Source: Opitutus sp. GAS368 (GTDB taxonomy: Bacteria > Verrucomicrobiota > Verrucomicrobiia > Opitutales > Opitutaceae). From it: a DNA stretch of 64,000 nt. Shown here one piece after another: positions 1 to 64,000 of the stretch; position 1 is the first letter of the stretch, and every line of letters starts with the position of its first letter. The stretch is taken from the NCBI GenBank assembly GCA_945903465.1, contig CAMDOF010000015.1, positions 1 through 64,000 of the forward strand, read 5' to 3'. The translations under genes were made by a program, and so were the position numbers. Below the pieces are notes generated by a model. It did not search any database and was not told where the DNA came from. It worked only from the letters and a program-made list of their open reading frames with translations.

Positions 1-840
1 ATTCCCCCACCCGAGCAGCATGTGCTGGGAGGCTACACGACCTGGCCCGCTCGCACGGCGGGGCTGGAAGTGCCGGCCGAGCCGAAAATCGTGGAGACGC
101 TGCTCGGGGCCTTGGAACGAGCCACCGGCCGGAAGCGTCGAGCGATGCAAGACGAGCACGGGCCGTACGCCATGGCGGTGCTCCGCGCGAAACCAGCGGC
201 CTACTGGCGGCTCAATGAAGCCGCCGGCAAGATCGCGTTGAATGCCGTGGCCGGCGGGAGCGTCGCCCAGATCAGCGACGGCGCGGCCTGGTATCTGCCC
301 GGGGTCGGCAGCGGAACAGGCGCTGGTGCGGGCGAAAAGCTGACGCCCTCCGCCTTTTCGGGTCCGAACCAAATCAACCGTGCGCTGCATCTTGCGGGCG
401 GCGACCTGCAGGCCGAGATCAAAAACCTCGGCGACCACTACTCCCTCGCACTGTGGTTTTGGCTCGGGGAGGCCAGTGGCGCGAGCGAACGCAGCGGCAC
501 CCTCGCCATCGGGCCGGGCGGTGAGGCGCTGAGCTGCCGGCAGTTTAAGGATCATCGGCTGCAGCTCCGGCTGGCGGACTCAATCTCGCAGACCGAACTG
601 CGGGCGGACGAGTGGCACTTCGCCGTGCTGGTGCGCGACGGTGCCGAGGTCCGTGCGCACGTGGACGGCCAACAAAAGCCGGAGATGGCCCAATCGTTGC
701 CGCTGCAATCGCCGCCCACGTCACTCCGGTTTGGTCAGGCAATGCAGGGCAAACTCGATGAAATCGCGGTCTTCAACCGCGCCCTCACTCCGGCCGAGAT
801 CGCGGCATTCTGGAGAATCTCTCAACTCGGGGGAAAATAA
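1..840 (+). CDS. LamG-domain secreted-type protein, 5' end outside window
   Basis: The reading frame is open from the first base, so the true start lies upstream and only about 279 C-terminal residues are visible. The last ~200 residues look like a LamG/concanavalin-A-like jellyroll: an AYWRLNE entry strand, ALWFWL, WHFAVLVRDG, and a closing GKLDEIAVFNRALTPAEI block, which is the usual C-terminal signature of these domains. Such domains are commonly appended to secreted glycosidases or sulfatases and bind carbohydrate. The residues before the domain (bases 1-170) do not identify the upstream catalytic part. It sits just upstream of a sulfatase on the same strand, consistent with a polysaccharide-degradation locus. 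The domain assignment is by motif reading; the enzyme class is unknown. Confidence 0.75.
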   Translation: MPPPEQHVLGGYTTWPARTAGLEVPAEPKIVETLLGALERATGRKRRAMQDEHGPYAMAVLRAKPAAYWRLNEAAGKIALNAVAGGSVAQISDGAAWYLPGVGSGTGAGAGEKLTPSAFSGPNQINRALHLAGGDLQAEIKNLGDHYSLALWFWLGEASGASERSGTLAIGPGGEALSCRQFKDHRLQLRLADSISQTELRADEWHFAVLVRDGAEVRAHVDGQQKPEMAQSLPLQSPPTSLRFGQAMQGKLDEIAVFNRALTPAEIAAFWRISQLGGK

Positions 841-873
841 ACAACCCCAGGGACATTTCGGAAAACCAGAACG

Positions 874-952
874 TGTAGCCGGGGTCGCCGCCCCCGGGAA
901 ATTCGACCACGATCTTCGTTCCGATTTCTCCGGGCTGGCGAGCCCGGCTACA
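874..952. repeat. 79-bp REP-like element with inverted ends
   Basis: The ends at 874-889 and 937-952 are inverted copies of each other, matching at 15 of 16 positions and starting TGTAGCCGGG. The element occupies most of the gap between the LamG gene and the sulfatase. The transcript could fold into a long hairpin. A palindromic intergenic repeat is more likely than a simple terminator because no T-run follows. Confidence 0.55.
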
Positions 953-985
953 CCAGGCCGAAGCAAGCTTCGGGCATCGAACCCA

Positions 986-2569
986 ATGAAAATGAAACCC
1001 ACCTTAACCCTCCGTCTGACGTTCGCGGTACTCCTGCTGGCCGCACCGATGCTCGCCGCCACGGCCGCCCGGAAGCCCAACCTCCTCGTCATCCTCGCCG
1101 ACGACATGGGCTTTTCCGACCTTGGCGTTTACGGCAGCGAGATCCAGACGCCGAATCTGGACACGTTGGCGAAGGGCGGGCTGCGTTTCTCGCAGTTCTA
1201 CAATTGCGCCCTGTGCGGTCCGTCGCGCTCGGCGTTGATGACCGGGCTGCAGCCGCACCAGGTCGGGATCTTCACTTGGACCGGGCTGCTCAATGATCGC
1301 TGTGTGACGGCGTTTGAGTTGCTCAAGCGGGCAGGCTACGCGACCTGCGCGGTGGGTCGGCTCGACATGGTGACGGCGGAAAACTGGCACGACCCGGCAA
1401 AGATCGCGCGCCACGTGGACCGCTTCCTCGGCAGCACCGGGCACACCGGCCCGGGAAACTATTTCAAGGAAGTGCGGGGCGGGCAGTTCTACCGCGACGG
1501 CCAGCCGATCACGTTGCCAACCGAAGGAACCTACAAGACTGACGTGATTACGGACTTCACCGTGAAGTTTATCGACGAGGCCGCGAGGAAAGATCGACCG
1601 TTCTTTCTGTATATGGCGCATTACGCGCCGCATTGGCCGCTGCACGCGAAGCCCGCAGACATCGCGAAGTATCGCGATCTTTATCGCCAGCTCGGCTGGG
1701 ATGAAGTGCGCGCGCGGCGGCACCAGAAGATGATCGATCTGGGATTGCTGCCCGCGAACACCAAACTGTCGCCGCGCGATTCGCGGGTACCCGCGTGGGC
1801 GAACGCGCCGGACAAGGACTGGGAGGCGGAACGGATGGCGGTCTACGCCGCGCAGATCGATGCCCTCGACCAGAGCGTGGGCCGCGTCATGGCAGAGCTG
1901 CGGCGCACGGGGGCGGACAAGCATACCCTCGTGCTTTTCCTCTCGGACAACGGAGCCTCCGACCAGGGAGGGGGCGCGGCGCTGGACAAGGCGGGTGCGA
2001 CCTGGCGCGTCGACGGAACCAAGACGCGGGTCGGCAACACCCCGGACATCCAGCCTGGTCCCGCCGACAACTTTGTTACCGGCGGCCCGCCGTGGGCGAA
2101 TGTCTCGAACACGCCTTTTCGACAACACAAGCAATCGAATCATGAGGGCGGCATTGCGTCGCCGCTGATCGCGTGGGGGCCGGGCCTCGTCGCGCACTCC
2201 GGCACCCTCTCGGCCGAATTGTCCCACATCACCGACATCACCGCCACGTGCCTCGATGTGGCGGGCGTCGAGTACCCGGCGGATTTCGAGGGGCGCAAGG
2301 TATTGCCGCTGGCCGGCCGGAGTCTGCTGCCGCTCTTGCGGGGAGGCCAGCGCGCCGGACACCCGTCGCTCTGCTGGGCGACAGCGGGCAACCGCGCCGT
2401 GCGGGTTGGCTCCTGGAAACTCGTCTCGAGCAAAGGCGGAACATGGGAACTCTACGACCTCGCAGCCGACCGCACCGAGTTGAACGACCTCGCGAAGCAG
2501 CAACCCGATCGGGTGCGGGCCATGGCGACGATTTTTGAAACGTGGCGGCACGACCGCGGCACAAAATAA
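986..2569 (+). CDS. Secreted arylsulfatase (formylglycine sulfatase)
   Basis: Encodes 527 residues from the ATG at 986. That start was chosen because it gives a clean signal peptide (residues 1-26, hydrophobic core LTFAVLLLAAPMLA) directly before the mature sulfatase start RKPNLLVILADD. The metal-binding DD is at residues 39-40. The modification motif C-G-P-S-R is at 77-81, where Cys77 would become formylglycine through an anaerobic or FGE maturase not seen here. A later LFLSDNGA block gives further metal ligands. The length is typical of family S1 sulfatases that remove sulfate esters from glycans in the periplasm or outside the cell. It lies 16 codons-plus upstream of a SASA esterase (gap 38 bp), suggesting co-transcription. 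The substrate cannot be deduced from sequence alone. Confidence 0.93.
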   Translation: MKMKPTLTLRLTFAVLLLAAPMLAATAARKPNLLVILADDMGFSDLGVYGSEIQTPNLDTLAKGGLRFSQFYNCALCGPSRSALMTGLQPHQVGIFTWTGLLNDRCVTAFELLKRAGYATCAVGRLDMVTAENWHDPAKIARHVDRFLGSTGHTGPGNYFKEVRGGQFYRDGQPITLPTEGTYKTDVITDFTVKFIDEAARKDRPFFLYMAHYAPHWPLHAKPADIAKYRDLYRQLGWDEVRARRHQKMIDLGLLPANTKLSPRDSRVPAWANAPDKDWEAERMAVYAAQIDALDQSVGRVMAELRRTGADKHTLVLFLSDNGASDQGGGAALDKAGATWRVDGTKTRVGNTPDIQPGPADNFVTGGPPWANVSNTPFRQHKQSNHEGGIASPLIAWGPGLVAHSGTLSAELSHITDITATCLDVAGVEYPADFEGRKVLPLAGRSLLPLLRGGQRAGHPSLCWATAGNRAVRVGSWKLVSSKGGTWELYDLAADRTELNDLAKQQPDRVRAMATIFETWRHDRGTK

Positions 2570-2607
2570 TCCAGCCAGCAATTTTCCCCTCAACAAACCT
2601 TCGTTCC

Positions 2608-3582
2608 ATGAAAGCTCACCATCCGGCTCCCTCCGACTTCACCCGCCGCCGCTGGCTCTCGCACAGTATGGTCGGCGCCGGTCTTATCACCTTGGGCGCT
2701 CTCCCCCGGGCGCAGGACGCCAAGAAATCCACCAAGGCGATCACGCCCCCGCCGACCAATCCTCCACTCCAACCGGTGGAGATCGCCCGTCTCCCGGCCG
2801 GACTCGAGCGGCTCGATCTTTTTCTCCTCCTGGGCCAGTCCAACATGAAGGGCCGCGGCCCAATGCCCGCCGAACCCAGCCGCAACCCCCGCATCGTCAT
2901 GATGCATCTGCGCGACGACGCGTGGTACCTCGCCCGGCATCCGCTGCATCTGGTCGGCGACCCGAAAACCTTCGCCGGCTCCGACAACGCCGGCGTCGGC
3001 CCCGGTCTGGCTTTTGCCGAAGCGGTCGCCGGCCCAAACCCCCGGATCCAAATTGGCTTGATTCCGTGCGCGGTCGGCGGGTCGGCCATCGCACTCTGGC
3101 AGAAGGGCGCCAAACTTTACGATGCAGCCATTCGCCGGGCCAAGCTCGCACTCCAGCACACCGGGCCCGCCCGGGCGCAGATTCGCGGCGCCCTCTGGCT
3201 CCAGGGCGAGACCGACGCCACCGACGAACGTATCACGGTGCACGAGGCGAAGCTGCTCAAACTCGTGGACGATCTTCGCGCCGACCTCGGCTTGCCCACC
3301 TTGCCGTTCATCGCCTGCACGATCGGGGAAATGAGTCCCGACGGCGCCGGCCGGCGCAAGGCCGACATGAACCGCCTGCTGCTGTCGCTGCCGGAAAAAC
3401 GGACGCACACTGCCTGCGTCGACGCTCGCGACCTCAAATCCCACATTGGCGACAGCGTGCACTTTGACACTGCCGCGCAAAACGAAATCGGCCGGCGTTA
3501 CGCGGCGCAATATTTCGCAATCGCTCCTCGCGCCGCCCCCAAAGCGCCCATGCCCACGCCCAACAAAGACGCCGCCAAGTAA
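2608..3582 (+). CDS. Tat-exported SASA-family carbohydrate esterase
   Basis: Encodes 324 residues. The ATG at 2608 places a twin-arginine signal at the N-terminus (RRRW at residues 13-16, followed by a hydrophobic stretch), so export in folded form is expected. The domain is the SGNH-like sialate O-acetylesterase fold (SASA, also called DUF303 or CE6-type). The nucleophile motif GQSN is at 76-79 with Ser78, a conserved LWLQGE block lies mid-protein, and D282-S-V-H285 supplies the catalytic Asp and His. The family removes acetyl groups from sugars. Its position between two sulfatases suggests deacetylation of a sulfated, acetylated polysaccharide. That pairing is inference from context; the fold and catalytic residues are visible. 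Confidence 0.85.
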   Translation: MKAHHPAPSDFTRRRWLSHSMVGAGLITLGALPRAQDAKKSTKAITPPPTNPPLQPVEIARLPAGLERLDLFLLLGQSNMKGRGPMPAEPSRNPRIVMMHLRDDAWYLARHPLHLVGDPKTFAGSDNAGVGPGLAFAEAVAGPNPRIQIGLIPCAVGGSAIALWQKGAKLYDAAIRRAKLALQHTGPARAQIRGALWLQGETDATDERITVHEAKLLKLVDDLRADLGLPTLPFIACTIGEMSPDGAGRRKADMNRLLLSLPEKRTHTACVDARDLKSHIGDSVHFDTAAQNEIGRRYAAQYFAIAPRAAPKAPMPTPNKDAAK

Positions 3583-3806
3583 CCACGGGGGCAACTCCCT
3601 CATTCAAGCGGCTCTGGATACAGGGGCGATCCGATGGGTCAGTCCGCTGATTGCAATGTCCGCTGCGAGAGATCGCCGCGCACGGCGGCGGAGGGCGATA
3701 AAGCCCAGCGCCAGGTCCGCCGGTGGGATCACCTTCGGGCTCGTGCGCACGTGCGGCCGCACGCCCGCGAGCAGCGCGTGAAAGCGCTGCCAGTGCAGGC
3801 ATCCCC

Positions 3807-4000
3807 AAAACGGCACGAGGCCGGCGTGACCGCTAACTTTCTGGTAAGTGAACCCGATTGGGATCGCCGCGCCGGGTGTCGGCATTGAGATAAATTTGGG
3901 CACCGTGTGGTAACCAGCTTGCGCCGGAGGAATCGGAGGTTTTTTCGTTGCCCCGCCATCCTTTCCAAGTCGCGCTCACTTTGCCCACGGCATCGTTACG
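3807..4000. repeat. Dispersed ~195-bp repeat, copy 1
   Basis: This block recurs in direct orientation at 4559-4753 with only scattered differences, beginning AAAACGGCACGAGG and ending CATCGTTACG. The two copies bracket most of the gene-free stretch between the esterase and the second sulfatase. No convincing protein is encoded; open frames across it look like repeat read-through. Confidence 0.8.
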
Positions 4001-4033
4001 GCTGAGATCGACTCCTCTGCGCGGTATTTCCCT

Positions 4034-4089
4034 GTCTCTGCGGTGCCAACTTCCGCGTTCTTCGGCCAACCCTTTTGCACCGCAGAGAC
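4034..4089. repeat. Inverted repeat with perfect 12-bp arms
   Basis: GTCTCTGCGGTG at 4034-4045 is the exact reverse complement of 4078-4089, with a 32-base interval. It lies inside the repeat-rich gap. It could form a hairpin or mark the ends of a small palindromic element. There is no T-run to support a terminator reading. Confidence 0.5.
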
Positions 4090-4238
4090 GAAACCAGAAA
4101 CGCCGAGAAAACCCGGAGTAACGGGCTTTGCGCTCAACAAAACCGTGGTGGGAGCACCGCCCAGTCCAACGGGAAAACCTATCCGCGATGTCTGCTGAAA
4201 AAACGTTGACCTTGATCACGCGGCGGCAGCGCCACCCG

Positions 4239-4634
4239 CAATGTCAGGCGCCCATGGCCGCACTCCTTGCCGAGGTGGAATGAGACCTTGGAGACCTTAC
4301 GGCCTGAACCGCGTCGGATGTTGACGCGTGGATCAAGCGGCCAAGTTGGGGCGCCATGCAAAACGGCACGAGGCCGCCGTGACCGCTAACTTTCTGGATA
4401 GTGAACCCGCTTGGGATCGCTGCGCCGGGTGTCGGCGCAATGTCAGGCGCCCATGGCCGCACTCCTTGCCGAGGTGGCATGAGACCTTGGAGACCTTGCG
4501 GCCTGAACCGCGTCGGACGTTGACGCGTGGATCAAGCGGCCAAGTTGGGGCGCCATGCAAAACGGCACGAGGCCGGCGTGACCGCTAACGTTCTGGTTAG
4601 TGAACCCGCTTGGGATCGCCGCGCCGCGTGTCGG
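4239..4634. repeat. Tandem duplication, two 198-bp units
   Basis: Unit 1 (4239-4436) and unit 2 (4437-4634) are head-to-tail copies that differ at only a few positions, each starting GCAATGTCAGGCGCC. The 3' third of each unit is shared with the dispersed repeat that starts at 3807 and 4559, so the array is a composite of smaller repeats. No gene is supported between 3583 and 4774. Confidence 0.88.
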
Positions 4635-4753
4635 CATAGAGATAAATTCGGGCACCGTTTGGTGACCGACTTGCGCCCGAAGGAATCGGAGGTTTTTTCA
4701 TTGCCCCGCCATCCTTTCCAAATCGCGCTCACTTTGCCCACGGCATCGTTACG
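4559..4753. repeat. Dispersed ~195-bp repeat, copy 2
   Basis: Direct-orientation copy of 3807-4000, overlapping the end of the 198-bp tandem array and stopping about 20 bases before the stop codon of the minus-strand sulfatase. Small differences between the copies suggest the duplication is not very recent. Confidence 0.8.
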
Positions 4754-4774
4754 TATTGGCTAAGCTGGGGACGA

Positions 4775-6355
4775 TCACCGCGGCCCGGGGGTGTTGACGC
4801 GTGCGGCGTTGCGCTCGGAGCCGGCCGGAGTGCCGCGGACTGCGGCTTTGCCACCCTTGGCGGCCTTGGTCGCGCCTGCCGCCCTGACCGCCGCGCCGGT
4901 TTCACGGTCGAAGCCGTCGCCGGTGAGGTGGGCTGGCACCGTATCGCCGGTGACGTCGCTCCACTCGGCCAGAAGTTTCGCGAGGCGGACTTTCACCGCA
5001 CGGTGCGCCGGATCGGCGGCGAGATTTTTTAGCTGATGCTGATCGGTCGCGGATTCGTAGAGCTCTTCCGACGGACGTGGCGCGAGAAATACATCGGCTT
5101 GCGCGGGAGTAAGCGAGCCGGCGTCACGCGCGGCACGCAGCGTTTGGTGAGATGGGGAGCGCACGGAGTCGGCCGGCCCCTGCCATGCCAAAGCCGGCCG
5201 GTGATTGACGATGTAGAGAAATCCTTCGGAGCGCACCGCCCGGCCGTGGGCCTCGTAGTCATGCCAGTTGTGTTCGGAAAACGCGTGCTGGCGGACCTTG
5301 CTGGCGGGATTCTTCAACACCGGGAGAAAGCTCAAGCCTTGCATCGTGGGCGAAGGCGGCAGCCCGGCGACGGCGAGCACGGTGGGGGCGATGTCGATCG
5401 CACTTACCAGTGAGGTCGAGGGTAAGCCCGGCTGCATCAGTCCGGCGGGCCAGTGCGCGATGAGGTAGGTTTTCATGCCGGAGTCATGCAGCCGGGTCTT
5501 GGCGCGCGGGAAGGGCCGGCCGTTGTCGGCCATGATGAGGATCAGCGTATTCGCGAGCGCGCCCTCTTTTTCCAGCGCGGCCACGACCTCGCCGATGTAG
5601 TGGTCGAAGCGCGTGACTTCGTTGTGGTAGGAGGCGAGGTCGTCGCGAGTCGCCGCATCGTCGCGCAAGAACGGGGGCACGCGCACGGCGGCGGCGGCGT
5701 GTTTCGCACCGTAGGATTCCGGGCGCCAGTCGACGTCGCCGTCCCAGTCGCGGTGGGCATCATTCGAGGCGAACCAGCAGAAAAACGGTTTCTCCTTGGG
5801 CCGCTCCTGCACCCCTTTCACCCAGTTGGCGTGCCCGCCGCCGTTGCCGGGGACCTTCCCGGTATCGACGGAATCGAACGCGGCGGGTTGCGGCAACTCG
5901 CCCGCCACGGGTGGCTCCGACGTCATGTGGTGCTTGCCACTGAGGACGGTGTAGTAACCAGCCTCGCGGAGCAGCCGGGGAAACCACGGCAGGTGGGCGG
6001 CGATGGGCTGGTGAAGCTCGGAGGCGCGGCCGTTGTTGTGCGGATAACGTCCGGTGATGATGCTGCTGCGACTCGGGCTGCAACTGCTCGCGGTCAAATA
6101 GGCGGCGTCAAACCGACGTCCGTTGGCCGCGAGGCGGTCGATGTGGGGCGTGCGCGCGGTGGGGTTGCCGGTGCAGCCAAGGTCGTCCCAGCTGATGTCG
6201 TCGGCGATGAAGAGGATTATATTCGGGCGGTTGGCGGGGGCTGTGCTGGCAGCGAAGAAGGATGGCGTCAGCGTTGCCACGAGGAGAGCGGCGTAAAACA
6301 TGCCGGCGCGAGTCAAAGGCCGGCCCAAGAAAACGGTGGGGTGCATCCCTTGCAT
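4775..6355 (-). CDS. Secreted sulfatase, N-sulfoglucosamine sulfohydrolase-like
   Basis: Encodes 526 residues from the ATG at 6355, which has an AGGC-type ribosome site. An in-frame start at 6388 and a later one at 6304 are alternatives. A signal peptide (hydrophobic core near 19-37) precedes NRPNIILFIADD, whose DD binds the metal. The formylglycine motif C-S-P-S-R is at 92-96, followed by TGRYPHNNG. The MADNGRPFPRAKTRLHDSG segment and overall layout resemble heparan N-sulfatase-type S1 enzymes, but sub-family assignment is by eye. The C-terminal ~45 residues are Ala/Gly/Lys-rich and probably disordered. It is transcribed toward the two-gene sulfatase/esterase unit and is presumably part of the same catabolic locus. 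Confidence 0.9.
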   Translation of the reverse strand: MQGMHPTVFLGRPLTRAGMFYAALLVATLTPSFFAASTAPANRPNIILFIADDISWDDLGCTGNPTARTPHIDRLAANGRRFDAAYLTASSCSPSRSSIITGRYPHNNGRASELHQPIAAHLPWFPRLLREAGYYTVLSGKHHMTSEPPVAGELPQPAAFDSVDTGKVPGNGGGHANWVKGVQERPKEKPFFCWFASNDAHRDWDGDVDWRPESYGAKHAAAAVRVPPFLRDDAATRDDLASYHNEVTRFDHYIGEVVAALEKEGALANTLILIMADNGRPFPRAKTRLHDSGMKTYLIAHWPAGLMQPGLPSTSLVSAIDIAPTVLAVAGLPPSPTMQGLSFLPVLKNPASKVRQHAFSEHNWHDYEAHGRAVRSEGFLYIVNHRPALAWQGPADSVRSPSHQTLRAARDAGSLTPAQADVFLAPRPSEELYESATDQHQLKNLAADPAHRAVKVRLAKLLAEWSDVTGDTVPAHLTGDGFDRETGAAVRAAGATKAAKGGKAAVRGTPAGSERNAARVNTPGPR

Positions 6356-6400
6356 AGTTCTGCCTGGCCGTGGGTTTTCAAACCTCAATCGGCTAAGTCG

Positions 6401-6562
6401 TCGTTTTGGGCACGGCGGATTTTTGCACGGGAACTTAGTGCACGAGAGGATCGATCATGCGCTCGGCGTTCGGTTAGTTTTGTGCCGAAAGCAAAAAGCG
6501 CGCGGAGCCCACGTTCCACCCTCTGAGCCGGTCCGTGCAAAAATCCGCCGTGTCGTTTTGGG
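6401..6562. mobile_element. MITE-like insertion with 20-bp TIRs and 10-bp TSD
   Basis: A 142-bp element at 6411-6552 has perfectly complementary 20-bp ends (6411-6430 and 6533-6552, starting CACGGCGG). It is flanked by the identical 10-base direct repeat TCGTTTTGGG at 6401-6410 and 6553-6562. This is the expected structure of a transposed non-autonomous element and its target-site duplication. It encodes no protein. No autonomous partner with these ends is present in the window. Duplications of about 10 bp occur with IS4-family transposases among others, so family assignment is open. Confidence 0.85.
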
Positions 6563-6572
6563 AGCGAATCCG

Positions 6573-6672
6573 AGTATTTTGAGCGGAGGTAGAGACAGCG
6601 CGAAAACAAACCCCTCCCCCACCCCGCCAATCCAGTTTCCTAGCAGCCTCCCCACCAAAACAAGTTTTGGCC
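6573..6672. repeat. Dispersed ~100-bp repeat, copy 1
   Basis: The block starting AGTATTTTGAGCGGAGG recurs at 8961-9063 in the same orientation. Both copies end in the inverted motif CCAAAAC / GTTTTGG. In copy 1 the spacer is AA and in copy 2 it is AGA, so the hairpin is kept while the loop varies. It lies immediately beside the MITE-like insertion. Confidence 0.82.
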
Positions 6673-6707
6673 CCGACGGGAAGAAACAGATTTCCATGCC
6701 CACCATC

Positions 6708-6756
6708 GGCGACAGGAGTGTCGCCGGTCCGTCGGATGGGCGACACTCTTGTCGCC
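6708..6756. repeat. Paired GGCGACA palindromes
   Basis: GGCGACAGGAGTGTCGCC at 6708-6725 is reverse-complementary, with one mismatch, to 6739-6756. Each half is itself nearly palindromic. The pair could form one long hairpin or two short ones, as in REP or BIME-type intergenic elements. Confidence 0.6.
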
Positions 6757-6769
6757 CCTGCTGCATGAG

Positions 6770-6943
6770 AGCCTCCCCACCAAAACAAGTTTTTGCCCCG
6801 ACTGGAATAAACAGATTTATCTTCCCACCAGCGACTTGCAGTGGCTGTTTCTTGGGAGCCCACTCACCAAAACAAGTTTTGGCCCCGACGGGAAGAAACA
6901 GCTTTCTATTACCACTAAGGACTTACAGAAGCTGTTTCTTGAG
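6770..6943. repeat. Two tandem 87-bp repeat units
   Basis: Units at 6770-6856 and 6857-6943 are head-to-tail. Each holds ACCAAAACAAGTTTT, a pyrimidine-poor middle and a CTGTTTCTTG end. A partial third unit starts near 6645. Because 87 is divisible by three, the minus-strand frame stays open through both units, and the HicA-like gene reads into them. Confidence 0.85.
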
Positions 6944-7110
6944 AGCATGCGTGGCCCGATTTCTTCGCCGTCGTGAAACGCAAAGATGAAATCAGGCCAC
7001 CCATCGCGTGAAAGGACCTTATGCGAACCGGTCTGTCGTTTGAGCCGCCACCCGATGCGCAAGAGGGCGGCGAGAACTAGCTTTGTCTTTCGGGCACCCC
7101 AAACGCTCAT
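6817..7110 (-). CDS. hicA: HicA-like toxin with repeat-derived C-terminus
   Basis: Residues 1-58 match the HicA mRNA-interferase fold: a helix rich in Leu/Ala, then LKRQTGSHKVL with the candidate catalytic His30, and a FAFHDGEEIGPRML strand-turn. HicA proteins usually finish about 15-20 residues later with a short helix. Here, from about base 6938, the frame instead runs into the two 87-bp repeats, adding roughly 40 residues of low-complexity read-through. The gene overlaps the upstream hicB-like gene by 4 bases (ATGA), the usual coupled arrangement. The toxin core is therefore recognisable but its native C-terminus appears replaced, so activity is uncertain. It could be a pseudogene. Confidence 0.7.
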   Translation of the reverse strand: MSVWGARKTKLVLAALLRIGWRLKRQTGSHKVLSRDGWPDFIFAFHDGEEIGPRMLSRNSFCKSLVVIESCFFPSGPKLVLVSGLPRNSHCKSLVGR

Positions 7111-7307
7111 GCTGCCACCGTGAAAACATGGCTGGCCTCGGGCGGCTCTTCGCCGTGATCGATCTTGTCAGCGAGAGCACGAAGGACCAACGCCTCAACT
7201 TTCGCGATCGCTTCTTTCTTGGTCGCGCCGTAGCCCATCGCTCCTGGCAACGCCGGGACCTCAGCGATCCAGCGCCCGTCTTCTTCTTTTTCGGTTTCAA
7301 CGCGCAT
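7107..7307 (-). CDS. hicB: HicB-like antitoxin, short form
   Basis: A 66-residue protein with the partial RNase-H-like HicB fold: RVETEKEEDGRWIAEVPALPG, then a GATKKEAIAKVEAL helix and a HGEEP end. It lacks the C-terminal ribbon-helix-helix or HTH domain found in longer HicB proteins, so autoregulation by DNA binding is not obvious. In the known systems HicB masks the HicA active site. The ATG at 7307 precedes the toxin gene with a 4-base overlap. The order HicB then HicA is seen in many genomes. Assignment by sequence pattern; function inferred from the pair. Confidence 0.78.
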   Translation of the reverse strand: MRVETEKEEDGRWIAEVPALPGAMGYGATKKEAIAKVEALVLRALADKIDHGEEPPEASHVFTVAA

Positions 7308-7450
7308 ATCAAAATGGTGTCTTCAGTTCCCCGTACGGGCAAGCGGCTTCTTTTGCCCAACGTCCGCGGTCAGACACGAGCGGAGGACGGACGATGAATC
7401 GCAAAAACGGCCCAGCCCGCTCGTTGTCTGTATCGCTCTGGTTGGGCCTC

Positions 7451-7966
7451 TCATTTTTTCGAATACCCGCATCCGCACGCTCCGCATGTCGGGCACATGA
7501 TCCATCGGCAAGCCGCACATTCGAGGTGGACAAAATCATCGGGCGAACTCCTGCAACTGTAGCAACCGGTCGCTCCGTGTGCTTTCTGAATATCTGTGGC
7601 CAGCGCAACCAAGGAGCGTCCTTCAACGGGAATGCCTCTCCTGACGAGAAAGCTCCGATGCAACTCAACTAAACGCCTACTCTCCTTGTGTTCGTTCGCA
7701 GCGCGAAATACCTCGAACTTGTCCTCGGGCTGAAAAGCGATGCCCTCGCGCTTCAAGTATTCACACGCATCGTCGAATTGCATCCTCTTCTTTTCTTCAA
7801 ACGTCTTCTCACGAAGAAGATTATCTTCGATTCGCTGCAAAGCCGATACGTCGGAAGTGGCAACCGCTCTGTCTTGATATCGAATTGACGCGGTCTGGCC
7901 GCTTACAGCAAAGGCGACGAAGAAGCCTTTTCGGTTTTGGTGAAAGGTACCAGATGCGAAATTCAT
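7451..7966 (-). CDS. Hypothetical protein with C-terminal Cys cluster
   Basis: I do not recognise this family. From the ATG at 7966 it encodes 171 residues; an upstream GTG at 8017 is an alternative. The first ~25 residues alternate hydrophobic and charged (GFFVAFAVSGQTASIRYQ). The middle is helical and charged. The last ~40 residues hold seven cysteines in CYSC, CAAC and CPTCGACGC patterns, which look like one or two zinc ribbons, ending in YSKK. A zinc-binding or nucleic-acid-binding role is possible but is inference. It lies in the accessory region between the hicAB pair and a recombinase remnant, with no operon partner. Confidence 0.5.
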   Translation of the reverse strand: MNFASGTFHQNRKGFFVAFAVSGQTASIRYQDRAVATSDVSALQRIEDNLLREKTFEEKKRMQFDDACEYLKREGIAFQPEDKFEVFRAANEHKESRRLVELHRSFLVRRGIPVEGRSLVALATDIQKAHGATGCYSCRSSPDDFVHLECAACRWIMCPTCGACGCGYSKK

Positions 7967-8130
7967 TTTTTGCCCAACAGGGTTATTCCCTGAACTCAGT
8001 GCCTGCATCGAGAGCACGTGAGGCGCAGGCAGGGTGCGGTGGAAATGGTTGAACCCGAATGGAGGCTGGCGTCGAGTGCGGGAATTCGGGTTGCAGTCGA
8101 GCCGGCAAAAAACTCACTGCGGGTGGAGCC

Positions 8131-8568
8131 ATGAGCAAGCCCTTTCCCAGCGATGAACGGCCGGCAATATCGTTTCCAAATTGGAAGACGGTCCTGCGAG
8201 ATCTGCCGCTGGAGCAGCAGGCGAGCCTGGCCCGCGAAGTCGTCGCGTTTCTGCGGCACTGTAAGCAGGCCCACGCTCCGGTTTCGGTGGCTTTGGTGAA
8301 GCCATATTTGGCGACTGGCGGCGGCACCGGAGAAAACGTGAAAGCGGCCTTGCGGTGGTTTTGCAGTCTGGGAAACGTGCGGCCCGACGCGGAGATGGCA
8401 TCGGCGGGCGAGAGGGGCTCGCACGCCGGGGCTGAAGTCTTGAAATCGGGCAGCGGGCAGCGAGAATCTGGGAGCGCGGAGAGGGAGCGCACGGAGAATG
8501 CGGGCGCAGGGACGCGCCCGCCCACCGCGGACCAGGCGTGGCCAGGTAACGCGTCCCCAGCAAAGTGA
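8131..8568 (+). pseudogene. Tyrosine recombinase N-terminal remnant
   Basis: The ATG at 8131 follows a good GGTGGAG ribosome site and opens a 145-residue frame. Residues ~10-80 (LRDLPLEQQASLAREVVAFL, then VSVALVKPYL) resemble the SAM-like, core-binding N-domain of integron-type or phage integrases. The catalytic domain with its Arg-His-Arg-Tyr set is absent. After about residue 90 the composition becomes Ser/Gly/Glu-rich and unlike an integrase. No attC-like sites were seen nearby. The likely explanation is a degraded integrase in an accessory region; an alternative is a stand-alone small protein derived from one. Confidence 0.55.
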
Positions 8569-8743
8569 TCGGGCGAAGGGCGGAGCGATAATTTTTGCAG
8601 AGATCCAAAGCAGCCGGGAAGGCTGGAGGTTCGGAAATTTCCCGCCTGTCATTTTCCCCTCGGCCATTCCCACGCAGCGGACCAGCGCCATTGTCGACGG
8701 CGGCAAAATGAAACTGCAATCAGCCTAGATTCGTCAGTCGGTT

Positions 8744-8892
8744 AACCGCTAATCTTCGCTAATTCCCGCTGATCCATCAGGGAGAATTGCCCCGGACGTC
8801 AATTTTGGATTCACCGATTAGGTGATTCATCGGTCGAGTTGGATGCCATTCAAAACTCTTTCATTGGCGTCGATTAGCGAAGATTAGCGGTT
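8744..8892. repeat. 149-bp element with perfect 20-bp inverted ends
   Basis: Bases 8744-8763 (AACCGCTAATCTTCGCTAAT) are the exact reverse complement of 8873-8892. The interior also holds short palindromes, CTGAT-CC-ATCAG near 8769 and CACC-GATTA-GGTG near 8812. No coding frame and no clear target duplication are visible. It resembles a palindromic MITE or REP-type element. It occupies part of the gene-free 8569-9322 stretch, whose remainder holds the second copy of the ~100-bp repeat and nothing else I can identify. Confidence 0.75.
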
Positions 8893-8960
8893 CCTCCTTC
8901 TGCGGTTTTTAGGTTCAGTCCCAGTGCGGTCGGGGCGCCGGCGCGGGGCCGCCCCCACAC

Positions 8961-9063
8961 AGTATTTTGAGCGGAGGTAGAGACAGCGCGAAAACAAACC
9001 CCTCCTCCACCCCGCAAATCCAGTTTCCTAGCAGCGCCCGCCCCAAAACAGAGTTTTGGCCGC
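8961..9063. repeat. Dispersed ~100-bp repeat, copy 2
   Basis: Direct-orientation copy of 6573-6672. It again ends in a CCAAAAC / GTTTTGG hairpin, followed by CGCGACCGAAAGAAACTG, which parallels the CCCGACGGGAAGAAACAG of the first family. Bases after 9080 diverge. Confidence 0.82.
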
Positions 9064-9322
9064 GACCGAAAGAAACTGCGGGCGCGAGGCCGGTGATCGT
9101 GCATGCCGGGGAGCAGTTCTTTCCGCGAGGCCGGCTATCCATCGCCGCAACCCAGGTGTGCTTTTTAAGCCCGTCTAGCCGTCTGAGGCCGCAGGCCGTG
9201 GGGGAGGGCGAGGGGGCGGGGTGATTGGTGGCGCTTCCGCGCAAGCGGTTCCGACCCCGCTTAGGAGCTTACCGCATCCCAATGCACCCTTCGGGCCGCC
9301 GCGGCGAGCGCCAACCACACCC

Positions 9323-10210
9323 ATGCCTGAAAAGCCATCCCCTCGTCCGCCCGATAAGCCGATGATCACGCAGACGGTGATTCATCCCGATGCCGCCGGC
9401 ATCGATCTCGCCGCCGAGGCGCATTACGTCGCCGTACCCGCCGGTCGCGATCCGCCGCCGGTGCGCAATTTCGGCACCACGACCGACCGGCTCATCGTAT
9501 TGGCCGGGTGGTTACAGAAGCCGACGATGCTGATCGTCCGGATCCGCGACTCGTTCGACCGACTGATCGTATTGGCCGAGTGGTTACAGAAGTGCGGCAT
9601 TCGCACCGTGCCGATGGAGGCGACCGGGGCGTCTTGGATCCCGTTGTTCGGACTGCGGGAGGCCCGCGGGCGGGAAGTCTGCCTGGTCAACGCCCGGCAC
9701 GTGCGCCACGTGCCTGGGCGCAAGAGCGATGGGCAGGACTGCCCGTGGTTACGGTTCCGGCACTCCGTGGGCCGGCTCCACGCCTCGTTCCGGCCGGCAT
9801 TGGAGATCTGCGCCCTGCGCACGTGGTGGCGGCATCGCGACAGTCTGGTCCAAGTGGCCGGCGCGCACCGGTTACGCCTGCAAAAGGCCCTCGATCAGAT
9901 GAACGTGCGGCGGCATCGCGCGGTCACCGCCATCACTGGCGCGACCGGACTGGCCATTCGCGATGCGATCGTCGCGGGCGAACGCGACCCGCAGAAGCTC
10001 GCCGCGCACCGCGACCACCGCTGCAAGCAGAGCGTGGCCGAGAGCGCCGCCGCGCCGAAAAGCAAAACTGAGAGCACCCCCAGCGTCACTTTACAGAGCC
10101 ACCGTCCTCGGTTAAAAAATCCCTCAAGGGCCATCTGCGCCAAGACCCATCGCCCTAAGACGTTTCTCGAGTCCAAACCGAACATACAGTTGCTCGGTTT
10201 CCGCCGGTGA
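9323..10210 (+). pseudogene. IS110-family transposase, truncated and internally duplicated
   Basis: Residues after the ATG at 9323 show the IS110-type DEDD N-domain: HPDAAGIDLAAEAHYVAVP, MEATGASWIPLF, VNARHVRHVPGRKSDGQDC and ALRTWWRHRDSLVQ, then GATGLAIRDAIVAGERDP. The C-terminal transposase_20-type domain with its catalytic Ser is missing; after about base 10030 the sequence no longer resembles a transposase. A 37-base segment at 9484-9520 is repeated in frame at 9556-9592, inserting 24 codons into the N-domain. Both lesions make an active enzyme unlikely. IS110 elements lack terminal inverted repeats, so the borders cannot be fixed by eye. Confidence 0.8.
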
Positions 10211-11476
10211 CCTTCGCCACGCCCCCAAGCTAGCCTCGCCCGCGAGCATGGCGACAAGCTCGCCAATCACCTTGCCAGAATCATCCACCAGCTGAGGCAA
10301 AACCTTATCGATGGTATCTGCAAAATCGTGATAATACCGCACCGACTCACGCGGGATCGGCGAATTAAAAGTAATCGTGCGCACTCCCGCGAGCTGGTAC
10401 GGGGTGTGATCACTGCCAACCCAATTGATATTTTCCACGCCTTTGGGCAACCGCGCCGCTTGACCGCGCGCCTCCACCCAACGCGAAAGCACCGGCACCA
10501 GCGAATCATCGCCCAGCGCGTTTACCCCGATCGGCAAACCGATCATATCGAGATTAACCATGGCCACGACCGGCGCATCGCCCAGTTGCGCGGCTGCATG
10601 GCGCGAACCCCAAAGCCCCTGCTCTTCCCCGTTAAACCAGATAAACTCCAAGCTATGGTGCGGCGTGATTCCCCGCCACGCTAAAGTCAGCGCGTACAGC
10701 TGCGCGATTCCCAGCCCGTTATCCATGGCCCCTTGCCCGAGATCCCAGCTATCAAAATGTGCCCCGATAATTATCCGCGTGCGCTCTCTCCCCGGAACCC
10801 GCACGACCAAATTGGCCGTCTCCACGACGCGACAACTGGACTGCGTCGCCACCCGCACGCTCACCGGCACGTCCCGCCCCAGCAAGCGCTGCAGCCAACG
10901 ACCTTCCTCCTGTGCAATCGAATAAATCGGCAACGGCAAGGGAGCACCGGAAAAACTGCCCGTTCGCGCTAGCAATTGCCCACCGCCCTCGCGATTTATA
11001 AAAAGCACCGCGCGCAATCCGTGCGCCACTGCCAACGCCACAATCTCACTCGTCTGCAATGCCGTCGTCGATTCCAGCACGCCAATCCGCCCGCGCATTT
11101 CTTTGCCTTCAATCTCAGCGGGCCGGCCATTATGTAACGACACGACCAGCGCTTCAAATGCGGCGTGCGCCTGGGTGTACCCCAGCGCCGCCACCCGCAA
11201 TCGCCGCCCCAACGGCGCCACTAAATCCACCCGATCTTCGCCCCGCTCCCAGCCGGGCATCGCAAAAGGCATTCTTTCCGCCCGCACCCCCGCGCGTCCC
11301 AGCTCCTCCGCTAAACGTTCCATCGCCCCAGCATTGGCCGCACTCCCCGTCATGCGCCCACCAAAATCATCACAGAGTTTTTCCAAAAACGCGTGCGCGC
11401 TGAGCGGCTCCGCTCCCAGCACGACCGACCTCACCGCCACCATCATCATAAAAATGATTCGTCGTGCCGGCTTCAT
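10124..11476 (-). CDS. Secreted M28-family metallopeptidase
   Basis: Encodes 450 residues from the ATG at 11476. A longer start at 11494 would overlap the divergent RidA gene. A signal peptide (IIFMMMVAVRSVVLGAEP) is followed by an M28 N-region, a protease-associated-type insert around residues 110-215, and the catalytic core. The di-zinc motif IIGAHFDSWDLGQGAMDN supplies His and Asp ligands and the bridging Asp, and FIWFNGEEQGLWGS supplies the general base and a Glu ligand. NWVGSDHTPYQLAG supplies the last His. M28 enzymes are exopeptidases or carboxypeptidases acting in the periplasm or outside. The 3' end overlaps the dying IS110 frame by 87 bases on the opposite strand, so the transposon remnant abuts it. 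Confidence 0.88.
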   Translation of the reverse strand: MKPARRIIFMMMVAVRSVVLGAEPLSAHAFLEKLCDDFGGRMTGSAANAGAMERLAEELGRAGVRAERMPFAMPGWERGEDRVDLVAPLGRRLRVAALGYTQAHAAFEALVVSLHNGRPAEIEGKEMRGRIGVLESTTALQTSEIVALAVAHGLRAVLFINREGGGQLLARTGSFSGAPLPLPIYSIAQEEGRWLQRLLGRDVPVSVRVATQSSCRVVETANLVVRVPGRERTRIIIGAHFDSWDLGQGAMDNGLGIAQLYALTLAWRGITPHHSLEFIWFNGEEQGLWGSRHAAAQLGDAPVVAMVNLDMIGLPIGVNALGDDSLVPVLSRWVEARGQAARLPKGVENINWVGSDHTPYQLAGVRTITFNSPIPRESVRYYHDFADTIDKVLPQLVDDSGKVIGELVAMLAGEASLGAWRRSPAETEQLYVRFGLEKRLRAMGLGADGP

Positions 11477-11492
11477 CGACTCAACGTCCCTC

Positions 11493-12041
11493 ATGATGTT
11501 CCGCCCCCTCACCGCTCACCTCGCCTTCGCCAGCGCCCTCACGCTCAGCGCCCTCACCCCGCTGCCCGCCCAAAATATCGCCACCTCCCCAGAGTCCAAA
11601 ATCACCGCCCTCGGCCTCGCCTTGCCCGCCACCAGCGCCCCCATCGCGAATTACGTGCCCGCGGTCCGCACCGGCAACCTCATCTTTCTTTCCGGCCATA
11701 TCCCGCGCGATGCCGACAATAAAGTGATCGCCGGCAAGGTCGGCCGCGACGCCACGGAAAAGGACGCTCATGCCGCCGCACGCACCACCGCCCTCGCCCT
11801 CCTTGCCACGCTCAAACGCGAAATCGGCGATCTCAGTAAAGTTAAACGCATCATTCGCGTCGGCGGCTTCGTCAACGCCGTCGACGATTTCAAAGCCCAG
11901 CCCGCGGTCATCAACGGCTGCTCCGACTTTCTGGTCGCCGTCTTCGGCGATCGCGGCAAACACGCCCGCGCCGCCCTCGGCGTCGCCTCGCTTCCTCTCG
12001 GGGCCATCGTCGAAATCGAGATGATCGTCGAGGTCGAATAA
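11493..12041 (+). CDS. Exported RidA/YjgF family protein
   Basis: Encodes 182 residues from ATG-ATG at 11493. It has an N-terminal signal peptide (HLAFASALTLSALTPLPA), unlike the cytosolic RidA enamine deaminases. The RidA fold is indicated by NYVPAVRTGNLIFLSGHIPRD and KIGRD-like strands, then VKRIIRVGGFVNAVDDF, and the end block RGKHARAALGVASLPLGAIV, which includes the conserved Arg that binds substrate in RidA. The enzyme class deaminates reactive enamine or imine intermediates. Periplasmic versions have no well-defined role. The gene is divergent from the M28 peptidase with almost no intergenic space, so they may share a promoter region. Confidence 0.85.
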   Translation: MMFRPLTAHLAFASALTLSALTPLPAQNIATSPESKITALGLALPATSAPIANYVPAVRTGNLIFLSGHIPRDADNKVIAGKVGRDATEKDAHAAARTTALALLATLKREIGDLSKVKRIIRVGGFVNAVDDFKAQPAVINGCSDFLVAVFGDRGKHARAALGVASLPLGAIVEIEMIVEVE

Positions 12042-12154
12042 GCCGCCCGCTCCCTTCGCCCCAGCTCGCGCCCTCCTCCAAAAAAACTGCGGAGGGCCCG
12101 CGTCCAACCTGCCCGCTCGGCCCGCCGCTCTCGCTCCGTTGGCGATCGTTCGCT

Positions 12155-13447
12155 TCACGCGCTGGCTAAAATTTCCCTCACGCCCGCGATCAACGCATCA
12201 CACTCAGCCGGGGAATTAAAGAGGTGCGTCGAAACGCGCAGCGCGTTCAATTTCTCCTCTGTCACGGGGCGACAACGAATCGCCCGGGTGTTCATCAACT
12301 TCGCGAATAACTGATCTTGCGGCACCGCCGCAGTTCGGAATGTCAGCATCGCCGCACTTAGCGCGGGATGGGCCGGAGTTAGAATCTCCACCCCTTTTAA
12401 CTCACCCAGCCCCCGCCGCACCCGCTCCGTCAGGGCTCGGCCGCGCGCCGCGATCCGCGCTCGCCCCACCTGCTCCTGAAAGCGCATCGCCTCCACCAAA
12501 CCCAGCACCGCCGCCGCATTCCGCGTGCCGTACTCGTAACGCATCGCTGTTTCCGTCAATCGAAACGCTCCCGTCACCGCGTCCAAATCCCCCGTGTACG
12601 CCCCCGCCAAAACCGGCGCCACCTCATCCATCCGCTCCGGCTTTACATAAAGTACCCCCGTCTCATGCGGCCCTCCCAACCATTTGTGACCACTCGTCGC
12701 AAAGGAATCACCGCCCAGTTCCCGTAACGAAAAAGGCAGCATCCCGGCCGACTGCGCCCCATCAATGTGAAACCAAATTCCCCGCTCACGACAAAGCCGG
12801 CTCAGCGCCGCCACCGGCATCACGATGCCCGTCGGTGCGGTCACATGCGACACCTGCACCACCCGCGTTCGCCGGGTCAATAACGCTTGCACCCGCGCGA
12901 CGTTCGCCTCCGGAGAGCCTGTCGCCGGTTCAAAGGTCTTCACCACCACTCCCCGTAAACGCGCCTGCTGCCGCCACGAAAACGCCCCACCCGGATGGGC
13001 ATGCGTTTCATAAATCACTTCGTCCCCTTCCCCAAGCTTCAGTCCCGCCGCCACCGTCGCATTCCCTTCCGTCGCATTGCGCATAAACGCAATCCCCCGC
13101 GGATCCGCACCGAGAAACCGCGCCACCTCCGCCCGCGCCCCTTCCAAAAGCCCGTGCCCATGCTCCGATTTTTCCTGCAGCTGCCGCGTAATCTCCGCCG
13201 CCTTCGCCAACACCGAAATCGCCGCCGGCCCCAACCCTCCCGTGTTAAAATACGTCAACTGCTGGCTCAGCGAATACCGCGCCCGCACCGCTGACCAGTA
13301 CGCTTCCTGATCACCTTCCGTATAACTCGGTAGCGCCCCCGCGACACTCGCCGGGCCCGCCTCACCACCCGCCACCGGACCACTCACCGCCAAACCCGCC
13401 GCCCCCAGGGCAGCCCCACGAAGAAACATTCGACGATCGAGACTCAT
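12155..13447 (-). CDS. Tat-exported class V aminotransferase-like PLP enzyme
   Basis: Encodes 430 residues. The N-terminus carries a twin-arginine signal (RRMFLRGAALGAAGL), meaning a PLP enzyme exported folded. The class V fold shows TYFNTGGLGP at ~65-74, RNATEGNA at 123-130, WFHIDGAQSAG with Asp229 for the pyridine nitrogen, and SGHKWLGGP with Lys255 as the probable Schiff-base residue. The family includes cysteine desulfurases and isopenicillin-epimerase-like proteins; the real substrate is unknown. Its ATG overlaps the stop of the upstream PmoA-like gene by 4 bases (ATGA), indicating translational coupling as the third gene of an operon with the GH78-like enzyme. Confidence 0.85.
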   Translation of the reverse strand: MSLDRRMFLRGAALGAAGLAVSGPVAGGEAGPASVAGALPSYTEGDQEAYWSAVRARYSLSQQLTYFNTGGLGPAAISVLAKAAEITRQLQEKSEHGHGLLEGARAEVARFLGADPRGIAFMRNATEGNATVAAGLKLGEGDEVIYETHAHPGGAFSWRQQARLRGVVVKTFEPATGSPEANVARVQALLTRRTRVVQVSHVTAPTGIVMPVAALSRLCRERGIWFHIDGAQSAGMLPFSLRELGGDSFATSGHKWLGGPHETGVLYVKPERMDEVAPVLAGAYTGDLDAVTGAFRLTETAMRYEYGTRNAAAVLGLVEAMRFQEQVGRARIAARGRALTERVRRGLGELKGVEILTPAHPALSAAMLTFRTAAVPQDQLFAKLMNTRAIRCRPVTEEKLNALRVSTHLFNSPAECDALIAGVREILASA

Positions 13448-14295
13448 AGTGAAAAAAAAGTAAGCCGATGATCCAAGCGAAGACGTTCCCCTGGAGGTAA
13501 AATCACCTCATGCTCACGATGAAATGCCCACGCCGCAAGGGGGTTCTTCGCGCGCGCAAACCACGGGATCGGCCCTTCGCCACTCTCAAAACAAATCCGC
13601 GTGCGCCGTAAAGAGCCATCGTGCTGGCACGACCATTCCATCCGCGACGCCACCCCTCCGTGCACCGCCGCCTCACCCTCGCCAGCCAGCGTGCGCATCC
13701 CCACCACCCCATCTCCGTGCTCGTCCAACAAATCACGCGCCCCCCTAAACTGCAGGCCCGTGTAATGCGACCCCACCAGCCCCGCCGAGGCCTCGTAATT
13801 ACCGAGGGTCAAGGCACCCGCCGTCACGTTCCTCAGCTCGCTCGTCCAGCGCAGCCCCCACCCGCCCGCACTCACCGTCGTCATCAACTCCCGCCGCTCC
13901 TCCATGAGCACTCGACCACTCCCCCCCACCTCCCAGTCCACTCGCTCCTCCATGCGCTCCGCCGTCAATTCCCGCCACTCCCGGTGCCGCTGCACGCCTT
14001 GATCCTCTCGCCATTGATAGCCATCCACCGCTCGGTACGAGGGACCTCCCCAAAAGTTGACCCCATCCACCCGCGTCATCGTCATGCTTAATCCGTGATG
14101 CCAAGGATGATCATTAGGCCGGAAATTCGTCATTACGTCTCCAGCTATTGAATACAACGGATGCGCGTAAGGCCGCGGGGCTTCGTTCGCCGGCGTACCC
14201 GGCCGATAAACATAACGCCACAGGGGCCGATCCGCGCACGTTCCAATCTCGATCCAACCCGCCGCATCATGCCGAAGGTGCAGCCCACCACTCAT
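13444..14295 (-). CDS. PmoA-like (DUF6807) family protein
   Basis: Encodes 283 residues. The ATG at 14295 was chosen because it overlaps the stop of the upstream rhamnosidase gene (ATGA), although the frame remains open far upstream. Recognisable blocks are RPYAHPLYSIAGDVMTNFRP, DHPWHHGLSMTMTRVDGVNFW and GQGVQ-like EDQGVQRHREW, then SRRMEWSCQHDGSL and EVILPPGERLRLDHRL. These are typical of the family annotated as methane-oxygenase PmoA, found next to sugar-utilisation genes in Planctomycetes and Verrucomicrobia. Despite the name, no methane oxidation is implied. The His-rich motif suggests metal or sugar binding. Coupling to the rhamnosidase points to a role in deoxysugar or glycoside breakdown. 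Confidence 0.83.
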   Translation of the reverse strand: MSGGLHLRHDAAGWIEIGTCADRPLWRYVYRPGTPANEAPRPYAHPLYSIAGDVMTNFRPNDHPWHHGLSMTMTRVDGVNFWGGPSYRAVDGYQWREDQGVQRHREWRELTAERMEERVDWEVGGSGRVLMEERRELMTTVSAGGWGLRWTSELRNVTAGALTLGNYEASAGLVGSHYTGLQFRGARDLLDEHGDGVVGMRTLAGEGEAAVHGGVASRMEWSCQHDGSLRRTRICFESGEGPIPWFARAKNPLAAWAFHREHEVILPPGERLRLDHRLTFFSL

Positions 14296-16733
14296 GCGCT
14301 CACTTCCTCCACCGCGTATTTTCCCCCAAAAAACTCGCGAGTCCCACCACTCGGGAGCCGCAGCCAGACCGGCGTCCCCTCCGGCGCGATAATCTCGATC
14401 GCAAAACGACCTCCCGCCACTCGCCACGCCACCGTCACCGGACCCCGCGGCGTGCACACCGTCCCCTCGGCCCATGCCAGCCCGACCAGCTGGGGCGCAA
14501 TCGCTATCTCCGCAAACCCCGGCGCTCGCGGCGTCACCCCTAAAACTCGCGTCAAAAACTCCAAGGCCGGATGCGCACTCCACGCATGACAGAGCGAACG
14601 CCAATAACTGTTCTCCTCCACAAATGTATTCAGTCCTTTCGCTGCCATTTCGTGCCAAGCCCCCAAAAACTCTGGCAGCCGCTCGTACGCCCCCGCCATC
14701 TCCAACGCTCGAAAACCCGCGTGCCACCAAAAAAACGATCCCGGCGCCAGCCGCGGATCCGCCGGAAAACGCTCCATCACCCGCGCCCGCTCTCCCGCAC
14801 CGGCTGCTCCGCATATCATGGCCCAGGCCTGCCCATATTGGCTGACCTCCGGACCGCCCGGACGATCAAAATAAAGCCCCGCCTCCTCCGACCAGAAACG
14901 CGCGTGCAAACGCACCCGCAAAGCCGCCGCTTCCGCCGCCAAAGCCTCCGCCCGATCTTCCCGCCCGAGCCACCGACACAGTTCCCCGCACTCAGCCAAC
15001 GCCAAAATATACTGCGCTGATAAGATACACGTCGGCCCTTCCGCCGCCCCTGGCACTACTCCACGCACCCACCACGGACACCAATCCGTGATGTTCCAAA
15101 AGGGCAACTTCTCCGGCAGCCCGTCGGCTCCCGCGTGACGCCGAAACCAAGCCAGCACCGCCTCCATCCCATGCATCACATCGCGCACCACCTGCAAATC
15201 CCCAGAGCAGTAAGCGTAATCACGCACCATCGTGATCCAATGCAAAGACCATGAGGGAATGATCTGCACCAGCCGCGAGGGATAGCGGCTCTGCGTCAGA
15301 CCTTCCGAGAGCCGCGACCAATCAAAATGATAAATCGCCTGCCGGCTCAATCGATAGTCCCCGCTCGTCAACATCGCGATCTTCGACGTGACCATCGTGT
15401 CCCCGGCATACTGCATCTGCTCGTAGTAGGGACAGTCCTCAAAGGTCTCGTGCGAACATAGCCGCATCGTCCGCAACGCCATCTGCCAAATCTTTTCCCA
15501 CGCCAGGTCCGAACACGCAAATCGCCCCGTTGCCGCCAATGGGTAGGCCGTGAAACGATACCCCATCGACCGCAAAATCAGCGGCTCCGTCCCCGTCGTT
15601 ACTTTCACCCCAACATAGCGAAATGTTCGCCAATGCAGTGGCTCAAACCCTTCCGCGTCCTGCCCCGCCGGCTCCCAGACATCACTCCACCCCGTCATCT
15701 TTCCCCGCCGATCAAACGTCCATCCCGTGCTCTCATCTGCAAAATGCGCCGCTAGGTTCGCCAACGATTGCTGCCGCCCCAACAGCGTCGCCCCAACCGT
15801 ACCCCACGGCAGACGCAGTGCTTCCGCATACGTCAGACGCACCACCGCCCCGGCCCCTCCCGATGTTTCCAAGATCGGATACGCCGTCGTGAGTTCGCCC
15901 ACATCTAGAATTACCTCAACCGTTTTCATCGGCTCAATCGTCACGGCCCTTCCCAAACTGACCCACTCCCCCCATGCCACCGGCGCCGCCCGTCCCCCCG
16001 ATAGAAAAATTTCCTGAAACCGCTCGAGCGGTCCTTCTGCCAGCATCGGAATCATCCGCGGAATCAGCCCGTACGGGCTCGTCGGATCCCGCCGATTTTC
16101 AAACCGTTCCGCCTTGTAAAGGACTTGCGCCGCTCCCCAATCCCTATCGTCAAATTCTGGCTGCGTCCAACCGACCGGGCTCCAGCGCGCCACCCGATGC
16201 TCAAAGTAACCTTGGTAACCTTCAAACGTGGTGTCGTCATTTTGAAAGCGGTGCGCCGTATCCACCGCCACTTTCCACTCCGCCCCCGTGCTTAGATCCA
16301 CGACCATCGCCCCAGCTTCATTCTGCAGACCACCCTCCAGCACCAACCCACCCGCGGCCGTCATCACCGAACAGGGCGCACCCAGCCACGCTGGCCGGTG
16401 CGCCACCCGACCCATATCCATCACCAGCGCCGCCAGCACATTCTGCCCACGCCGCAGCTCCGGCGTGAGATCAAACGTTTCATAAAAATGATGGTTCACA
16501 TCCCCTTTGGCCGGCCCACGACCGATCACCTTGCCGTTAAAATAAAATAGGTAACGACTGTCCGCCGAGACGTGCACCACGAGCCGGCCTTGCCCCCACC
16601 CCAAGCCGTCGAACGTTCGCCGAAATAACCGTACCTGATAATGCGACGGGGTCGCCGCCGCCGGCAAGGGGGCAGCGTGCGTGCCCTCCGCAGACCAAAT
16701 CCAAGAAGAATGTTGAACAAACGGGAGTGGCAT
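14292..16733 (-). CDS. Alpha-L-rhamnosidase-like glycosidase (GH78-type)
   Basis: Encodes 813 residues from the ATG at 16733, which starts two residues before the conserved FVQHSSWIW entry; a GTG at 16811 would add 26 residues. The N-terminal jellyroll region carries YQVRLFRRTF, SADSRYLFYFNGKVIGRGP and DLTPELRRGQNVL, as in GH78 enzymes. The (alpha/alpha)6 barrel follows, with ETFEDCPYYEQMQYAGDTM, which contains the acidic residues expected of the active site, then NITDWCPWWVRG and the end block SLCHAWSAHPALEF. No signal peptide is evident, so it may act on imported oligosaccharides. It heads an operon with tight ATGA overlaps to the PmoA-like and aminotransferase genes. Confidence 0.85.
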   Translation of the reverse strand: MPLPFVQHSSWIWSAEGTHAAPLPAAATPSHYQVRLFRRTFDGLGWGQGRLVVHVSADSRYLFYFNGKVIGRGPAKGDVNHHFYETFDLTPELRRGQNVLAALVMDMGRVAHRPAWLGAPCSVMTAAGGLVLEGGLQNEAGAMVVDLSTGAEWKVAVDTAHRFQNDDTTFEGYQGYFEHRVARWSPVGWTQPEFDDRDWGAAQVLYKAERFENRRDPTSPYGLIPRMIPMLAEGPLERFQEIFLSGGRAAPVAWGEWVSLGRAVTIEPMKTVEVILDVGELTTAYPILETSGGAGAVVRLTYAEALRLPWGTVGATLLGRQQSLANLAAHFADESTGWTFDRRGKMTGWSDVWEPAGQDAEGFEPLHWRTFRYVGVKVTTGTEPLILRSMGYRFTAYPLAATGRFACSDLAWEKIWQMALRTMRLCSHETFEDCPYYEQMQYAGDTMVTSKIAMLTSGDYRLSRQAIYHFDWSRLSEGLTQSRYPSRLVQIIPSWSLHWITMVRDYAYCSGDLQVVRDVMHGMEAVLAWFRRHAGADGLPEKLPFWNITDWCPWWVRGVVPGAAEGPTCILSAQYILALAECGELCRWLGREDRAEALAAEAAALRVRLHARFWSEEAGLYFDRPGGPEVSQYGQAWAMICGAAGAGERARVMERFPADPRLAPGSFFWWHAGFRALEMAGAYERLPEFLGAWHEMAAKGLNTFVEENSYWRSLCHAWSAHPALEFLTRVLGVTPRAPGFAEIAIAPQLVGLAWAEGTVCTPRGPVTVAWRVAGGRFAIEIIAPEGTPVWLRLPSGGTREFFGGKYAVEEVSA

Positions 16734-16834
16734 ACACCGCGTCTTCCGCCCCAGCGTGACGGCGACACGATCTCGCTGGAATAAGGTCAGCCCCTCGTAA
16801 CACTCAACCACCGTTTTTATTTTTTATTTCCCCG

Positions 16835-17707
16835 ATGAATTATCCCATCACTCCGCCTCCCCGCCTGGTCATGTGCGCCGCCACGTGGTCCATGATCGCT
16901 TATCCCTCACGTCAACGGGAGTGGTCCCTCACCCGGAAATTAACCGAGATCGCTACCGCCGGTTTCGACGGTGTCTGCGCGTTCATCACTCCAGAAATCA
17001 AGACCGCCGCCGACCGCCTCGGCCTAGTCCTCATGAGCAGCTTCGACACCCAAGGTGTGACCGCTGCCTTGCCCCGCCTCCGCCAACAGCGCGACCTCGG
17101 CGTCAAGTTCATCAACCTCCAGCTCCTCAATCACGATACGCCCCCCAGCCAGGCCGCCCGCGCCGCCGTCCCCTTGCTCCGCGCCGCGCGTAAGCTGGGC
17201 TTGTCCGTCCACATCGAGACCCACCGGGATACGGCCACCGAGACTCCGGAAAAATTTACCGAGATCGCCCGCCTCTATCAAAAAGCTACCGGCGAGCTTC
17301 TCCCCGTGACTTGGGATCATTCCCACTTCGCTGTATCCAAACATCTGATGCCGGCCGCCTTCTCCGCCCGTCTGCTCGCTTGGCCGCAACTTATCCAGCA
17401 CTCCCAGATGTTTCATCTCCGGCCTTTCAACGGCCAGCACTGTCAGGTTCCCGTTACCGACGGCCGCGGCGCCGCCACTCCTGAATTTCAGGACTACCTC
17501 ACCTTCGCCGAAGATCTTTTCGCCTGCTGGCTCGCCGGACCCCGCCCCGGCCACGAGCTCTGGGTCTGTCCCGAACTCGGCATGAGCCACGGCTACCACC
17601 TCAGTACCCATCCCCACCCCTGGACCGATGCCATCTACGCTCGCCGCGCCTTGGTAACCGCTTGGGAAAAAGCCCTGCTCCAGTCGAGCTCCCTCCCGAA
17701 AAACTAG
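16835..17707 (+). CDS. Sugar phosphate isomerase/epimerase-like TIM barrel
   Basis: Encodes 290 residues and is divergent from the rhamnosidase operon, with only about 100 bases between the starts. The sequence fits the xylose-isomerase-like (AP endonuclease 2) TIM barrel: CAATWSMIAYPSRQREW, ATAGFDGVCAFITPE, VKFINLQLLNH, HIETHRDTATETPEK, VTWDHSHFAV and CPELGMSHGYHLS. Candidate metal ligands are the Glu and His of HIETH, the Asp/His of WDHSH and the Glu of CPELG. The family interconverts keto- and aldo-sugars or epimerises them. Placement beside a rhamnosidase fits a sugar-catabolic role. There is no signal peptide, so it should be cytosolic. Confidence 0.78.
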   Translation: MNYPITPPPRLVMCAATWSMIAYPSRQREWSLTRKLTEIATAGFDGVCAFITPEIKTAADRLGLVLMSSFDTQGVTAALPRLRQQRDLGVKFINLQLLNHDTPPSQAARAAVPLLRAARKLGLSVHIETHRDTATETPEKFTEIARLYQKATGELLPVTWDHSHFAVSKHLMPAAFSARLLAWPQLIQHSQMFHLRPFNGQHCQVPVTDGRGAATPEFQDYLTFAEDLFACWLAGPRPGHELWVCPELGMSHGYHLSTHPHPWTDAIYARRALVTAWEKALLQSSSLPKN

Positions 17708-17938
17708 GGTCATTATCGGGAAGCGTTTCACTTTGGGGCCGAGCGCGGCGGCGGGGTTCTCCCTGCGCACCCGGTACGGTTCGCCCCGGTCGCGCCATTC
17801 CCCTTCGACCCACTCGCCCGGCGCCAGAGCGATGGCGGCCGCCGGGCGGTGCAAAATAAACGGGACGAGACAAGCCATCAGGATGAAGAGCTCGCCAGAG
17901 CCGGCGGCCGCGCCCCGTTGCGCCCATCGCCAGGCTTC

Positions 17939-18736
17939 TCAGGCGGAGTTCTTCCCCATTCGCACCGTTAATAAATCAATTTTTTTTGCCTCACCCATCG
18001 ACGCACCGATTTCAACCAGAACCCCTGAAAGCCGCACATCTTCCGTCGCGACATCGAAGCGCCGTGGCATCCCATCCAAAAATCGACCCACCACCGGCTT
18101 CACCTCCCGCCCCAGCACACTCGCGTAGGGCCCCGTCATCCCGACGTCACAAATAAACGCCGTCCCCTTGGGGAGAATGGCCCCGTCTGCCGTCGGCACG
18201 TGCGTGTGCGTTCCCAATACCGCCGCCACCCGCCCGTCAAGGTGCCAACCCAGCGCCTGCTTTTCCGAGGTCGCCTCCGCATGAATCTCAACCACGATGG
18301 CATCCGCCTGCCCCCGCAGTTGCGCAATCATCCGGTCAGCCGCCAAAAAAGGACAGTCCGCCTTTACATTCATAAACGTGCGCCCCAAAACCGTAAAAAC
18401 TGCCAGCCGAAACCCTCGCGCCGTGATAATCAAATGATCCCAGCCCGGGCACGCCGCTGGAAGATTTGCCGGCCGACAGACCCGCTCCATCTGGCCAATC
18501 TCATTTTCCCATCCTCGCTGATCCCAAACGTGATCGCCTAACGTAATCGCATCCACCCCAGAATCTAAAATCGACTTGGCGATCGCCCCAGTAATGCCCG
18601 CCCCCGCCGCCGCATTCTCGGCATTCGCAATCACAAAATCCACCCCATGCTCACTCCGGATGCGGGGCAAACGATCTGCAATGATCTCGCGCCCCGGCCG
18701 GCCAACCACGTCACCGATAAAGAGCAATTTAAGCAT
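17939..18736 (-). CDS. ymdB: YmdB-family cyclic-nucleotide phosphodiesterase
   Basis: Encodes 265 residues. The ATG at 18736 has a GGTGGG ribosome site 4 bases upstream and begins the conserved MLKLLFIGDVVGRPGRE. Further metallophosphatase signatures are NAENAAAGAGIT, LGDHVWDQRGWE, EIHAEATSEKQALG and LGTHTHVPTADG, covering the di-iron ligands of the TIGR00282/YmdB family. The Bacillus homologue hydrolyses 2',3'-cAMP and cAMP and affects biofilm and motility decisions. The length agrees with the family. It is divergent from ilvB. The preceding 17708-17938 stretch shows no convincing gene. Confidence 0.93.
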   Translation of the reverse strand: MLKLLFIGDVVGRPGREIIADRLPRIRSEHGVDFVIANAENAAAGAGITGAIAKSILDSGVDAITLGDHVWDQRGWENEIGQMERVCRPANLPAACPGWDHLIITARGFRLAVFTVLGRTFMNVKADCPFLAADRMIAQLRGQADAIVVEIHAEATSEKQALGWHLDGRVAAVLGTHTHVPTADGAILPKGTAFICDVGMTGPYASVLGREVKPVVGRFLDGMPRRFDVATEDVRLSGVLVEIGASMGEAKKIDLLTVRMGKNSA

Positions 18737-18888
18737 TTGCCCACCGTGCGGCCACTGCGAAAAAGCGCCATCCAAATTTATAAATGCGCCCCCGCTTCTC
18801 CCCAGCAGCTAAAACGACAAACCCCAAGCTTGCCAGCGGCCGCCTCCGTCGTTTTTCCTGTTCTATCTATCCTGCGAAAGCTCACGCT

Positions 18889-20667
18889 ATGAAAAAAGAT
18901 ACCACGTCAACCACGCCAACTCCTACCGCCCAAAGCGGCCGCGAAATGAAGGGCTCCGACTGCGTCGTCGAGTGCCTGATCCGCGAGGGCGTGGATGTGG
19001 TGTTCGCTTATCCGGGCGGCGCCTCGCAGGAACTCCACCAGTCACTCGCCCGCACGGATAAAATTCGCGTTATTCTCCCGCGCCACGAACAAGGCGGCTC
19101 CTTTGCCGCCGAGGGCTATGCCCGCGCCACGGGCCGAGTCGGCGTCTGCATGGCCACCAGCGGCCCGGGTGCGACCAATCTCGTGTCCGCCATTGCCGAC
19201 GCGTTCATGGATTCAATCCCCCTCGTTGCCATCACCGGCCAGGTATTCTCCAAATACATTGGTAAAATGGCCTTTCAGGAGACCGACTTCTTCGGCATGA
19301 CTTTGCCGATCGTCAAGCACTCCTACCTCGTGATGGATGCGAACGATCTTCCGCGCATCTTTCAAGAGGCCTTCCATCTCGCCAAAAGCGGTCGCCCAGG
19401 GCCCGTCGTCATCGACATTCCGAAGGACGTTCAACAGAAAAAATTTCAGCCTGTCTATCCCGCGGCACCCGTTTTCCGGAGCACCTATGCCAACGCTACG
19501 CAGCACGCACCGGACGACCAACTAAGACACCTTATCGCACTCATCGCCGAGGCCAAGCGCCCGGTCCTTTACGCGGGCGGCGGTATCGTCTCCGCCGACG
19601 CCCACGCCGAACTCAAAGCGTTTGCCGAAAAAACCAATGTCCCCGTCGCCACGACCTTAATGGGCGTGGGCGCTTTCCCCGAAACGCACCCGCTGTCGAT
19701 GCAATGGTTCGGCATGCACGGATCAGCCTATGGCAACTGGGCCGTTGATCAAAGCGATTTGCTCCTCTGCTTCGGCGCCCGTTTCGACGATCGCATCACT
19801 GGTGACACCAACAAATTCGCCACCCAGGCCAAGATCGTTCATATCGATATCGACGCTTCCGAACATAATAAAAATAAACGCGTCCAACTCCCGATCACCA
19901 GCGATATCAAGTTCGCTCTGACTCGGCTCAACGAGCTGCTCGCGGAGCAGAAATTTACCGCACCCGACAACCAGCCTTGGCACACCCAGATCGCCACGTG
20001 GAAAAAAGATCATCCATTCGGCTACGAGGAACTCAAACATATCGTCCCTCAGGAGGCGGTCCGCGTCCTCTACGAACTCACCAAGGGACAAGCCATCATC
20101 ACAACCGGCGTGGGCCAACACCAGATGTGGGCGGCTCAGTTCTATCGGTTCGACGAACCCCGCCGCTACATCAGCTCGCTCGGTCTCGGCGCCATGGGCT
20201 TCGGTTACCCCGCCGCACTCGGGGCCAAAGTCGCTTGCCCCGATAAACAGGTCATCGATATCGACGGCGATGGGTCGTTCGTCATGAACATCCAGGAACT
20301 CGCCACCGCCCACATCGAGAAAATCGCCGCCAAAGCGATGATTCTCAATAATCAGCATCTCGGTATGGTCGTGCAATGGGAGGACCGCTTCTACGGCAGC
20401 GTCCGCGGCAATACCATTCTCGGCGACGAATCCAACGTCGGCAGCCCTGAAAATCTCTCCGGCCTCTATCCCGACTTCGTAAAAATCGCCGAAGGTTTCG
20501 GCGTCAAGGGGCGCCGCGTTCATCTCAAAAGCGAATTGCGCGCCGCCATCCAGGAGATGCTCGATCACGACGGGCCGTTCGTCCTCGATATCATCGTCCC
20601 CTATACCGAACACGTGCTCCCCATGATCCCCGCTGGGCGCAGCGTTAAAGAAATGCTCCTGAAGTAA
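18889..20667 (+). CDS. ilvB: Acetolactate synthase, large (catalytic) subunit
   Basis: Encodes 592 residues from the ATG at 18889; the frame is open upstream but lacks a better start. It condenses two pyruvates, or pyruvate with 2-ketobutyrate, in branched-chain amino acid synthesis using TPP and FAD. Visible features are the N-terminal PYR domain with the activating Glu67 in [19 protein letters not shown], the [12 protein letters not shown] turn, the central FAD-associated domain, and the PP domain with [19 protein letters not shown] and [18 protein letters not shown], which bind TPP/Mg. The regulatory subunit ilvN and ilvC are not adjacent, which is unusual. A strong terminator follows 25 bases after the stop. 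Confidence 0.96.
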
Positions 20668-20692
20668 CTCCGTCTACCGTCCCAACGAACTC

Positions 20693-20716
20693 GGGCGGGC
20701 CACTCCCGCCCTTTTT
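20693..20716 (+). terminator. Rho-independent terminator after ilvB
   Basis: GGGCGGG at 20693-20699 pairs perfectly with CCCGCCC at 20705-20711 around a 5-base loop, followed directly by five T residues. It lies between convergent ilvB and the cyclase gene. Confidence 0.9.
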
Positions 20717-20723
20717 CGTGGAC

Positions 20724-23015
20724 CTACTTATCCTTCATCACATACACCCCGGCCCAATCAGCCGGCGGTGGCACTTTCTGGTAATCGCTCACGATACCCA
20801 AATAAACGAGCGATGGGTTCGTTTTTACACCGGGCGTTACGCCTGGCTGATTCGGCTCCAACCGCTCGCTCAGTCTAAAACGCTCGATCGCACCCTCCCA
20901 GTCGCGCGCGTAATACTTCGCAAGCCCTTCCTCAAATACACCCATGCACTCGCGCGCCGTCGGCGCAAGCGACTCCTTCAACCCCATAATTTCATAGATG
21001 GGCACCGCCTGCGTTCGCCCCATCACGACGATCCGCCCCAAAGGGCGAAAGACGACCCGCTCGCGATCGGTCTCTTGACACGCTAACTTGGTCGCGGCCG
21101 ACACCATCGTGTATACCCCCCAACTTTTCGAACCCGATTCCATCCGCGCCGCCAAGTTAACGTTATCTCCCATCATCGTGTAGTTGAAGCGGGTCCGACT
21201 CCCCATATTTCCAATCATACATAACCCCGTGTTAAGTCCTATCCGCGACTGCATTTTCCCCACAATCTCGGGCCATTTCTCCCCCTCTTTTTTCCACTTC
21301 TCGCGCAACTCACCCAGCTGCCGATGCACCAACTGCGTGGCCACGCACGCGCGAAACGCGTGATCCGAAACCGGAATCGGCGCTCCAAACATCGCCACCA
21401 CCGCATCCCCAATATACTTGTCCAAGGTCCCCCCTTGCGACGTCACAATATCGGTACACCCCGTCAAATACTCGTTCATTAACTCAACCAATGGCCCCGA
21501 ACCGAGCTTCTCCGAAAAACCAGAAAAACCCTGAATGTCAGAAAAATAAGCCGTGATCTCCGCGTCGTGGCCACCCAGCTGCGGCGTTTCCCCCGACTCC
21601 ACCATCCGCTCCACCAGCTGGGGCGATACATAAGCTCCAAACATCCCTTTCACTCGCGCCTTCGCCTTTTGCACATCAAAGACCTGCCACGCCAAGCCGG
21701 CAAAGCTCGTCGTCAAGGTCGCTCCCAGCGGCGCGATCAACGGCAACACCACGTGCGCCCGATCGAATACCCAAAAAACCACCACCACGTAACCCAGCAC
21801 CGCCAACCCCGCTAAAGCTTTCGCAAATAGCGCCCGCGCCCCACCCGCCACCGCCAGTCTCGCCACCACCATGGTCAGCCCAAAAAGGATCACATATCCC
21901 ACCGGCACCGATATCCGCTTCAAATACGTGCCCCCAATAATCGTCTTCAACAAATTACCGTGCACCCCCACCTTCGGCACCGGGGATTCATCCAATGAGG
22001 TCGGCGCCGTATCCTGCAGCATCGCGTCAACCGGACCAATCAACACTACCGCGTCCTTAAAATCTGGATTAGCAAAAAATTTCTTCGCCGCATCCCGCTC
22101 TTTCGGCTCGGCCGAACTCAACATATCCGCGTACTCGTAAACCTCCGCAAACTCCGCGTGCGCCGTCCGCGACGATGCCCAGTGAGTGAACCAATTAATC
22201 TCCAACAATTGACCATCAACGAGGGGTACCGCCGCGTGGATTTTTCCATCGGACCGCACAAACCGTAACTCGCCCGCCTCCACCCGCAATGACTCCGGGG
22301 GCAACCCCCAATAGATCCGCGCGAGGTGGACTGACATGTGGTAATAAACCGGAGTCTTCGAATTATTCGGCGCCCACGCCGGCACCATGCGGGTGCCATT
22401 CCCAATCGTATCAATCAAACCAAACGCCCCCGGCGGCGTAAAGGGCGCTGGCTTCGTCGGGTCCAAGCTCCGCTCGAAAGTCGGAATCTCGGGCGGCTCC
22501 ATATCCTGAGTCCTCCGCGTATCGCGGCCAACGATCGGAAGATGACGTTCCTTGCGCGTCTTTTGGTCAAAGGAATCAATAAACTGCCAACCAACGTAGG
22601 ATGCCGCCAGCACCACCGGCGGTTGCTTGAAGAGAAAACGCGCAAACTCTTCGTTCCCCGAACGCAGTTTTTTCCGATCGACTGATTGCGCGATTCCCGC
22701 GTCAGAAAACACAAAGTCAAAGCCGACCACCTTTACCTTGGCCTCTTTGATTAAAGCCGCCGCGACCTTCGCATGAATATCACGACTCCAAGGCAGGTTG
22801 CCAATCGCATCCAGTGAGAGCGAATCCACATCCACATAGATCAACTTAACCGGGGAATCGAGCTCCCCTCGGTGCTGAAAACGCCAGTCGATACTCTTAT
22901 TCTCCAAAAACGTCAGAAGCCCATAATACTCTAAAACACACCAAAGCACCGGAATCGGCAAAAGGATTAACCACCGGAGATTAGCCACCAGCTTCGCCTT
23001 GGGGATCAAAAACAT
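20724..23015 (-). CDS. CHASE2-domain class III adenylate cyclase
   Basis: Encodes 763 residues. An N-terminal membrane helix (14-34) leads into an extracytoplasmic CHASE2 sensor (about 35-365, with KLIYVDVDSLSLDAIG and VVGFDFVFSD). Further membrane helices lie around 368-390, 398-418 and 422-445. The cyclase domain (about 458-675) has metal Asp493 in YFSDIQGFSGFSE and Asp537 in DKYIGDAVVAMFG. Lys533 and Asp617 match the adenine-specifying pair, and Asn620 and Arg624 in GDNVNLAARME match transition-state residues. It should therefore make cAMP in response to an envelope signal. The tail (680-763) has a TPR-like segment. It is last in a probable operon with the FecR and O-antigen-ligase-like genes. 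Confidence 0.93.
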   Translation of the reverse strand: MFLIPKAKLVANLRWLILLPIPVLWCVLEYYGLLTFLENKSIDWRFQHRGELDSPVKLIYVDVDSLSLDAIGNLPWSRDIHAKVAAALIKEAKVKVVGFDFVFSDAGIAQSVDRKKLRSGNEEFARFLFKQPPVVLAASYVGWQFIDSFDQKTRKERHLPIVGRDTRRTQDMEPPEIPTFERSLDPTKPAPFTPPGAFGLIDTIGNGTRMVPAWAPNNSKTPVYYHMSVHLARIYWGLPPESLRVEAGELRFVRSDGKIHAAVPLVDGQLLEINWFTHWASSRTAHAEFAEVYEYADMLSSAEPKERDAAKKFFANPDFKDAVVLIGPVDAMLQDTAPTSLDESPVPKVGVHGNLLKTIIGGTYLKRISVPVGYVILFGLTMVVARLAVAGGARALFAKALAGLAVLGYVVVVFWVFDRAHVVLPLIAPLGATLTTSFAGLAWQVFDVQKAKARVKGMFGAYVSPQLVERMVESGETPQLGGHDAEITAYFSDIQGFSGFSEKLGSGPLVELMNEYLTGCTDIVTSQGGTLDKYIGDAVVAMFGAPIPVSDHAFRACVATQLVHRQLGELREKWKKEGEKWPEIVGKMQSRIGLNTGLCMIGNMGSRTRFNYTMMGDNVNLAARMESGSKSWGVYTMVSAATKLACQETDRERVVFRPLGRIVVMGRTQAVPIYEIMGLKESLAPTARECMGVFEEGLAKYYARDWEGAIERFRLSERLEPNQPGVTPGVKTNPSLVYLGIVSDYQKVPPPADWAGVYVMKDK

Positions 23016-23119
23016 CGATAGAAACTACAAAAATACTCAATCGAAACGGAAGGGGTGTTGCCGTCCTCTGGAAAACGTCACTTCAAAAATTGGCGACGCA
23101 CATCAGATGCCATGGCTCG

Positions 23120-24985
23120 CTAGGGTTTCGTGCTCAACTGCGAGGCTGGGATCGCGACAGGGGGCGTGTTGACCGTGGCCGTGCCGGAAAAGTTCGAACC
23201 GCTAATCGGTGTCGTCGTTGGCGGCCGCGCCGTACTCGTCGTCGTTGGCGGCGGCGTTGGCGTGGGCGTGGGCGTGGGCGTCGTTGGCGCTGGCGCTGGC
23301 GTGGGCGTGGGCGTGGGCGTCGTTGGCGCTGGCGTGGGCGTGGGCGTGGGCGTCGTTGGCGTGGGCGCCACCGGCGTAGTTGGCGCCGTACCCGTCGTCG
23401 TTCCCGTCGCCGTACCCGTCGCCGTTCCCGTCGTCGTTCCCGTCGCCGTTCCCGTCGTCGTACCCGTCGCCGTACCCGTCGTCGTTCCCGTCGCCGGACC
23501 CGTCGCCGTTCCCGTCGTCGTTCCCGTCGCCGTACCCGTCGTCGTTCCCGTCGCCGTTCCCGTCGCATTCGTAGCCGCCCCGGCCGAGGGATCTGGCGTC
23601 GTCGCACTCGGACCGCTCGCGGCCGTACTCGGTGTCGCCCCGGAACTTGTCTGCCCCGCGCCCGCCGCCGCGACCGCTGTCGAAACGGGCGCGGGAGAGC
23701 TGAAAACCGCCTGCTGAACCGCCACGGCAATAGCCTGCGCCACCTGAGTAACTTGGGCCATCACAGCCAAAGGAACGGCCACCGTCCTCGGTAACGCCAC
23801 GGGTGCAGATGTCACCGAGACGACTCCTTGCGAACTCGTCGAAACCTGAACCGTAATCGTAATCCCTTGCCCCTGCGGAACCGCCATCGAGGCCGAAACA
23901 CCAGTAACCAAGCCGCTCGCCGTCACAGAGGGCGTCGCTGCCGGCGCACTCGACGCCGTAGTCGGGGTGGTGGTCCGCGCTGGCGTCGTCGAAGCAGTCG
24001 CCGCCGTCGTCGTACTCGCTGGCGTCGTCGTACTCGCCGTCGTCGTACTCGCCGGCGTCGTCGTCGTCGGCTTTGCCGCTGCGGTCGCTGGGGTCGCCGC
24101 TCCAGCCGTTGCCGTCGTCGCCGCTCCCCCTGGCGCCGCTGCTCCCGTCGTCGCCCCGCCCGCTGGCACCGCGCTCGGCGCCGCCCCACCGGTTGGAGCC
24201 CCCGCCGCTGGTGTTCCCGCCGCCGCCGGTGTTCCCGCGGCCGTCCCGGTCGCGGCCGTCCCGGTCGGCGTCGCCGCGGCTGTCCCCGTCGTGGGCGCGG
24301 GCGCGGCTTCTGTTGTCGCCCCAGGCGCAGGCGCGTTCGCAGCCGCTCCCGCAGTGTTACCGGCAGCCGCCGGTGCGCTGCCAGCAGCCGCCGCACTCGG
24401 CTGCGCGAAGGAAACATTCCCTTCAATTGTACTCAGCTGAAAACTAAACGCCTGCCCCGTACCCGTCGGCCGAAAAGTAATTCTGAACGTCGTTCCGCGA
24501 ATACCCGCCGCGCCGACCGGCGTCTGCACCGTAAAGGCGGATCCGCGGTCATGCTTTAACTTCTTCACGTTGCCCACCAACTCCCCTCGATTCAGCGAGA
24601 GTTTGGTCCGAGAAGCCGACGGTTCATCCGTCATTTCGGAAACCTTTACATTACTGGAAAACGGGTCCTGTAAAAACTCATCCAAAACCAGTTCACTATC
24701 ATGAGCAATTTGGGTCGTCGCCCCATTCGAAAAAACCAAAATAACACTGCCATCGCTTCCCGTATTGATCTTAGCAAACTGATCGATCCGATCGTCCACT
24801 TGAAGCTGCTTCGGCGCTGATCCGTTCAAGGTCATCGTCACCGCCCCAGCCACCTTGGCAACGAGGACCAACCCCGGCAACATCGAGGGATTCGCAACGA
24901 TTGCAGCAGCAGGAGCCTGCCCACGTAATGGCGAGAATGCCATCAGGAGGAAAGCGCACCACCAATAGAGACCGCTAATCTGCAT
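23120..24985 (-). CDS. FecR-domain protein with long low-complexity tail
   Basis: Encodes 621 residues. A signal peptide (1-22) precedes a FecR-type domain (about 35-195) containing VAKVAGAVTMTLNG, GSDGSVILVFSNGATTQI, NRGELVGNVKKL and PVGAAGIRGTTFRI. FecR proteins usually couple outer-membrane signals to sigma factors, but many envelope proteins carry the domain without that role. From about residue 200 the chain is almost only Ala, Thr, Gly and Pro, with runs of A-T-x-T, G-T-A-T-G-T-T-T and P-T-P-T-P. This suggests a disordered, possibly glycosylated or wall-spanning stalk. The start at 24985 lies 16 bases from the O-antigen-ligase-like stop, so they are probably co-transcribed. Confidence 0.8.
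   Translation of the reverse strand: MQISGLYWWCAFLLMAFSPLRGQAPAAAIVANPSMLPGLVLVAKVAGAVTMTLNGSAPKQLQVDDRIDQFAKINTGSDGSVILVFSNGATTQIAHDSELVLDEFLQDPFSSNVKVSEMTDEPSASRTKLSLNRGELVGNVKKLKHDRGSAFTVQTPVGAAGIRGTTFRITFRPTGTGQAFSFQLSTIEGNVSFAQPSAAAAGSAPAAAGNTAGAAANAPAPGATTEAAPAPTTGTAAATPTGTAATGTAAGTPAAAGTPAAGAPTGGAAPSAVPAGGATTGAAAPGGAATTATAGAATPATAAAKPTTTTPASTTTASTTTPASTTTAATASTTPARTTTPTTASSAPAATPSVTASGLVTGVSASMAVPQGQGITITVQVSTSSQGVVSVTSAPVALPRTVAVPLAVMAQVTQVAQAIAVAVQQAVFSSPAPVSTAVAAAGAGQTSSGATPSTAASGPSATTPDPSAGAATNATGTATGTTTGTATGTTTGTATGPATGTTTGTATGTTTGTATGTTTGTATGTATGTTTGTAPTTPVAPTPTTPTPTPTPAPTTPTPTPTPAPAPTTPTPTPTPTPPPTTTSTARPPTTTPISGSNFSGTATVNTPPVAIPASQLSTKP
23247..23575. repeat. Short-period tandem repeats in the FecR tail
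   Basis: Bases ~23247-23360 are a GCGTGGGCGTGGGC-type 6-bp array (Pro-Thr codons on the minus strand). Bases ~23385-23570 are a CCCGTCGTCGTT/CCCGTCGCCGTA array with 12- and 18-base higher-order periods (Gly-Thr-Ala-Thr). All periods are multiples of three, so copy-number change would alter tail length without breaking the frame. Confidence 0.9.
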
Positions 24986-25000
24986 AAAACCGTCGGTTTT

Positions 25001-26929
25001 TTACCTCTTGGAAAACGCCAGCCGGTGCTGGAGAAGGAGACCTCCGAGGTTCGCTGGGTCAAGGCGCAAACAAAACTCCAGCGCAGCTATCATCATTCCT
25101 TTGCTCGTCTCATTTCGGCTCAAATGGTCCGCCAAATAATACCACGCCGTCGCGTTTCCCGGTGCGACCACAACCGCCCGACTAAAATCGTCGCCCGCTT
25201 CCAGCCAACGCCCCTGCATATCGCGCGCTACACCCCGCCTTACCCAAAATTCATAACACACTTCCGAAATGCCTAAAGCACGTTCCGCCGCCACTTCCGC
25301 TCTCCTCCCCCGCTCAGCGTTTTCCGCCACTTCCAGAGGAGCCCCTAGCGCGATCACGTAAGCCAAGTCCGACCACGCCTGGCCATTGCGAGGATCAAGG
25401 ACCACCGCGCGACTCAAAACCGACTCAATCTCCCCGAGCTGAGACCCGTCGCGCCCACCCTCCGCCCGCACCGTGATCCATGCTTCGATCCGCTCGCGAG
25501 CGCGAAATCTAAAATCCTCCGCTCGATATTTACCCCAGAATATCCAAGCCATTCCAATTGACACGACCATCACCAGCAACCCCATCCAGCGCGCCCATTC
25601 AGTGCTTTTATCTTCGCCTTTGGCCTCCCTTCTCTCCGAGTCGCCCAAGTAGAGCGCTGCCCAAGCTGCACTGATCATTCCGGTCGCGGGGATTTTCAGA
25701 TGAAAATCCACCCATAGTTGAAAAGAAAAAGCCAATAATCCCACGCCGATGCCCTGGCGGCTCCCGCAGTCCGCCAACCATGGCAGACGCTCCCTCCGCA
25801 ACCGTGAACGCTCTCCCGACGATACCCCCAAAGGTCCCCCACCTCGGCGCCATGCCAGCCAACCTCCCACCCCCAGGAGCAATCCAAGCCCAACCAGCCC
25901 ATAATCACTCAGCGTGTTTAAATAATCATTGTGCGCCCAAAGGGTCACATCAGGAAAACGCTCGGGCCGATGCCGCTCGAACATCTCGTTATAACTTCCC
26001 GCCCCCGACCCCCACGCAGGATGCTCCTCAAACAACTTCCAGGCCGCCCTCCACATAATCGGTCGGGTCCGCTCTCCCGACTCATCAAACATCGCGGAAA
26101 ACCGCTCACGCGTCTTCGGCGATATCGTAGAGAGCACCATCCCCGCCAGAATCGCTCCAAGCGCCACGGCCACAGCTAGCACCACTCGGCGCTGCCAACC
26201 GCCCATCGCCGCCAGCACCGGCCAAAGTATTAATGCCGCGATCAATCCCAGCCAGGGTCCTCGACTGACGGTAAGCCCTAAACCAAAAATAAAAATCAGC
26301 GTCACCCAGCCCCACCATACCCGCTCCGTGGCCCGCGCCCCCGTTCTCAGCGCCAAAACCCCGACCACCGGGATCAACATCAGCAGCATCGCCGCTAGAC
26401 TGTTCGGATTACCAAAAGGCCCGCTGGCCCGCTCACGATACTCCCACGCTTGGACCGTTCCTAACATCAACCATTCTGGCTTCACGAATCGCTGATAACA
26501 TCCCATCCACACAGCGACCAAGCCGACCACCACCACCGCCAAGAAAACCAAGCGTCGCGGGCCAAGCGCACGAATACCATTCAGCCCCACCCAAAAAAAT
26601 ACTCCGATCTCAAACCAAAGAAACCAATCAAACCAGCCACGCCACGGCACCGGGGTAACCCAAAGCACATTCCCAACCGCATAACCCAAGAAAGGGACGA
26701 AAATCCAGCCCGCCGGATGGCAGCGACCACGTTCACCCACCCCGCCCCAAACTCGCGACGACGCATGCAAGCCCAACAGCGCCCAAGTCAGCACACTCGC
26801 GACGACCATCGTCTGAGGCAAGTAGCCCCCACGCCCCAACGTCGTCCAAACTAAATCGACCGCCAACAGAATCGCCTGCGCCCACTCCCATCTCGATCCA
26901 CGCGCAGAATTTGATGAGTTCGACTCCAA
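25001..26929 (-). CDS. O-antigen ligase/Wzy-like membrane protein with TPR tail
   Basis: Encodes 642 residues with about ten to twelve hydrophobic segments in the first ~460. Wzy_C/WaaL-type features are the SGPFGNPNSLAAMLLMLIPV motif, a GLTVSRGPWLGLIAALILW segment, and the large extracytoplasmic loop ending WGSGAGSYNEMFERHRP and LWAHNDYLNTLSDYGLVGL. Residues after ~470 are soluble, with TPR-like helices (LDPRNGQAWSDLAYVIALG, APGNATAWYYLADHL). Proteins of this fold join polysaccharide units to lipid A core, polymerise O-units or glycosylate proteins; which applies here is not determinable. It is first of three minus-strand genes, followed by the FecR and cyclase genes. Confidence 0.83.
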   Translation of the reverse strand: MESNSSNSARGSRWEWAQAILLAVDLVWTTLGRGGYLPQTMVVASVLTWALLGLHASSRVWGGVGERGRCHPAGWIFVPFLGYAVGNVLWVTPVPWRGWFDWFLWFEIGVFFWVGLNGIRALGPRRLVFLAVVVVGLVAVWMGCYQRFVKPEWLMLGTVQAWEYRERASGPFGNPNSLAAMLLMLIPVVGVLALRTGARATERVWWGWVTLIFIFGLGLTVSRGPWLGLIAALILWPVLAAMGGWQRRVVLAVAVALGAILAGMVLSTISPKTRERFSAMFDESGERTRPIMWRAAWKLFEEHPAWGSGAGSYNEMFERHRPERFPDVTLWAHNDYLNTLSDYGLVGLGLLLGVGGWLAWRRGGGPLGVSSGERSRLRRERLPWLADCGSRQGIGVGLLAFSFQLWVDFHLKIPATGMISAAWAALYLGDSERREAKGEDKSTEWARWMGLLVMVVSIGMAWIFWGKYRAEDFRFRARERIEAWITVRAEGGRDGSQLGEIESVLSRAVVLDPRNGQAWSDLAYVIALGAPLEVAENAERGRRAEVAAERALGISEVCYEFWVRRGVARDMQGRWLEAGDDFSRAVVVAPGNATAWYYLADHLSRNETSKGMMIAALEFCLRLDPANLGGLLLQHRLAFSKR

Positions 26930-27143
26930 GAGGCTCGACCACTATCTTAAGCGCCGCAGGGCTCCCAGAAAAAACCGAGAAATCCACCAGAGGGATCAGG
27001 TTGGCCGCTCATTGCACCCAAGCAAGACCATCAAGAGCGCATAATTATTATGCCGAAGACTCCGGACCCATCCATTCAGGAAGCTCAAAACAAGCCCATT
27101 CCTGAAGGCGCGCCCAAACCGAATCAGCAAACACCCTCAATAA

Positions 27144-27174
27144 AAAGATCGAGGACGAACCGTCCTCGATCTTT
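27144..27174 (-). terminator. Rho-independent terminator of glnII
   Basis: A perfect 14-bp stem (27144-27157 with 27161-27174) encloses a 3-base loop. On the minus strand it continues into a TTTTTAT tract. It lies 40 bases past the glnII stop and is nearly symmetrical, so it may also act on the other strand. Confidence 0.93.
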
Positions 27175-27214
27175 GACTCCACCAACCTCCCCAAAAGGAG
27201 ATCGTTCGTTTAAA

Positions 27215-28279
27215 TCACCCCTTACGAGCAGTTTTACGGGCAACTACCTCAATCGGAATGGTCTGGATCGTCTTAATGATCCGACCTGCCACCAGATAGG
27301 GATCAGCCGCCGAATTCGGCCGGCGATCCTCGAGGTAGCCTCGGTACAGGTTGTCTTTGACGAAGCTGTGCGGAACCCGAATCGACGCACCCCGATCGGC
27401 AACGCCGTAGGAGAACTTATCGATCGACTGCGTTTCGTGCAACCCCGTGAGGCGGAGATGATTCTCCGGACCATACACCGCGATATGCTCGTCCACATGT
27501 TTGCTGAAGGCCGCCATCAACTTCTCGAAGTAATCCTTCCCGCCCACCTCGCGGAGATGCGTCGTCGAGAAATTCGCGTGCATGCCTGAACCATTCCAAT
27601 CCAACGAGGAATTGAATGGCCCCAAAATCGGCTTACAACGCCACTCGACATCGATGGAATACTTCTCGCAAAGCCGCGAGAGGAGATACCGGGCCACCCA
27701 CATCTGGTCAGCCGCGCTCTTCGATCCTTTGCCAAAGATCTGGAATTCCCATTGACCCTTCGCCACCTCCGCGTTGATCCCCTCAATGTTAATGCCAGCA
27801 TCAAGACAGATGTCGATGTGCTGCTCGACAATCTCTCTCGCGACCGCACCAACATTCTTGTGGCCTACACCCGTGTAATAAGGCCCCTGCGGCGCGGGAT
27901 AGCCACCCACCGGAAAACCGAGCGGCACGCCGTCCTTATAGAGAAAGTACTCCTGCTCGAAACCAAACCAAGTCCCCGCATCATCCGGGATCGTCGCACG
28001 CGAATTTGAAGGATGCGCGACTCCCGTGTGCAGGAAGGTTTCGCACATCACCAAAACGCCGTTCTTGCGGGTAGAGTCAGGAAAAACCGCCACGGGCTTC
28101 AGCACGATGTCCGAGCTCTTGCCTTCAGCTTGCTGCGTCGAACTTCCATCAAAACCCCACGCAGGAAGTTCTTCCAGCTTAGGAAACTTCGCGAAATCCT
28201 TGATCTGAGTTTTGCTGCGCAAATTGGCAAGCGGCGTATAACCGTCGAGCCAGATGTATTCGAGTTTGTATTTGGCCAT
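27215..28279 (-). CDS. glnII: Glutamine synthetase, eukaryotic-type GSII
   Basis: Encodes 354 residues, far shorter than the ~470-residue bacterial GSI. The order of motifs is that of GSII: KLEYIWLDGYTP at the start, AWGFDGSSTQQAEGKSSD, PVAVFPDSTRKNGVLVMCE, WFGFEQEYFL (metal Glu residues), GPYYTGVG, HIDICLDAGINIEGINAEV, GQWEFQIF, DWNGSGMHANFST and DRGASIRVPH. It makes glutamine from glutamate, ammonia and ATP. The adenylylation Tyr site of GSI is absent, so control by adenylyltransferase is not expected. A sigma-54-type promoter candidate lies about 100 bases upstream and a strong terminator follows, implying a single-gene unit under nitrogen control. Confidence 0.95.
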   Translation of the reverse strand: MAKYKLEYIWLDGYTPLANLRSKTQIKDFAKFPKLEELPAWGFDGSSTQQAEGKSSDIVLKPVAVFPDSTRKNGVLVMCETFLHTGVAHPSNSRATIPDDAGTWFGFEQEYFLYKDGVPLGFPVGGYPAPQGPYYTGVGHKNVGAVAREIVEQHIDICLDAGINIEGINAEVAKGQWEFQIFGKGSKSAADQMWVARYLLSRLCEKYSIDVEWRCKPILGPFNSSLDWNGSGMHANFSTTHLREVGGKDYFEKLMAAFSKHVDEHIAVYGPENHLRLTGLHETQSIDKFSYGVADRGASIRVPHSFVKDNLYRGYLEDRRPNSAADPYLVAGRIIKTIQTIPIEVVARKTARKG

Positions 28280-28379
28280 AATGAGTGGAGTGCTTCCAGG
28301 AGGTCTTGAGGAGGTTTTCTAACGGTAGTTGAAAGCCTTTCCCGCCGACATGCGCAAAGAAAAGCTCAAATTCCAAATC

Positions 28380-28395
28380 AGCAGCTCATGTGCCA
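28380..28395 (-). promoter_or_regulatory. Candidate sigma-54 (-24/-12) promoter of glnII
   Basis: On the minus strand the bases read TGGCACATGAGCTGCT. This matches the sigma-54 consensus TGGCAC-N5-TTGCW at all but one of the defined positions, with the obligatory 10-base gap between GG and GC. The predicted transcript start is near 28368, leaving a leader of about 90 bases before the ATG at 28279. Nitrogen control through an NtrC-type activator is inference; no activator gene is in the window. Confidence 0.5.
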
Positions 28396-28517
28396 GAGGC
28401 AATCAGAAGTTTTATTCATGACGCTTTTCTTTGCGACCTGACCACGCGGCGTAGAAAAAATCGAAAAATGCCCCACTTGCCACCACTCTCCACTCGGAAA
28501 ATATCCCCGTAACCGCT

Positions 28518-28934
28518 ATGCATGACATCAAAGATACCGCCCGCGCCACCGTTCGAATCGGCTTTGACGGGCGGGTTCACAAAACGTACCGCGGGCATCT
28601 CGCCCGCGAACGTTTTGCCCAGGAAACGCGGGTCTTGCGGCATCTCGAGGCTCACCAATGCCCCTTCGTGCCCCGCCTCCTCGAGGCCCACCCGGAAAGC
28701 TTAAAGATCGTTACCTCAAATTGCGGCGGGCGGGTCGAGCAACTAAACGTGCCGCGCCAATTGACTATTTTCGCAGAGCTAGAAGCCTTTGGCGTGCGCC
28801 ACGAGGATCCCGCCTTACGCAATATTACCTATCGCGTGGCCGACGGCCGCTTCTGCGTCATCGACTTCGAGTTTTCTACCATCCTCGACGATGGTTCGGG
28901 CCACGCGATCTCCCTAATGCCGTCCTCCGGATAA
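28518..28934 (+). CDS. Minimal protein-kinase-like protein
   Basis: Encodes 138 residues, about half a normal protein kinase. It still shows the kinase order: a strand-turn-strand start (ATVRIGFDGRVHKTY, Lys22 as the possible ATP lysine), a charged helix with Glu31/Glu36, a hinge-like LKIVTSNCGG, a catalytic loop R-H95-E-D97-P-A-L-R-N102, and an I-D116-F-E motif replacing DFG. The glycine-rich loop and the C-lobe helices after DFE are missing. It sits 5 bases before a PP2C phosphatase gene on the same strand, suggesting an opposed kinase/phosphatase pair. It may be a small atypical kinase or a pseudokinase. Residue matches are seen; activity is inference. Confidence 0.62.
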   Translation: MHDIKDTARATVRIGFDGRVHKTYRGHLARERFAQETRVLRHLEAHQCPFVPRLLEAHPESLKIVTSNCGGRVEQLNVPRQLTIFAELEAFGVRHEDPALRNITYRVADGRFCVIDFEFSTILDDGSGHAISLMPSSG

Positions 28935-28939
28935 CCGCC

Positions 28940-29821
28940 ATGCCGCCCCCACCCCGCTCTAAAAACGAGCCCATCGGCCCGCCGGCACCATCCCTCCTCT
29001 GGTCCGCGCTCACCCACGTCGGTCGAGTCAGAAAAAATAACGAGGACGCCTTCCTCGCCCTCACCGTCGACGAGCGCGAAGTTCACTATTTAGGGAAAAC
29101 CGGCCAAATAACCCTCGCCACCACCAACTTGGTTTTCGCCATCAGCGATGGCGTCGGCGGAGCTCGCGCCGGTGAGTTCGCCAGCCGCATCGCCGTCGAT
29201 CGCATCACCCAGCTGTGCCCACGCGCTTTTCAATTCGCTGGCTCCGGTCTCGGCCTTGGATTCACCGACCTGCTGAACGAACTCGCCACACTCATTCACC
29301 ACGATCTGACGAAGCTCAGCTCCTCCTACGAGGAATGCGCGGGCATGGGCGCCACCCTGAGCCTTTGCTGGATAACTCCCGAACGACTCTATTTCCTTCA
29401 CGTCGGCGATAGCCGGATTTACCACCTTCCCAAGGACGGCTCGCTCCGCCAAATCACTCACGACCACAGCCATGTCGGCTGGCTGCGGCGTCAGGCGAAA
29501 ATCAACGAACGCGAAGCCCGCTCCCACCCCCGCCGCCACGCCCTCCAGCAGGCCCTCGGCTCGGGCAACCAATTTATCGATCCCCAAATCGACGCCGTGA
29601 CCCATCGCCCCGGCGACCGCTTCTTAGTCTGCTCAGACGGTTTGGTGGACGGGCTCTGGGATCGGCAAATCGAAGAGATCCTGCGCGCCCCCGCTAACCA
29701 GGAGGCCTCCCCTAGCCTCGCGCAACAACTCGTCGACGCCGCCGTACTTCAATCCGGGCGTGACAATACCACCGCCATCACGATCGAGATCCTGCCCTCT
29801 ACCCCGAACTTTCCCACGTGA
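28940..29821 (+). CDS. PP2C-family serine/threonine phosphatase
   Basis: Encodes 293 residues from the ATG at 28940; the longer open frame upstream is antisense-like overlap with the kinase gene. The PP2C metal-binding pattern is complete: GRVRKNNEDAF (Glu35-Asp36), ISDGVGG (Asp70-Gly71), GATL, LHVGDSRIYHL (154-162), FLVCSDGLVDGLW (Asp233) and a final GRDNTTAI (Asp275). The enzyme removes phosphate from Ser/Thr using two Mn or Mg ions and has no membrane segment. Residues 1-18 are Pro-rich. Its TGA overlaps the GTG of the next gene (GTGA), so translation is coupled, and it follows the kinase-like gene by 5 bases. Confidence 0.93.
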   Translation: MPPPPRSKNEPIGPPAPSLLWSALTHVGRVRKNNEDAFLALTVDEREVHYLGKTGQITLATTNLVFAISDGVGGARAGEFASRIAVDRITQLCPRAFQFAGSGLGLGFTDLLNELATLIHHDLTKLSSSYEECAGMGATLSLCWITPERLYFLHVGDSRIYHLPKDGSLRQITHDHSHVGWLRRQAKINEREARSHPRRHALQQALGSGNQFIDPQIDAVTHRPGDRFLVCSDGLVDGLWDRQIEEILRAPANQEASPSLAQQLVDAAVLQSGRDNTTAITIEILPSTPNFPT

Positions 29822-30180
29822 ACGCCCTGCTATTTGTCTACGGTACCTTAAAAAAAGGCTGCCGAAATCACGCTCATCTGGCGGACCAGACCTTCGTCGG
29901 CGCAGCCCGCAGCATTCCAGGTTTCGGGCTGTTCGATCTCGGCAGTTACCCCGGTATCGTCGCGGATCCGCAGGACTCCGCTGGAGTCATCGGCGAGGTT
30001 TGGTCGGTGAGTTACCAATGCCTCGAAGAGCTCGATGCCTTCGAGGGCGTCCACCGCGGCTTCTACCGGCGGGCGGCCCTCCCGCTCGTTCCGCCGTTCG
30101 CCGACCAAAAAATCGAGGCATACATCTATGCTCTCAGTATCGCGGGCCGCCGCCGGCTCGGGCCCGAGTGGAAAAATTAG
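29818..30180 (+). CDS. Gamma-glutamylcyclotransferase-like (AIG2/GGCT) protein
   Basis: Encodes 120 residues with a GTG start overlapping the PP2C stop by 4 bases. The GGCT-like fold is indicated by LLFVYGTLKKGCRNH at the N-terminus (the substrate-binding YGTL loop), FGLFDLGSYPGIV, GEVWSVSYQCLEELDAFEG with the probable general-base Glu, and GFYRRAALPLV. Family members release pyroglutamate from gamma-glutamyl amines or peptides. The length fits. Its coupling to a kinase/phosphatase pair is not an arrangement I recognise. It ends before convergent dnaX. Confidence 0.85.
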   Translation: MNALLFVYGTLKKGCRNHAHLADQTFVGAARSIPGFGLFDLGSYPGIVADPQDSAGVIGEVWSVSYQCLEELDAFEGVHRGFYRRAALPLVPPFADQKIEAYIYALSIAGRRRLGPEWKN

Positions 30181-30193
30181 ACCCACTTCGCCA

Positions 30194-31770
30194 CTAAATT
30201 TTCAAGGCCCTCTTCGGTATCCGCTTTACCACAACAAAACGTGCGCGGAAAAGGTCTTCCAGCGCGGCTCGAACCTCCACGGGAATTCGCTCCACCAGCT
30301 CTGCCAGAGGCGGCATTTCCTTGCTTTCCGACTCCTCCGCCTCCGGGACCAGTGAGCCGACGTTCGCACCGGCTACGAGTTCCCCTCGACTACGCGCATC
30401 AGCTAGAAAAGCGGACTCCCCCGCTTCGTCGGGGCAGGGCCCGTCCCCCCGCTCCCCGGGCGCCGCTGCGCGCGATCGCTCCGGGAGCGGCGTCACCGCC
30501 AGCCTCGGCGCCGGCTCCAAGCCAACGACCACGATCGCTCCCGCCTCCGTAAACCGTGAAGCCGTCACCCTCATCGCGGCGGCAACGCTCAACCGCGCCG
30601 CTAACCGATCAATTCGATCTTTTTTTTTTCGCTAGCAACCTCGGCGTGACCCGCTTCATCCGACAACGCCGCCAGTTCCTTAATCAAGCTATCAATCGCT
30701 CGTGACCGGCTTGCATCGACCGCTTTTAGCAAGGTAACTTCGAAATTAATTCGTTCCGCCAAACCCAACTTCACGCTGCCCTCGCCCTCCCTCAGTCCGT
30801 CTAGCAAGCGCGTAATCTGCTCCGTCGTCATCGGCAAACCTCCCAGTTCAGCGCTCTTCCCCCCTTTCGCAATCGCGTCAAGCAAGGCAACGCGCACCAG
30901 CGCCTGTAAATCGATCAAGAGGCGCACCAAGTCCCGCCCCGCACCATCGCACTCATCAACGATCGCAATAATTTTTTGGTGGTCGCCCGCGGCCAAGGCT
31001 CCCGCCAGCGCCGCGATCTTTTCACCTGCGACCAAACCGTACACGTCCAACACGTCCGGCTCCGTAATCTCATTACCACAAAACGAAATCATCTGGTCCA
31101 GAATCGACTGAGCATCCCGCATCCCGCCATCCGCCAATCGCGCAATACAAGCGAGCGCCTCCGCCGATACCCTGATGCCCTCTTCTCCTGCAATTTTCTG
31201 CAACCGTTCAACAATCAGCGGCGCAGGAATCGGCTTCAGATCAAAGCGCTGGCAGCGCGATATGATTGTCGGGAGAACTTTCTGCGGATCGGTCGTCGCA
31301 AAAACAAATTTTACGTGCGCCGGCGGTTCCTCTAACGTCTTCAACAACGCATTAAACGCCGCGGCCGATAACATGTGCACTTCATCGATGATGTAGATCT
31401 TAAACTTACCCTGCGCCGGCGCATACCTCACCGTCTCCCGCAAGTCGCGCACCTGATCCACGCCGTTGTTGGAGGCACCATCGATTTCGATCACATCAAG
31501 GTGCGAGCCCTCAGCGATCGCCTGACACGCCGGATCCTTCACATCAAAATCCGCCTTCGGACCGCCGGTACAATTGAGCGCCTTCGCGAAAATCCGCGCC
31601 GTCGAAGTCTTGCCCGTCCCGCGCGGCCCCACAAACAAATACGCGTGCGCTATCCGCTGCCTCGTAATCGCATTCCTCAGCGTGCGCACAACATGGTCCT
31701 GGCCCACAACGTCATCGAATGTCTGGGGGCGCCACTTGCGCGCAATAACTTGGTAAGCGGAGGACAACAA
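30194..31770 (-). CDS. dnaX: DNA polymerase III tau/gamma with -1 frameshift site
   Basis: The zero frame (31770-30601) gives 389 residues: Walker [10 protein letters not shown] (48-56), IIDEVHML sensor region (Asp129-Glu130) and a clamp-loader core ending E-K-K-K-I-E-L-I-G. The zinc module keeps only Cys67 and Cys82 of the usual four. Just before the end lies a run of ten A residues (30629-30620, minus strand). A -1 shift there opens a second frame continuing to 30194, adding about 141 residues (Pro/Ala-rich linker, then a helical [18 protein letters not shown] end) to give a tau-like protein of about 525. Thus gamma would come from the zero frame and tau from slippage, as reported for Thermus dnaX. 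A homopolymer sequencing error is the alternative. Confidence 0.88.
30620..30629 (-). promoter_or_regulatory. A10 slippery tract in dnaX
   Basis: Read on the minus strand the codons are GAA AAA AAA AAG, followed four codons later by an in-frame TAG at 30603. The -1 frame has no stop from here to 30194. A GC-rich hairpin (GCGGC ... GCCGC) lies about 20-40 bases downstream and could favour slippage. Confidence 0.7.
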
Positions 31771-31881
31771 CCAAGGTTCAAAGCTGAAAATCGCCCGACC
31801 GCCAGCAGGAATTCACATCACCGCAGGGATCACGCTTTTCACGTGGCGGTTCCAGCGCACTGCGCCGCTTCGATAAAAAAA

Positions 31882-31980
31882 GTGGCCAGGCACTCCACGG
31901 CACTAGGAGGACGTCGTTACCGTTGCTACCTTCCGGTCCTGGCGGAGTTCACGCGCCTGCCCATGCATGGCGCCTGGCCG
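31882..31980 (-). ncRNA. ffs: Small signal recognition particle RNA (4.5S-type)
   Basis: The minus strand contains the conserved apical domain, with CCAGGACCGGAAGGTAGCAA (the GGAA tetraloop and asymmetric bulge) and the 3' side ending GTGCCGTGGAGTGCCTGGCC. The extreme ends GGCCAGGCG and GTGCCTGGCC pair to close the hairpin, giving a molecule of about 99 nucleotides with no Alu domain. Seven T residues follow on the minus strand (31881-31875), serving as the terminator. It lies directly upstream of dnaX, a common bacterial location. The RNA binds Ffh to target membrane proteins. Confidence 0.93.
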
Positions 31981-32060
31981 ACGCGAAACATGAAAGCCAA
32001 ACTCCGCGGCGCAATCCTTAATAACGCCTATCGAAATTTTTCTTAACCCCCACCGGGAAA

Positions 32061-32732
32061 CTACGGATTCGCCGGGGCCTTCGGCGACGATCCCGGCTGG
32101 CCGGCCCCATTTTGCCGCGCACTCGCCCCTGGCTTCAAAGGCAAATCACCGCGTTTCTCCCGCTCTTTCCGAACCCGCTCACGCATTTCGTGCCGCATTT
32201 TCTCTAAATGGACCCGCTGATCCGCGGTCAGCAACGCCGCGACATCTTCATACATACGCTCCGAAACCCGCGCCGTATCCTGCAGATACTCGCGCTGCAT
32301 CCGCTGCGTATCCTCAGAAGCACGGCTCACGATAGGACGGATTTTCTCACGCTGCTCCAAAGTCGGGCTGATCCGCTTAGAAATTTGATTCATTAAAGCC
32401 GGCGCCACGCGGCTCGCGGAAGTTTGGATCGGCGGCGCTTGATTCGGCTGGTTCAACGGTAAAGAGACCCCAGCAGAACCCGCGACCGGCGCCACCGGCC
32501 GGGATTTCAAATACTGTTCAGCGGCTGCGCTTAATTGGGTTGATGAACTATCTGTGGGCGCCAAAGGCGGCAGTCGCGACGCCACCGGCGCACCCACTCC
32601 AAAAAATCGACTGACCCCAAACTCGTTGGCGCCTCGCTTACCCGTTGTCCGAAGTGTGAAAAAACCACCAAATACCGCACCTGCGATAAACACCCCAATG
32701 AATGCACCGATTACCTTCCACGAAGAGTTCAT
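32061..32732 (-). CDS. Membrane-anchored Spy/CpxP-like protein
   Basis: Encodes 223 residues. One N-terminal membrane helix (7-29, GAFIGVFIAGAVFGGFF) is followed by a Pro/Ala-rich linker to about 110. A helical domain then carries LTPEQR-like repeats: ISPTLEQREKIRPIV, then LLTADQRVHLEKMRHEM with Arg/Glu-rich ends. This resembles the LTxxQ motifs of Spy/CpxP and heavy-metal-sensing (CnrR-like) periplasmic proteins, although the match is approximate. It is the third gene after the ECF sigma factor and the small membrane protein, so a role in envelope-stress sensing is plausible but inferred. The C-terminal 30 residues are low complexity. Confidence 0.62.
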   Translation of the reverse strand: MNSSWKVIGAFIGVFIAGAVFGGFFTLRTTGKRGANEFGVSRFFGVGAPVASRLPPLAPTDSSSTQLSAAAEQYLKSRPVAPVAGSAGVSLPLNQPNQAPPIQTSASRVAPALMNQISKRISPTLEQREKIRPIVSRASEDTQRMQREYLQDTARVSERMYEDVAALLTADQRVHLEKMRHEMRERVRKEREKRGDLPLKPGASARQNGAGQPGSSPKAPANP

Positions 32733-32744
32733 TCGCGTTGCGCG

Positions 32745-33053
32745 TTAATCGGCCAAATCAAACACCACCGAAACCGCATCCGCCGGCAGCCCGAGCTCGT
32801 CATCACTCATCGCGGCCGAAAAAGTAAAGTTACTGGCCACACTCAGAGCGGCCAAAAGGCACGAGGCCCCGACCGCCCGCAAAGCAAAGCGCTCGAACAA
32901 AAAACCTATCTGCATCGGCCGCTCCCAGGCCAAAGCGACCACGCGCGTCGCAAAACCGCTCGGTGCAAATTCAGCTCCGCCACCGTCCGCTTTCCGCGCT
33001 GCGGCGATGAGACGCGCCCAAACACCGTCCGTTATTTTAGCCCGAGGGATCAT
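32745..33053 (-). CDS. Small membrane protein of sigma-factor operon
   Basis: A 102-residue protein that I do not recognise by name. Residues 1-50 are soluble and basic, and 51-77 form a probable membrane helix (FALRAVGASCLLAALSVAS). The C-terminal part is acidic and would be outside the cytoplasm. It starts with a 4-base overlap (ATGA) on the sigma-factor stop and ends 12 bases before the Spy-like gene. This position and topology are those of an anti-sigma factor, but the cytoplasmic part is short and lacks a visible zinc HxxxCxxC motif, so the role is a guess from context. Confidence 0.6.
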   Translation of the reverse strand: MIPRAKITDGVWARLIAAARKADGGGAEFAPSGFATRVVALAWERPMQIGFLFERFALRAVGASCLLAALSVASNFTFSAAMSDDELGLPADAVSVVFDLAD

Positions 33054-33646
33054 GATCGTTCCTTTTTTTCAAGTTCCTGAAACATCTTCCGAAGCTTTCG
33101 CCTTGCACGAAAAGCACGCACCTTGACCAAGGATTGATTCCAACCCGTGACCTCACAAATTTCTACGATCGTCTTCTGCTCGAGATCCAACAACCGGATC
33201 ACCAGCTGGTCCGCGGGCTTTAATTGCTTGATCAGTTTGTGAACCAACTCATGCGCCGCCATCGCCTCATTGGCAGGTACATCATTCTCATTGGTAAGCA
33301 CCGCGTCGAGAACCTCCGCCTCGTTTTCAGAAAGATCGGCCCAACGAAACTCCGGCCGCCGCTTCTGCGCCCGCAAGTGGTCGATGCACGTCGTTACCGA
33401 AATCCGCGAGACCCAGTGAGAGAAGGGCACCGCCCCCTGATATTGAGCTAGGCGGGAGAACATTTTAAGGAAGACTTCCTGAGCGAGATCTTCTTCAGCC
33501 ACTCGCCGAGGCAGGTGGGCGCGTACGATCCGGATAACCAGTGGATAAAGATGGTCGACCAATTCGCGGGCAGCCAATTGGTCCCGCTGGCGTACACGTT
33601 CGAGGCAGCCAGCCAAATCGAATGGCGAGTCCGCTTCGTCAGGCAT
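33050..33646 (-). CDS. ECF-type RNA polymerase sigma factor
   Basis: Encodes 198 residues with the two-domain ECF layout. Region 2 is at about 25-95 (LVDHLYPLVIRIVRAHLP, EEDLAQEVFLKMFSRLAQY for -10 melting, FSHWVSRISVTTCIDHLR). Region 4 is at about 130-190 (QLKPADQLVIRLLDLEQKTIVEICEVTGWNQSLVKVRAFRARRKLRKMF) for -35 recognition. The terminal residues are Lys/Glu-rich. Two membrane proteins follow in the same operon and may regulate it. The region upstream, 33647-34068, has no gene I can support; it must contain the promoters of this operon and of divergent leuA. Confidence 0.92.
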   Translation of the reverse strand: MPDEADSPFDLAGCLERVRQRDQLAARELVDHLYPLVIRIVRAHLPRRVAEEDLAQEVFLKMFSRLAQYQGAVPFSHWVSRISVTTCIDHLRAQKRRPEFRWADLSENEAEVLDAVLTNENDVPANEAMAAHELVHKLIKQLKPADQLVIRLLDLEQKTIVEICEVTGWNQSLVKVRAFRARRKLRKMFQELEKKERS

Positions 33647-33911
33647 AGATTAAAAGAGGCACAGGCATGCACCCCACGCAAGACGTGCGTTACTTTCGAG
33701 GGTTACCACGAACCAAAAAACGTCTCCGGCCACCACTCGAAAAACATCACCGCGTCAGGGTCTCACGCCGCCACCCCGGCCCGACCAGATCGCCGAACTC
33801 AGGATGCCCGGCGAGGAAGCCCGGGAAGCCATCCTTGACTTTCGCTCACGCGCAAGGCTATCCCTCTAAAACTTAATGCGATTTTCGCTGCAGCTCCTTC
33901 GACTTACCACC

Positions 33912-33953
33912 ACGCACGGCCTTTGAGGGCGCCGCCAGCGGCGGGTCGTGCGT
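33912..33953. other. GC-rich stem-loop upstream of leuA
   Basis: ACGCACG (33912-33918) pairs with CGTGCGT (33947-33953), and an inner GCCGC/GCGGC helix lies between. The hairpin sits about 115 bases before the leuA start in the gene-free 33647-34068 stretch. No T-run follows and no leucine-rich leader peptide was found, so attenuation is unproven. Confidence 0.35.
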
Positions 33954-34068
33954 TGACCTGAATTTTCTCCATCGCCGCACGCGGTCGTTTAAATGTAAAC
34001 TCCGCGGCTTTCATCAGTCGCTGCTCATGCCGCACCTCCCGCCGTCTTTCTCAATAAAAATTTAGGCT

Positions 34069-35748
34069 ATGCAATCTGCTCCTGTCTCCAAATACCGACA
34101 ATTTCCGCCCGTCCACTTGCCTCATCGCCAGTGGCCCAACCGCACCCTCACGCACGCCCCCGCTTGGTGCAGCGTCGATCTCCGCGACGGCAATCAAGCC
34201 CTCGCACAACCCATGAACGTTGAAGAGAAACTCGAGTACTTCGAAATGCTCGTGGGCATCGGCTTTAAAGAAATCGAAGTCGGCTTCCCGTCCGCCTCCC
34301 AAATCGAATTCGATTTTTGCCGCCGCCTCATCGATGAAAACCGCATCCCCGCCGATGTCGCCATCCAGATTCTTTGCCAGTGTCGCGAGGAACTCATCAT
34401 CCGCAGCTTTGACGCGCTGAAAGGGGCTAAAAACGCGATCTTCCATCTTTACAACTCGACCTCCCCGGCCCAGCGCCAACACGTCTTCAACGCCTCCCGC
34501 TCCGCTATCATCAAGATCGCCACCCAGGGCACGCAGTGGGTAAAAAATCACTCGCAGGCCCTGACCGCCGCCGGGACCCACCTCCGCCTGGAATATTCGC
34601 CGGAGAGTTTCACCAGTACCGAACTCGAATTCTCCTGGGAAATTTGCGAAGCCGTCACCGACATCTGGCAGCCCTCCACCGACAACAAGATCATTCTCAA
34701 CCTGCCAGCGACCGTCGAATACGCCACGCCCAACGTTCATGCTGATCAGATCGAGTGGATGTGCGATCGCCTCACCCGCCGCGACAAATCCCTCGTTTCG
34801 CTGCACACCCACAACGACCGCGGTACCGGCATCGCGGCCACCGAACTAGCCCTGCTCGCTGGCGCCGATCGCGTCGAGGGAACCCTCTTCGGCAACGGTG
34901 AACGCACCGGCAACCTCGACGTCGTCACCGTCGCTCTAAACCTGTACACCCACGGTATCCACCCTAACCTCGATTTCAGTCACATTAACGAAATCCGCGA
35001 GGTCTACGAGCGAACCACGCGCCTCGAGGTTCCCGCTCGCCAACCCTACGCGGGGGAACTCACGTTCACGGCCTTCAGCGGTTCTCATCAGGACGCGATC
35101 AAGAAATCGTGGTCCGCTCAAAAACCCCACGAGCCTTGGGATGTCCTTTACATCCCCATCGACCCCGCCGATATCGGCCGTAGCTACAAGGCCATCATCC
35201 GCATCAACGCCCAGTCCGGCAAAGGCGGCGTCGCTTACGTCCTCGAAAATGAATTCGGCTACGCCTTGCCGAAACTCATGCACAAGGAAATCGGGAAAAT
35301 CATCAACGACGTCGCTGACACCAAAGGCACCGAACTCTCGCCCGACGATATTCTCGCGGTCTTCCGTCGCGAATATCTTGAGCGTTGTGCCCCCATCGTG
35401 CTCCAACACTTTAAAACCACCGAGCACGATAGCGCCGTGACCTGTCGCGCAACCCTGACCATCGACGGCGCTTCCCACGAACTCACCGGCGAAGGGAACG
35501 GGCCCATTGACGCCTTCACCCGCGCTCTCTTTGACACGTCTCTGCCCAAATTCGAGATCCTCTCCTACTCCGAACACTCCCTTGGCAAGGGCTCCGAGGC
35601 ACGCGCCGTAAGCTACATCCAAATTAAAACCGAGCGCGGGCGGCCTCTCTTCGGCGCCGGTATCGATACAAATATCGAGCTAGCGTCCATCAAGGCCATC
35701 GTCAGTGCTCTCAACCGATGTGCCCTCCAGACCGCTACCGGCACCTAA
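34069..35748 (+). CDS. leuA: 2-isopropylmalate synthase
   Basis: Encodes 559 residues, the long LeuA form. It condenses acetyl-CoA with 2-oxoisovalerate in the first committed step of leucine synthesis. The catalytic TIM barrel shows WCSVDLRDGNQAL (metal Asp and Arg), EIEVGFPSASQIEFDF, YNSTSPAQRQHVF, SLHTHNDRGTG (two His metal ligands) and GADRVEGTLFGNGERTGN. Residues from about 430 form the leucine-sensing regulatory domain (SAVTCRATLTIDGASHELTGEGNGPIDAF), so feedback inhibition by leucine is expected. No other leu genes are adjacent. The start at 34069 gives the usual N-terminus KYRQFPPVHLPHRQWPNR. Confidence 0.96.
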   Translation: MQSAPVSKYRQFPPVHLPHRQWPNRTLTHAPAWCSVDLRDGNQALAQPMNVEEKLEYFEMLVGIGFKEIEVGFPSASQIEFDFCRRLIDENRIPADVAIQILCQCREELIIRSFDALKGAKNAIFHLYNSTSPAQRQHVFNASRSAIIKIATQGTQWVKNHSQALTAAGTHLRLEYSPESFTSTELEFSWEICEAVTDIWQPSTDNKIILNLPATVEYATPNVHADQIEWMCDRLTRRDKSLVSLHTHNDRGTGIAATELALLAGADRVEGTLFGNGERTGNLDVVTVALNLYTHGIHPNLDFSHINEIREVYERTTRLEVPARQPYAGELTFTAFSGSHQDAIKKSWSAQKPHEPWDVLYIPIDPADIGRSYKAIIRINAQSGKGGVAYVLENEFGYALPKLMHKEIGKIINDVADTKGTELSPDDILAVFRREYLERCAPIVLQHFKTTEHDSAVTCRATLTIDGASHELTGEGNGPIDAFTRALFDTSLPKFEILSYSEHSLGKGSEARAVSYIQIKTERGRPLFGAGIDTNIELASIKAIVSALNRCALQTATGT

Positions 35749-35937
35749 CCCTGCAAGCCCCCGCCCTTACCCGCGGCGAGGGCCTGTTCACGGGGCCGCC
35801 CCAGTAGCTGAGACCCCGCCTCGGCGGGCGGCAAGGTGCGCGTTTCCCACCGCCCGCCGCACAACTCCTCCCTCGCAATCACGACGAATTAAAAATTCGT
35901 CCGTGTCTTCCTCGCTTTCTCCCGATATCTGCCTCCG

Positions 35938-37047
35938 ATGCCCGATCAAGCCACGCTCAATCACGCCGCTCAGGTTCTCACGACCATTTCCGCCGACCAG
36001 CGGGCCGATACCGCTCTGCGGTTTTATTTCGAGCGCCACCGCTACCTGCAACCTCCGGCCAAACGTGTGATCAGTCACGCCATCTTCGCCTACTTCCGCT
36101 GGTTCTCTTGGCTCGATCCCAAGGCCTCCCCTCAAAAACGGGTCGAGCATGCCGCCACTCTGCAAGAACGCTTTATCGCCGATGAGAAATCCGTGAAGGC
36201 CGAGACCCTCGCTGTACGTGCGGTCCCCACTTGGCTCGCCAGCGAAATGGATCTGCCCCCAGATTATTTGCGTCAGCTCCAGCGCGAACCCGCACTCTGG
36301 CTCCGCGCTCGCCCGAACCGCAGCTTCGAATTGGCTAAATCGCTCTTTGCCTGCGAGCGTACCGAACGTGCGCCGGAAGCCCTTCGTTTTACCGGCACCC
36401 AGGATCTTTTTAAGACGGAACAATTTAAAACCGGCGAGTTTGAAATCCAGGATCTCGCCTCCCAGCTCGTTGGCCACGCCGCCGCGCCTACTCCGGGAGA
36501 AACGTGGTGGGACACCTGCGCGGGCGAGGGCGGGAAAACCCTCCACCTCGCCGATCTCATGGCCAATAAGGGCGTCGTTTGGGCCAGCGATCGCAATGTG
36601 CGCCGACTCGAGACCTTGAAACGCCGCGCCGCTCGCGCCCAAATTTTCAACTATCGCGTCGCCCTGTGGGACGGCTCCGATAAACTTCCCACCAAGACTA
36701 AGTTCGACGGTATCCTCGTCGATGCCCCCTGCAGTGGCGTCGGCACGTGGCAGCGCAACCCCCACGCCCGGTGGACCACGACCCCCGAAGACGTCCGCGA
36801 ACTCGCCGCCACCCAACTCGCCCTGCTCACCCGCGTTGGCGGCGCGCTCAAGCCCGGCGGTCGTCTTGTTTATTCCGTCTGTACCCTCACCCGCAGCGAG
36901 ACCACCGCCGTCGCCGACGCCTTCACCGCCGCCCACCCGCACTTTGAACCCCACCCGCTCTTCGGCAGCGGCTCATCCGTGAGTCTTTGGCCCCAAGAAA
37001 TCAACGCCAACGGCATGTTCATCGCAGCGTGGAAACGAAAAAAATAA
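35938..37047 (+). CDS. RsmB/NOP2-type RNA (cytosine-C5) methyltransferase
   Basis: Encodes 369 residues. The N-terminal helical region (about 1-130) resembles the NusB-like part of RsmB. The Rossmann methyltransferase core contains WWDTCAGEGGKTLHLADLM for SAM binding, WASDRNVRRLETLKRRA, LVDAPCSGVGTWQRNPHARW (motif IV PC) and GGRLVYSVCTLTRSE with the probable nucleophilic Cys. Members methylate C5 of a cytosine in rRNA or tRNA; RsmB acts on 16S C967. Whether this is true RsmB or a paralogue cannot be settled by eye. It runs co-directionally into the next methyltransferase, overlapping its start by 19 bases. Confidence 0.87.
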   Translation: MPDQATLNHAAQVLTTISADQRADTALRFYFERHRYLQPPAKRVISHAIFAYFRWFSWLDPKASPQKRVEHAATLQERFIADEKSVKAETLAVRAVPTWLASEMDLPPDYLRQLQREPALWLRARPNRSFELAKSLFACERTERAPEALRFTGTQDLFKTEQFKTGEFEIQDLASQLVGHAAAPTPGETWWDTCAGEGGKTLHLADLMANKGVVWASDRNVRRLETLKRRAARAQIFNYRVALWDGSDKLPTKTKFDGILVDAPCSGVGTWQRNPHARWTTTPEDVRELAATQLALLTRVGGALKPGGRLVYSVCTLTRSETTAVADAFTAAHPHFEPHPLFGSGSSVSLWPQEINANGMFIAAWKRKK

Positions 37048-37799
37048 CCGCCCAAACCGTCCGCGCCGATTTTAACGACCTCGTCGCCGTCGTCCACTAC
37101 ACCAAGGCCGCTCACGCCCTCGGTCTTTGGGCATCCGAACACACGCTCATTCAGCGTTTTTTCCCTGACCTCCAGAGTCCACTTCTCGAGGCTGGGTGCG
37201 GCGCCGGCCGCGTTACCCTAGGGCTCTGGCAAATCGGCTATCGCCACATCACGGCGTTCGACTTCGCCGAGGAGCTCCTCGATCAAGCCCGCAGCCTCGC
37301 CATCGAACGCGCCGCGACCGCGATCACCTTCGTCCACGCCGACGCGACCCAGCTCACGGAGTCCCCCGCCTTTCCCAACCAGCGATTTGGCGGGGCACTC
37401 TTTATGTTTAACGGGCTCATGCAGATCCCCGGACGAGAAAATCGACGCTCCGCGCTTCGCGAACTCCACCGCGTCTGCTCGCCCGCAGCGCCTTTTTTAT
37501 TCACCACTCACGACCGCGACGCCACGCCCACCGAACGCGCCCTCTGGCGCCTCGAAAAACTGCGCTGGGCCCGCGGCGAGCAGAACCCCCGACTCCTTGA
37601 GTTCGGCGACCGTTATTTCCAAGACGAAGCCGGCCGAACATTCATGCACCTGCCTGACCGCGAAGAGGTCCTCGCTGACCTCGCCGCCACCGGTTGGCAG
37701 CCGACTTTTGACATGATGCGTACCGAACTTTCCCGGGAAAAACCGGCCGTCCACGAGTTCTCCGATAACTGCCGATTCTGGGCCGCCGAACGTATTTGA
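37029..37799 (+). CDS. Class I SAM-dependent methyltransferase
   Basis: Encodes 256 residues from the GTG at 37029, selected because the alternative TTG at 36987 would overlap far into the upstream gene. The SAM-binding loop is LLEAGCGAGRVTLGLWQIG, followed by ITAFDFAEELLDQAR (acidic residue for ribose) and ITFVHADATQL. The catalytic-face block is GALFMFNGLMQIPGRENRRSALRELHRV. The target-recognition part does not point to a known substrate; small-molecule or lipid methylation is possible. The overlap with the RNA methyltransferase indicates co-transcription. Confidence 0.8.
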   Translation: METKKITAQTVRADFNDLVAVVHYTKAAHALGLWASEHTLIQRFFPDLQSPLLEAGCGAGRVTLGLWQIGYRHITAFDFAEELLDQARSLAIERAATAITFVHADATQLTESPAFPNQRFGGALFMFNGLMQIPGRENRRSALRELHRVCSPAAPFLFTTHDRDATPTERALWRLEKLRWARGEQNPRLLEFGDRYFQDEAGRTFMHLPDREEVLADLAATGWQPTFDMMRTELSREKPAVHEFSDNCRFWAAERI

Positions 37800-37819
37800 A
37801 CCACTCCGAGCGCCCCGGC

Positions 37820-39016
37820 TTAGGGAGTCCAAACCCCCGCCTGAAAAGCCGCTACGTCGCTGGGCGAAAGCTGATAGCTGCTACCCGTTTCCGTATCTAA
37901 AATACTCAGAACACTCGATCGTTTATCCCGCACCGTGCAGACGACGTGGCGCCCATCCGCCAGCCAGCTCGGCTCCACGGCATCGAAGGCCGCCTTCGAC
38001 ACCACCTTCACCTGCCCACTCGCGAGATCAACCACCGCAACTTGGTACTTCCCTCCCGGCACGCGGACCGTGCACACGATCTTGTTGCGATCCGCCCGAC
38101 TCCAATCGGGCTCCGCCATATAGGTGTAACCTGAGGCCGCGCGGCGTGGTGCCCCCCCCGCGACCGACATGACGTAAAGCTGCGGCGTCGGTTCCCCCAT
38201 CGCAAAGACCAGCTGACTGCCGTCGGGCGACCAACAGGGCGAAGACTTCACTTCGCTCGACCGCGTTTTTCGCGCCGGCTGCCGACCCTGCGCGTTACTA
38301 ATGTAAATTTCCGAGTTTCCCTCCCCCGTAAGAATCATCGCCACCTGCTGGCCGTTCGGACTAAAACGCGCCCCGCTATTCGTTCCGCGAAAACTCGCGA
38401 ACGTGTCTTTTTTTCCCGAAACCGGATCCAATAAAAAAATATCCGGCGATCCCGTCTTAAAATAACCCGTGTAAATAATTCGCGAGCCATCCGGAGCCCA
38501 ACGCGGCGATAACGCCAGCGAAGCATCTCGCGTTAGCTGGCGCGCTTCCCCAAAAAATAAATCCGAGGTGTAAACTTCGCTCTTCCCGGTCCGCTGAGAC
38601 AAAAACGCCAGCCGCCCCGTGAAGAAACCACGCAACCCCAGGCCGTTGGTTTTTGTCACCGCCACGTCCGCCGCCTTTAAAAGAGCCTGACGAAGCGAAC
38701 TTCCCGCCAGCGTCTCCGTCCCCACCGCCACCGCCGCCGCACCCCGCGTGATCTCGACCCGCACCTGAGTGGCCGCCACTGCCGTGAATTTAAAATCATA
38801 AGCCGGTGGCCGCCGACCAGAAACATCATAACGCCCGTGCGCACTCAACGCCGTCAGCGCTAGCGTCTGCAGCTCTTTCGTACTGCCAGATATTCGAATC
38901 GGAATGGTCTGACTGTCGACGACCACCGTCACATCGCCAATTTTTCGTGAGCCCTGCGCAAGACCAGTCGCAACGAGAATCGTCACGGCGAGAAAGTAAG
39001 CGGAAAGTTTTTGCAT
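37820..39016 (-). CDS. TolB-like periplasmic beta-propeller protein
   Basis: Encodes 398 residues with a signal peptide (1-21, AYFLAVTILVATGLAQG). An N-terminal mixed domain (25-150) precedes repeated propeller blades of the PD40 type: LALSPRWAPDGSRIIYTGY, SGARFSPNGQQVAMIL, KSSPCWSPDGSQLVFAMG and AVEPSWLADGRHVVCTV. The layout matches TolB of the Tol-Pal envelope-maintenance system, but no tolA, tolQ, tolR or pal lies beside it, so the name is kept general. It is divergent from the mrp gene. Confidence 0.83.
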   Translation of the reverse strand: MQKLSAYFLAVTILVATGLAQGSRKIGDVTVVVDSQTIPIRISGSTKELQTLALTALSAHGRYDVSGRRPPAYDFKFTAVAATQVRVEITRGAAAVAVGTETLAGSSLRQALLKAADVAVTKTNGLGLRGFFTGRLAFLSQRTGKSEVYTSDLFFGEARQLTRDASLALSPRWAPDGSRIIYTGYFKTGSPDIFLLDPVSGKKDTFASFRGTNSGARFSPNGQQVAMILTGEGNSEIYISNAQGRQPARKTRSSEVKSSPCWSPDGSQLVFAMGEPTPQLYVMSVAGGAPRRAASGYTYMAEPDWSRADRNKIVCTVRVPGGKYQVAVVDLASGQVKVVSKAAFDAVEPSWLADGRHVVCTVRDKRSSVLSILDTETGSSYQLSPSDVAAFQAGVWTP

Positions 39017-39114
39017 GTAGATCGGAGCAGCTAAAGGATGCGCCCTTCAGTCATTTCTATTTGCTCCGATTTGGAGCATAACAACCTTAAATTTCTCCCA
39101 ATCGAATCCACCGA

Positions 39115-40224
39115 ATGACGTCCGACGAAATCAAGGAACAGCTCAAGCAAGTAAAATATCCAGGCTTCAGCCGCGACATCGTGTCATTTGGCCTCGTCCG
39201 CAGCGCCGGCTTTCACGACGGCACAGCCAAGGTAAACATTGCCTTGACCAGTAACGATCCGAAAACGCCCCTCCAGCTCAAAGCGGATATCGAGCGAGTT
39301 CTCCGAGTACTCCCCGAAATCAAGAATATCATTGTCGAAATCGCCGTTTCACCAGCAAAAACCCCTCCCACCGCAGCGGCCACGAGCGCTGTCGGCGGCA
39401 ATCTGAGCGGTAACGCCGGCGCCCCCAAAAAAATCCGTTACGCCGTCGCGATCGCCTCAGGCAAGGGCGGCGTCGGCAAAAGCACCTTCTCCGTCAATCT
39501 CGCCTGCGCGTTTGCCCAAATCTTGGCCTTACAGGGCCGCCCGGGCCGAGTCGGTTTGATGGACTGCGATATCTACGGCCCGAGCGTTCCCCTCATGATG
39601 GGCCTGAGCGGCCGCCCCGCGGTCGAAGGGGAAGGAACCTCCGCCATGCTCGTGCCCATGGAACGTCACGGGGTTAAAGTCATGAGCATGGGCTTTCTCG
39701 TCGACGAGAATACCCCCGTCGTCTGGCGCGGACCGATGATCATGAAAACCGTGCAACAATTCGTCCAAAACGTAACCTGGGGCGAACTCGACATACTCCT
39801 CATCGACCTGCCACCCGGGACCGGCGACGCCCAACTTTCCCTCGTTCAAACCATTCCTCTCGACGGGGCCGTCATCGTCACCACCCCTCAGGCCGCCGCG
39901 ACGAATATCGCCAGAAAGGGCGGGCTCATGTTCCAGAAAGTAAATGTACCGCTTCTCGGCGTGGCCGAAAATATGAGCTATTTTCTCGATCACTCTGGCC
40001 ATAAACACGAGGTCTTCGGCGCCGGCGGCGGCATCGTCACCGCCGAAAAACTCGGTACCACGCTGCTCGGTCAGGTCCCACTAATTCCGGAAATCAGAAT
40101 CGGCGGCGACACCGGTATGCCCATCGTCGTCCAAGCCCCTCAAAGCGCCGCCGCAAATATATTTCGCGAGATCGCCGATACCCTCATGCAACGACTGCAG
40201 TCCACGCCCACGAGGCTCCCGTGA
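39115..40224 (+). CDS. mrp: Mrp/NBP35-family P-loop ATPase (Fe-S carrier type)
   Basis: Encodes 369 residues. An N-terminal MIP18/DUF59 domain (1-85) is joined by an Ala/Thr linker to the ParA-like ATPase. The deviant Walker A is SGKGGVGKS (115-123), with LMDCDIYGPSVPLMMG, VVWRGPMIMKTVQQF and LLIDLPPGTGDAQLS further along. Mrp proteins carry iron-sulfur clusters for assembly. The usual CxxC that bridges the dimer cluster lies after ENMSYF; here it reads LDHSGHKHEVFGAGGG with no cysteine. The protein is therefore an Mrp relative that may not bind a bridging 4Fe-4S cluster in the standard way. ATG at 39115 fits the family N-terminus. Confidence 0.92.
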   Translation: MTSDEIKEQLKQVKYPGFSRDIVSFGLVRSAGFHDGTAKVNIALTSNDPKTPLQLKADIERVLRVLPEIKNIIVEIAVSPAKTPPTAAATSAVGGNLSGNAGAPKKIRYAVAIASGKGGVGKSTFSVNLACAFAQILALQGRPGRVGLMDCDIYGPSVPLMMGLSGRPAVEGEGTSAMLVPMERHGVKVMSMGFLVDENTPVVWRGPMIMKTVQQFVQNVTWGELDILLIDLPPGTGDAQLSLVQTIPLDGAVIVTTPQAAATNIARKGGLMFQKVNVPLLGVAENMSYFLDHSGHKHEVFGAGGGIVTAEKLGTTLLGQVPLIPEIRIGGDTGMPIVVQAPQSAAANIFREIADTLMQRLQSTPTRLP

Positions 40225-40289
40225 CATTTAAGCAACAATGCCGGCATTGACAGGAAGCTCCGACTCCCTCTCTTTCTCTTTCGCGCTGC

Positions 40290-40580
40290 ATGACTCAACC
40301 TGCTCAAGAGCCTTCGACGTCCCGCGAGTTCGTCAAACAATCTAGCCTGTATCAGGAGTTCCTCGCCGAGAGAGAAGAGATCCTTAAGCACAAATGGATT
40401 GAGTCAGAGCGCTTGGGTTACGACGTCGGTTTTGAACGCGCGCTCCTCGACTGGATCCGCAAGCACCGGGAGAGCTGGCGGTCAGCTCGTCGCCAGAGCC
40501 AACCCGCTCACTCAACTGCCCCAGTGAATTCAGAGACGCCTTTTCCCAGTGGAGTCGTCCGCTTGAACGCGTCGAAGTGA
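40290..40580 (+). CDS. Small conserved-type helical protein
   Basis: Encodes 96 residues. The conserved-looking centre is KHKWIESERLGYDVGFERALLDWIRKHRESWR, a charged helical segment that I have seen in short stand-alone proteins of unknown function (DUF4032-like wording is uncertain). No signal peptide or membrane segment. It follows mrp by 66 bases on the same strand. Function unknown. Confidence 0.6.
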   Translation: MTQPAQEPSTSREFVKQSSLYQEFLAEREEILKHKWIESERLGYDVGFERALLDWIRKHRESWRSARRQSQPAHSTAPVNSETPFPSGVVRLNASK

Positions 40581-40610
40581 ACCTTCTCTGGCCGAGTCCA
40601 ACGGGTTCAT

Positions 40611-40637
40611 AAAAAAGCCGAGCAAATAAGCTCGGCT
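40611..40637 (-). terminator. Rho-independent terminator of rpmG
   Basis: AGCCGAGC (40616-40623) pairs with GCTCGGCT (40630-40637). On the minus strand the stem is followed by six T residues (40616-40611). It lies 40 bases beyond the rpmG stop. Confidence 0.88.
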
Positions 40638-40676
40638 AGAGTTAGCAAGGCCGCCCAGAGCGGCCAACCGCCACGA

Positions 40677-40841
40677 TCACTTGATTTCTTTATGCAGCGT
40701 GTGCCGTTTCAGGAAGGGATTATATTTCTTCTTCTCAATCCGCTCGGTCACCGTCTTTTTGTTGCGAAAAGTAAGGTAGCGGGAGGCGGGCTTACCCTCT
40801 TTTTTGGCTTCAGTGCACTCTAAGGTAACTTGTTCTTGCAT
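40677..40841 (-). CDS. rpmG: 50S ribosomal protein L33
   Basis: A 54-residue gene starting [13 protein letters not shown], with [19 protein letters not shown] and an end [16 protein letters not shown], which is the standard L33 pattern. Only one cysteine is present, so this is the zinc-free (C-minus) type. It forms part of the large subunit near the E site. It is a single-gene unit with its own terminator. The start has little Shine-Dalgarno character. Confidence 0.95.
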
Positions 40842-40917
40842 GGTTTTAAATTGGTTGAGGGGTCAGAAGAAACGAGCCTGGCCCCTCGGTGCAACCACAA
40901 TTTAAAGGCATTTGTGG

Positions 40918-41691
40918 TCACGGAGCAGCTATTTTTGGCACAGTAAAGGCCTCCGCGCTCACCAATGGGTTGGATTCAATTTTTAACACCTTGGTTTGCT
41001 GGGAAACATTCCCGTCAACTGAAACCGTCACCTTGTGCGCGAGGAGCACCCCGTCGACCGGGCGGAAATCCTCATAGTGAGTCACCACCTGTAACGTGCG
41101 ACCGCCCGCACTTGTCCGCTGCTCCAACCGCATCGCGATAAAGTAGGTTTCATCATCAATCAGCAGCGTATACGTGTCCGATAACTTGTGGGTGACGAGC
41201 ACGCGCAAAAACTTCCTTCCGTCCACCACCACTTCACCGGCAGAATCAAAGACAAATCCGCGCGCCGCGCCTCCAACCAGAGGATCGTCGAATTCCGCAT
41301 CCGCCACAAACTTTCTTGCCACCACTGCTTCCATCAAACGGGGGCGGAGCGGTCGACTCGCCGAGTCCAGTTCCCAGGCTGGGTCTTGACCATCGTTACC
41401 CTGAATCAACGTGCGGTCGGTGCTGTGGGTTTCGAGTCGAAGCCTTGCCGGCCGCGCGGCCGTCATCGTAAAGCGGACCACCTTGCCCCCCGCGTACACC
41501 TGCCCAACCGCGCGCAGCGCTGCCAACGCCTCGACCCGCGTCTTCCCACCGATCGCCTCAAGGTGAATCTTGATCAAATCATCCATCGGGTCGCCCCGAA
41601 CACTCGCCAGACCTAGGAGAAAAAAAAACACCAGACAATGACCAACCCACGGCCGCACCCAACAATAAGGGAAAAGCCGACCTGTGGTCAT
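40918..41691 (-). CDS. LolA-like outer-membrane lipoprotein carrier fold protein
   Basis: Encodes 257 residues from the ATG at 41691 (41703 is an alternative). The signal peptide core is CLVFFFLLGLASVRG. The rest is beta-rich: IHLEAIGGKTRVEALAALRA, VVRFTMTAARPARLRLE, TYTLLIDDETYFIAMRLEQR and HYEDFRPVDGVLLAHKVTV. This is the pattern of LolA/MucB/RseB-like half-barrels that hold acyl chains or sense lipoproteins. The specific function is unknown. It is divergent from the metallophosphoesterase gene. Confidence 0.65.
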   Translation of the reverse strand: MTTGRLFPYCWVRPWVGHCLVFFFLLGLASVRGDPMDDLIKIHLEAIGGKTRVEALAALRAVGQVYAGGKVVRFTMTAARPARLRLETHSTDRTLIQGNDGQDPAWELDSASRPLRPRLMEAVVARKFVADAEFDDPLVGGAARGFVFDSAGEVVVDGRKFLRVLVTHKLSDTYTLLIDDETYFIAMRLEQRTSAGGRTLQVVTHYEDFRPVDGVLLAHKVTVSVDGNVSQQTKVLKIESNPLVSAEAFTVPKIAAP

Positions 41692-41801
41692 AATCGAGAT
41701 CATCCCAGCTGAATTCTTCGCTCCGGCGCCCCAACACAAGGCATTAAGTCAAACGTTTCCCAGTTGCGATCAGCCCACCGCACCTTTCGCTGGCCCTCGC
41801 C

Positions 41802-42629
41802 GTGCCTGCCCAACTCACTCGCATCATCTCAGATATCCACTTCGGCGACCCCGCGAGCTATGTAAAAAATCTAACGCAGATCCAACCTCTTCTTGGAGGC
41901 GTCGATCACCTGATTCTCAACGGCGATACCCTCGACACGCGCCCCGGGGGCGATCCCCAGCTTACCCGCTCAATCCGCACCGCTATCCCAAACTTTTTCA
42001 ACCGGCGCGTCCCCCGAGTTACTTACATCACCGGTAACCACGACCCCGATTTCTCCAGCCATCACCACCTCGACCTCGCCAACGGGCAGATCTTCATCAT
42101 CCATGGCGATGTTTTCTTTGAGGAACTCGTCCCTTGGAGCCAAGATGCGCCCCTCATCCGGCTCCGCCTCGCCGAGGAACTTCGCCACCTGCCGTCTGCA
42201 CTCCACCACAACCTCGATCACCGTATCGCCCTCTGCCGCCGAGTCGCCGGCTCAATCCCCCAACGCCATCAGTCCGAAAAAAACGTCTACAACTACGCCG
42301 CCCGCTATCTGTCCGATACCATCTGGCCCCCGACACGGGCCGTCCGCATCTTAAGCGCTTGGCGGGCAAACCCCAAGCTCGCCGCGACCTTCGCCCAGAC
42401 TCATCGACCCCATGCTAAATTTATCATTTCCGGCCATACCCATCGCCCCGGTGTCTGGCCCACCAGGATCGGTGCAACCGTCATTAATACCGGGTCGTTC
42501 GCTTTAGCACTCGGCAGTATCGCCGCCGATCTCAGCCCAAGCCGGCTGACGATCCGCGCCGTAAAAAGGAGAGCTGGCGAATTTCACCCGGGAGCACCGA
42601 TTGCGGAGTTTCCGCTCGCCGAGCTCTGA
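41802..42629 (+). CDS. Metallophosphoesterase, UDP-2,3-diacylglucosamine hydrolase-like
   Basis: Encodes 275 residues. All five calcineurin-type metal motifs are visible: ISDIHFGD (Asp and His), LNGDTLDT, ITGNHDPDF, FIIHGDVFF and FIISGHTHRPG. LpxH/LpxI-type enzymes of this fold remove UMP from UDP-2,3-diacylglucosamine in lipid A synthesis, and several motifs are consistent with that subgroup. A more general phosphoesterase role cannot be excluded. No membrane segment. The small gene at 42651 follows in the same direction. Confidence 0.85.
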   Translation: MPAQLTRIISDIHFGDPASYVKNLTQIQPLLGGVDHLILNGDTLDTRPGGDPQLTRSIRTAIPNFFNRRVPRVTYITGNHDPDFSSHHHLDLANGQIFIIHGDVFFEELVPWSQDAPLIRLRLAEELRHLPSALHHNLDHRIALCRRVAGSIPQRHQSEKNVYNYAARYLSDTIWPPTRAVRILSAWRANPKLAATFAQTHRPHAKFIISGHTHRPGVWPTRIGATVINTGSFALALGSIAADLSPSRLTIRAVKRRAGEFHPGAPIAEFPLAEL

Positions 42630-42650
42630 TGTTTCGCGGAGACCATACCC

Positions 42651-42947
42651 ATGAGCATTGAGTTTGGTTGGTGGAACCGTGACGAAGAAGGTCGGCGTTA
42701 TCAGGTGAACGCTGCCGTCCATGGCGGAAATATCGAGTGGACCCGGCATCAGGGCCATCACACCCCTTGGGAACCCCATATCCCCAGCGAAGACGATCGC
42801 CACCGACTCGTTATCGAAGCAGAAAAGCGCGTCCCACGACGATTGATTTCTCAAAAACAATTCGACGAAATCAAGCGCGTCAGCGCCAACGAGGGCCCCG
42901 GCGGTCACTCCGGTCGGCGCGCCCGCGCCTCACCCGATCTTTGCTAA
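42651..42947 (+). CDS. Hypothetical 98-residue protein
   Basis: The protein is aromatic- and His-rich at first (SIEFGWWNRDEEGRRYQVN, then WTRHQGHHTPWEPH), followed by a charged helical end (KQFDEIKRVSANEG). I do not recognise the family. It is co-directional with the phosphoesterase, 21 bases after its stop. Its last 18 bases overlap the convergent Nudix gene. Confidence 0.5.
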   Translation: MSIEFGWWNRDEEGRRYQVNAAVHGGNIEWTRHQGHHTPWEPHIPSEDDRHRLVIEAEKRVPRRLISQKQFDEIKRVSANEGPGGHSGRRARASPDLC

Positions 42948-43466
42948 GGAGACCACCTGCGGCCAGATCAACTTAAATGAAGGGCAAAAGTCATCTGGAC
43001 GCATCGCCACGCGATGGGAGACCTCTGCGGGCAAGACCCACTCACCATACTGAATCTCCTGCGGGTTCACCTTAATCGGTCCGTCGTAGAGTAAGCGGTA
43101 AACCCACACGAACTCCCACCCCGTCTCTGCACACGCGTCCACGCGAAGGCAACGAGCTGGCGGAGCTTCCAAGCAAATCCCAATTTCTTCGCCTAGCTCG
43201 CGCCCCGCGGCGAAATCATAGTCTTCGCCCGCGTCCACGTGCCCCGAGCACGATGAGTCCCAAAGACCCGGTGAGAGGTCTTTCAACATCGAACGTTTCT
43301 GGAGAAACACCGCCCCACCCGCGTTGAAAACCATCACGTGGACCGCGCGGTGCCAAAGGCCCGTCGCATGAACCTCCCGCCGCGTCGCGCGACCGACCAC
43401 CTCATCGTGCACGTCCACGACATCAAACCACTCCTCACCGCCAGCGTCCTTTACATTGGTGCTCAT
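42930..43466 (-). CDS. Nudix hydrolase, isopentenyl-diphosphate-isomerase-like
   Basis: Encodes 178 residues. The Nudix box is GHVDAGEDYDFAAGRELGEEIGI, with the core G-x5-E-x7-RELxEE pattern, preceded by GAVFLQKRS and LWDSSCSG. The N-terminal FDVVDVHDEVVGRATRREVH and HRAVHVMVFN segments are those of the Nudix group that includes IPP isomerase and YfcD-like diphosphatases. It hydrolyses nucleoside or other diphosphate compounds; the substrate is not defined. Cytosolic. Convergent with the small upstream gene. Confidence 0.85.
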   Translation of the reverse strand: MSTNVKDAGGEEWFDVVDVHDEVVGRATRREVHATGLWHRAVHVMVFNAGGAVFLQKRSMLKDLSPGLWDSSCSGHVDAGEDYDFAAGRELGEEIGICLEAPPARCLRVDACAETGWEFVWVYRLLYDGPIKVNPQEIQYGEWVLPAEVSHRVAMRPDDFCPSFKLIWPQVVSLAKIG

Positions 43467-43503
43467 TCATTGTCCATTCGTGCTTCGTTAAACAAAAAAC
43501 ACC

Positions 43504-43941
43504 ATGCCGAAAATCGAGGTCAACAAAGTCGCCGAAATCCTTAAGAAGAACGAAATTTCGCCCGCCATCCTGCGACGCGTAATTGAAGAAATGAACCTCG
43601 CCGTTCAACCCGAGGGGCCCGAGGGCGACAAGCCCCCCGCCGTAAAAAAACAATTTGTCATCGTACTCAGCGACCCCGACGAAAAAATGCCGAAACATGA
43701 CTTCGTTGGCTGGGTCCTCCAAATCCCCGAAAACGAGAGCGTCGCCACCACTCAGGATCGAATTTTCCGCAGTTCCTACGATTACAACACCACCAAGAAA
43801 GGGCAGCTCCTGCCCGTGAAAACCGTCGGCGAGGCTATCGAAAATGTTCCCGCTAAATTCTTCAAAGAGGCCGAGGTGTGGGTAAAAACGAAAACCCCCG
43901 TGCTGGTTTTAAAGACGAATAACGAAATACCGAAAGAGTAA
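43504..43941 (+). CDS. Conserved-type hypothetical protein, 145 residues
   Basis: Starts with a helical EVNKVAEILKKNEISPAILRRVIEEMN segment, then an extended VKKQFVIVLSDPDEKMPKHDFVGWVLQIPE strand region, and a charged end with KKGQLLPVKTVGEAIENVP. No signal peptide, membrane helix or known catalytic motif. The well-structured, non-repetitive composition and good codon use suggest a real gene. No function assigned. Confidence 0.62.
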   Translation: MPKIEVNKVAEILKKNEISPAILRRVIEEMNLAVQPEGPEGDKPPAVKKQFVIVLSDPDEKMPKHDFVGWVLQIPENESVATTQDRIFRSSYDYNTTKKGQLLPVKTVGEAIENVPAKFFKEAEVWVKTKTPVLVLKTNNEIPKE

Positions 43942-44000
43942 GACCACCGCTCCCGAGATGCGGGCGCAAGCCGCGTATCTCCGCGCCTTCCCGGCACCGG

Positions 44001-44564
44001 TTATTTCATCGCACCAGCGCCGTATTTATCAGGTGAAAATCCGCGTTCTTTGAGAGCTTGCCCGAGGGCCTTCAAGTCAAGGGCCGCTCCCGGCTTCACC
44101 CCAGATCGAACAAACCATCCTTGGTTCATCTCCAAGGCGTAAGCGAGTTCCGCGCTGCGGGAGGCCACCGTGTTTTCGTCAAACGGATACATCGGATAGA
44201 CTTCTTCGAGCTTACCGCCACTTCCGAAAAAACCGATATCCAACGCCGTGGGCGTATTTCGCATCCAAAACGTCATCGACTGCGGCTTGTCGTAAACAAA
44301 CAGCATCCCCTCATCCTGGCCCAGATCGCGACGATCCATCAGCCCGCGCTGCATCTCACTTGAGCGCACCGCCAACTGCATCCGGACGACGCGGTCGCCC
44401 ACGCGAATCGGGAAAAAATGTCCCGCAGATTTCGGCTCGGCGCTCACCCCTGCCGCCATGCTCGGAAACGCCTTTTCCCGCGCACAACCCAGGAGGGCGC
44501 CCGCTACCAGTGACGTCATTGCGACCACCCCGACGAACCACGAAACCGGATTTGCATTTTTCAC
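44001..44564 (-). CDS. DUF192-family lipoprotein
   Basis: Encodes 187 residues. A lipobox L-L-G-C at 24-27 follows a hydrophobic signal, predicting lipidation of Cys27. The DUF192 domain is clear: SSEMQRGLMDRRDLGQDEGMLFVYDKPQSMTFWMRNT (interrupted), then PLDIGFF-like ALDIGFFGSGGKL, and LEMNQGWFVRSGVKPG at the end. DUF192 proteins are small envelope proteins of unknown biochemical role. It is divergent from the M24 peptidase with a gap of about 14 bases. Confidence 0.87.
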   Translation of the reverse strand: MKNANPVSWFVGVVAMTSLVAGALLGCAREKAFPSMAAGVSAEPKSAGHFFPIRVGDRVVRMQLAVRSSEMQRGLMDRRDLGQDEGMLFVYDKPQSMTFWMRNTPTALDIGFFGSGGKLEEVYPMYPFDENTVASRSAELAYALEMNQGWFVRSGVKPGAALDLKALGQALKERGFSPDKYGAGAMK

Positions 44565-44578
44565 AAGCTCGTTGGCTA

Positions 44579-45757
44579 ATGCCCATTACATACCAACTCA
44601 ATCTCCGTATTTCTGTGCCAGGAAATTCTCCTTCTCCCCCGCTGCTCTACACCGATACCACACGCAGCCCCGACGCGTTGTACTTTGGCCAAGTAACTAT
44701 TCCCGACCCTTTCATCGCTTTTAGTTTAAGGGGGAAAAAATACGCCATCGTCAGCGCCCTCGAATTTGGCCGAGTCAGGAAAACCTCCGACTTCGATAGC
44801 GTGCTACCCCTCGAGGAGTACCTCCGGCGCGCCCGGGTCTTCTGGCCAGAACGCAAGATCGGCCCCGCCGAGGTCATCGTTCTCGCCGCCCAAGACTACG
44901 GCCAAAGGCGTTTCACGGTTCCAGAAGATTTTCCCGCGGCCATTTACCAAAAGCTCACCGGGCTCGGCCTCGAGTTGGCCATCGCGGACGGTCCTCTCTT
45001 CCCTTCCCGCGAAATTAAGACTCCCACCGAAATCGCTGCGATTCGCGAAGGCAATCACTGCAGCGCGCTCGGCTTCGCCGCGGCCGAACTCATTCTGCGC
45101 ACCGCCAAAGTTAAGGGCCGCCAACTTCACCACCGGGGCAAAATTCTGACGAGCGAGACCCTTAAGTTTGCCATTGAGGTCGCCTGCCTCGAGGCCGGCG
45201 CCGTCTCCGCCAACACCATCGTCGCCGGCGGAGACCAAGCCTGCGACCCTCATGAACGAGGAACCGGGCCCCTCCGCGCCCAGGAGCTCATCATCATCGA
45301 TATATTTCCCCGTGTGACCCGTACCGGCTTCCACGGCGACATGACGAGGACCTTCTTGCGCGGTCGCGCTAATGAAGCCCAACGAGGGCTCGTTGACGCC
45401 GTTCGCTCCGCTCAAATCGCCGCCACCAAATCGATCCGTGCAGGCGTCAACGGTCGGTTCATTCATAACCTCGTTGTCCAAGAGTTCCTCCGTCGTGGGT
45501 TTGCCACCCGCCACACCCCCAAGGGTTCAACGGGGTTTTTCCACAGCACCGGCCACGGTTTGGGCCTCGCCGTTCATGAGATGCCCAAAATCAGCGGAGC
45601 CGTCGATTGCCTCTTGCCCGAAAACGCCGTTGTCACGGTCGAGCCCGGCCTCTATTATCCGGGTTTAGGCGGTTGTCGGATAGAAGATGTCGTCCAAGTC
45701 ACCCCCACCTCATCCCGCCTCCTCTCACGCTATCACTACCAATGGGAGCTCACATGA
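44579..45757 (+). CDS. M24-family Xaa-Pro aminopeptidase-like enzyme
   Basis: Encodes 392 residues. An N-terminal creatinase-like domain (1-150) precedes the pita-bread core. The di-metal ligands are visible: IIIDIFPRV (Asp), FHGDMTRTFL (Asp), HSTGHGLGLAVHE (His), VVTVEPGLYYPG (Glu) and CRIEDVVQVT (Glu). Members cleave N-terminal residues before proline or are proline dipeptidases. The ATG at 44579 gives the expected MPITYQLNLR start, while the open frame extends upstream into the DUF192 region. Its TGA overlaps the ATG of the heptose kinase gene, beginning a run of six co-directional genes. Confidence 0.9.
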   Translation: MPITYQLNLRISVPGNSPSPPLLYTDTTRSPDALYFGQVTIPDPFIAFSLRGKKYAIVSALEFGRVRKTSDFDSVLPLEEYLRRARVFWPERKIGPAEVIVLAAQDYGQRRFTVPEDFPAAIYQKLTGLGLELAIADGPLFPSREIKTPTEIAAIREGNHCSALGFAAAELILRTAKVKGRQLHHRGKILTSETLKFAIEVACLEAGAVSANTIVAGGDQACDPHERGTGPLRAQELIIIDIFPRVTRTGFHGDMTRTFLRGRANEAQRGLVDAVRSAQIAATKSIRAGVNGRFIHNLVVQEFLRRGFATRHTPKGSTGFFHSTGHGLGLAVHEMPKISGAVDCLLPENAVVTVEPGLYYPGLGGCRIEDVVQVTPTSSRLLSRYHYQWELT

Positions 45758-46728
45758 AAAACTTCGGTCCACTTCTAAAAAAAATCACGCGCCTCCGCAT
45801 TCTGGTGGTCGGCGATGTTATGCTGGATCACTATATCTGGGGCGACGCCACGCGCATTTCCCCAGAGGCTCCCGTTCCTGTCGTCGATATCGCCCGCGAT
45901 TCCTGGACCGCGGGAGGCGCGGCCAACGTCGCCCTGAACATCGCCTCCCTCGGTGCCCGCTGCTCCATCGCCGGCTTCATCGGCACAGACGAAGCCGGAA
46001 AAAAACTCACCGAAATTCTTCACGAGAAAGAAATCAACACTCTGCCTACCCCGGGCGATGCCCCCACGATCATCAAGACTCGGGTGCTCGTCCGACACCA
46101 ACAACTCTGCCGGCTCGATCGCGAGGCGCCTCCTCCCGCCTATCACTTTCCCATCACCCTCGCCAAAGCACTTCTCGCCAAAGAAATCGCCGCCTGCGAT
46201 GCCGTGATTTTTTCTGACTACGCCAAGGGAATTCTGACCGACGAACTCGTCGCCCTCGTCACCCAAATGGCGCGCGCCGGAGGTAAATTTATCGCCCTCG
46301 ATCCAAAGCCCAAGCGCCCCCTCGCTTTCCACGGACTCGATCTCATCACCCCCAATAAACGCGAGTCTCTCCAACTCGCCGGTATCGCTCCAGGCGTCCA
46401 TCTTCACTTTCCCGCGGCCGAAGTTTGCCAACGCCTGCACGGGCTTTATGCCACCCGGCATCTCGTCGTCACGCTCGGAGAAGAGGGTATGTTGCTAAGT
46501 TCCGGTGGGAAAATTCACACCACCATCCCAACCGCCGCCCGCGAGGTCTACGATGTTTCCGGCGCCGGCGACACCGCTCTCGCCGGTCTCGTACTTGCGC
46601 TGACGGCCGGTGCTTCCCTCGAAACCGCTGCCCATTTCGCGAACGCTGCCGCCGGCGTTGTGGTTGCAAAAATTGGCACAGCCACCGTGACTCCAGCCGA
46701 GCTCACCAACTATCTGAATCACCGCTAG
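45754..46728 (+). CDS. rfaE1: D-glycero-beta-D-manno-heptose-7-phosphate kinase
   Basis: Encodes 324 residues. The ATG at 45754 lies after a GGGAG ribosome site and overlaps the preceding TGA. PfkB/ribokinase features are LVVGDVMLDHYIWGDATRISPEAPVPVV, GGAANVALNIASLGA, DLITPNKRE and YDVSGAGDTALAGLVLAL with the catalytic Asp. The ISPEAPVPV segment is diagnostic for the HldE/RfaE kinase. The cytidylyltransferase half is absent, so this is the single-domain HldA/RfaE1 form. It phosphorylates heptose-7-phosphate at C1 for ADP-heptose and LPS inner core. The next gene is gmhB, the following pathway step. Confidence 0.93.
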   Translation: MKNFGPLLKKITRLRILVVGDVMLDHYIWGDATRISPEAPVPVVDIARDSWTAGGAANVALNIASLGARCSIAGFIGTDEAGKKLTEILHEKEINTLPTPGDAPTIIKTRVLVRHQQLCRLDREAPPPAYHFPITLAKALLAKEIAACDAVIFSDYAKGILTDELVALVTQMARAGGKFIALDPKPKRPLAFHGLDLITPNKRESLQLAGIAPGVHLHFPAAEVCQRLHGLYATRHLVVTLGEEGMLLSSGGKIHTTIPTAAREVYDVSGAGDTALAGLVLALTAGASLETAAHFANAAAGVVVAKIGTATVTPAELTNYLNHR

Positions 46729-46732
46729 CATC

Positions 46733-47263
46733 ATGCGCAAAGCCCTTTTCCTTGATCGCGACGGCACGCTCATCTTTGACAAACATTACCTATCCGACCC
46801 GGCCGGCGTGGAGGTGATTCCTGGCGTCGCGGAGGCACTCCGACAGGCTCGCGCCTTAGGCTATCGCCTGTTTATCCTGACCAATCAGTCGGGCATCGCC
46901 GCGGGGTTACATACCCTCAAAGACGTCCATCGCTGCAACGATCGCATGGACGAACTCCTGGGGCTTCCACACCCCATTTTCGACGATATCTGCATCGCGC
47001 CAGAGGGCCCCAACGATCCCATCGTCTTTCGAAAACCCTCTCCCCGCTTCATCGTCGAATCAATCGCGCGCTACGATCTTGACCCCCAAAGCTGCTGGAT
47101 GGTGGGCGATCGCCAAAGCGATATTGAAGCTGGGCTCAACGCCGCCATCCGCAGCGCTGCCGTGTGCACCGGTAAACACGATGAAGCCACTTGGCGCGCC
47201 CTCGCCTTTCCGTTGGTGCCCATTTTTCCCAGCTTAGTCGAATTTGTCCGGACGCTGTCATGA
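46733..47263 (+). CDS. gmhB: D-glycero-D-manno-heptose-1,7-bisphosphate phosphatase
   Basis: Encodes 176 residues of the HAD IIIA type. ALFLDRDGTL gives nucleophile Asp8 and acid/base Asp10, LFILTNQSGIAAG gives motif II, the conserved KPSPRFI carries motif III Lys, and WMVGDRQSDIEAG gives the acidic motif IV. GmhB usually has a zinc loop with a Cys-His-Cys-Cys pattern after the substrate motif. Here the loop reads DICIAPEGPNDPIVFRKPSP, with a single Cys, so the structural zinc is probably lost. It follows rfaE1 by 4 bases, supporting the heptose pathway. Confidence 0.88.
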   Translation: MRKALFLDRDGTLIFDKHYLSDPAGVEVIPGVAEALRQARALGYRLFILTNQSGIAAGLHTLKDVHRCNDRMDELLGLPHPIFDDICIAPEGPNDPIVFRKPSPRFIVESIARYDLDPQSCWMVGDRQSDIEAGLNAAIRSAAVCTGKHDEATWRALAFPLVPIFPSLVEFVRTLS

Positions 47264-47392
47264 ACCCGAACCTGCGCGTCATCAGCCAGCCGCCACGCCT
47301 AAGCAGCCACCCTCGCCTCCGTCCCGTTTTCGAATCGCCCTTCACCCACCCAGCGACGGTCGCGGACCGCACCCCCGCCCAGCACTCCTACC

Positions 47393-48220
47393 ATGCCTGA
47401 ACTCGCCGAGGTCGAATTCTTCCGCAAGCGTTGGCACCTCGCGGCAGACGGCTCCCAGATCGTAGGCATCAAAACTCACGATCAAAAAAAACTGCTTCGC
47501 TCACTGGATTTAGTTTCCTTCCGACAGGCCTTAGTCGGCGCCCACTTTGAATCTTCCCGCGCCGCCGCCAAGCAGATGGTTTTTAACTTTTCAGGGAACG
47601 TCTGGCTCGGCATCCACCTCGGGATGAGCGGCGAGCTCTCGATCGCTCCCACCACGCATACGCCGGGTCCCCACGATCATCTCGTTCTCGTCACCACTCG
47701 CCACTCGCTCGTATTCAAGGACCCGCGCATGTTTGGTCGCATCGACTTTCACGTCGGCCAGTCCGCCCCACCTTGGTGGAGTCGCATCGCTCCCGCTATC
47801 CGGTCACCTGCCTTTTCAGTTCCCGCGGTCACGGCATTCCTCAAGCGCCGCGCGCGGACCCCGATCAAGGCGACCCTTCTCATGCAGGAACGTTTCCCGG
47901 GCATCGGGAACTGGATGGCGGACGAAATTCTCTGGCGGTCCGCGATTCACCCCGCACGTCTCTCCGGCTCACTCACGACAAACGAAGTGCGAACCCTCCA
48001 TCGCGAGTGCCGCCAACTGTGCCGCATGGCCCTCGCCGCCATCGCTGGTCGCGGCGATCGCCTTCCCGCTAACCTCAATATCGGCATTCCCAACACCTGG
48101 CTTTTCAACCATCGCTGGCAACGCGGTCAGCGCTGCCCGCTAACCGGCGTCGTCCTAGCCCATGCGACCATCGGAGGACGGACCACCTGCTGGTCCCCTG
48201 CCCGGCAGAAACTCATATGA
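47393..48220 (+). CDS. mutM: Formamidopyrimidine-DNA glycosylase (Fpg/MutM-type)
   Basis: Encodes 275 residues beginning [10 protein letters not shown], where the N-terminal Pro after Met removal is the nucleophile and Glu3 the acid. DNA-binding features are [49 protein letters not shown] (helix-two-turn-helix) and [14 protein letters not shown]. The C-terminal zinc finger has CPLTG and TTCWSPARQ, so two of the four expected cysteines are replaced. Loss of zinc is likely, as in the zincless Nei/Fpg relatives. It removes oxidised purines. It overlaps tlyA by 4 bases. Confidence 0.9.
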
Positions 48221-48984
48221 AAAAAATGCGTCTCGACGAGTTACTGGTCGTCCGAGGTCTCGCCGAGACCCGCGCCCAAGCCAAATCACTCATCATGAGC
48301 GGACGTGTCCTCAAAGGAACGGAGCGCCTCGAAAAGCCCGGTAAGGACTTCTCGGTCGATGCCGCGATTACGGTTGAACAGCCCCCGCGCTTCGTCAGCC
48401 GCGGCGGCGAAAAACTCGCCGCCGCCCTCGAAAAGTTCGCTCTCAATCTGCACTCTGCGCACGTCCTTGACGTCGGCGCCTCCACCGGCGGCTTCACCGA
48501 CTGCGTCCTCCAAGCCGGCGCTGCCGCCGTGGTTTGTGTTGATGTCGGCCGCGCCCAGCTCCACGCCCGGTTACGCCAAGATCCTCGCGTCACCAATCTC
48601 GAAAAAATCAACGCACGCTTTATCCGCGCGGAGGATTTACCGCGAGCCGAGTTCGATTTGATCGTCATGGATCTGTCTTTCATTTCACTCAAGTCAGTCC
48701 TGCCCGCCATCTGGCCATTACTCCGCCTCGGCGGATCACTCGTCGCCCTGGTAAAACCCCAGTTCGAAGCGGGTAAAGCCGCGGCCGACAAGGGACGCGG
48801 CGTAATTCGCGACGTCGCTGTTCAAGAGGGCGCCCTCACCAGCGTGCGCTCATTCGCTCTCGAAAAACTGCACGGTGCTCACGTCACTGGCAGTATCGAT
48901 TCACCCATTCGCGGAGCCGACGGTAATCGGGAATTCTTGCTGTGCCTCCACAAATCCGTGTTATCGACGCCATCCTCTGAATGA
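48217..48984 (+). CDS. tlyA: TlyA-family rRNA 2'-O-methyltransferase/hemolysin-like
   Basis: Encodes 255 residues. An S4-type RNA-binding domain ([23 protein letters not shown]) is followed by a FtsJ/RrmJ-like methyltransferase with [32 protein letters not shown] (SAM site), [14 protein letters not shown] and LVKPQFEAG (catalytic Lys). TlyA methylates 16S and 23S rRNA cytidines and affects capreomycin susceptibility in mycobacteria; hemolysin is a legacy name. ATGA overlaps with mutM on one side and nadK on the other make this a coupled unit. Confidence 0.93.
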
Positions 48985-49820
48985 AACCGATCCGCCAGCT
49001 CGCCTTCGTGGTCAACGAGAAGAAGGAAGGGGCCCCCGCCCTCGCTCGAGAACTGACGCAAATCGCCCGAGCAAGCGCCGTCGCCTTAAAGCAGACCACG
49101 CGCTTCCCCCTGCCTAAAGGTTATCTCGAGGGCAGCGACGCCTGCTGCGTGATCGGCGGCGATGGCACCCTACTCGGAGTCGCGCGCGAATCCGCCCGCT
49201 GCCAGGTGCCCATCATCGGCGTCAATCGAGGGAGCCTCGGCTTTCTCACCACTTTCTCCGCCGACGAAGCCCGCTCCCAATTCAAGTCGCTCCTCCGTGG
49301 CGAATTTCAAATTGATCAGCGCGCCATGCTCGAATGCTCCACGGGGCGCGGCCCCAAAGAACTCGCGCTCAATGATGTCCTGTTAAAAGATACCGTCAAT
49401 TCACGCCTCGTCCGCCTCGGAGTTTTCGCAGATGGCGAATTGGTCACCGACTACACCTGCGACGGCCTGATCTTCTCCACCCCCACTGGCTCCACCGCCT
49501 ACAACCTTTCCGCGGGCGGGCCCATTCTTCATCCCAAGGCGGGCGTCATCGCGATGACCCCAATCTGTCCCCACACGCTGAGCAATCGATCGATCATCTT
49601 TCGCGAAAATGTGAAACTAAGGGTCTTCAACCGCTCGGGCGAGTCACGCCTGCTGGTCGCTCTCGATGGTCAACGAAACTTGAAAGTAAGCGCCCAGTCA
49701 CCCGTCGAGATCTCGATGTCCACTTGGCGGCTACCACTCGCCCAGCGCGCCGACTACTCCCATTTCGCCGTCGTCCGCGCCAAGTTAAAATGGAGCGGTG
49801 AACTCATCGCGAAGACCTAG
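48981..49820 (+). CDS. nadK: NAD(+) kinase
   Basis: Encodes 279 residues. The diagnostic motifs are [15 protein letters not shown] (GGDGT), [23 protein letters not shown], and [25 protein letters not shown]. It phosphorylates NAD to NADP with ATP or polyphosphate. Cytosolic and of standard length. The start overlaps the tlyA stop by 4 bases. The following 49821-50157 stretch shows no gene or clear promoter. Confidence 0.96.
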
Positions 49821-50157
49821 CGGCTTCGGGCCTCGCGGCGGACTCCCTCGCAGTCTCGAAAAGCCCGACGGTGGCCTCGTAGTTTAATTTCGATCCGCAC
49901 GGAGCGTTGCAGACACGGCAGCGCGTATTCATCAAGACCTCAACCTACTGAGAATCAACGAGGCTTGGGTGCGGAAATTCTCATCTGGAAAAACTTTTCC
50001 CCGCGTCAAAAATTCCCGTGCTTTCAGAGCGTAAAATCGAAGTCCAAGAGTAAATGCGTGGGGAATTTGCGCATGGGTTGGCTGCCTTCGTGAATACGCG
50101 GTGCAGACACGGACGTTTTCAGCAGGTTAACCCGACAGGCTGCCAGCCAACGGGCAC

Positions 50158-50183
50158 AAAAAAAGCCCCAGAAAACTGGGGCT
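50158..50183 (-). terminator. Rho-independent terminator of EF-hand gene
   Basis: AGCCCCAG (50164-50171) pairs with CTGGGGCT (50176-50183) around an AAAA loop. On the minus strand it continues into seven T residues (50164-50158). It lies 33 bases beyond the small EF-hand gene. Confidence 0.92.
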
Positions 50184-50215
50184 CGCAATCGCTGGATCGG
50201 AGTTAACCGATGAGC

Positions 50216-50455
50216 TTACTTCTTGGCTTTTTCGGCCTTGGCCTTCGCAACGTCAGCGTCGCGCACAGCCTTCTCGCCATCATCGAGCTTTCCGTTGCCG
50301 TTCTTGTCGTACTTCTTCAAGTCGGCTTCTTCTTTCTTCTTCTTCTTGGCGGCCTTTTCGGCGTCGTCAGCAGCTTGCACGGTCGGTACCGCGAAGGTAC
50401 AAGCGACAGCGAACAGGCTGGCAATTAGGATAAGTTTTGAGGCTAGTTTTTTCAT
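50216..50455 (-). CDS. Small exported EF-hand protein
   Basis: Encodes 79 residues from the ATG at 50455. A signal peptide (6-28, ending VPTVQAAD) precedes a Lys-rich linker with five consecutive lysines and one canonical 12-residue EF-hand loop, D50-K-N-G-N-G-K-L-D-D-G-E61, predicted to bind calcium. The tail is again Lys/Ala-rich. A single EF-hand suggests dimerisation or a calcium-sensitive matrix role, but this is inference. It is a monocistronic unit with a strong terminator. Base composition is richer in A/T upstream of it than in its neighbours. Confidence 0.85.
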   Translation of the reverse strand: MKKLASKLILIASLFAVACTFAVPTVQAADDAEKAAKKKKKEEADLKKYDKNGNGKLDDGEKAVRDADVAKAKAEKAKK

Positions 50456-50726
50456 GGGCGCGCAACAGTAATAAAGCGTTTCCCAAAAGCCAGACCGATC
50501 TGAGCGACTCGCTAACTTTTTATCCAAGATGCATTATATTTCTCTATTAATATATGAATAACAACAATTTACATTATTAAACTGGCCTTCTCCCGTTTCC
50601 GCCTGAGGCTAAAGACAACGTGGCCCGCTGAATAACGAGCCCGCTCCTACGGGCGAAAAGGGTTCTTGAGGCTCAGGCGCCGCCCACCGGCATACCGCTC
50701 GGAGCGACGGGCCCTTTACCCTAAAA

Positions 50727-53297
50727 TCAGGGCCGCACGACCAATTGGGTGCGCTGCTCCACCCCAAATCGACGCGCGGCAAAGTCCGCCAAATCTGCGA
50801 GCGTCACCGCGTCAATTCTCCGATCATAATTTTTCCAGTCATTAATCGGCTGACCCTGGATCGCGTTCAAACCGGCCTGCATCGCTCGCGCGGAATTGGT
50901 CTGAAAAGCTTGCCGCCGCGCGGCCTTCAAACGCGTCTGGCACCGCAACAATTCCGCCGCCTCAACCCCACCTGCCCGCACCCGCGCAATTTCCGCGTTA
51001 ATTTCCGCCAAAACCTCCGACTCCTTGCCCGGCTGGGTGCCCGCGAGAAAATAAAACATCCCGGCATCTAAGCCGGAGACTCGCCCAGAGCGGACGAAAT
51101 AGGCCAAGGCTTTCTCCTCGCGAACCCGCTCGAACAAGCGCGAGGCCATACCACTAAAGAGCTCGTCGGCCACCTCGCCCGAATAAAAATCCTCCGCGTT
51201 CACGCAGGGACCAGGAAATGCCTGCAACACCACCGCCTGCTCCCTCGGTTGCACTTCCACAAAATCACCCGTCGCTGCCGGCAACGGCGACCGACCGACC
51301 AGAGCAGGCCCACCGGCTAACGTTCCTTTCGGGATACGGGTGAGAAATGCCTTCAATTTCAGCGCTAATTTCTTGGGATCGAAGTCACCCGCCACCGCTA
51401 GAACCACGTTTGAACCTACGCAAAGGCGCCGGTGCAACTGCACCAAATCCCGAGGGGTGACCGCCTTGACCCCAGCAAGATTGCCCGACGCATCATAGGC
51501 GAGCGGATGATCACCAAAAAATTTCGCGCGAAGGCGCTTCCCCGCGAGCGTCACTACGTCGTCATCGTCCTGCTGCAAACCGGCTATCTGCGCGTCGCGT
51601 TCAATCTTCAACGTCGCCGCCTTGAACTTTGGGGTCAGCACCGCTGCCGCCAGTACGGCGAGGGCTCGATCAGCGTCCGGCGGCAAAACCTCTACCGCCA
51701 AGCCGACACTATTATTACCAGAAAAAGGATAAAACGATCCGCCAATTTCCTCAATAAACTGCGCGACGTCCGCGGACGAACGCGCCCCCGCATCCTTGGT
51801 CAGCATCGTCGCCAGCAACCCGGTCGATCCTCGCTTCTTGGGATTCTCAAAGAGCGCGCCTCCTTGCATCACAAAGCGGAGATGTAAGTTGGGGAGACGT
51901 CGATCGCGTTGGAGTAAGAGGCGCGCCCCGTTCGCCAAGGTCATTTCGCTAAACTCCCCGTCGCTCTTGACCGTCGACTTCAACGGTCCATTGGTGGGAA
52001 CCGCCGCCAACGGATTGAGCGAAACCGAGTTCAGGCGCTCTGAGCCGAGATAGCGCTGCAAGCAGCGACTCAGCTGCCCTGGCTTGACGGCCGAAATCCG
52101 CGCAAAATAACTCCGGCTATAATCGAGATCACCTAGCACCACCTCCGCCACACCCAAGCGCGAAGCCTGACCACTCATCGTTTTACGAGAATTGATTTCA
52201 CCGACGACCAGCTGGCAGATGGCCTTCTTCAATTGGGAGAATCCGAACCCCCCTTTCCCCAAACGCCGCAAACAGGCCAAAATCGCCGCCTCGGCGGCGG
52301 GCCGCTTTTCTGCTTCACACGTAAAAGAGATACAAAACAGGCCCGTCTTACCCGGATTCCAAGCCGAGGAGTCAATCGAATGAACGAGGCCGGCGCGCTC
52401 GCGCAACTCATCCCAAAGAATAGAACTATCACCACTACCCAACACCATTGCCAACAAATCGAGGACCGCCGCATCTTCGTGCCCGAGCCCCGGAATAGGC
52501 CAAGCCAGCACTCCGCGCGTCAATTCCACACTTTCAAAGCGATGCTCACGACGCGGGGCCAGCTGCACGGGTTCATCAGAGACCAGAACCGGGGCCAACC
52601 TCACCCGTGGTGCCGCCCCAAAATGCTGAGCGACCGCCGCTCGGGTTGCAGCCATATCCACGTCACCCACTACGACCACCACCAAGTTATTAGGCACGTA
52701 GCGTGAATGGTAATACTCGAGCAAGTCACCCCTCGTCACCGCGGAAAAGACATCCCGGTGCCCAATAATCGGATGCCGAAACGGATGTTCGCGAAAAGCT
52801 AGAGCAAACAATCCATCCCAAAGGCGGTTATCTGGATCGTCTTTGGTCATCGAAATCTCGCGCAGAATCACTTCTTTTTCCTTCGCCACTTCGTCTTCTG
52901 GCAGCGTGGAATTTAGAACCGCGTCCCCCAGCAAATCAATCGCGACGCCCGTGTGCTCGCTCGGTAGATCAATATAATAAACCGTCCGATCAAATGTTGT
53001 GTAAGCGTTGATGTAGCCCCCGTGGGCCTGAACCACCGAGCTGATCTCCCGCCCCGCCCGCCGCACGGTTCCTTTAAAAAGCATATGCTCAAGATAGTGC
53101 GACAACCCAGCCCCGAGATGCGCGGCCTCGTGAATGCTGCCCGTCTTCACCCAGACTTGCACCGAGGCCAGCGCCGCCGAGGTATCCTGTTTGATGATTA
53201 ACGTAAGCCCGTTGGCAAAAACGCTGCGCTCGACCGGCTCGCCCCAAAATGGATCGAGCAGGCTAAGATCAGCGGGAGCGGAAAACGATTTGACCAT
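50727..53297 (-). CDS. M16-family zinc metallopeptidase, two-domain
   Basis: Encodes 856 residues from the ATG at 53297; an upstream TTG gives 15 more but looks less likely. The N-terminal M16 half has the inverted zinc motif H67-Y-L-E70-H71 and the third ligand Glu147 in VILREIS. The C-terminal half (about 430-856) is an M16_C-type domain without a zinc site. The pair forms the clamshell of insulinase-like peptidases that degrade peptides of about 10-70 residues. No signal peptide is evident in this start. It is upstream, on the same strand, of no other gene; the Minf_1886 gene lies 74 bases 5' of it. Confidence 0.9.
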   Translation of the reverse strand: MVKSFSAPADLSLLDPFWGEPVERSVFANGLTLIIKQDTSAALASVQVWVKTGSIHEAAHLGAGLSHYLEHMLFKGTVRRAGREISSVVQAHGGYINAYTTFDRTVYYIDLPSEHTGVAIDLLGDAVLNSTLPEDEVAKEKEVILREISMTKDDPDNRLWDGLFALAFREHPFRHPIIGHRDVFSAVTRGDLLEYYHSRYVPNNLVVVVVGDVDMAATRAAVAQHFGAAPRVRLAPVLVSDEPVQLAPRREHRFESVELTRGVLAWPIPGLGHEDAAVLDLLAMVLGSGDSSILWDELRERAGLVHSIDSSAWNPGKTGLFCISFTCEAEKRPAAEAAILACLRRLGKGGFGFSQLKKAICQLVVGEINSRKTMSGQASRLGVAEVVLGDLDYSRSYFARISAVKPGQLSRCLQRYLGSERLNSVSLNPLAAVPTNGPLKSTVKSDGEFSEMTLANGARLLLQRDRRLPNLHLRFVMQGGALFENPKKRGSTGLLATMLTKDAGARSSADVAQFIEEIGGSFYPFSGNNSVGLAVEVLPPDADRALAVLAAAVLTPKFKAATLKIERDAQIAGLQQDDDDVVTLAGKRLRAKFFGDHPLAYDASGNLAGVKAVTPRDLVQLHRRLCVGSNVVLAVAGDFDPKKLALKLKAFLTRIPKGTLAGGPALVGRSPLPAATGDFVEVQPREQAVVLQAFPGPCVNAEDFYSGEVADELFSGMASRLFERVREEKALAYFVRSGRVSGLDAGMFYFLAGTQPGKESEVLAEINAEIARVRAGGVEAAELLRCQTRLKAARRQAFQTNSARAMQAGLNAIQGQPINDWKNYDRRIDAVTLADLADFAARRFGVEQRTQLVVRP

Positions 53298-53371
53298 AAT
53301 CAATTGAGGGCTTCTCCGCCCGGGAACGCCAACAAAACTCAAAACATAAAGTCAACCCATCTGTCCGCTCT

Positions 53372-53821
53372 TCACTTGGAGGAGTCCGAGCCCAAGCGCT
53401 TCGGAGCCGCGAACCCAACCGAACTTCCCTTCGGCTGAAATGGTTTAACGAAGGCATCATCGAAATCGAAGATGTCCGAAAAATCCTCCCTCTGATCATT
53501 TTCGGTCTTAGAAAACACGTTGTACTCAATAAGATTGAAGACAATCTCACCAAAATCGCGACAACGCTGAATGCGCCAAGCGTTCAGCACTATCTTCGCC
53601 AGCGGGCCAAATTGGTCCAAAGCGTAGCCTCGCAAACCCTCCAAGAGCTCGGGCCCGCTCACGTGGCGCGAACGCTCCGCTCGCCCGGCATCTTTTTTGC
53701 GCAACTCCTTAACCGTGTGATCGAGCCCTGAACGCACGAAGTCATAGGCCTTTCGATCAAAGCGCGGATCTTCCTTGCAGATCAAAGAAACGACATCGTT
53801 GAAATCAGGATTTTGCATCAA
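53372..53821 (-). CDS. Minf_1886-family protein
   Basis: Encodes 149 residues. The sequence FDRKAYDFVRSGLDHTVKEL, then HVSGPELLEGLRGYALDQFG and WRIQRCRDFGEIVFNLIE matches the uncharacterised family named from Methylacidiphilum infernorum. The family is found mainly in Verrucomicrobiota and relatives, so it is a phylum marker here. No catalytic residues are apparent. It is probably co-transcribed with the M16 gene downstream and divergent from the Fur-like regulator. Confidence 0.85.
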   Translation of the reverse strand: MMQNPDFNDVVSLICKEDPRFDRKAYDFVRSGLDHTVKELRKKDAGRAERSRHVSGPELLEGLRGYALDQFGPLAKIVLNAWRIQRCRDFGEIVFNLIEYNVFSKTENDQREDFSDIFDFDDAFVKPFQPKGSSVGFAAPKRLGSDSSK

Positions 53822-53948
53822 TAAAGCCCAAGTGAGCAGAATATTCCAGTAGCGAGCAATCCCCAGTGAGCAGGAGAATATCTATGGGGGTTATTGCTAC
53901 CATCTATTAACTGGGAAAATACCCATCTCAATCGCAATTCTTTTGCTG

Positions 53949-54473
53949 ATGATCTCAATCTCTAAAAAACCCCTGCTCTTTTCAAGAACTGCCAGCCAAG
54001 GCGACGAGCCAAACCCTTCCGGTCTCGAACAAGCTAAGGCTAAAATGAAGTCCGCCGGCATGCGGATCACCCAGCCACGAATCGCTATTTTCGATGTCCT
54101 CCTGCGCCAAACTAAACCGGCGAGTGTTGAGCAGATCCACGCGAACATCGATAATAAGATAAGCTGCGACCTCGTCACGGTTTATCGCTGCATGAGTGCC
54201 TTCGAAGATATCGGCCTCGCGCGCCGCGCCTTTTTCCATAACGGAACGGTCCTGTACGAACTGAAGATGGGCGAGCCAAGCCGATATCACATCGTCTGCA
54301 AAGAGACCCAGCAGGTGAATGAAATCAACACCGCGATCGCCCATGAATTACAAGTGGCGATCGATCGCGTGCAGCAAAAACTTCGTGAGCTCGGCTTTGA
54401 CAAGGTCGAGCATATTGTGGAATTTTTTGGCGTCTCTCCACGCCAGCAGCAACCCGCCTTATCGAGGCCCTGA
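53949..54473 (+). CDS. Fur-family transcriptional regulator
   Basis: Encodes 174 residues. The winged-helix DNA-binding domain (25-105) contains MKSAGMRITQPRIAIFDVLL and SCDLVTVYRCMSAFEDIGLARR, the family's recognition-helix block. The dimerisation domain keeps SRYHIVCKE with Cys117 but lacks the second Cys of the first CxxC and the whole second CxxC, so the structural zinc is probably absent. It may thus be a non-canonical Fur, Zur or PerR relative. It is divergent from the Minf_1886/M16 genes. In the promoter gap a motif AGTGAGCAG-(GAG)-AATAT occurs twice (53831 and 53865), a possible operator. The 54474-54727 gap to hisA shows nothing else. Confidence 0.85.
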   Translation: MISISKKPLLFSRTASQGDEPNPSGLEQAKAKMKSAGMRITQPRIAIFDVLLRQTKPASVEQIHANIDNKISCDLVTVYRCMSAFEDIGLARRAFFHNGTVLYELKMGEPSRYHIVCKETQQVNEINTAIAHELQVAIDRVQQKLRELGFDKVEHIVEFFGVSPRQQQPALSRP

Positions 54474-54727
54474 GTAGCCCCACGCCACCTGAGCGAAAAG
54501 CCGATCGAGTTGGGCGGGGAACTCACTTCAACGATGCGCTCAACGGCGCCACTCGAACGTAGGGCAGGCCTCAACGATCCGCCCAAAACTCACCCGCAGT
54601 ACCCGGGCCAACGTCCCTCCGCAGAAAGATCACTCACTGGCGGCACGCACCATTTTCAGCCGGGTCGCCTGCTCGAACTGCACCCACCTGAGCAATCCTT
54701 TCGAGGAAACCAAACATACCCCCTTTT

Positions 54728-55453
54728 TCAGCGCGCAATCTCTAACAAGTCCGGCAATCGCACCCGCTTTTCATAGAGCGCCTTGCCCACAATCACCCCG
54801 TCCAGATTAGCGTGGCGACGCCCTAGCTCCGCCAATTGGACGACGTCATCCCGATGGCTCACCCCGCCACTCGCGATGACATTGAACGTCCCCGCTTTCA
54901 GCATCGCGGTTTGCGCCGCAAAGTTCGGCCCCGTCAACATCCCGTCAGTCCCAATGTCGGTGTAAATAATTGTGCGCACCCCGATCGCACCCATGCGCCG
55001 CGCCAGATCGAGCGCGCCCGTTCCAGTGGTGTCCACCCAACCCTTCACCGCTACTCTCCCGTCTTTCGCATCGATGCCCACCGCAATTTTTTCCCCAAAC
55101 GCCTGCACCAGTTCATCCACAAAAGCCTCGCTCTCCGCCGCGCGCGTGCCGATCACCGCTCGACTGACGCCAAAATCAAAGGCCCGCTCAATTGCCGCGC
55201 GCGTGCGCAGCCCACCACCCAGTTCGACCTTCATACCGATTGAGGCAATCGCTTGAACCACCGCGAGATTCTGCGGCTCCCCCAAAAAGGCTCCATCAAG
55301 ATCAACCACGTGCACCCACGTGCTTCCCTCCGCATGAAATTCCTCAGCCACTGCGACCGGATTCAGCGCGTACACGGTCTCTTGATCGGCCCGTCCCTGC
55401 AGTAGTCGGACGGCTCGACCGCCTCTAATATCGATAGCTGGATATATCGTCAT
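54728..55453 (-). CDS. hisA: Phosphoribosyl-formimino-AICAR-phosphate isomerase
   Basis: Encodes 241 residues of the (beta/alpha)8 HisA/HisF type. Asp8 in YPAIDIRGG is the general base, and Asp128 in AVGIDAKDG the acid. Phosphate-binding strands show VELGGGLRT and IASGGVSHRDDV, and TDIGTDGMLTGPN lies between. It catalyses the Amadori rearrangement of ProFAR in histidine synthesis. It is isolated from other his genes, which is common outside enterobacteria. Divergent from the M42 peptidase gene, with 51 bases between. Confidence 0.96.
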   Translation of the reverse strand: MTIYPAIDIRGGRAVRLLQGRADQETVYALNPVAVAEEFHAEGSTWVHVVDLDGAFLGEPQNLAVVQAIASIGMKVELGGGLRTRAAIERAFDFGVSRAVIGTRAAESEAFVDELVQAFGEKIAVGIDAKDGRVAVKGWVDTTGTGALDLARRMGAIGVRTIIYTDIGTDGMLTGPNFAAQTAMLKAGTFNVIASGGVSHRDDVVQLAELGRRHANLDGVIVGKALYEKRVRLPDLLEIAR

Positions 55454-55504
55454 TGGTTAAAAAAACGCTTTGCGCGCCGGCCAACCAGCGCGAGACTAAA
55501 AACC

Positions 55505-56572
55505 ATGTCGACTTACAAAGTCCCGGCCTTCCTCGCTGAATTACTTCATGCCCGCTCGCCTTCCGGTTACGAGAGCGAGGCGCAGGCCGTCTTTGACCGA
55601 TACGTCAAGCCTGCCGCGGATCTGTATATTCCAGATGCCCTCGGTAATCGCATCGCCACGTTGAATCCCAAAGGGGATCCTGTACTCATGCTCGCCGGGC
55701 ATATGGACGAACTCGGACTTATCGTCACGTTCATCAACCCGGATGGTTTTATCTACTTCGATACCATCGGTGGCCACGACCTGAGCGTGATTTCAGGGCG
55801 TCGTGTCATTATTCAAACCGCCCAAGGCCCCGTCAGGGGTGTCACGGGCAAACGGGCGATCCATCTGATGGACGACGAAGATCGTAAGCGAGTTCCCAAG
55901 AAACATGAAATATGGATCGATATCGGCGTACGCTCCAAGGCCGAGGCCCGCGCCCGCGTCGCTATCGGCGATGTCGCCACTTACGACCACGAGCTCGAAA
56001 TGATTAGCGGAAGCGTCGGGACGGCGCGGGCTTTCGATAACAAGGTCGGAGCTTATATTGTCGGTGAGACGCTGATCCGGCTCGCTCGGGACAAGACGCC
56101 GCTCGCGGCCAAAGTGGTCAGTGTCGCGACCGCTCAGGAAGAAATCGGGGTGCGGGGCGCGACCACGTCCGCCTATCTCGTGAACCCACACATCGCGATC
56201 GCCATTGATGTCGGTCACGCGACCGACCACCCCGACTGCGATAATCGGAAGTTTGGCGAAACGAAATTAGGCGGAGGCCCAATCCTCTGCCGCGGTGCCA
56301 ATATCAACCCGAAGATTTTTGATCGGCTGCTCCGTGCCGCCAAGAAGACCAAGATCCCCTATCAAATCGAGGCCGACCCACGCCCCACTGGCACCGATGC
56401 GCGCGCCATCCAAATGGGCCGCGGCGGCGTGGCCACCGGACTCGTGAGCATTCCTCTCCGCTACATGCACACCCCGAGCGAAGTTGTCGACCTCGAGGAC
56501 GTTGAGCGCTGCGTGCGCCTCTTGGTGGAGTTTGCGAAGGGCCTCGAAAAGGGCGACTACGCCCACTGGTAA
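55505..56572 (+). CDS. M42-family aminopeptidase
   Basis: Encodes 355 residues. The di-metal M42 motifs are AGHMDELGLIVTF (His and Asp), AFDNKVGAYI (bridging Asp), ATAQEEIGVRGA (Glu general base and ligand), IAIDVGHATDHPD and PLRYMHTPSEVVDLEDVE (His). Members form 12-subunit cytosolic tetrahedral aminopeptidases, related to FrvX/PepA-like glutamyl aminopeptidase. The length matches. The following 56573-56942 gap contains only short palindromes and REP-like GTAGCGGCAGAACTTCG-type sequence, no gene. Confidence 0.9.
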   Translation: MSTYKVPAFLAELLHARSPSGYESEAQAVFDRYVKPAADLYIPDALGNRIATLNPKGDPVLMLAGHMDELGLIVTFINPDGFIYFDTIGGHDLSVISGRRVIIQTAQGPVRGVTGKRAIHLMDDEDRKRVPKKHEIWIDIGVRSKAEARARVAIGDVATYDHELEMISGSVGTARAFDNKVGAYIVGETLIRLARDKTPLAAKVVSVATAQEEIGVRGATTSAYLVNPHIAIAIDVGHATDHPDCDNRKFGETKLGGGPILCRGANINPKIFDRLLRAAKKTKIPYQIEADPRPTGTDARAIQMGRGGVATGLVSIPLRYMHTPSEVVDLEDVERCVRLLVEFAKGLEKGDYAHW

Positions 56573-56942
56573 ACGCGGCCCAACCGACCGGCGCGGAGGA
56601 CGTAGGCCCACCCCCGTGATTCGCCGCCGAGGAGTCTGTCGGACTTCGCCGCTCGAAGTTCTGCCGCTACGAGGGTGAGCTAGCGGGGGAATCACCACTC
56701 GCTCACGCTCGCGGCTACGGCCAGAAAGTCCAAATTCCCAAAGCAGTTGGGATTAGCGGCAAGTCATAATCCACCAACGTCCCATACAGTCTGGACTTTT
56801 GCGTGGTCCCGAGCACCCGCGCCAGCGCGCGATGCTAAAGCGACTCGCGGATGCTCTGGACTCACTCTGATTCCTGCCGGGAGTGAGGAGGTCTGCGGCT
56901 GCCCCGGAAAATCAAAGTCTGAAACTTTCGGGTGATCGGCGA

Positions 56943-58235
56943 TTAAGCCGCGTCCTCCTTGGACTCTCCCTTGGCCACCAAACGCAAGGTCGGCCGACGC
57001 CGGCCAGCCACCACCGCCGCGTCCACGACCACTTCGCTGACATCATCCCGCTGGGGCAGCTCGTACATTACGTCGAGCATAAGTTTCTCCATAATTGAAC
57101 GGAGCGCCCGCGCGCCTGTCTTTAACTCCATGGCCTTGGCCGCAATCGCCTTAACCGCATCCGGGGTGAACTTCAATCTGACTCCATCCATCGCAAAAAG
57201 CTTCGCGTACTGCTTCACAATTGCATTTTTCGTCCGCAACAGAATTTTCTCCAAATCCGCCACCGCGAGTTGATCGAGCACCGAAATAACGGGAAGCCGC
57301 CCGATGAATTCAGGGATCATCCCGAAACGAACAAGATCCTCGGGCGCGAGCGCTTTCATCAAATCCTCAGGATTTAGGGCCGCCTCTTGCTGAGCCGAGA
57401 TCGCGGTAAATCCGAGGCTTTTCGTCCCCAAACGCCGCTGCACAATCGCTTCTAACCCAACAAAAGCCCCCCCGCATATGAAGAGAATGTTCGAGGTGTT
57501 AATCTGGATATATTCTTGGTTCGGATGCTTCCGACCACCCTGAGGGGGAACATTGCACGTCGTCCCTTCCAATATCTTTAACAGCGCTTGTTGCACGCCT
57601 TCACCCGAAACATCGCGCGTAATCGAGACGTTCTCTGTCTTGCGACCAATCTTGTCGATTTCATCAATGTAGATGATACCGCATTCCGCTTTTTTGACGT
57701 CGTAGCTCGCCGCTTGCAGCAAACGCAGCACGACGTTTTCAACATCTTCGCCCACGTAGCCCGCCTCCGTCAGAGTCGTGGCGTCGGAAATCGCAAAAGG
57801 AACATCCAGAATCTTGGCGAGCGTGCGCGCCAGCAAGGTCTTCCCTGAACCCGTCGGACCCGTCAGAAGAATATTGCTCTTCTCAATCTCAACCTCACTG
57901 AACTCGGCCGAAATCGCCGTCGAATCTTTCAGCTGACCTGATTGAAACATCAGTCGCTTGTAATGGTTATAGACTGCTACCGAGAGAACTTTTTTAGCAT
58001 GATCCTGGCCGATTACGTGCTCATCCAGCGCCCTCTTGATGTCAGATGTTTTCACCAAGCGAAACGCCGGCTTCACCTCAGCGACGGGCACCTTCAGCTC
58101 ACGATCAATGATCGTTTTGCAGACATTTACACAAGAATCGCAAATAAAGACGCCCGGACCAGCAATGATCTTCCGTACCTCCGCCTGCGACTTGCCGCAG
58201 AAGGAGCAGAGGGTCATGCGAGCTGATTTAGCCAT
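56943..58235 (-). CDS. clpX: ATP-dependent Clp protease ATP-binding subunit ClpX
   Basis: Encodes 430 residues; the ATG at 58235 gives [20 protein letters not shown], and the longer frame upstream is spurious. The zinc-binding N-domain has CSFC and CDSCVNVC. The AAA module shows [15 protein letters not shown] (Walker A), [12 protein letters not shown] (Walker B), [21 protein letters not shown] and [10 protein letters not shown], then [11 protein letters not shown]. It unfolds tagged substrates and feeds them to ClpP. It is the last of the tig-clpP-clpX cluster, the usual order. Confidence 0.97.
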
Positions 58236-58326
58236 AGACCAAAGGTGGGAGAGCGACCGCCGGTGTCGAGGCGAGACTACGTGTCGGTCAGTCAACGAGC
58301 ACTCGGCACGCGGGCGGCACCAATCG

Positions 58327-58944
58327 TCAGGCGGGCACCTGGGCCACAGCCTGGACCTCGCGGGTCGAACTGACGACATGATCGACGAGGCCATATTCTT
58401 TGGCCTCCGGAGCGCTCAGATAATAATCGCGATCCGAGTCTTTTTCGATGACCTCAGGCGACTTCCCAGTATGACGAGAAATCGCTTCGTTCAACGTCTT
58501 GCGCCAACGAAGAATTTCTCTCGCCGCAATCGCGAAATCCGCGGCTTGGCCACCAGCACCGCCGCTAGGTTGATGAATCATCACCCGACTATTCGGCAAA
58601 GCGAAGCGCTTGCCCTTGGTCCCCGCCGCCAAGAGCACCGTGCTCATACTGGCGGCCATACCCACGCAATAGGTCACGATATCACACTGCAGAAAATTCA
58701 TCGTATCGTAGATCGCCATGCCACCTGTCACCACGCCACCGGGTGAATTGATGTACAAATGGATGTCCTTCTTCGCGTCCTCCATCTGAAGGTAGAGCAT
58801 CTGCGCGATGACGAGGTTCGCCACCATATCGTCAATCGGCGTACCAATGAAGATGATACGATCTTTCAAAAGTCGCGAATAGATGTCCATCGACCGTTCG
58901 CCGCGGCCGGTATTTTCAAGAACAATGGGAACGTAGTAGCTCAC
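58327..58944 (-). CDS. clpP: ATP-dependent Clp protease proteolytic subunit ClpP
   Basis: Encodes 205 residues. The serine triad is intact: Ser99 in VGMAASMS, His124 in [14 protein letters not shown] and Asp173 in DSDRDYYLS. The N-terminal [20 protein letters not shown] and [10 protein letters not shown] motifs are typical. It forms the 14-subunit chamber that degrades proteins delivered by ClpX. No long propeptide is present. It lies 25 bases after tig and 91 bases before clpX on the minus strand. Confidence 0.97.
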
Positions 58945-58969
58945 AGAATTAGGGATGAAATGGATGCGA

Positions 58970-60292
58970 TCAAACCTTTGGTTCGACCACGGTCACCGTA
59001 GCCATGGACACCAGAAAATCAACCGCCTTGTCGAAGAGGATACTCTGCTGAACCGAACGAAGCTGTTCGCGATCGGCCGCGAGCGTCTTCGCCAGCTTGT
59101 CAGGCTTCTGGTTGGAGCGATTGGATTCACGATAAATAAATTGATTCAGATCATCGCTGGTCACTTCGAGGGCCTCCTTTTCGGCAATCTTCACGAGGAT
59201 GAGCTGCATTTTTACCCGATTGTGGGCAGCCTGACGCGCACCTGCGAACAACTCCTTCTTATCCTTTTCGAACTGATCCTCCTGCACGCCTCGGCGCATA
59301 TTCTCCTCAATAAACTGGCGAAGGACGGATTGCGTTTCGGCCTCGACGAGAGAATCCGGTACTGGGAAATCAACCTTGGCCCCAAGGGCCTCCGTCACTT
59401 GGCGACGCTGGGCCATCCGATTCTCATAATCTTTCCGCATCTTCAGATTGCTACCTACTTGCGACTGCAGACCGGCCAGATCGTCGACCTGATGCGATTT
59501 GAAAAAAGGCTCATCGAGCTCAGGCAGCAACCGTGCCCGAATCTCGAGAATCGCCAAAGAGTAAAGGGCAACTTTACCGGCCAAGGCCGGCGCGAGGGCG
59601 AACTCCGCGGGGAACTCCACGGACACATCTTTTTTTTCCGCACTACTCAACCCCGCCAGATGCTGACCCAAACCTGGAATGACGCCTTGAATGGCCCCGT
59701 CGACCTCTTCCCAAGTCTGCGGCGCCTGGCCGTACAAGGGCTTCTCCGGGACTAATTCAACGATCGGCTGACCAGCGATCTTGCCTTCGTAGGAAAGTTT
59801 GACGAAGTCGCCCTTCTGCGCCGGCCGATCCACGGGTTTAAAATCTGCCCGCTCCCCACGGAGCCCCTCGATCGCCACTGAAATTTCCGCCTCGGTCGCA
59901 TCCGAAGAGACGATCTCAGTTGGCAAACCCCGATATTCGGGAAGCTCGAACTCGGGGCGCACATCCAATGTGATCGTGATGGTCGCCGGCGAGCCGAAGA
60001 CAATCACCCCCTCCTCGATATTAACAACATTCAGCACATCAAGCTTCTCCTGATCAATCGCCGCCCGGTAAGCCTTTGAAACGACATTCTTCCTGAAATC
60101 ATCCGTGACTTCCTTCTGAAAACGCCTCGCAACCATGGAAGCAGGCGCCTTGCCGGGCCGGAACCCGGGAATCCGGGCAAACTTGGCGATTTCCATCACG
60201 ACCCCTTGATGCTCGGTGGCGACTTCGCTCGATTCGAGCACGATGACGAGACTCTTGCGGGTGGCGGAGACACTGTTTAGTTGGACGTTCAC
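58970..60292 (-). CDS. tig: Trigger factor chaperone
   Basis: Encodes 440 residues. The ribosome-binding domain contains [20 protein letters not shown], the signature near the L23-contact helix. The middle FKBP-type prolyl isomerase region shows [15 protein letters not shown] and [14 protein letters not shown]. The C-terminal arms are long helices (DRDYENR-like [13 protein letters not shown] and [16 protein letters not shown]). It folds nascent chains at the ribosome exit. It is first of the tig-clpP-clpX cluster and divergent from tsaB. Confidence 0.95.
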
Positions 60293-60453
60293 GGCGTATG
60301 GTCAGACGAGTTTTATGTTAAAAGAATTGTCCAAGTTAGGGCGCAAGCCCGCTCGGTCAATGCCGGATTCTGTGCCGATAGAAAGCCCCGTGCAAAAGTC
60401 CGAAGTTTCTGAACGCTTGCGCCTCGCTCATCGCGGGCTTTTCGTCACTCCCC

Positions 60454-61086
60454 ATGTCCAGCCTCCGTCAATTGCTCGCCGCGCACGCTCCGCTCCTGCT
60501 TCTTGACACGGCATCCACGCACGTTCAGGTCGGGTGGCTACGTGCGGACGGCTCGTCGGACTGGCGCAAAAGCTCCGAGGAGGCCGGGGTGGGCATTTTT
60601 GAATCGCTCGAACGGCTGGGGGTTCAATCAACGGAAGCCGAGGCCTTTCTTTACTGCGAGGGCCCTGGTTCTGTCCTCGGCATTCGGACCGCGGCCATGG
60701 CGATGCGAACGTGGACGGCGCTTCGCCCAAGGCCGGTCTATGGCTATTTCAGCCTTGCGCTGGTGGCCCATCAACTCCGGCGACCCGACCTCACCGTCAT
60801 CGCGGATGCCCGACGGGAAGCTTGGCACAGCTTTAATCTGCAGCGCGGGCTCGTGCGCGTCCCCACCGCTGAACTAGGCGGCGAACTGGTAACTCCAGAG
60901 AATTTTCGAGCCTGGTCGGTGCCGCCGCCGAACGTGACCGCCGTGCCGTATAGCTTGGATCGACTCCTTCCCGAACTTCTGGACGACGATCTTTTTCGCA
61001 CCTCGGCAGAGCCGGATGCGTTCCTGCACGAGGATCCAAGCTATGCCAAGTGGACCCCACAAATCCACCGGGCACCCGAAAAATAA
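60454..61086 (+). CDS. tsaB: TsaB-like tRNA t6A biosynthesis protein
   Basis: Encodes 210 residues. The ASKHA-fold signatures are LLLLDTASTHVQVGWL at the start and FLYCEGPGSVLGIRTAAMAMRTW, which corresponds to the conserved GPGSFTGLR motif of TsaB. TsaB partners TsaD and TsaE in threonylcarbamoyl-adenosine synthesis at tRNA position 37 and lacks its own catalysis. The C-terminus is more divergent than usual. It is isolated from tsaD and tsaE in this window. Confidence 0.83.
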   Translation: MSSLRQLLAAHAPLLLLDTASTHVQVGWLRADGSSDWRKSSEEAGVGIFESLERLGVQSTEAEAFLYCEGPGSVLGIRTAAMAMRTWTALRPRPVYGYFSLALVAHQLRRPDLTVIADARREAWHSFNLQRGLVRVPTAELGGELVTPENFRAWSVPPPNVTAVPYSLDRLLPELLDDDLFRTSAEPDAFLHEDPSYAKWTPQIHRAPEK

Positions 61087-61168
61087 ACGGCTCCGGCCGA
61101 CCCAGAAGCGGCCGGCCCGCGGTTGGTGATCAGCCAGCGAAATCGCGCTACGCGGATCTGGCCGTGGG

Positions 61169-62527
61169 CTATTTCCCAATTCCGCTGGCGCGAAAACCGA
61201 GGGCGCGCAATTTCGGGAGGTCGAGAATATTACGACCGTCGAAAATGAATGCCGGCTGGTGCATGCCCGCGTAAATCTTCGTATAATCGAGAGTTTTAAA
61301 CTCATCCCACTCGGTCAGGATGACAACTGCGTGCGCACCCATCGCCGCCTCGTAAGGATCCTGAACGACCGAAAGTTGTGACTCATCACGACCTTTACCC
61401 AGCGCGTCGAAACGAATTTCGTGGGCCGGCACTTTGGGATCGTAGACCACGATCCGCGCCTGCTCATCGAGCAAATCGCGACAGACCGAGATCGCCGCCG
61501 ATTCACGGGTGTCGTTGGTGTCTTTCTTAAAAGCAAACCCGAAGATGGCGATTTTTTTAGCCGCCACGGTGTTGAAGAGCGAGCGCACCACCTTGGTCGC
61601 GAAACGCCGCTTTTGCCAGTCGTTCATCTTCACGACGCCTTCCCAATAAGTGGCGACCTCCGGTAAACCAAAGTGCTCGCACAGGTAGACGAGGTTAAGA
61701 ATGTCTTTCTGGAAGCACGAACCGCCAAAGCCGACGGAGGCCTTGAGAAATTTTGGACCAATCCGCGAGTCCCGCCCAATCGCATTGGCCACCTCATCCA
61801 CATCGGCCCCCGTGGCCTCGCAGAGCGCCGAGATGGAGTTGATCGAGGAAATCCGCTGCGCGAGAAACGCATTGGCAACAAGTTTCGAAAGTTCCGAGGA
61901 CCAGAGATTCGTCGCAATAATCCGGTCAAGGGGAACCCAATGCGCGTATACATCCGCCAGTTTCTGCAAGGCGATCGCTCCGCTCGGAGTCCGCTCACCG
62001 CCAATCAGAACGCGATCGGGGGCCAACAAGTCCGCTACCGCGGTACCTTCCGCGAGAAACTCCGGGTTTGATAAAACCTCGAACGCGTGACCATGAGAAT
62101 TGGCCGCGAGGATGTCTTTAATCGTCTCGGCTGTTTTCACCGGAATGGTCGATTTCTCGACGATTATTTTCGGGCCGTTGGCCTGCTCCGCAATAGTCCT
62201 CGCGACGGATTCGATAAACCGTAAATCCGCCGCTCGGCCTGCGCCCACTCCATAGGTTTTCGTCGGGGTATTCACTGCCACAAAAATGATATCCGCGGCC
62301 TTGATCCCCCCGTGAATATCCGTCGAAAAATGAAGGTTAATTCCTCTGCGCTGCCGGACAATTTCATCCAAGCCCGGTTCGTAAATAGGCAATGTTTCAG
62401 AATTCCAAGCGGCGATCCGCGCCGCATTCATATCAACGACGGTCACCTGGATGTGCGGCGCTTTCAGCGCGATCATCGCCATCGTGGGACCTCCGACGTA
62501 ACCAGCACCAATGCAACAAATTTTCAT
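61169..62527 (-). CDS. ugd: UDP-glucose 6-dehydrogenase
   Basis: Encodes 452 residues. The N-terminal NAD-binding fold opens [20 protein letters not shown]. The catalytic elements are [11 protein letters not shown] (Lys215) and [11 protein letters not shown] with nucleophile Cys271, with [15 protein letters not shown] earlier. The C-terminal UDP-binding domain has [16 protein letters not shown]. The insert [18 protein letters not shown] and the [13 protein letters not shown] segment are characteristic of the long animal-plant-like UGDH group rather than short enterobacterial Ugd. It makes UDP-glucuronate for exopolysaccharide or LPS sugars. Single gene between tsaB and ftsH. Confidence 0.95.
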
Positions 62528-62653
62528 AGATTATCCTAGTGCGGAGAATTGGCGGCGCCCGGCACGAATCAAGGCAGGAAGAAAGAAGATGCTACCTGCC
62601 AATTCGCGGCGGAACTGCCGGAACTAACGGGGCGGGCCCGCGCCCGCCTCTGA

Positions 62654-64000
62654 TCAAGCTGGAGTCGGCGCGGTCGCCGGTCCGAGTTCGGGTGGTTCCG
62701 CCAGCGGAGTTTTCTCTGAGACCTTCCGGCGGCTCGCCGCGAGCTCATCCGACTTGATCAGGCTTGGAGCAATGGGAGAACGAATTTCGCCGAACTGAAG
62801 AATTTCCAGAACGTGCTTACCGTCGATGGTCTCATGCTCGAGGAGCGCCTCGGCCATTTTATCGAGGGCGGCGCGGCGCTCGGAAATTATCTGGGTCGCG
62901 CGCTTATACTGCTCGTCAATGATGCGGTGAATTTCCTCGTCAATGCGACGCGCCGTCGACTCGGAAACATTCTCATTACGGGTAATATCGCGTCCCAGAA
63001 ACACCGTGTCGTGGCTATCCCCAAAAGCAACGGGTCCGAGAGGGCTCATCCCCCAGTCGCACACCATATGGCGCGCAATTTTTGTAATCTGTTTGATGTC
63101 GCCGGCCGCGCCGCTGGAAATATCACCCAGCACCAATTCCTCGGCGATGCGTCCACCCAAACCCATCGCAATCTGACCTAACATCCGACGCTTGGCATGG
63201 GTGAGAATGTCTTTCTTGGGGATGAACATCGTACTACCGAGGCTGCGCCCCCGCGGGATGATGGTCACTTTGTGCACCGGCATATGGCCGTCATCGATTA
63301 CGGCCTGAACCAAGGCGTGGCCCGCCTCGTGATAGGCGGTCAGTTTCTTTTCCTCATCGTCCATCAAGCGGCGACGCTCGCGACCGAACTGGACTTTTTC
63401 GCGAGCATCATCGACATCCACCATCTCAACTTTTTTCTTACTCCGGCGCGCGGCGAGAAGGGCGGCTTCGTTGAGCAAGTTGGCCAATTCAGCACCGGAA
63501 AGACCTGGCGTGCCGCGCGCGATGACCTGCAAATCGACGTTTTCCGCCAAAGTCACTTTTTTGGCGTGAACCCGCAAGATTTGCTCGCGACCAATGAGGT
63601 CAGGCAAATCGACATAGATCTGCCGATCAAAGCGACCGGGGCGGAGCAAGGCGCTATCGAGAACATCGGGCCGATTGGTCGCCGCGATAATGATCACGCC
63701 CTCGTTGGTGTCGAATCCATCCATTTCAACCAACAGCGAATTGAGGGTCTGCTCCCGCTCGTCATTACCACCGCCGACGCCGGCGCCGCGCTGGCGACCG
63801 ACCGCATCGATTTCATCGATGAAGATCAAGCAAGGCGCACTCTTGCGCCCCTGTTCGAACATGTCACGGACACGACTGGCGCCGACGCCAACAAACATCT
63901 CCACAAAATCAGAGCCCGAAATGCTGAAGAAGGGAACTTCGGCTTCACCCGCGACCGCCTTGGCGAGAAGCGTCTTGCCGGTGCCCGGAGGCCCGACCAT
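62654..64000 (-). CDS. ftsH: ATP-dependent zinc metalloprotease FtsH, 5' end cut off
   Basis: The frame runs off the window edge, so only the last 448 residues are visible and the N-terminal membrane segments and part of the AAA start are missing. Seen are [15 protein letters not shown] (Walker A), [15 protein letters not shown] (Walker B), the arginine-finger [15 protein letters not shown], and the protease motif H224-E-A-G-H228 (partial numbering), with [13 protein letters not shown] near the third zinc ligand. It extracts and degrades membrane proteins. The C-terminus is a Pro-rich tail of about 30 residues. ugd follows on the same strand. Confidence 0.96.

Follow-up and report, generated by a model that had tools for sequence, protein, structure and literature searches.

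A conserved A-run, a double stop trap and a tau reading frame found in all three phases in dnaX of an Opitutales-like order of Verrucomicrobiota

No property of a gene is normally more rigid than its reading frame. The dnaX gene on the minus strand of a 64,000-nucleotide stretch of the draft genome of Opitutus sp. GAS368 (the window; assembly of 8.16 Mb in 343 contigs, completeness 93%) raises the question of how the long tau product could be made from a gene whose frame closes just past a homopolymer, and of what is kept constant in such a gene if the frame is not. The junction reads ...GCT AGC GAA AAA AAA AAG ATC GAA TTG ATC GGT TAG, with exactly ten A's in the run and the zero-frame TAG five codons past AAG, and both frames that do not carry the tau-like extension hit a stop at once after the run (TGA and TAG; Table 1). 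The preliminary description, made from the letters alone, had reported an A10 slippery tract in dnaX, a zero frame ending five codons after GAA AAA AAA AAG and a −1 frame that runs uninterrupted from the tract to 30194 and adds 141 residues, and all three readings hold.

The identity of the gene is clear from NCBIfam TIGR02397 (dnaX_nterm, E 9e-127), and the gamma-like product also matches the Pfam families DNA_pol3_delta2, DNAX_ATPase_lid and DNA_pol3_gamma3, so that an AAA+ ATPase with the DnaX lid and domain III is present (TIGR02397 9e-127, PF22608, PF12169). This locus is the only full-length dnaX match in the genome. Its start codon is uncertain, with TTG TTG at 31770 and no clear Shine-Dalgarno sequence by eye; the TTG at 31770 is a mechanical assignment from which the 389 amino acids are counted. 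The nearest named records among those listed, which may not include that of the window itself, are Opitutae/Opitutaceae metagenome bins and, for cultured strains, Cephaloticoccus primus, whose dnaX (L067) likewise has tau in the −1 frame, and the window dnaX is an Opitutaceae-like Verrucomicrobiota gene.

Table 1. Features of the dnaX locus in the window (positions on the forward strand).
Feature	Position	Strand	Basis
dnaX zero frame, gamma-like, 389 aa (clamp-loader ATPase, lid, domain III)	30601..31770	-	ORF and Pfam/NCBIfam
A10 slippery run, codons GAA AAA AAA AAG (T10 on the plus strand)	30620..30629	-	Sequence and conservation
Tau-like extension, −1 frame, 141 codons and stop; conserved C-terminal module at its end	30194..30619	-	ORF and HMM
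TAG closing the zero frame; ends 19 nt past the A run	30601..30603	-	Sequence
TGA closing the +1 frame; ends 11 nt past the A run	30609..30611	-	Sequence
ffs (small SRP RNA), lying just upstream of dnaX; given for context	31881..31979	-	Rfam RF00169, 65 bits

The A10 run in dnaX is not simply a matter of chance. Within its 8.16 Mb, the genome holds 62 A9 windows on both strands, that is, 59 runs of A9 or longer, and just 3 of these 59, dnaX included, reach A10 or more. The longest stop-to-stop frames touching the other two A10 runs span 102 and 51 codons; the longest touching the dnaX run spans 403 codons, 394 of them ahead of the run, and the −1 frame stays open for 141 codons past it. A separate ORF filter that demanded at least 15 codons on both sides in one frame was applied to 58 of the 59 runs (one was dropped because its flanks were identical to those of another), and it too found no long frame at the two other A10 runs; it also returned nothing for dnaX, since no single dnaX frame spans 15 codons on both sides of the run. 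In the window and its close relatives, 64 loci in all, the N-terminal part of dnaX has a mean G+C content of 65% and encodes lysine by 855 AAG versus 305 AAA codons, and no further stretch of A or T in their 275,711 nt is longer than 8. A number of other A9 or T9 runs in the genome sit within long open frames (on contigs 4, 6 and others; L252, L253, L264 and more), so A9 is tolerated in this genome, and these runs could be candidates for further slippage sites. The window itself has a second A9 at 41620-41628 on the plus strand (L259), which is covered by an antisense frame and by no sense-strand frame of at least 120 codons with 15 codons on each side.

What the −1 frame encodes past the run has the marks of a protein. 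Over the last 42 codons in 64 close loci of the −1 class, differences at the three codon positions are 0.37/0.28/0.59; the third position is the most variable, so the extension evolves as translated sequence does. Its conservation is centred on approximately the last 40 residues, with, in close relatives, the ten residues after the run conserved as well, and its length across the order is about 80-220 codons. Searches of Pfam and NCBIfam found no match for the window tail (30197-30619). Its last 20 residues are similar to the ends of single-ORF tau proteins from other Verrucomicrobiota, but a profile comparison with 27 such ends gave a 1% probability, which is not significant. An AlphaFold model of the tail (mean pLDDT 69, pTM 0.25) contains confident helices just after the run and near the C-terminus, the latter in agreement with the ordered-looking helical end noted in the preliminary description, together with a less confident helix at 65-77; the remainder is poorly modelled. 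We therefore use "tau" for a product defined by position and conservation, with polymerase binding as a putative property, and on sequence grounds the polymerase-binding part of tau in this order seems to have been replaced or to have strongly diverged.

Loci of dnaX were gathered by searching relatives, the order and genome contigs, with the stretches around listed matches added. The order genomes surveyed are those among the better matches listed, 269 order genomes having had a match in total; the dnaX query found no match in 4 of 273 order genomes (G048, G087, G116 and G180, of which G116 is a single contig). We examined 234 loci and set aside 20 (11 duplicates, 7 on contigs ending before the junction, L108 with stops in its N-terminal part and L120 without an N-terminal match), which left 214; 148 of these have a family code within the same order, the genome of the window counted in. 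Runs of A8 to A13 occur at the gamma/tau junction in 143 of these 148 genomes and in 20 of 22 families, with 141 of the 148 at A9 or more; the five order genomes without A8 or more are L156, L177, L178, L201 and L205. Four further order genomes had been dropped as duplicates of kept named records (L074, L076, L079, L080), with A10 in three of them; L080 has no run, yet its tau module lies in the zero frame. Some near-exceptions stand out: L156 (family f21) has A6 only with tau still in the −1 frame, and in genus g18 of family f8 tau is in the zero frame both in L205, which has C7 and A5, and in L206, which has A8. These may use other shift sites or may have lost slippage. In the family of the window (f1), 49 of 61 loci share both the A10 and the class, meaning the phase of the tau frame, and 60 of 61 share the class. 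Outside the order and within the same class of Verrucomicrobiota, 77 of 80 genomes had a full-length dnaX match, 75 of these with 528 or more codons in the open frame and two, at 444 and 454 codons, near contig ends; these uninterrupted frames suggest that the split gene belongs to the order.

The frame that carries tau is a different matter. We sought the C-terminal tau module in all three frames with an HMM seeded by the window and close −1 relatives and then iterated, which matched none of 2109 shuffled ORFs. In 157 loci with A8 or more, the module lies in the −1 frame in 105, in the zero frame in 32 and in the +1 frame in 20; it was not found in four loci with such a run, L112, L127, L132 (outside the order) and L154 (family f20). 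The slippery run is conserved and the tau frame is not. The preliminary description had proposed comparing the length of the run and the conservation of the −1 frame in relatives.

Some families are uniform (f11, f3 and f4 are all −1, f22 is all +1 and f5 is all zero), and six genera are mixed in class (g29, g91, g68, g55, g58 and g42), the second class in most of these mixed genera being represented by a single draft genome. In g29, g91 and g68, A9 goes with the zero frame and one A10 in each genus with the +1 frame; in g55, A10 is +1 (5 loci) and A11 is −1 (one locus); g58 holds all three classes, with A10 as +1 (5) or zero (2) and A11 as −1 (1); and in g42, A10 is −1 (2) and A12 is zero (1). 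One extra A thus pairs with a move from zero to +1 (A9 to A10; g29, g91, g68) or from +1 to −1 (A10 to A11; g55, g58). In one same-genus pair, L238 and L241, the 60-nt flanks are 95% identical upstream and 72% downstream, and the two loci differ by one A and in class. A FastTree phylogeny of 158 labelled rows requires at least 20 class changes, against a mean of 49 and a minimum of 44 in 100 shuffles, and a quick IQ-TREE phylogeny of 95 rows, a third of whose forks are weak, gives 19; in both trees L154 was labelled zero frame by hand, on account of a long open zero frame in which the module was not found. Many of the surveyed genomes are metagenome bins in which the length of a homopolymer may be miscounted, and single odd genomes inside a genus may be such run miscounts. 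Every class, however, includes genomes of one or two contigs (G029 and G030 for −1, G128 and G067 for +1, G055 for zero), and these genomes, together with the differences between whole families, mean that misassembly cannot account for the classes as such.

If messages of all phases are made from the run, then both non-tau phases should end fast. Of the 155 classified loci whose run is A9 or longer, 140 have a stop in each non-tau frame within 30 nt past the run, comprising 100 of 105 in the −1 class, 24 of 30 in the zero class and 16 of 20 in the +1 class; at random control positions the same double stop was found in 7.5% of draws from the N-terminal part and 7.8% from the tau tail (3100 draws each). 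In the remaining 15 of the 155, one or both non-tau frames stay open beyond 30 nt, and in eight loci a stop comes more than 36 nt past the run (L140, L141, L148, L151, L197, L237, L239, L241). These counts come from related loci and hence are not independent events, yet the stop words differ among the three classes: 43 of 64 close −1 loci have CTGATTGA, some +1 loci TAACTGA or TAGCTGA, and some zero-frame loci GTAGCTGA. The window lacks the zero-frame TGA typical of its close relatives and has a TAG four codons further on instead, and it retains the TGA of the +1 frame. An A8 or A11 genome with one continuous frame had been put forward in the preliminary description as evidence against slippage, an argument that loses its force here, as relatives with tau in the zero frame retain the run and, in the 24 of 30 given above, the stops.

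We propose that RNA polymerase slips on the A10 run, which would yield dnaX mRNAs with varying numbers of A's. Messages with 10+3n A's would be translated to the TAG, producing gamma (domains I-III); those with 11+3n A's would enter the −1 frame and produce tau with its 141-residue extension, and those of the third phase would end at the TGA and also produce a gamma-like protein. Selection would act on the slippery run and on the stop trap in the two non-tau frames with no particular frame favoured, and because selection would be indifferent to frame, a single A added to or lost from the DNA would only alter which message makes tau. We regard it as probable that polymerase slippage at the A10 yields both gamma and tau mRNAs and that the run and the stop traps, not the frame, are selected; slippage at the level of transcription and two protein products are what we infer from these patterns, with the roles of gamma and tau taken by analogy from E. 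coli and Thermus. The preliminary description had likewise assigned gamma to the zero frame and tau to slippage, which is consistent with the gamma-like product, with the conserved tau-like extension in the −1 frame and with slippage as the likely cause. For the order as a whole, we consider it likely that dnaX is frame-free, slippage at a conserved A9-A13 run being so efficient that the DNA frame of tau is nearly neutral, and that this frame has switched at least about 20 times, taking in all three phases and often by way of single-A indels, while selection keeps the run and the double stop trap.

Transcriptional slippage must be weighed foremost against programmed −1 ribosomal frameshifting at A AAA AAG (or A AAA AAA/AAC), which would make tau here in the way that E. 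coli makes gamma, and which we judge improbable. The shift heptamer of E. coli, A AAA AAG, is present in phase in the window and in 77 of the 105 −1 loci, with A AAA AAC in 20, so ribosomal shifting may contribute. Shine-Dalgarno-like motifs are enriched 25-3 nt upstream relative to N-terminal control stretches, both as 4-mers (50 of 136 versus 15.6%) and as 5-mers (24 of 136 versus 7.3%), and in the window a GAGG ends 9 nt ahead of the run; a scan of such motifs upstream of the run across the set found no fixed spacing. A 7-bp hairpin is possible shortly past the run in the window but does not exceed its shuffles (z −0.81, and 0.01 when the folded segment is shifted by 5 nt), and folding upstream of the run gives z −1.23. 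Across the −1 class, folding of the 50 nt downstream has a mean z of −0.45 (n=102) versus −0.03, −0.10 and −0.20 in controls, a slight excess; the zero class stands at about −0.15, and 13 +1 loci that were folded give −0.94 and −1.17 on the two sides of the run. With motifs that lack a fixed spacing and a structure excess that is only slight, hairpin or Shine-Dalgarno-like stimulators gave no clear signal.

More serious for a ribosomal programme is that relatives have tau in the +1 and zero frames at the same run, since the +1 class is out of reach for a ribosomal −1 site. Such a site also needs a zero-frame stop only, which leaves the conserved +1-frame stop unexplained, and the A9 or longer run of 141 of the 148 order genomes exceeds what a heptamer needs. 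The genome encodes both tRNA-Lys CTT and tRNA-Lys TTT, and the presence of the CTT species counts against E. coli-type shifting; the available text of Atkins et al. (2016, PMC5009743) suggests the two-tRNA-Lys state as a possible reason why Thermus slips rather than frameshifts. According to a rule given in the accessible part of Antonov et al. (2013, PMC3711429), shifting in both directions among orthologues is a sign of transcriptional realignment, and by this rule the occurrence of tau orthologues in both shift directions argues for realignment here. Transcriptional slippage is thus likely the better-fitting reading, and −1 frameshifting may still be at work at the window gene.

Sliding of ribosomes on poly(A), which would place them in all three frames, would serve the three tau phases equally well, and E. 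coli ribosomes do slide along runs of AAA codons (Koutmou et al. 2015, PMC4363877, as far as its available text goes). In the E. coli cell-free system described in that text, A11 gave a robust truncated product and A9 and A10 gave little; 148 of the 155 classified runs of A9 or more are A9 or A10, precisely the lengths that gave little product, which makes sliding a very unlikely source of tau in this order. We attach hardly any credence to phase variation, in which DNA replication slippage would toggle tau on and off: run length and tau phase do vary between species of one genus, but switching tau off completely would be implausible should this product be as necessary as it is elsewhere among bacteria, stop traps in two frames have no role in such a switch, and the constancy of run and class in family f1 speaks against it. 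That this one gene was misassembled, as the 343-contig draft might invite one to think, or that its tau frame has decayed is scarcely credible given the same architecture in 60 of 61 family loci, one-contig genomes included, and the codon-position bias of the −1 frame.

Recoding of dnaX has been described in several bacteria. In the accessible text of Antonov et al. (2013, PMC3711429), 17 dnaX genes need recoding for tau, all by −1 and nine with A10, transcriptional realignment is proposed, and the data set includes four Verrucomicrobia species; Opitutaceae may already be within it. As in the window, the zero frame of those genes stops just past the poly-A and tau lies in the −1 frame, the reversed polarity. 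That set, as available, contains −1 genes only, whereas this order also has tau in the +1 and zero frames. The window gene alone is one more member of the Antonov type, and it is the order-wide pattern that makes the variant. The bacterial IS transposases of the same paper, in the text available, include orthologues that shift +1 or −1 at homopolymers; these are mobile genes and not genes of core replication.

In Thermus thermophilus and E. coli, tau is the zero-frame product of a single ORF and gamma is the recoded one (Atkins et al. 2016, PMC5009743; Baranov et al. 2005, PMC1088944; both in their available text), and one nucleotide can reverse these roles in dnaX (Atkins et al. 2016, in the same text). 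Thermus thermophilus dnaX, as described there, resembles the window in having a run, of nine A's, early stops in both other frames and two products (predicted ones in the window). The DNA frame of the Thermus gene encodes tau, whereas that of the window encodes gamma; in 32 loci with A8 or more the zero frame carries tau, as in Thermus. The "Thermus-like polarity" assigned to this gene in the preliminary description is accordingly wrong, because in Thermus it is the zero frame that encodes tau. E. coli dnaX has in common with the window A AAA AAG and tau and gamma from one gene (here as predicted products); in the window polarity is reversed, the run is longer and there are two tRNA-Lys genes (a single UUU in the E. 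coli type), and across the set here there is no clear hairpin or fixed-spacing Shine-Dalgarno-like motif. In Blochmannia dnaX (PMC3017870, available text), a poly-A indel also breaks the frame and restoration of tau by transcriptional slippage is proposed, but the lesion lies in the tau-only part, downstream of the shift site, and in reduced genomes, whereas the junction here is conserved and has stop traps. In the literature covered, which is a part of the whole, there is no order-wide dnaX set with tau in all three phases, and a frame change in this group appears only via Antonov et al. (2013) and Atkins et al. (2016). As far as that coverage extends, what is new here is a tau frame that wanders through three phases while the slippery run and the stops persist.

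The maintenance of stop traps in both non-tau frames suggests that gamma is needed. Gene-calling software that follows one frame would, in the −1 and +1 classes, list the gamma ORF alone and so would miss tau. With runs of A8 to A13, three phases and many switches between them, the order offers a natural series for testing the efficiency of slippage and the tau:gamma ratio that is required. A core replication gene seems to have been freed from frame dependence across an order of bacteria, a dependence apparently lost because the population of transcripts samples all frames.
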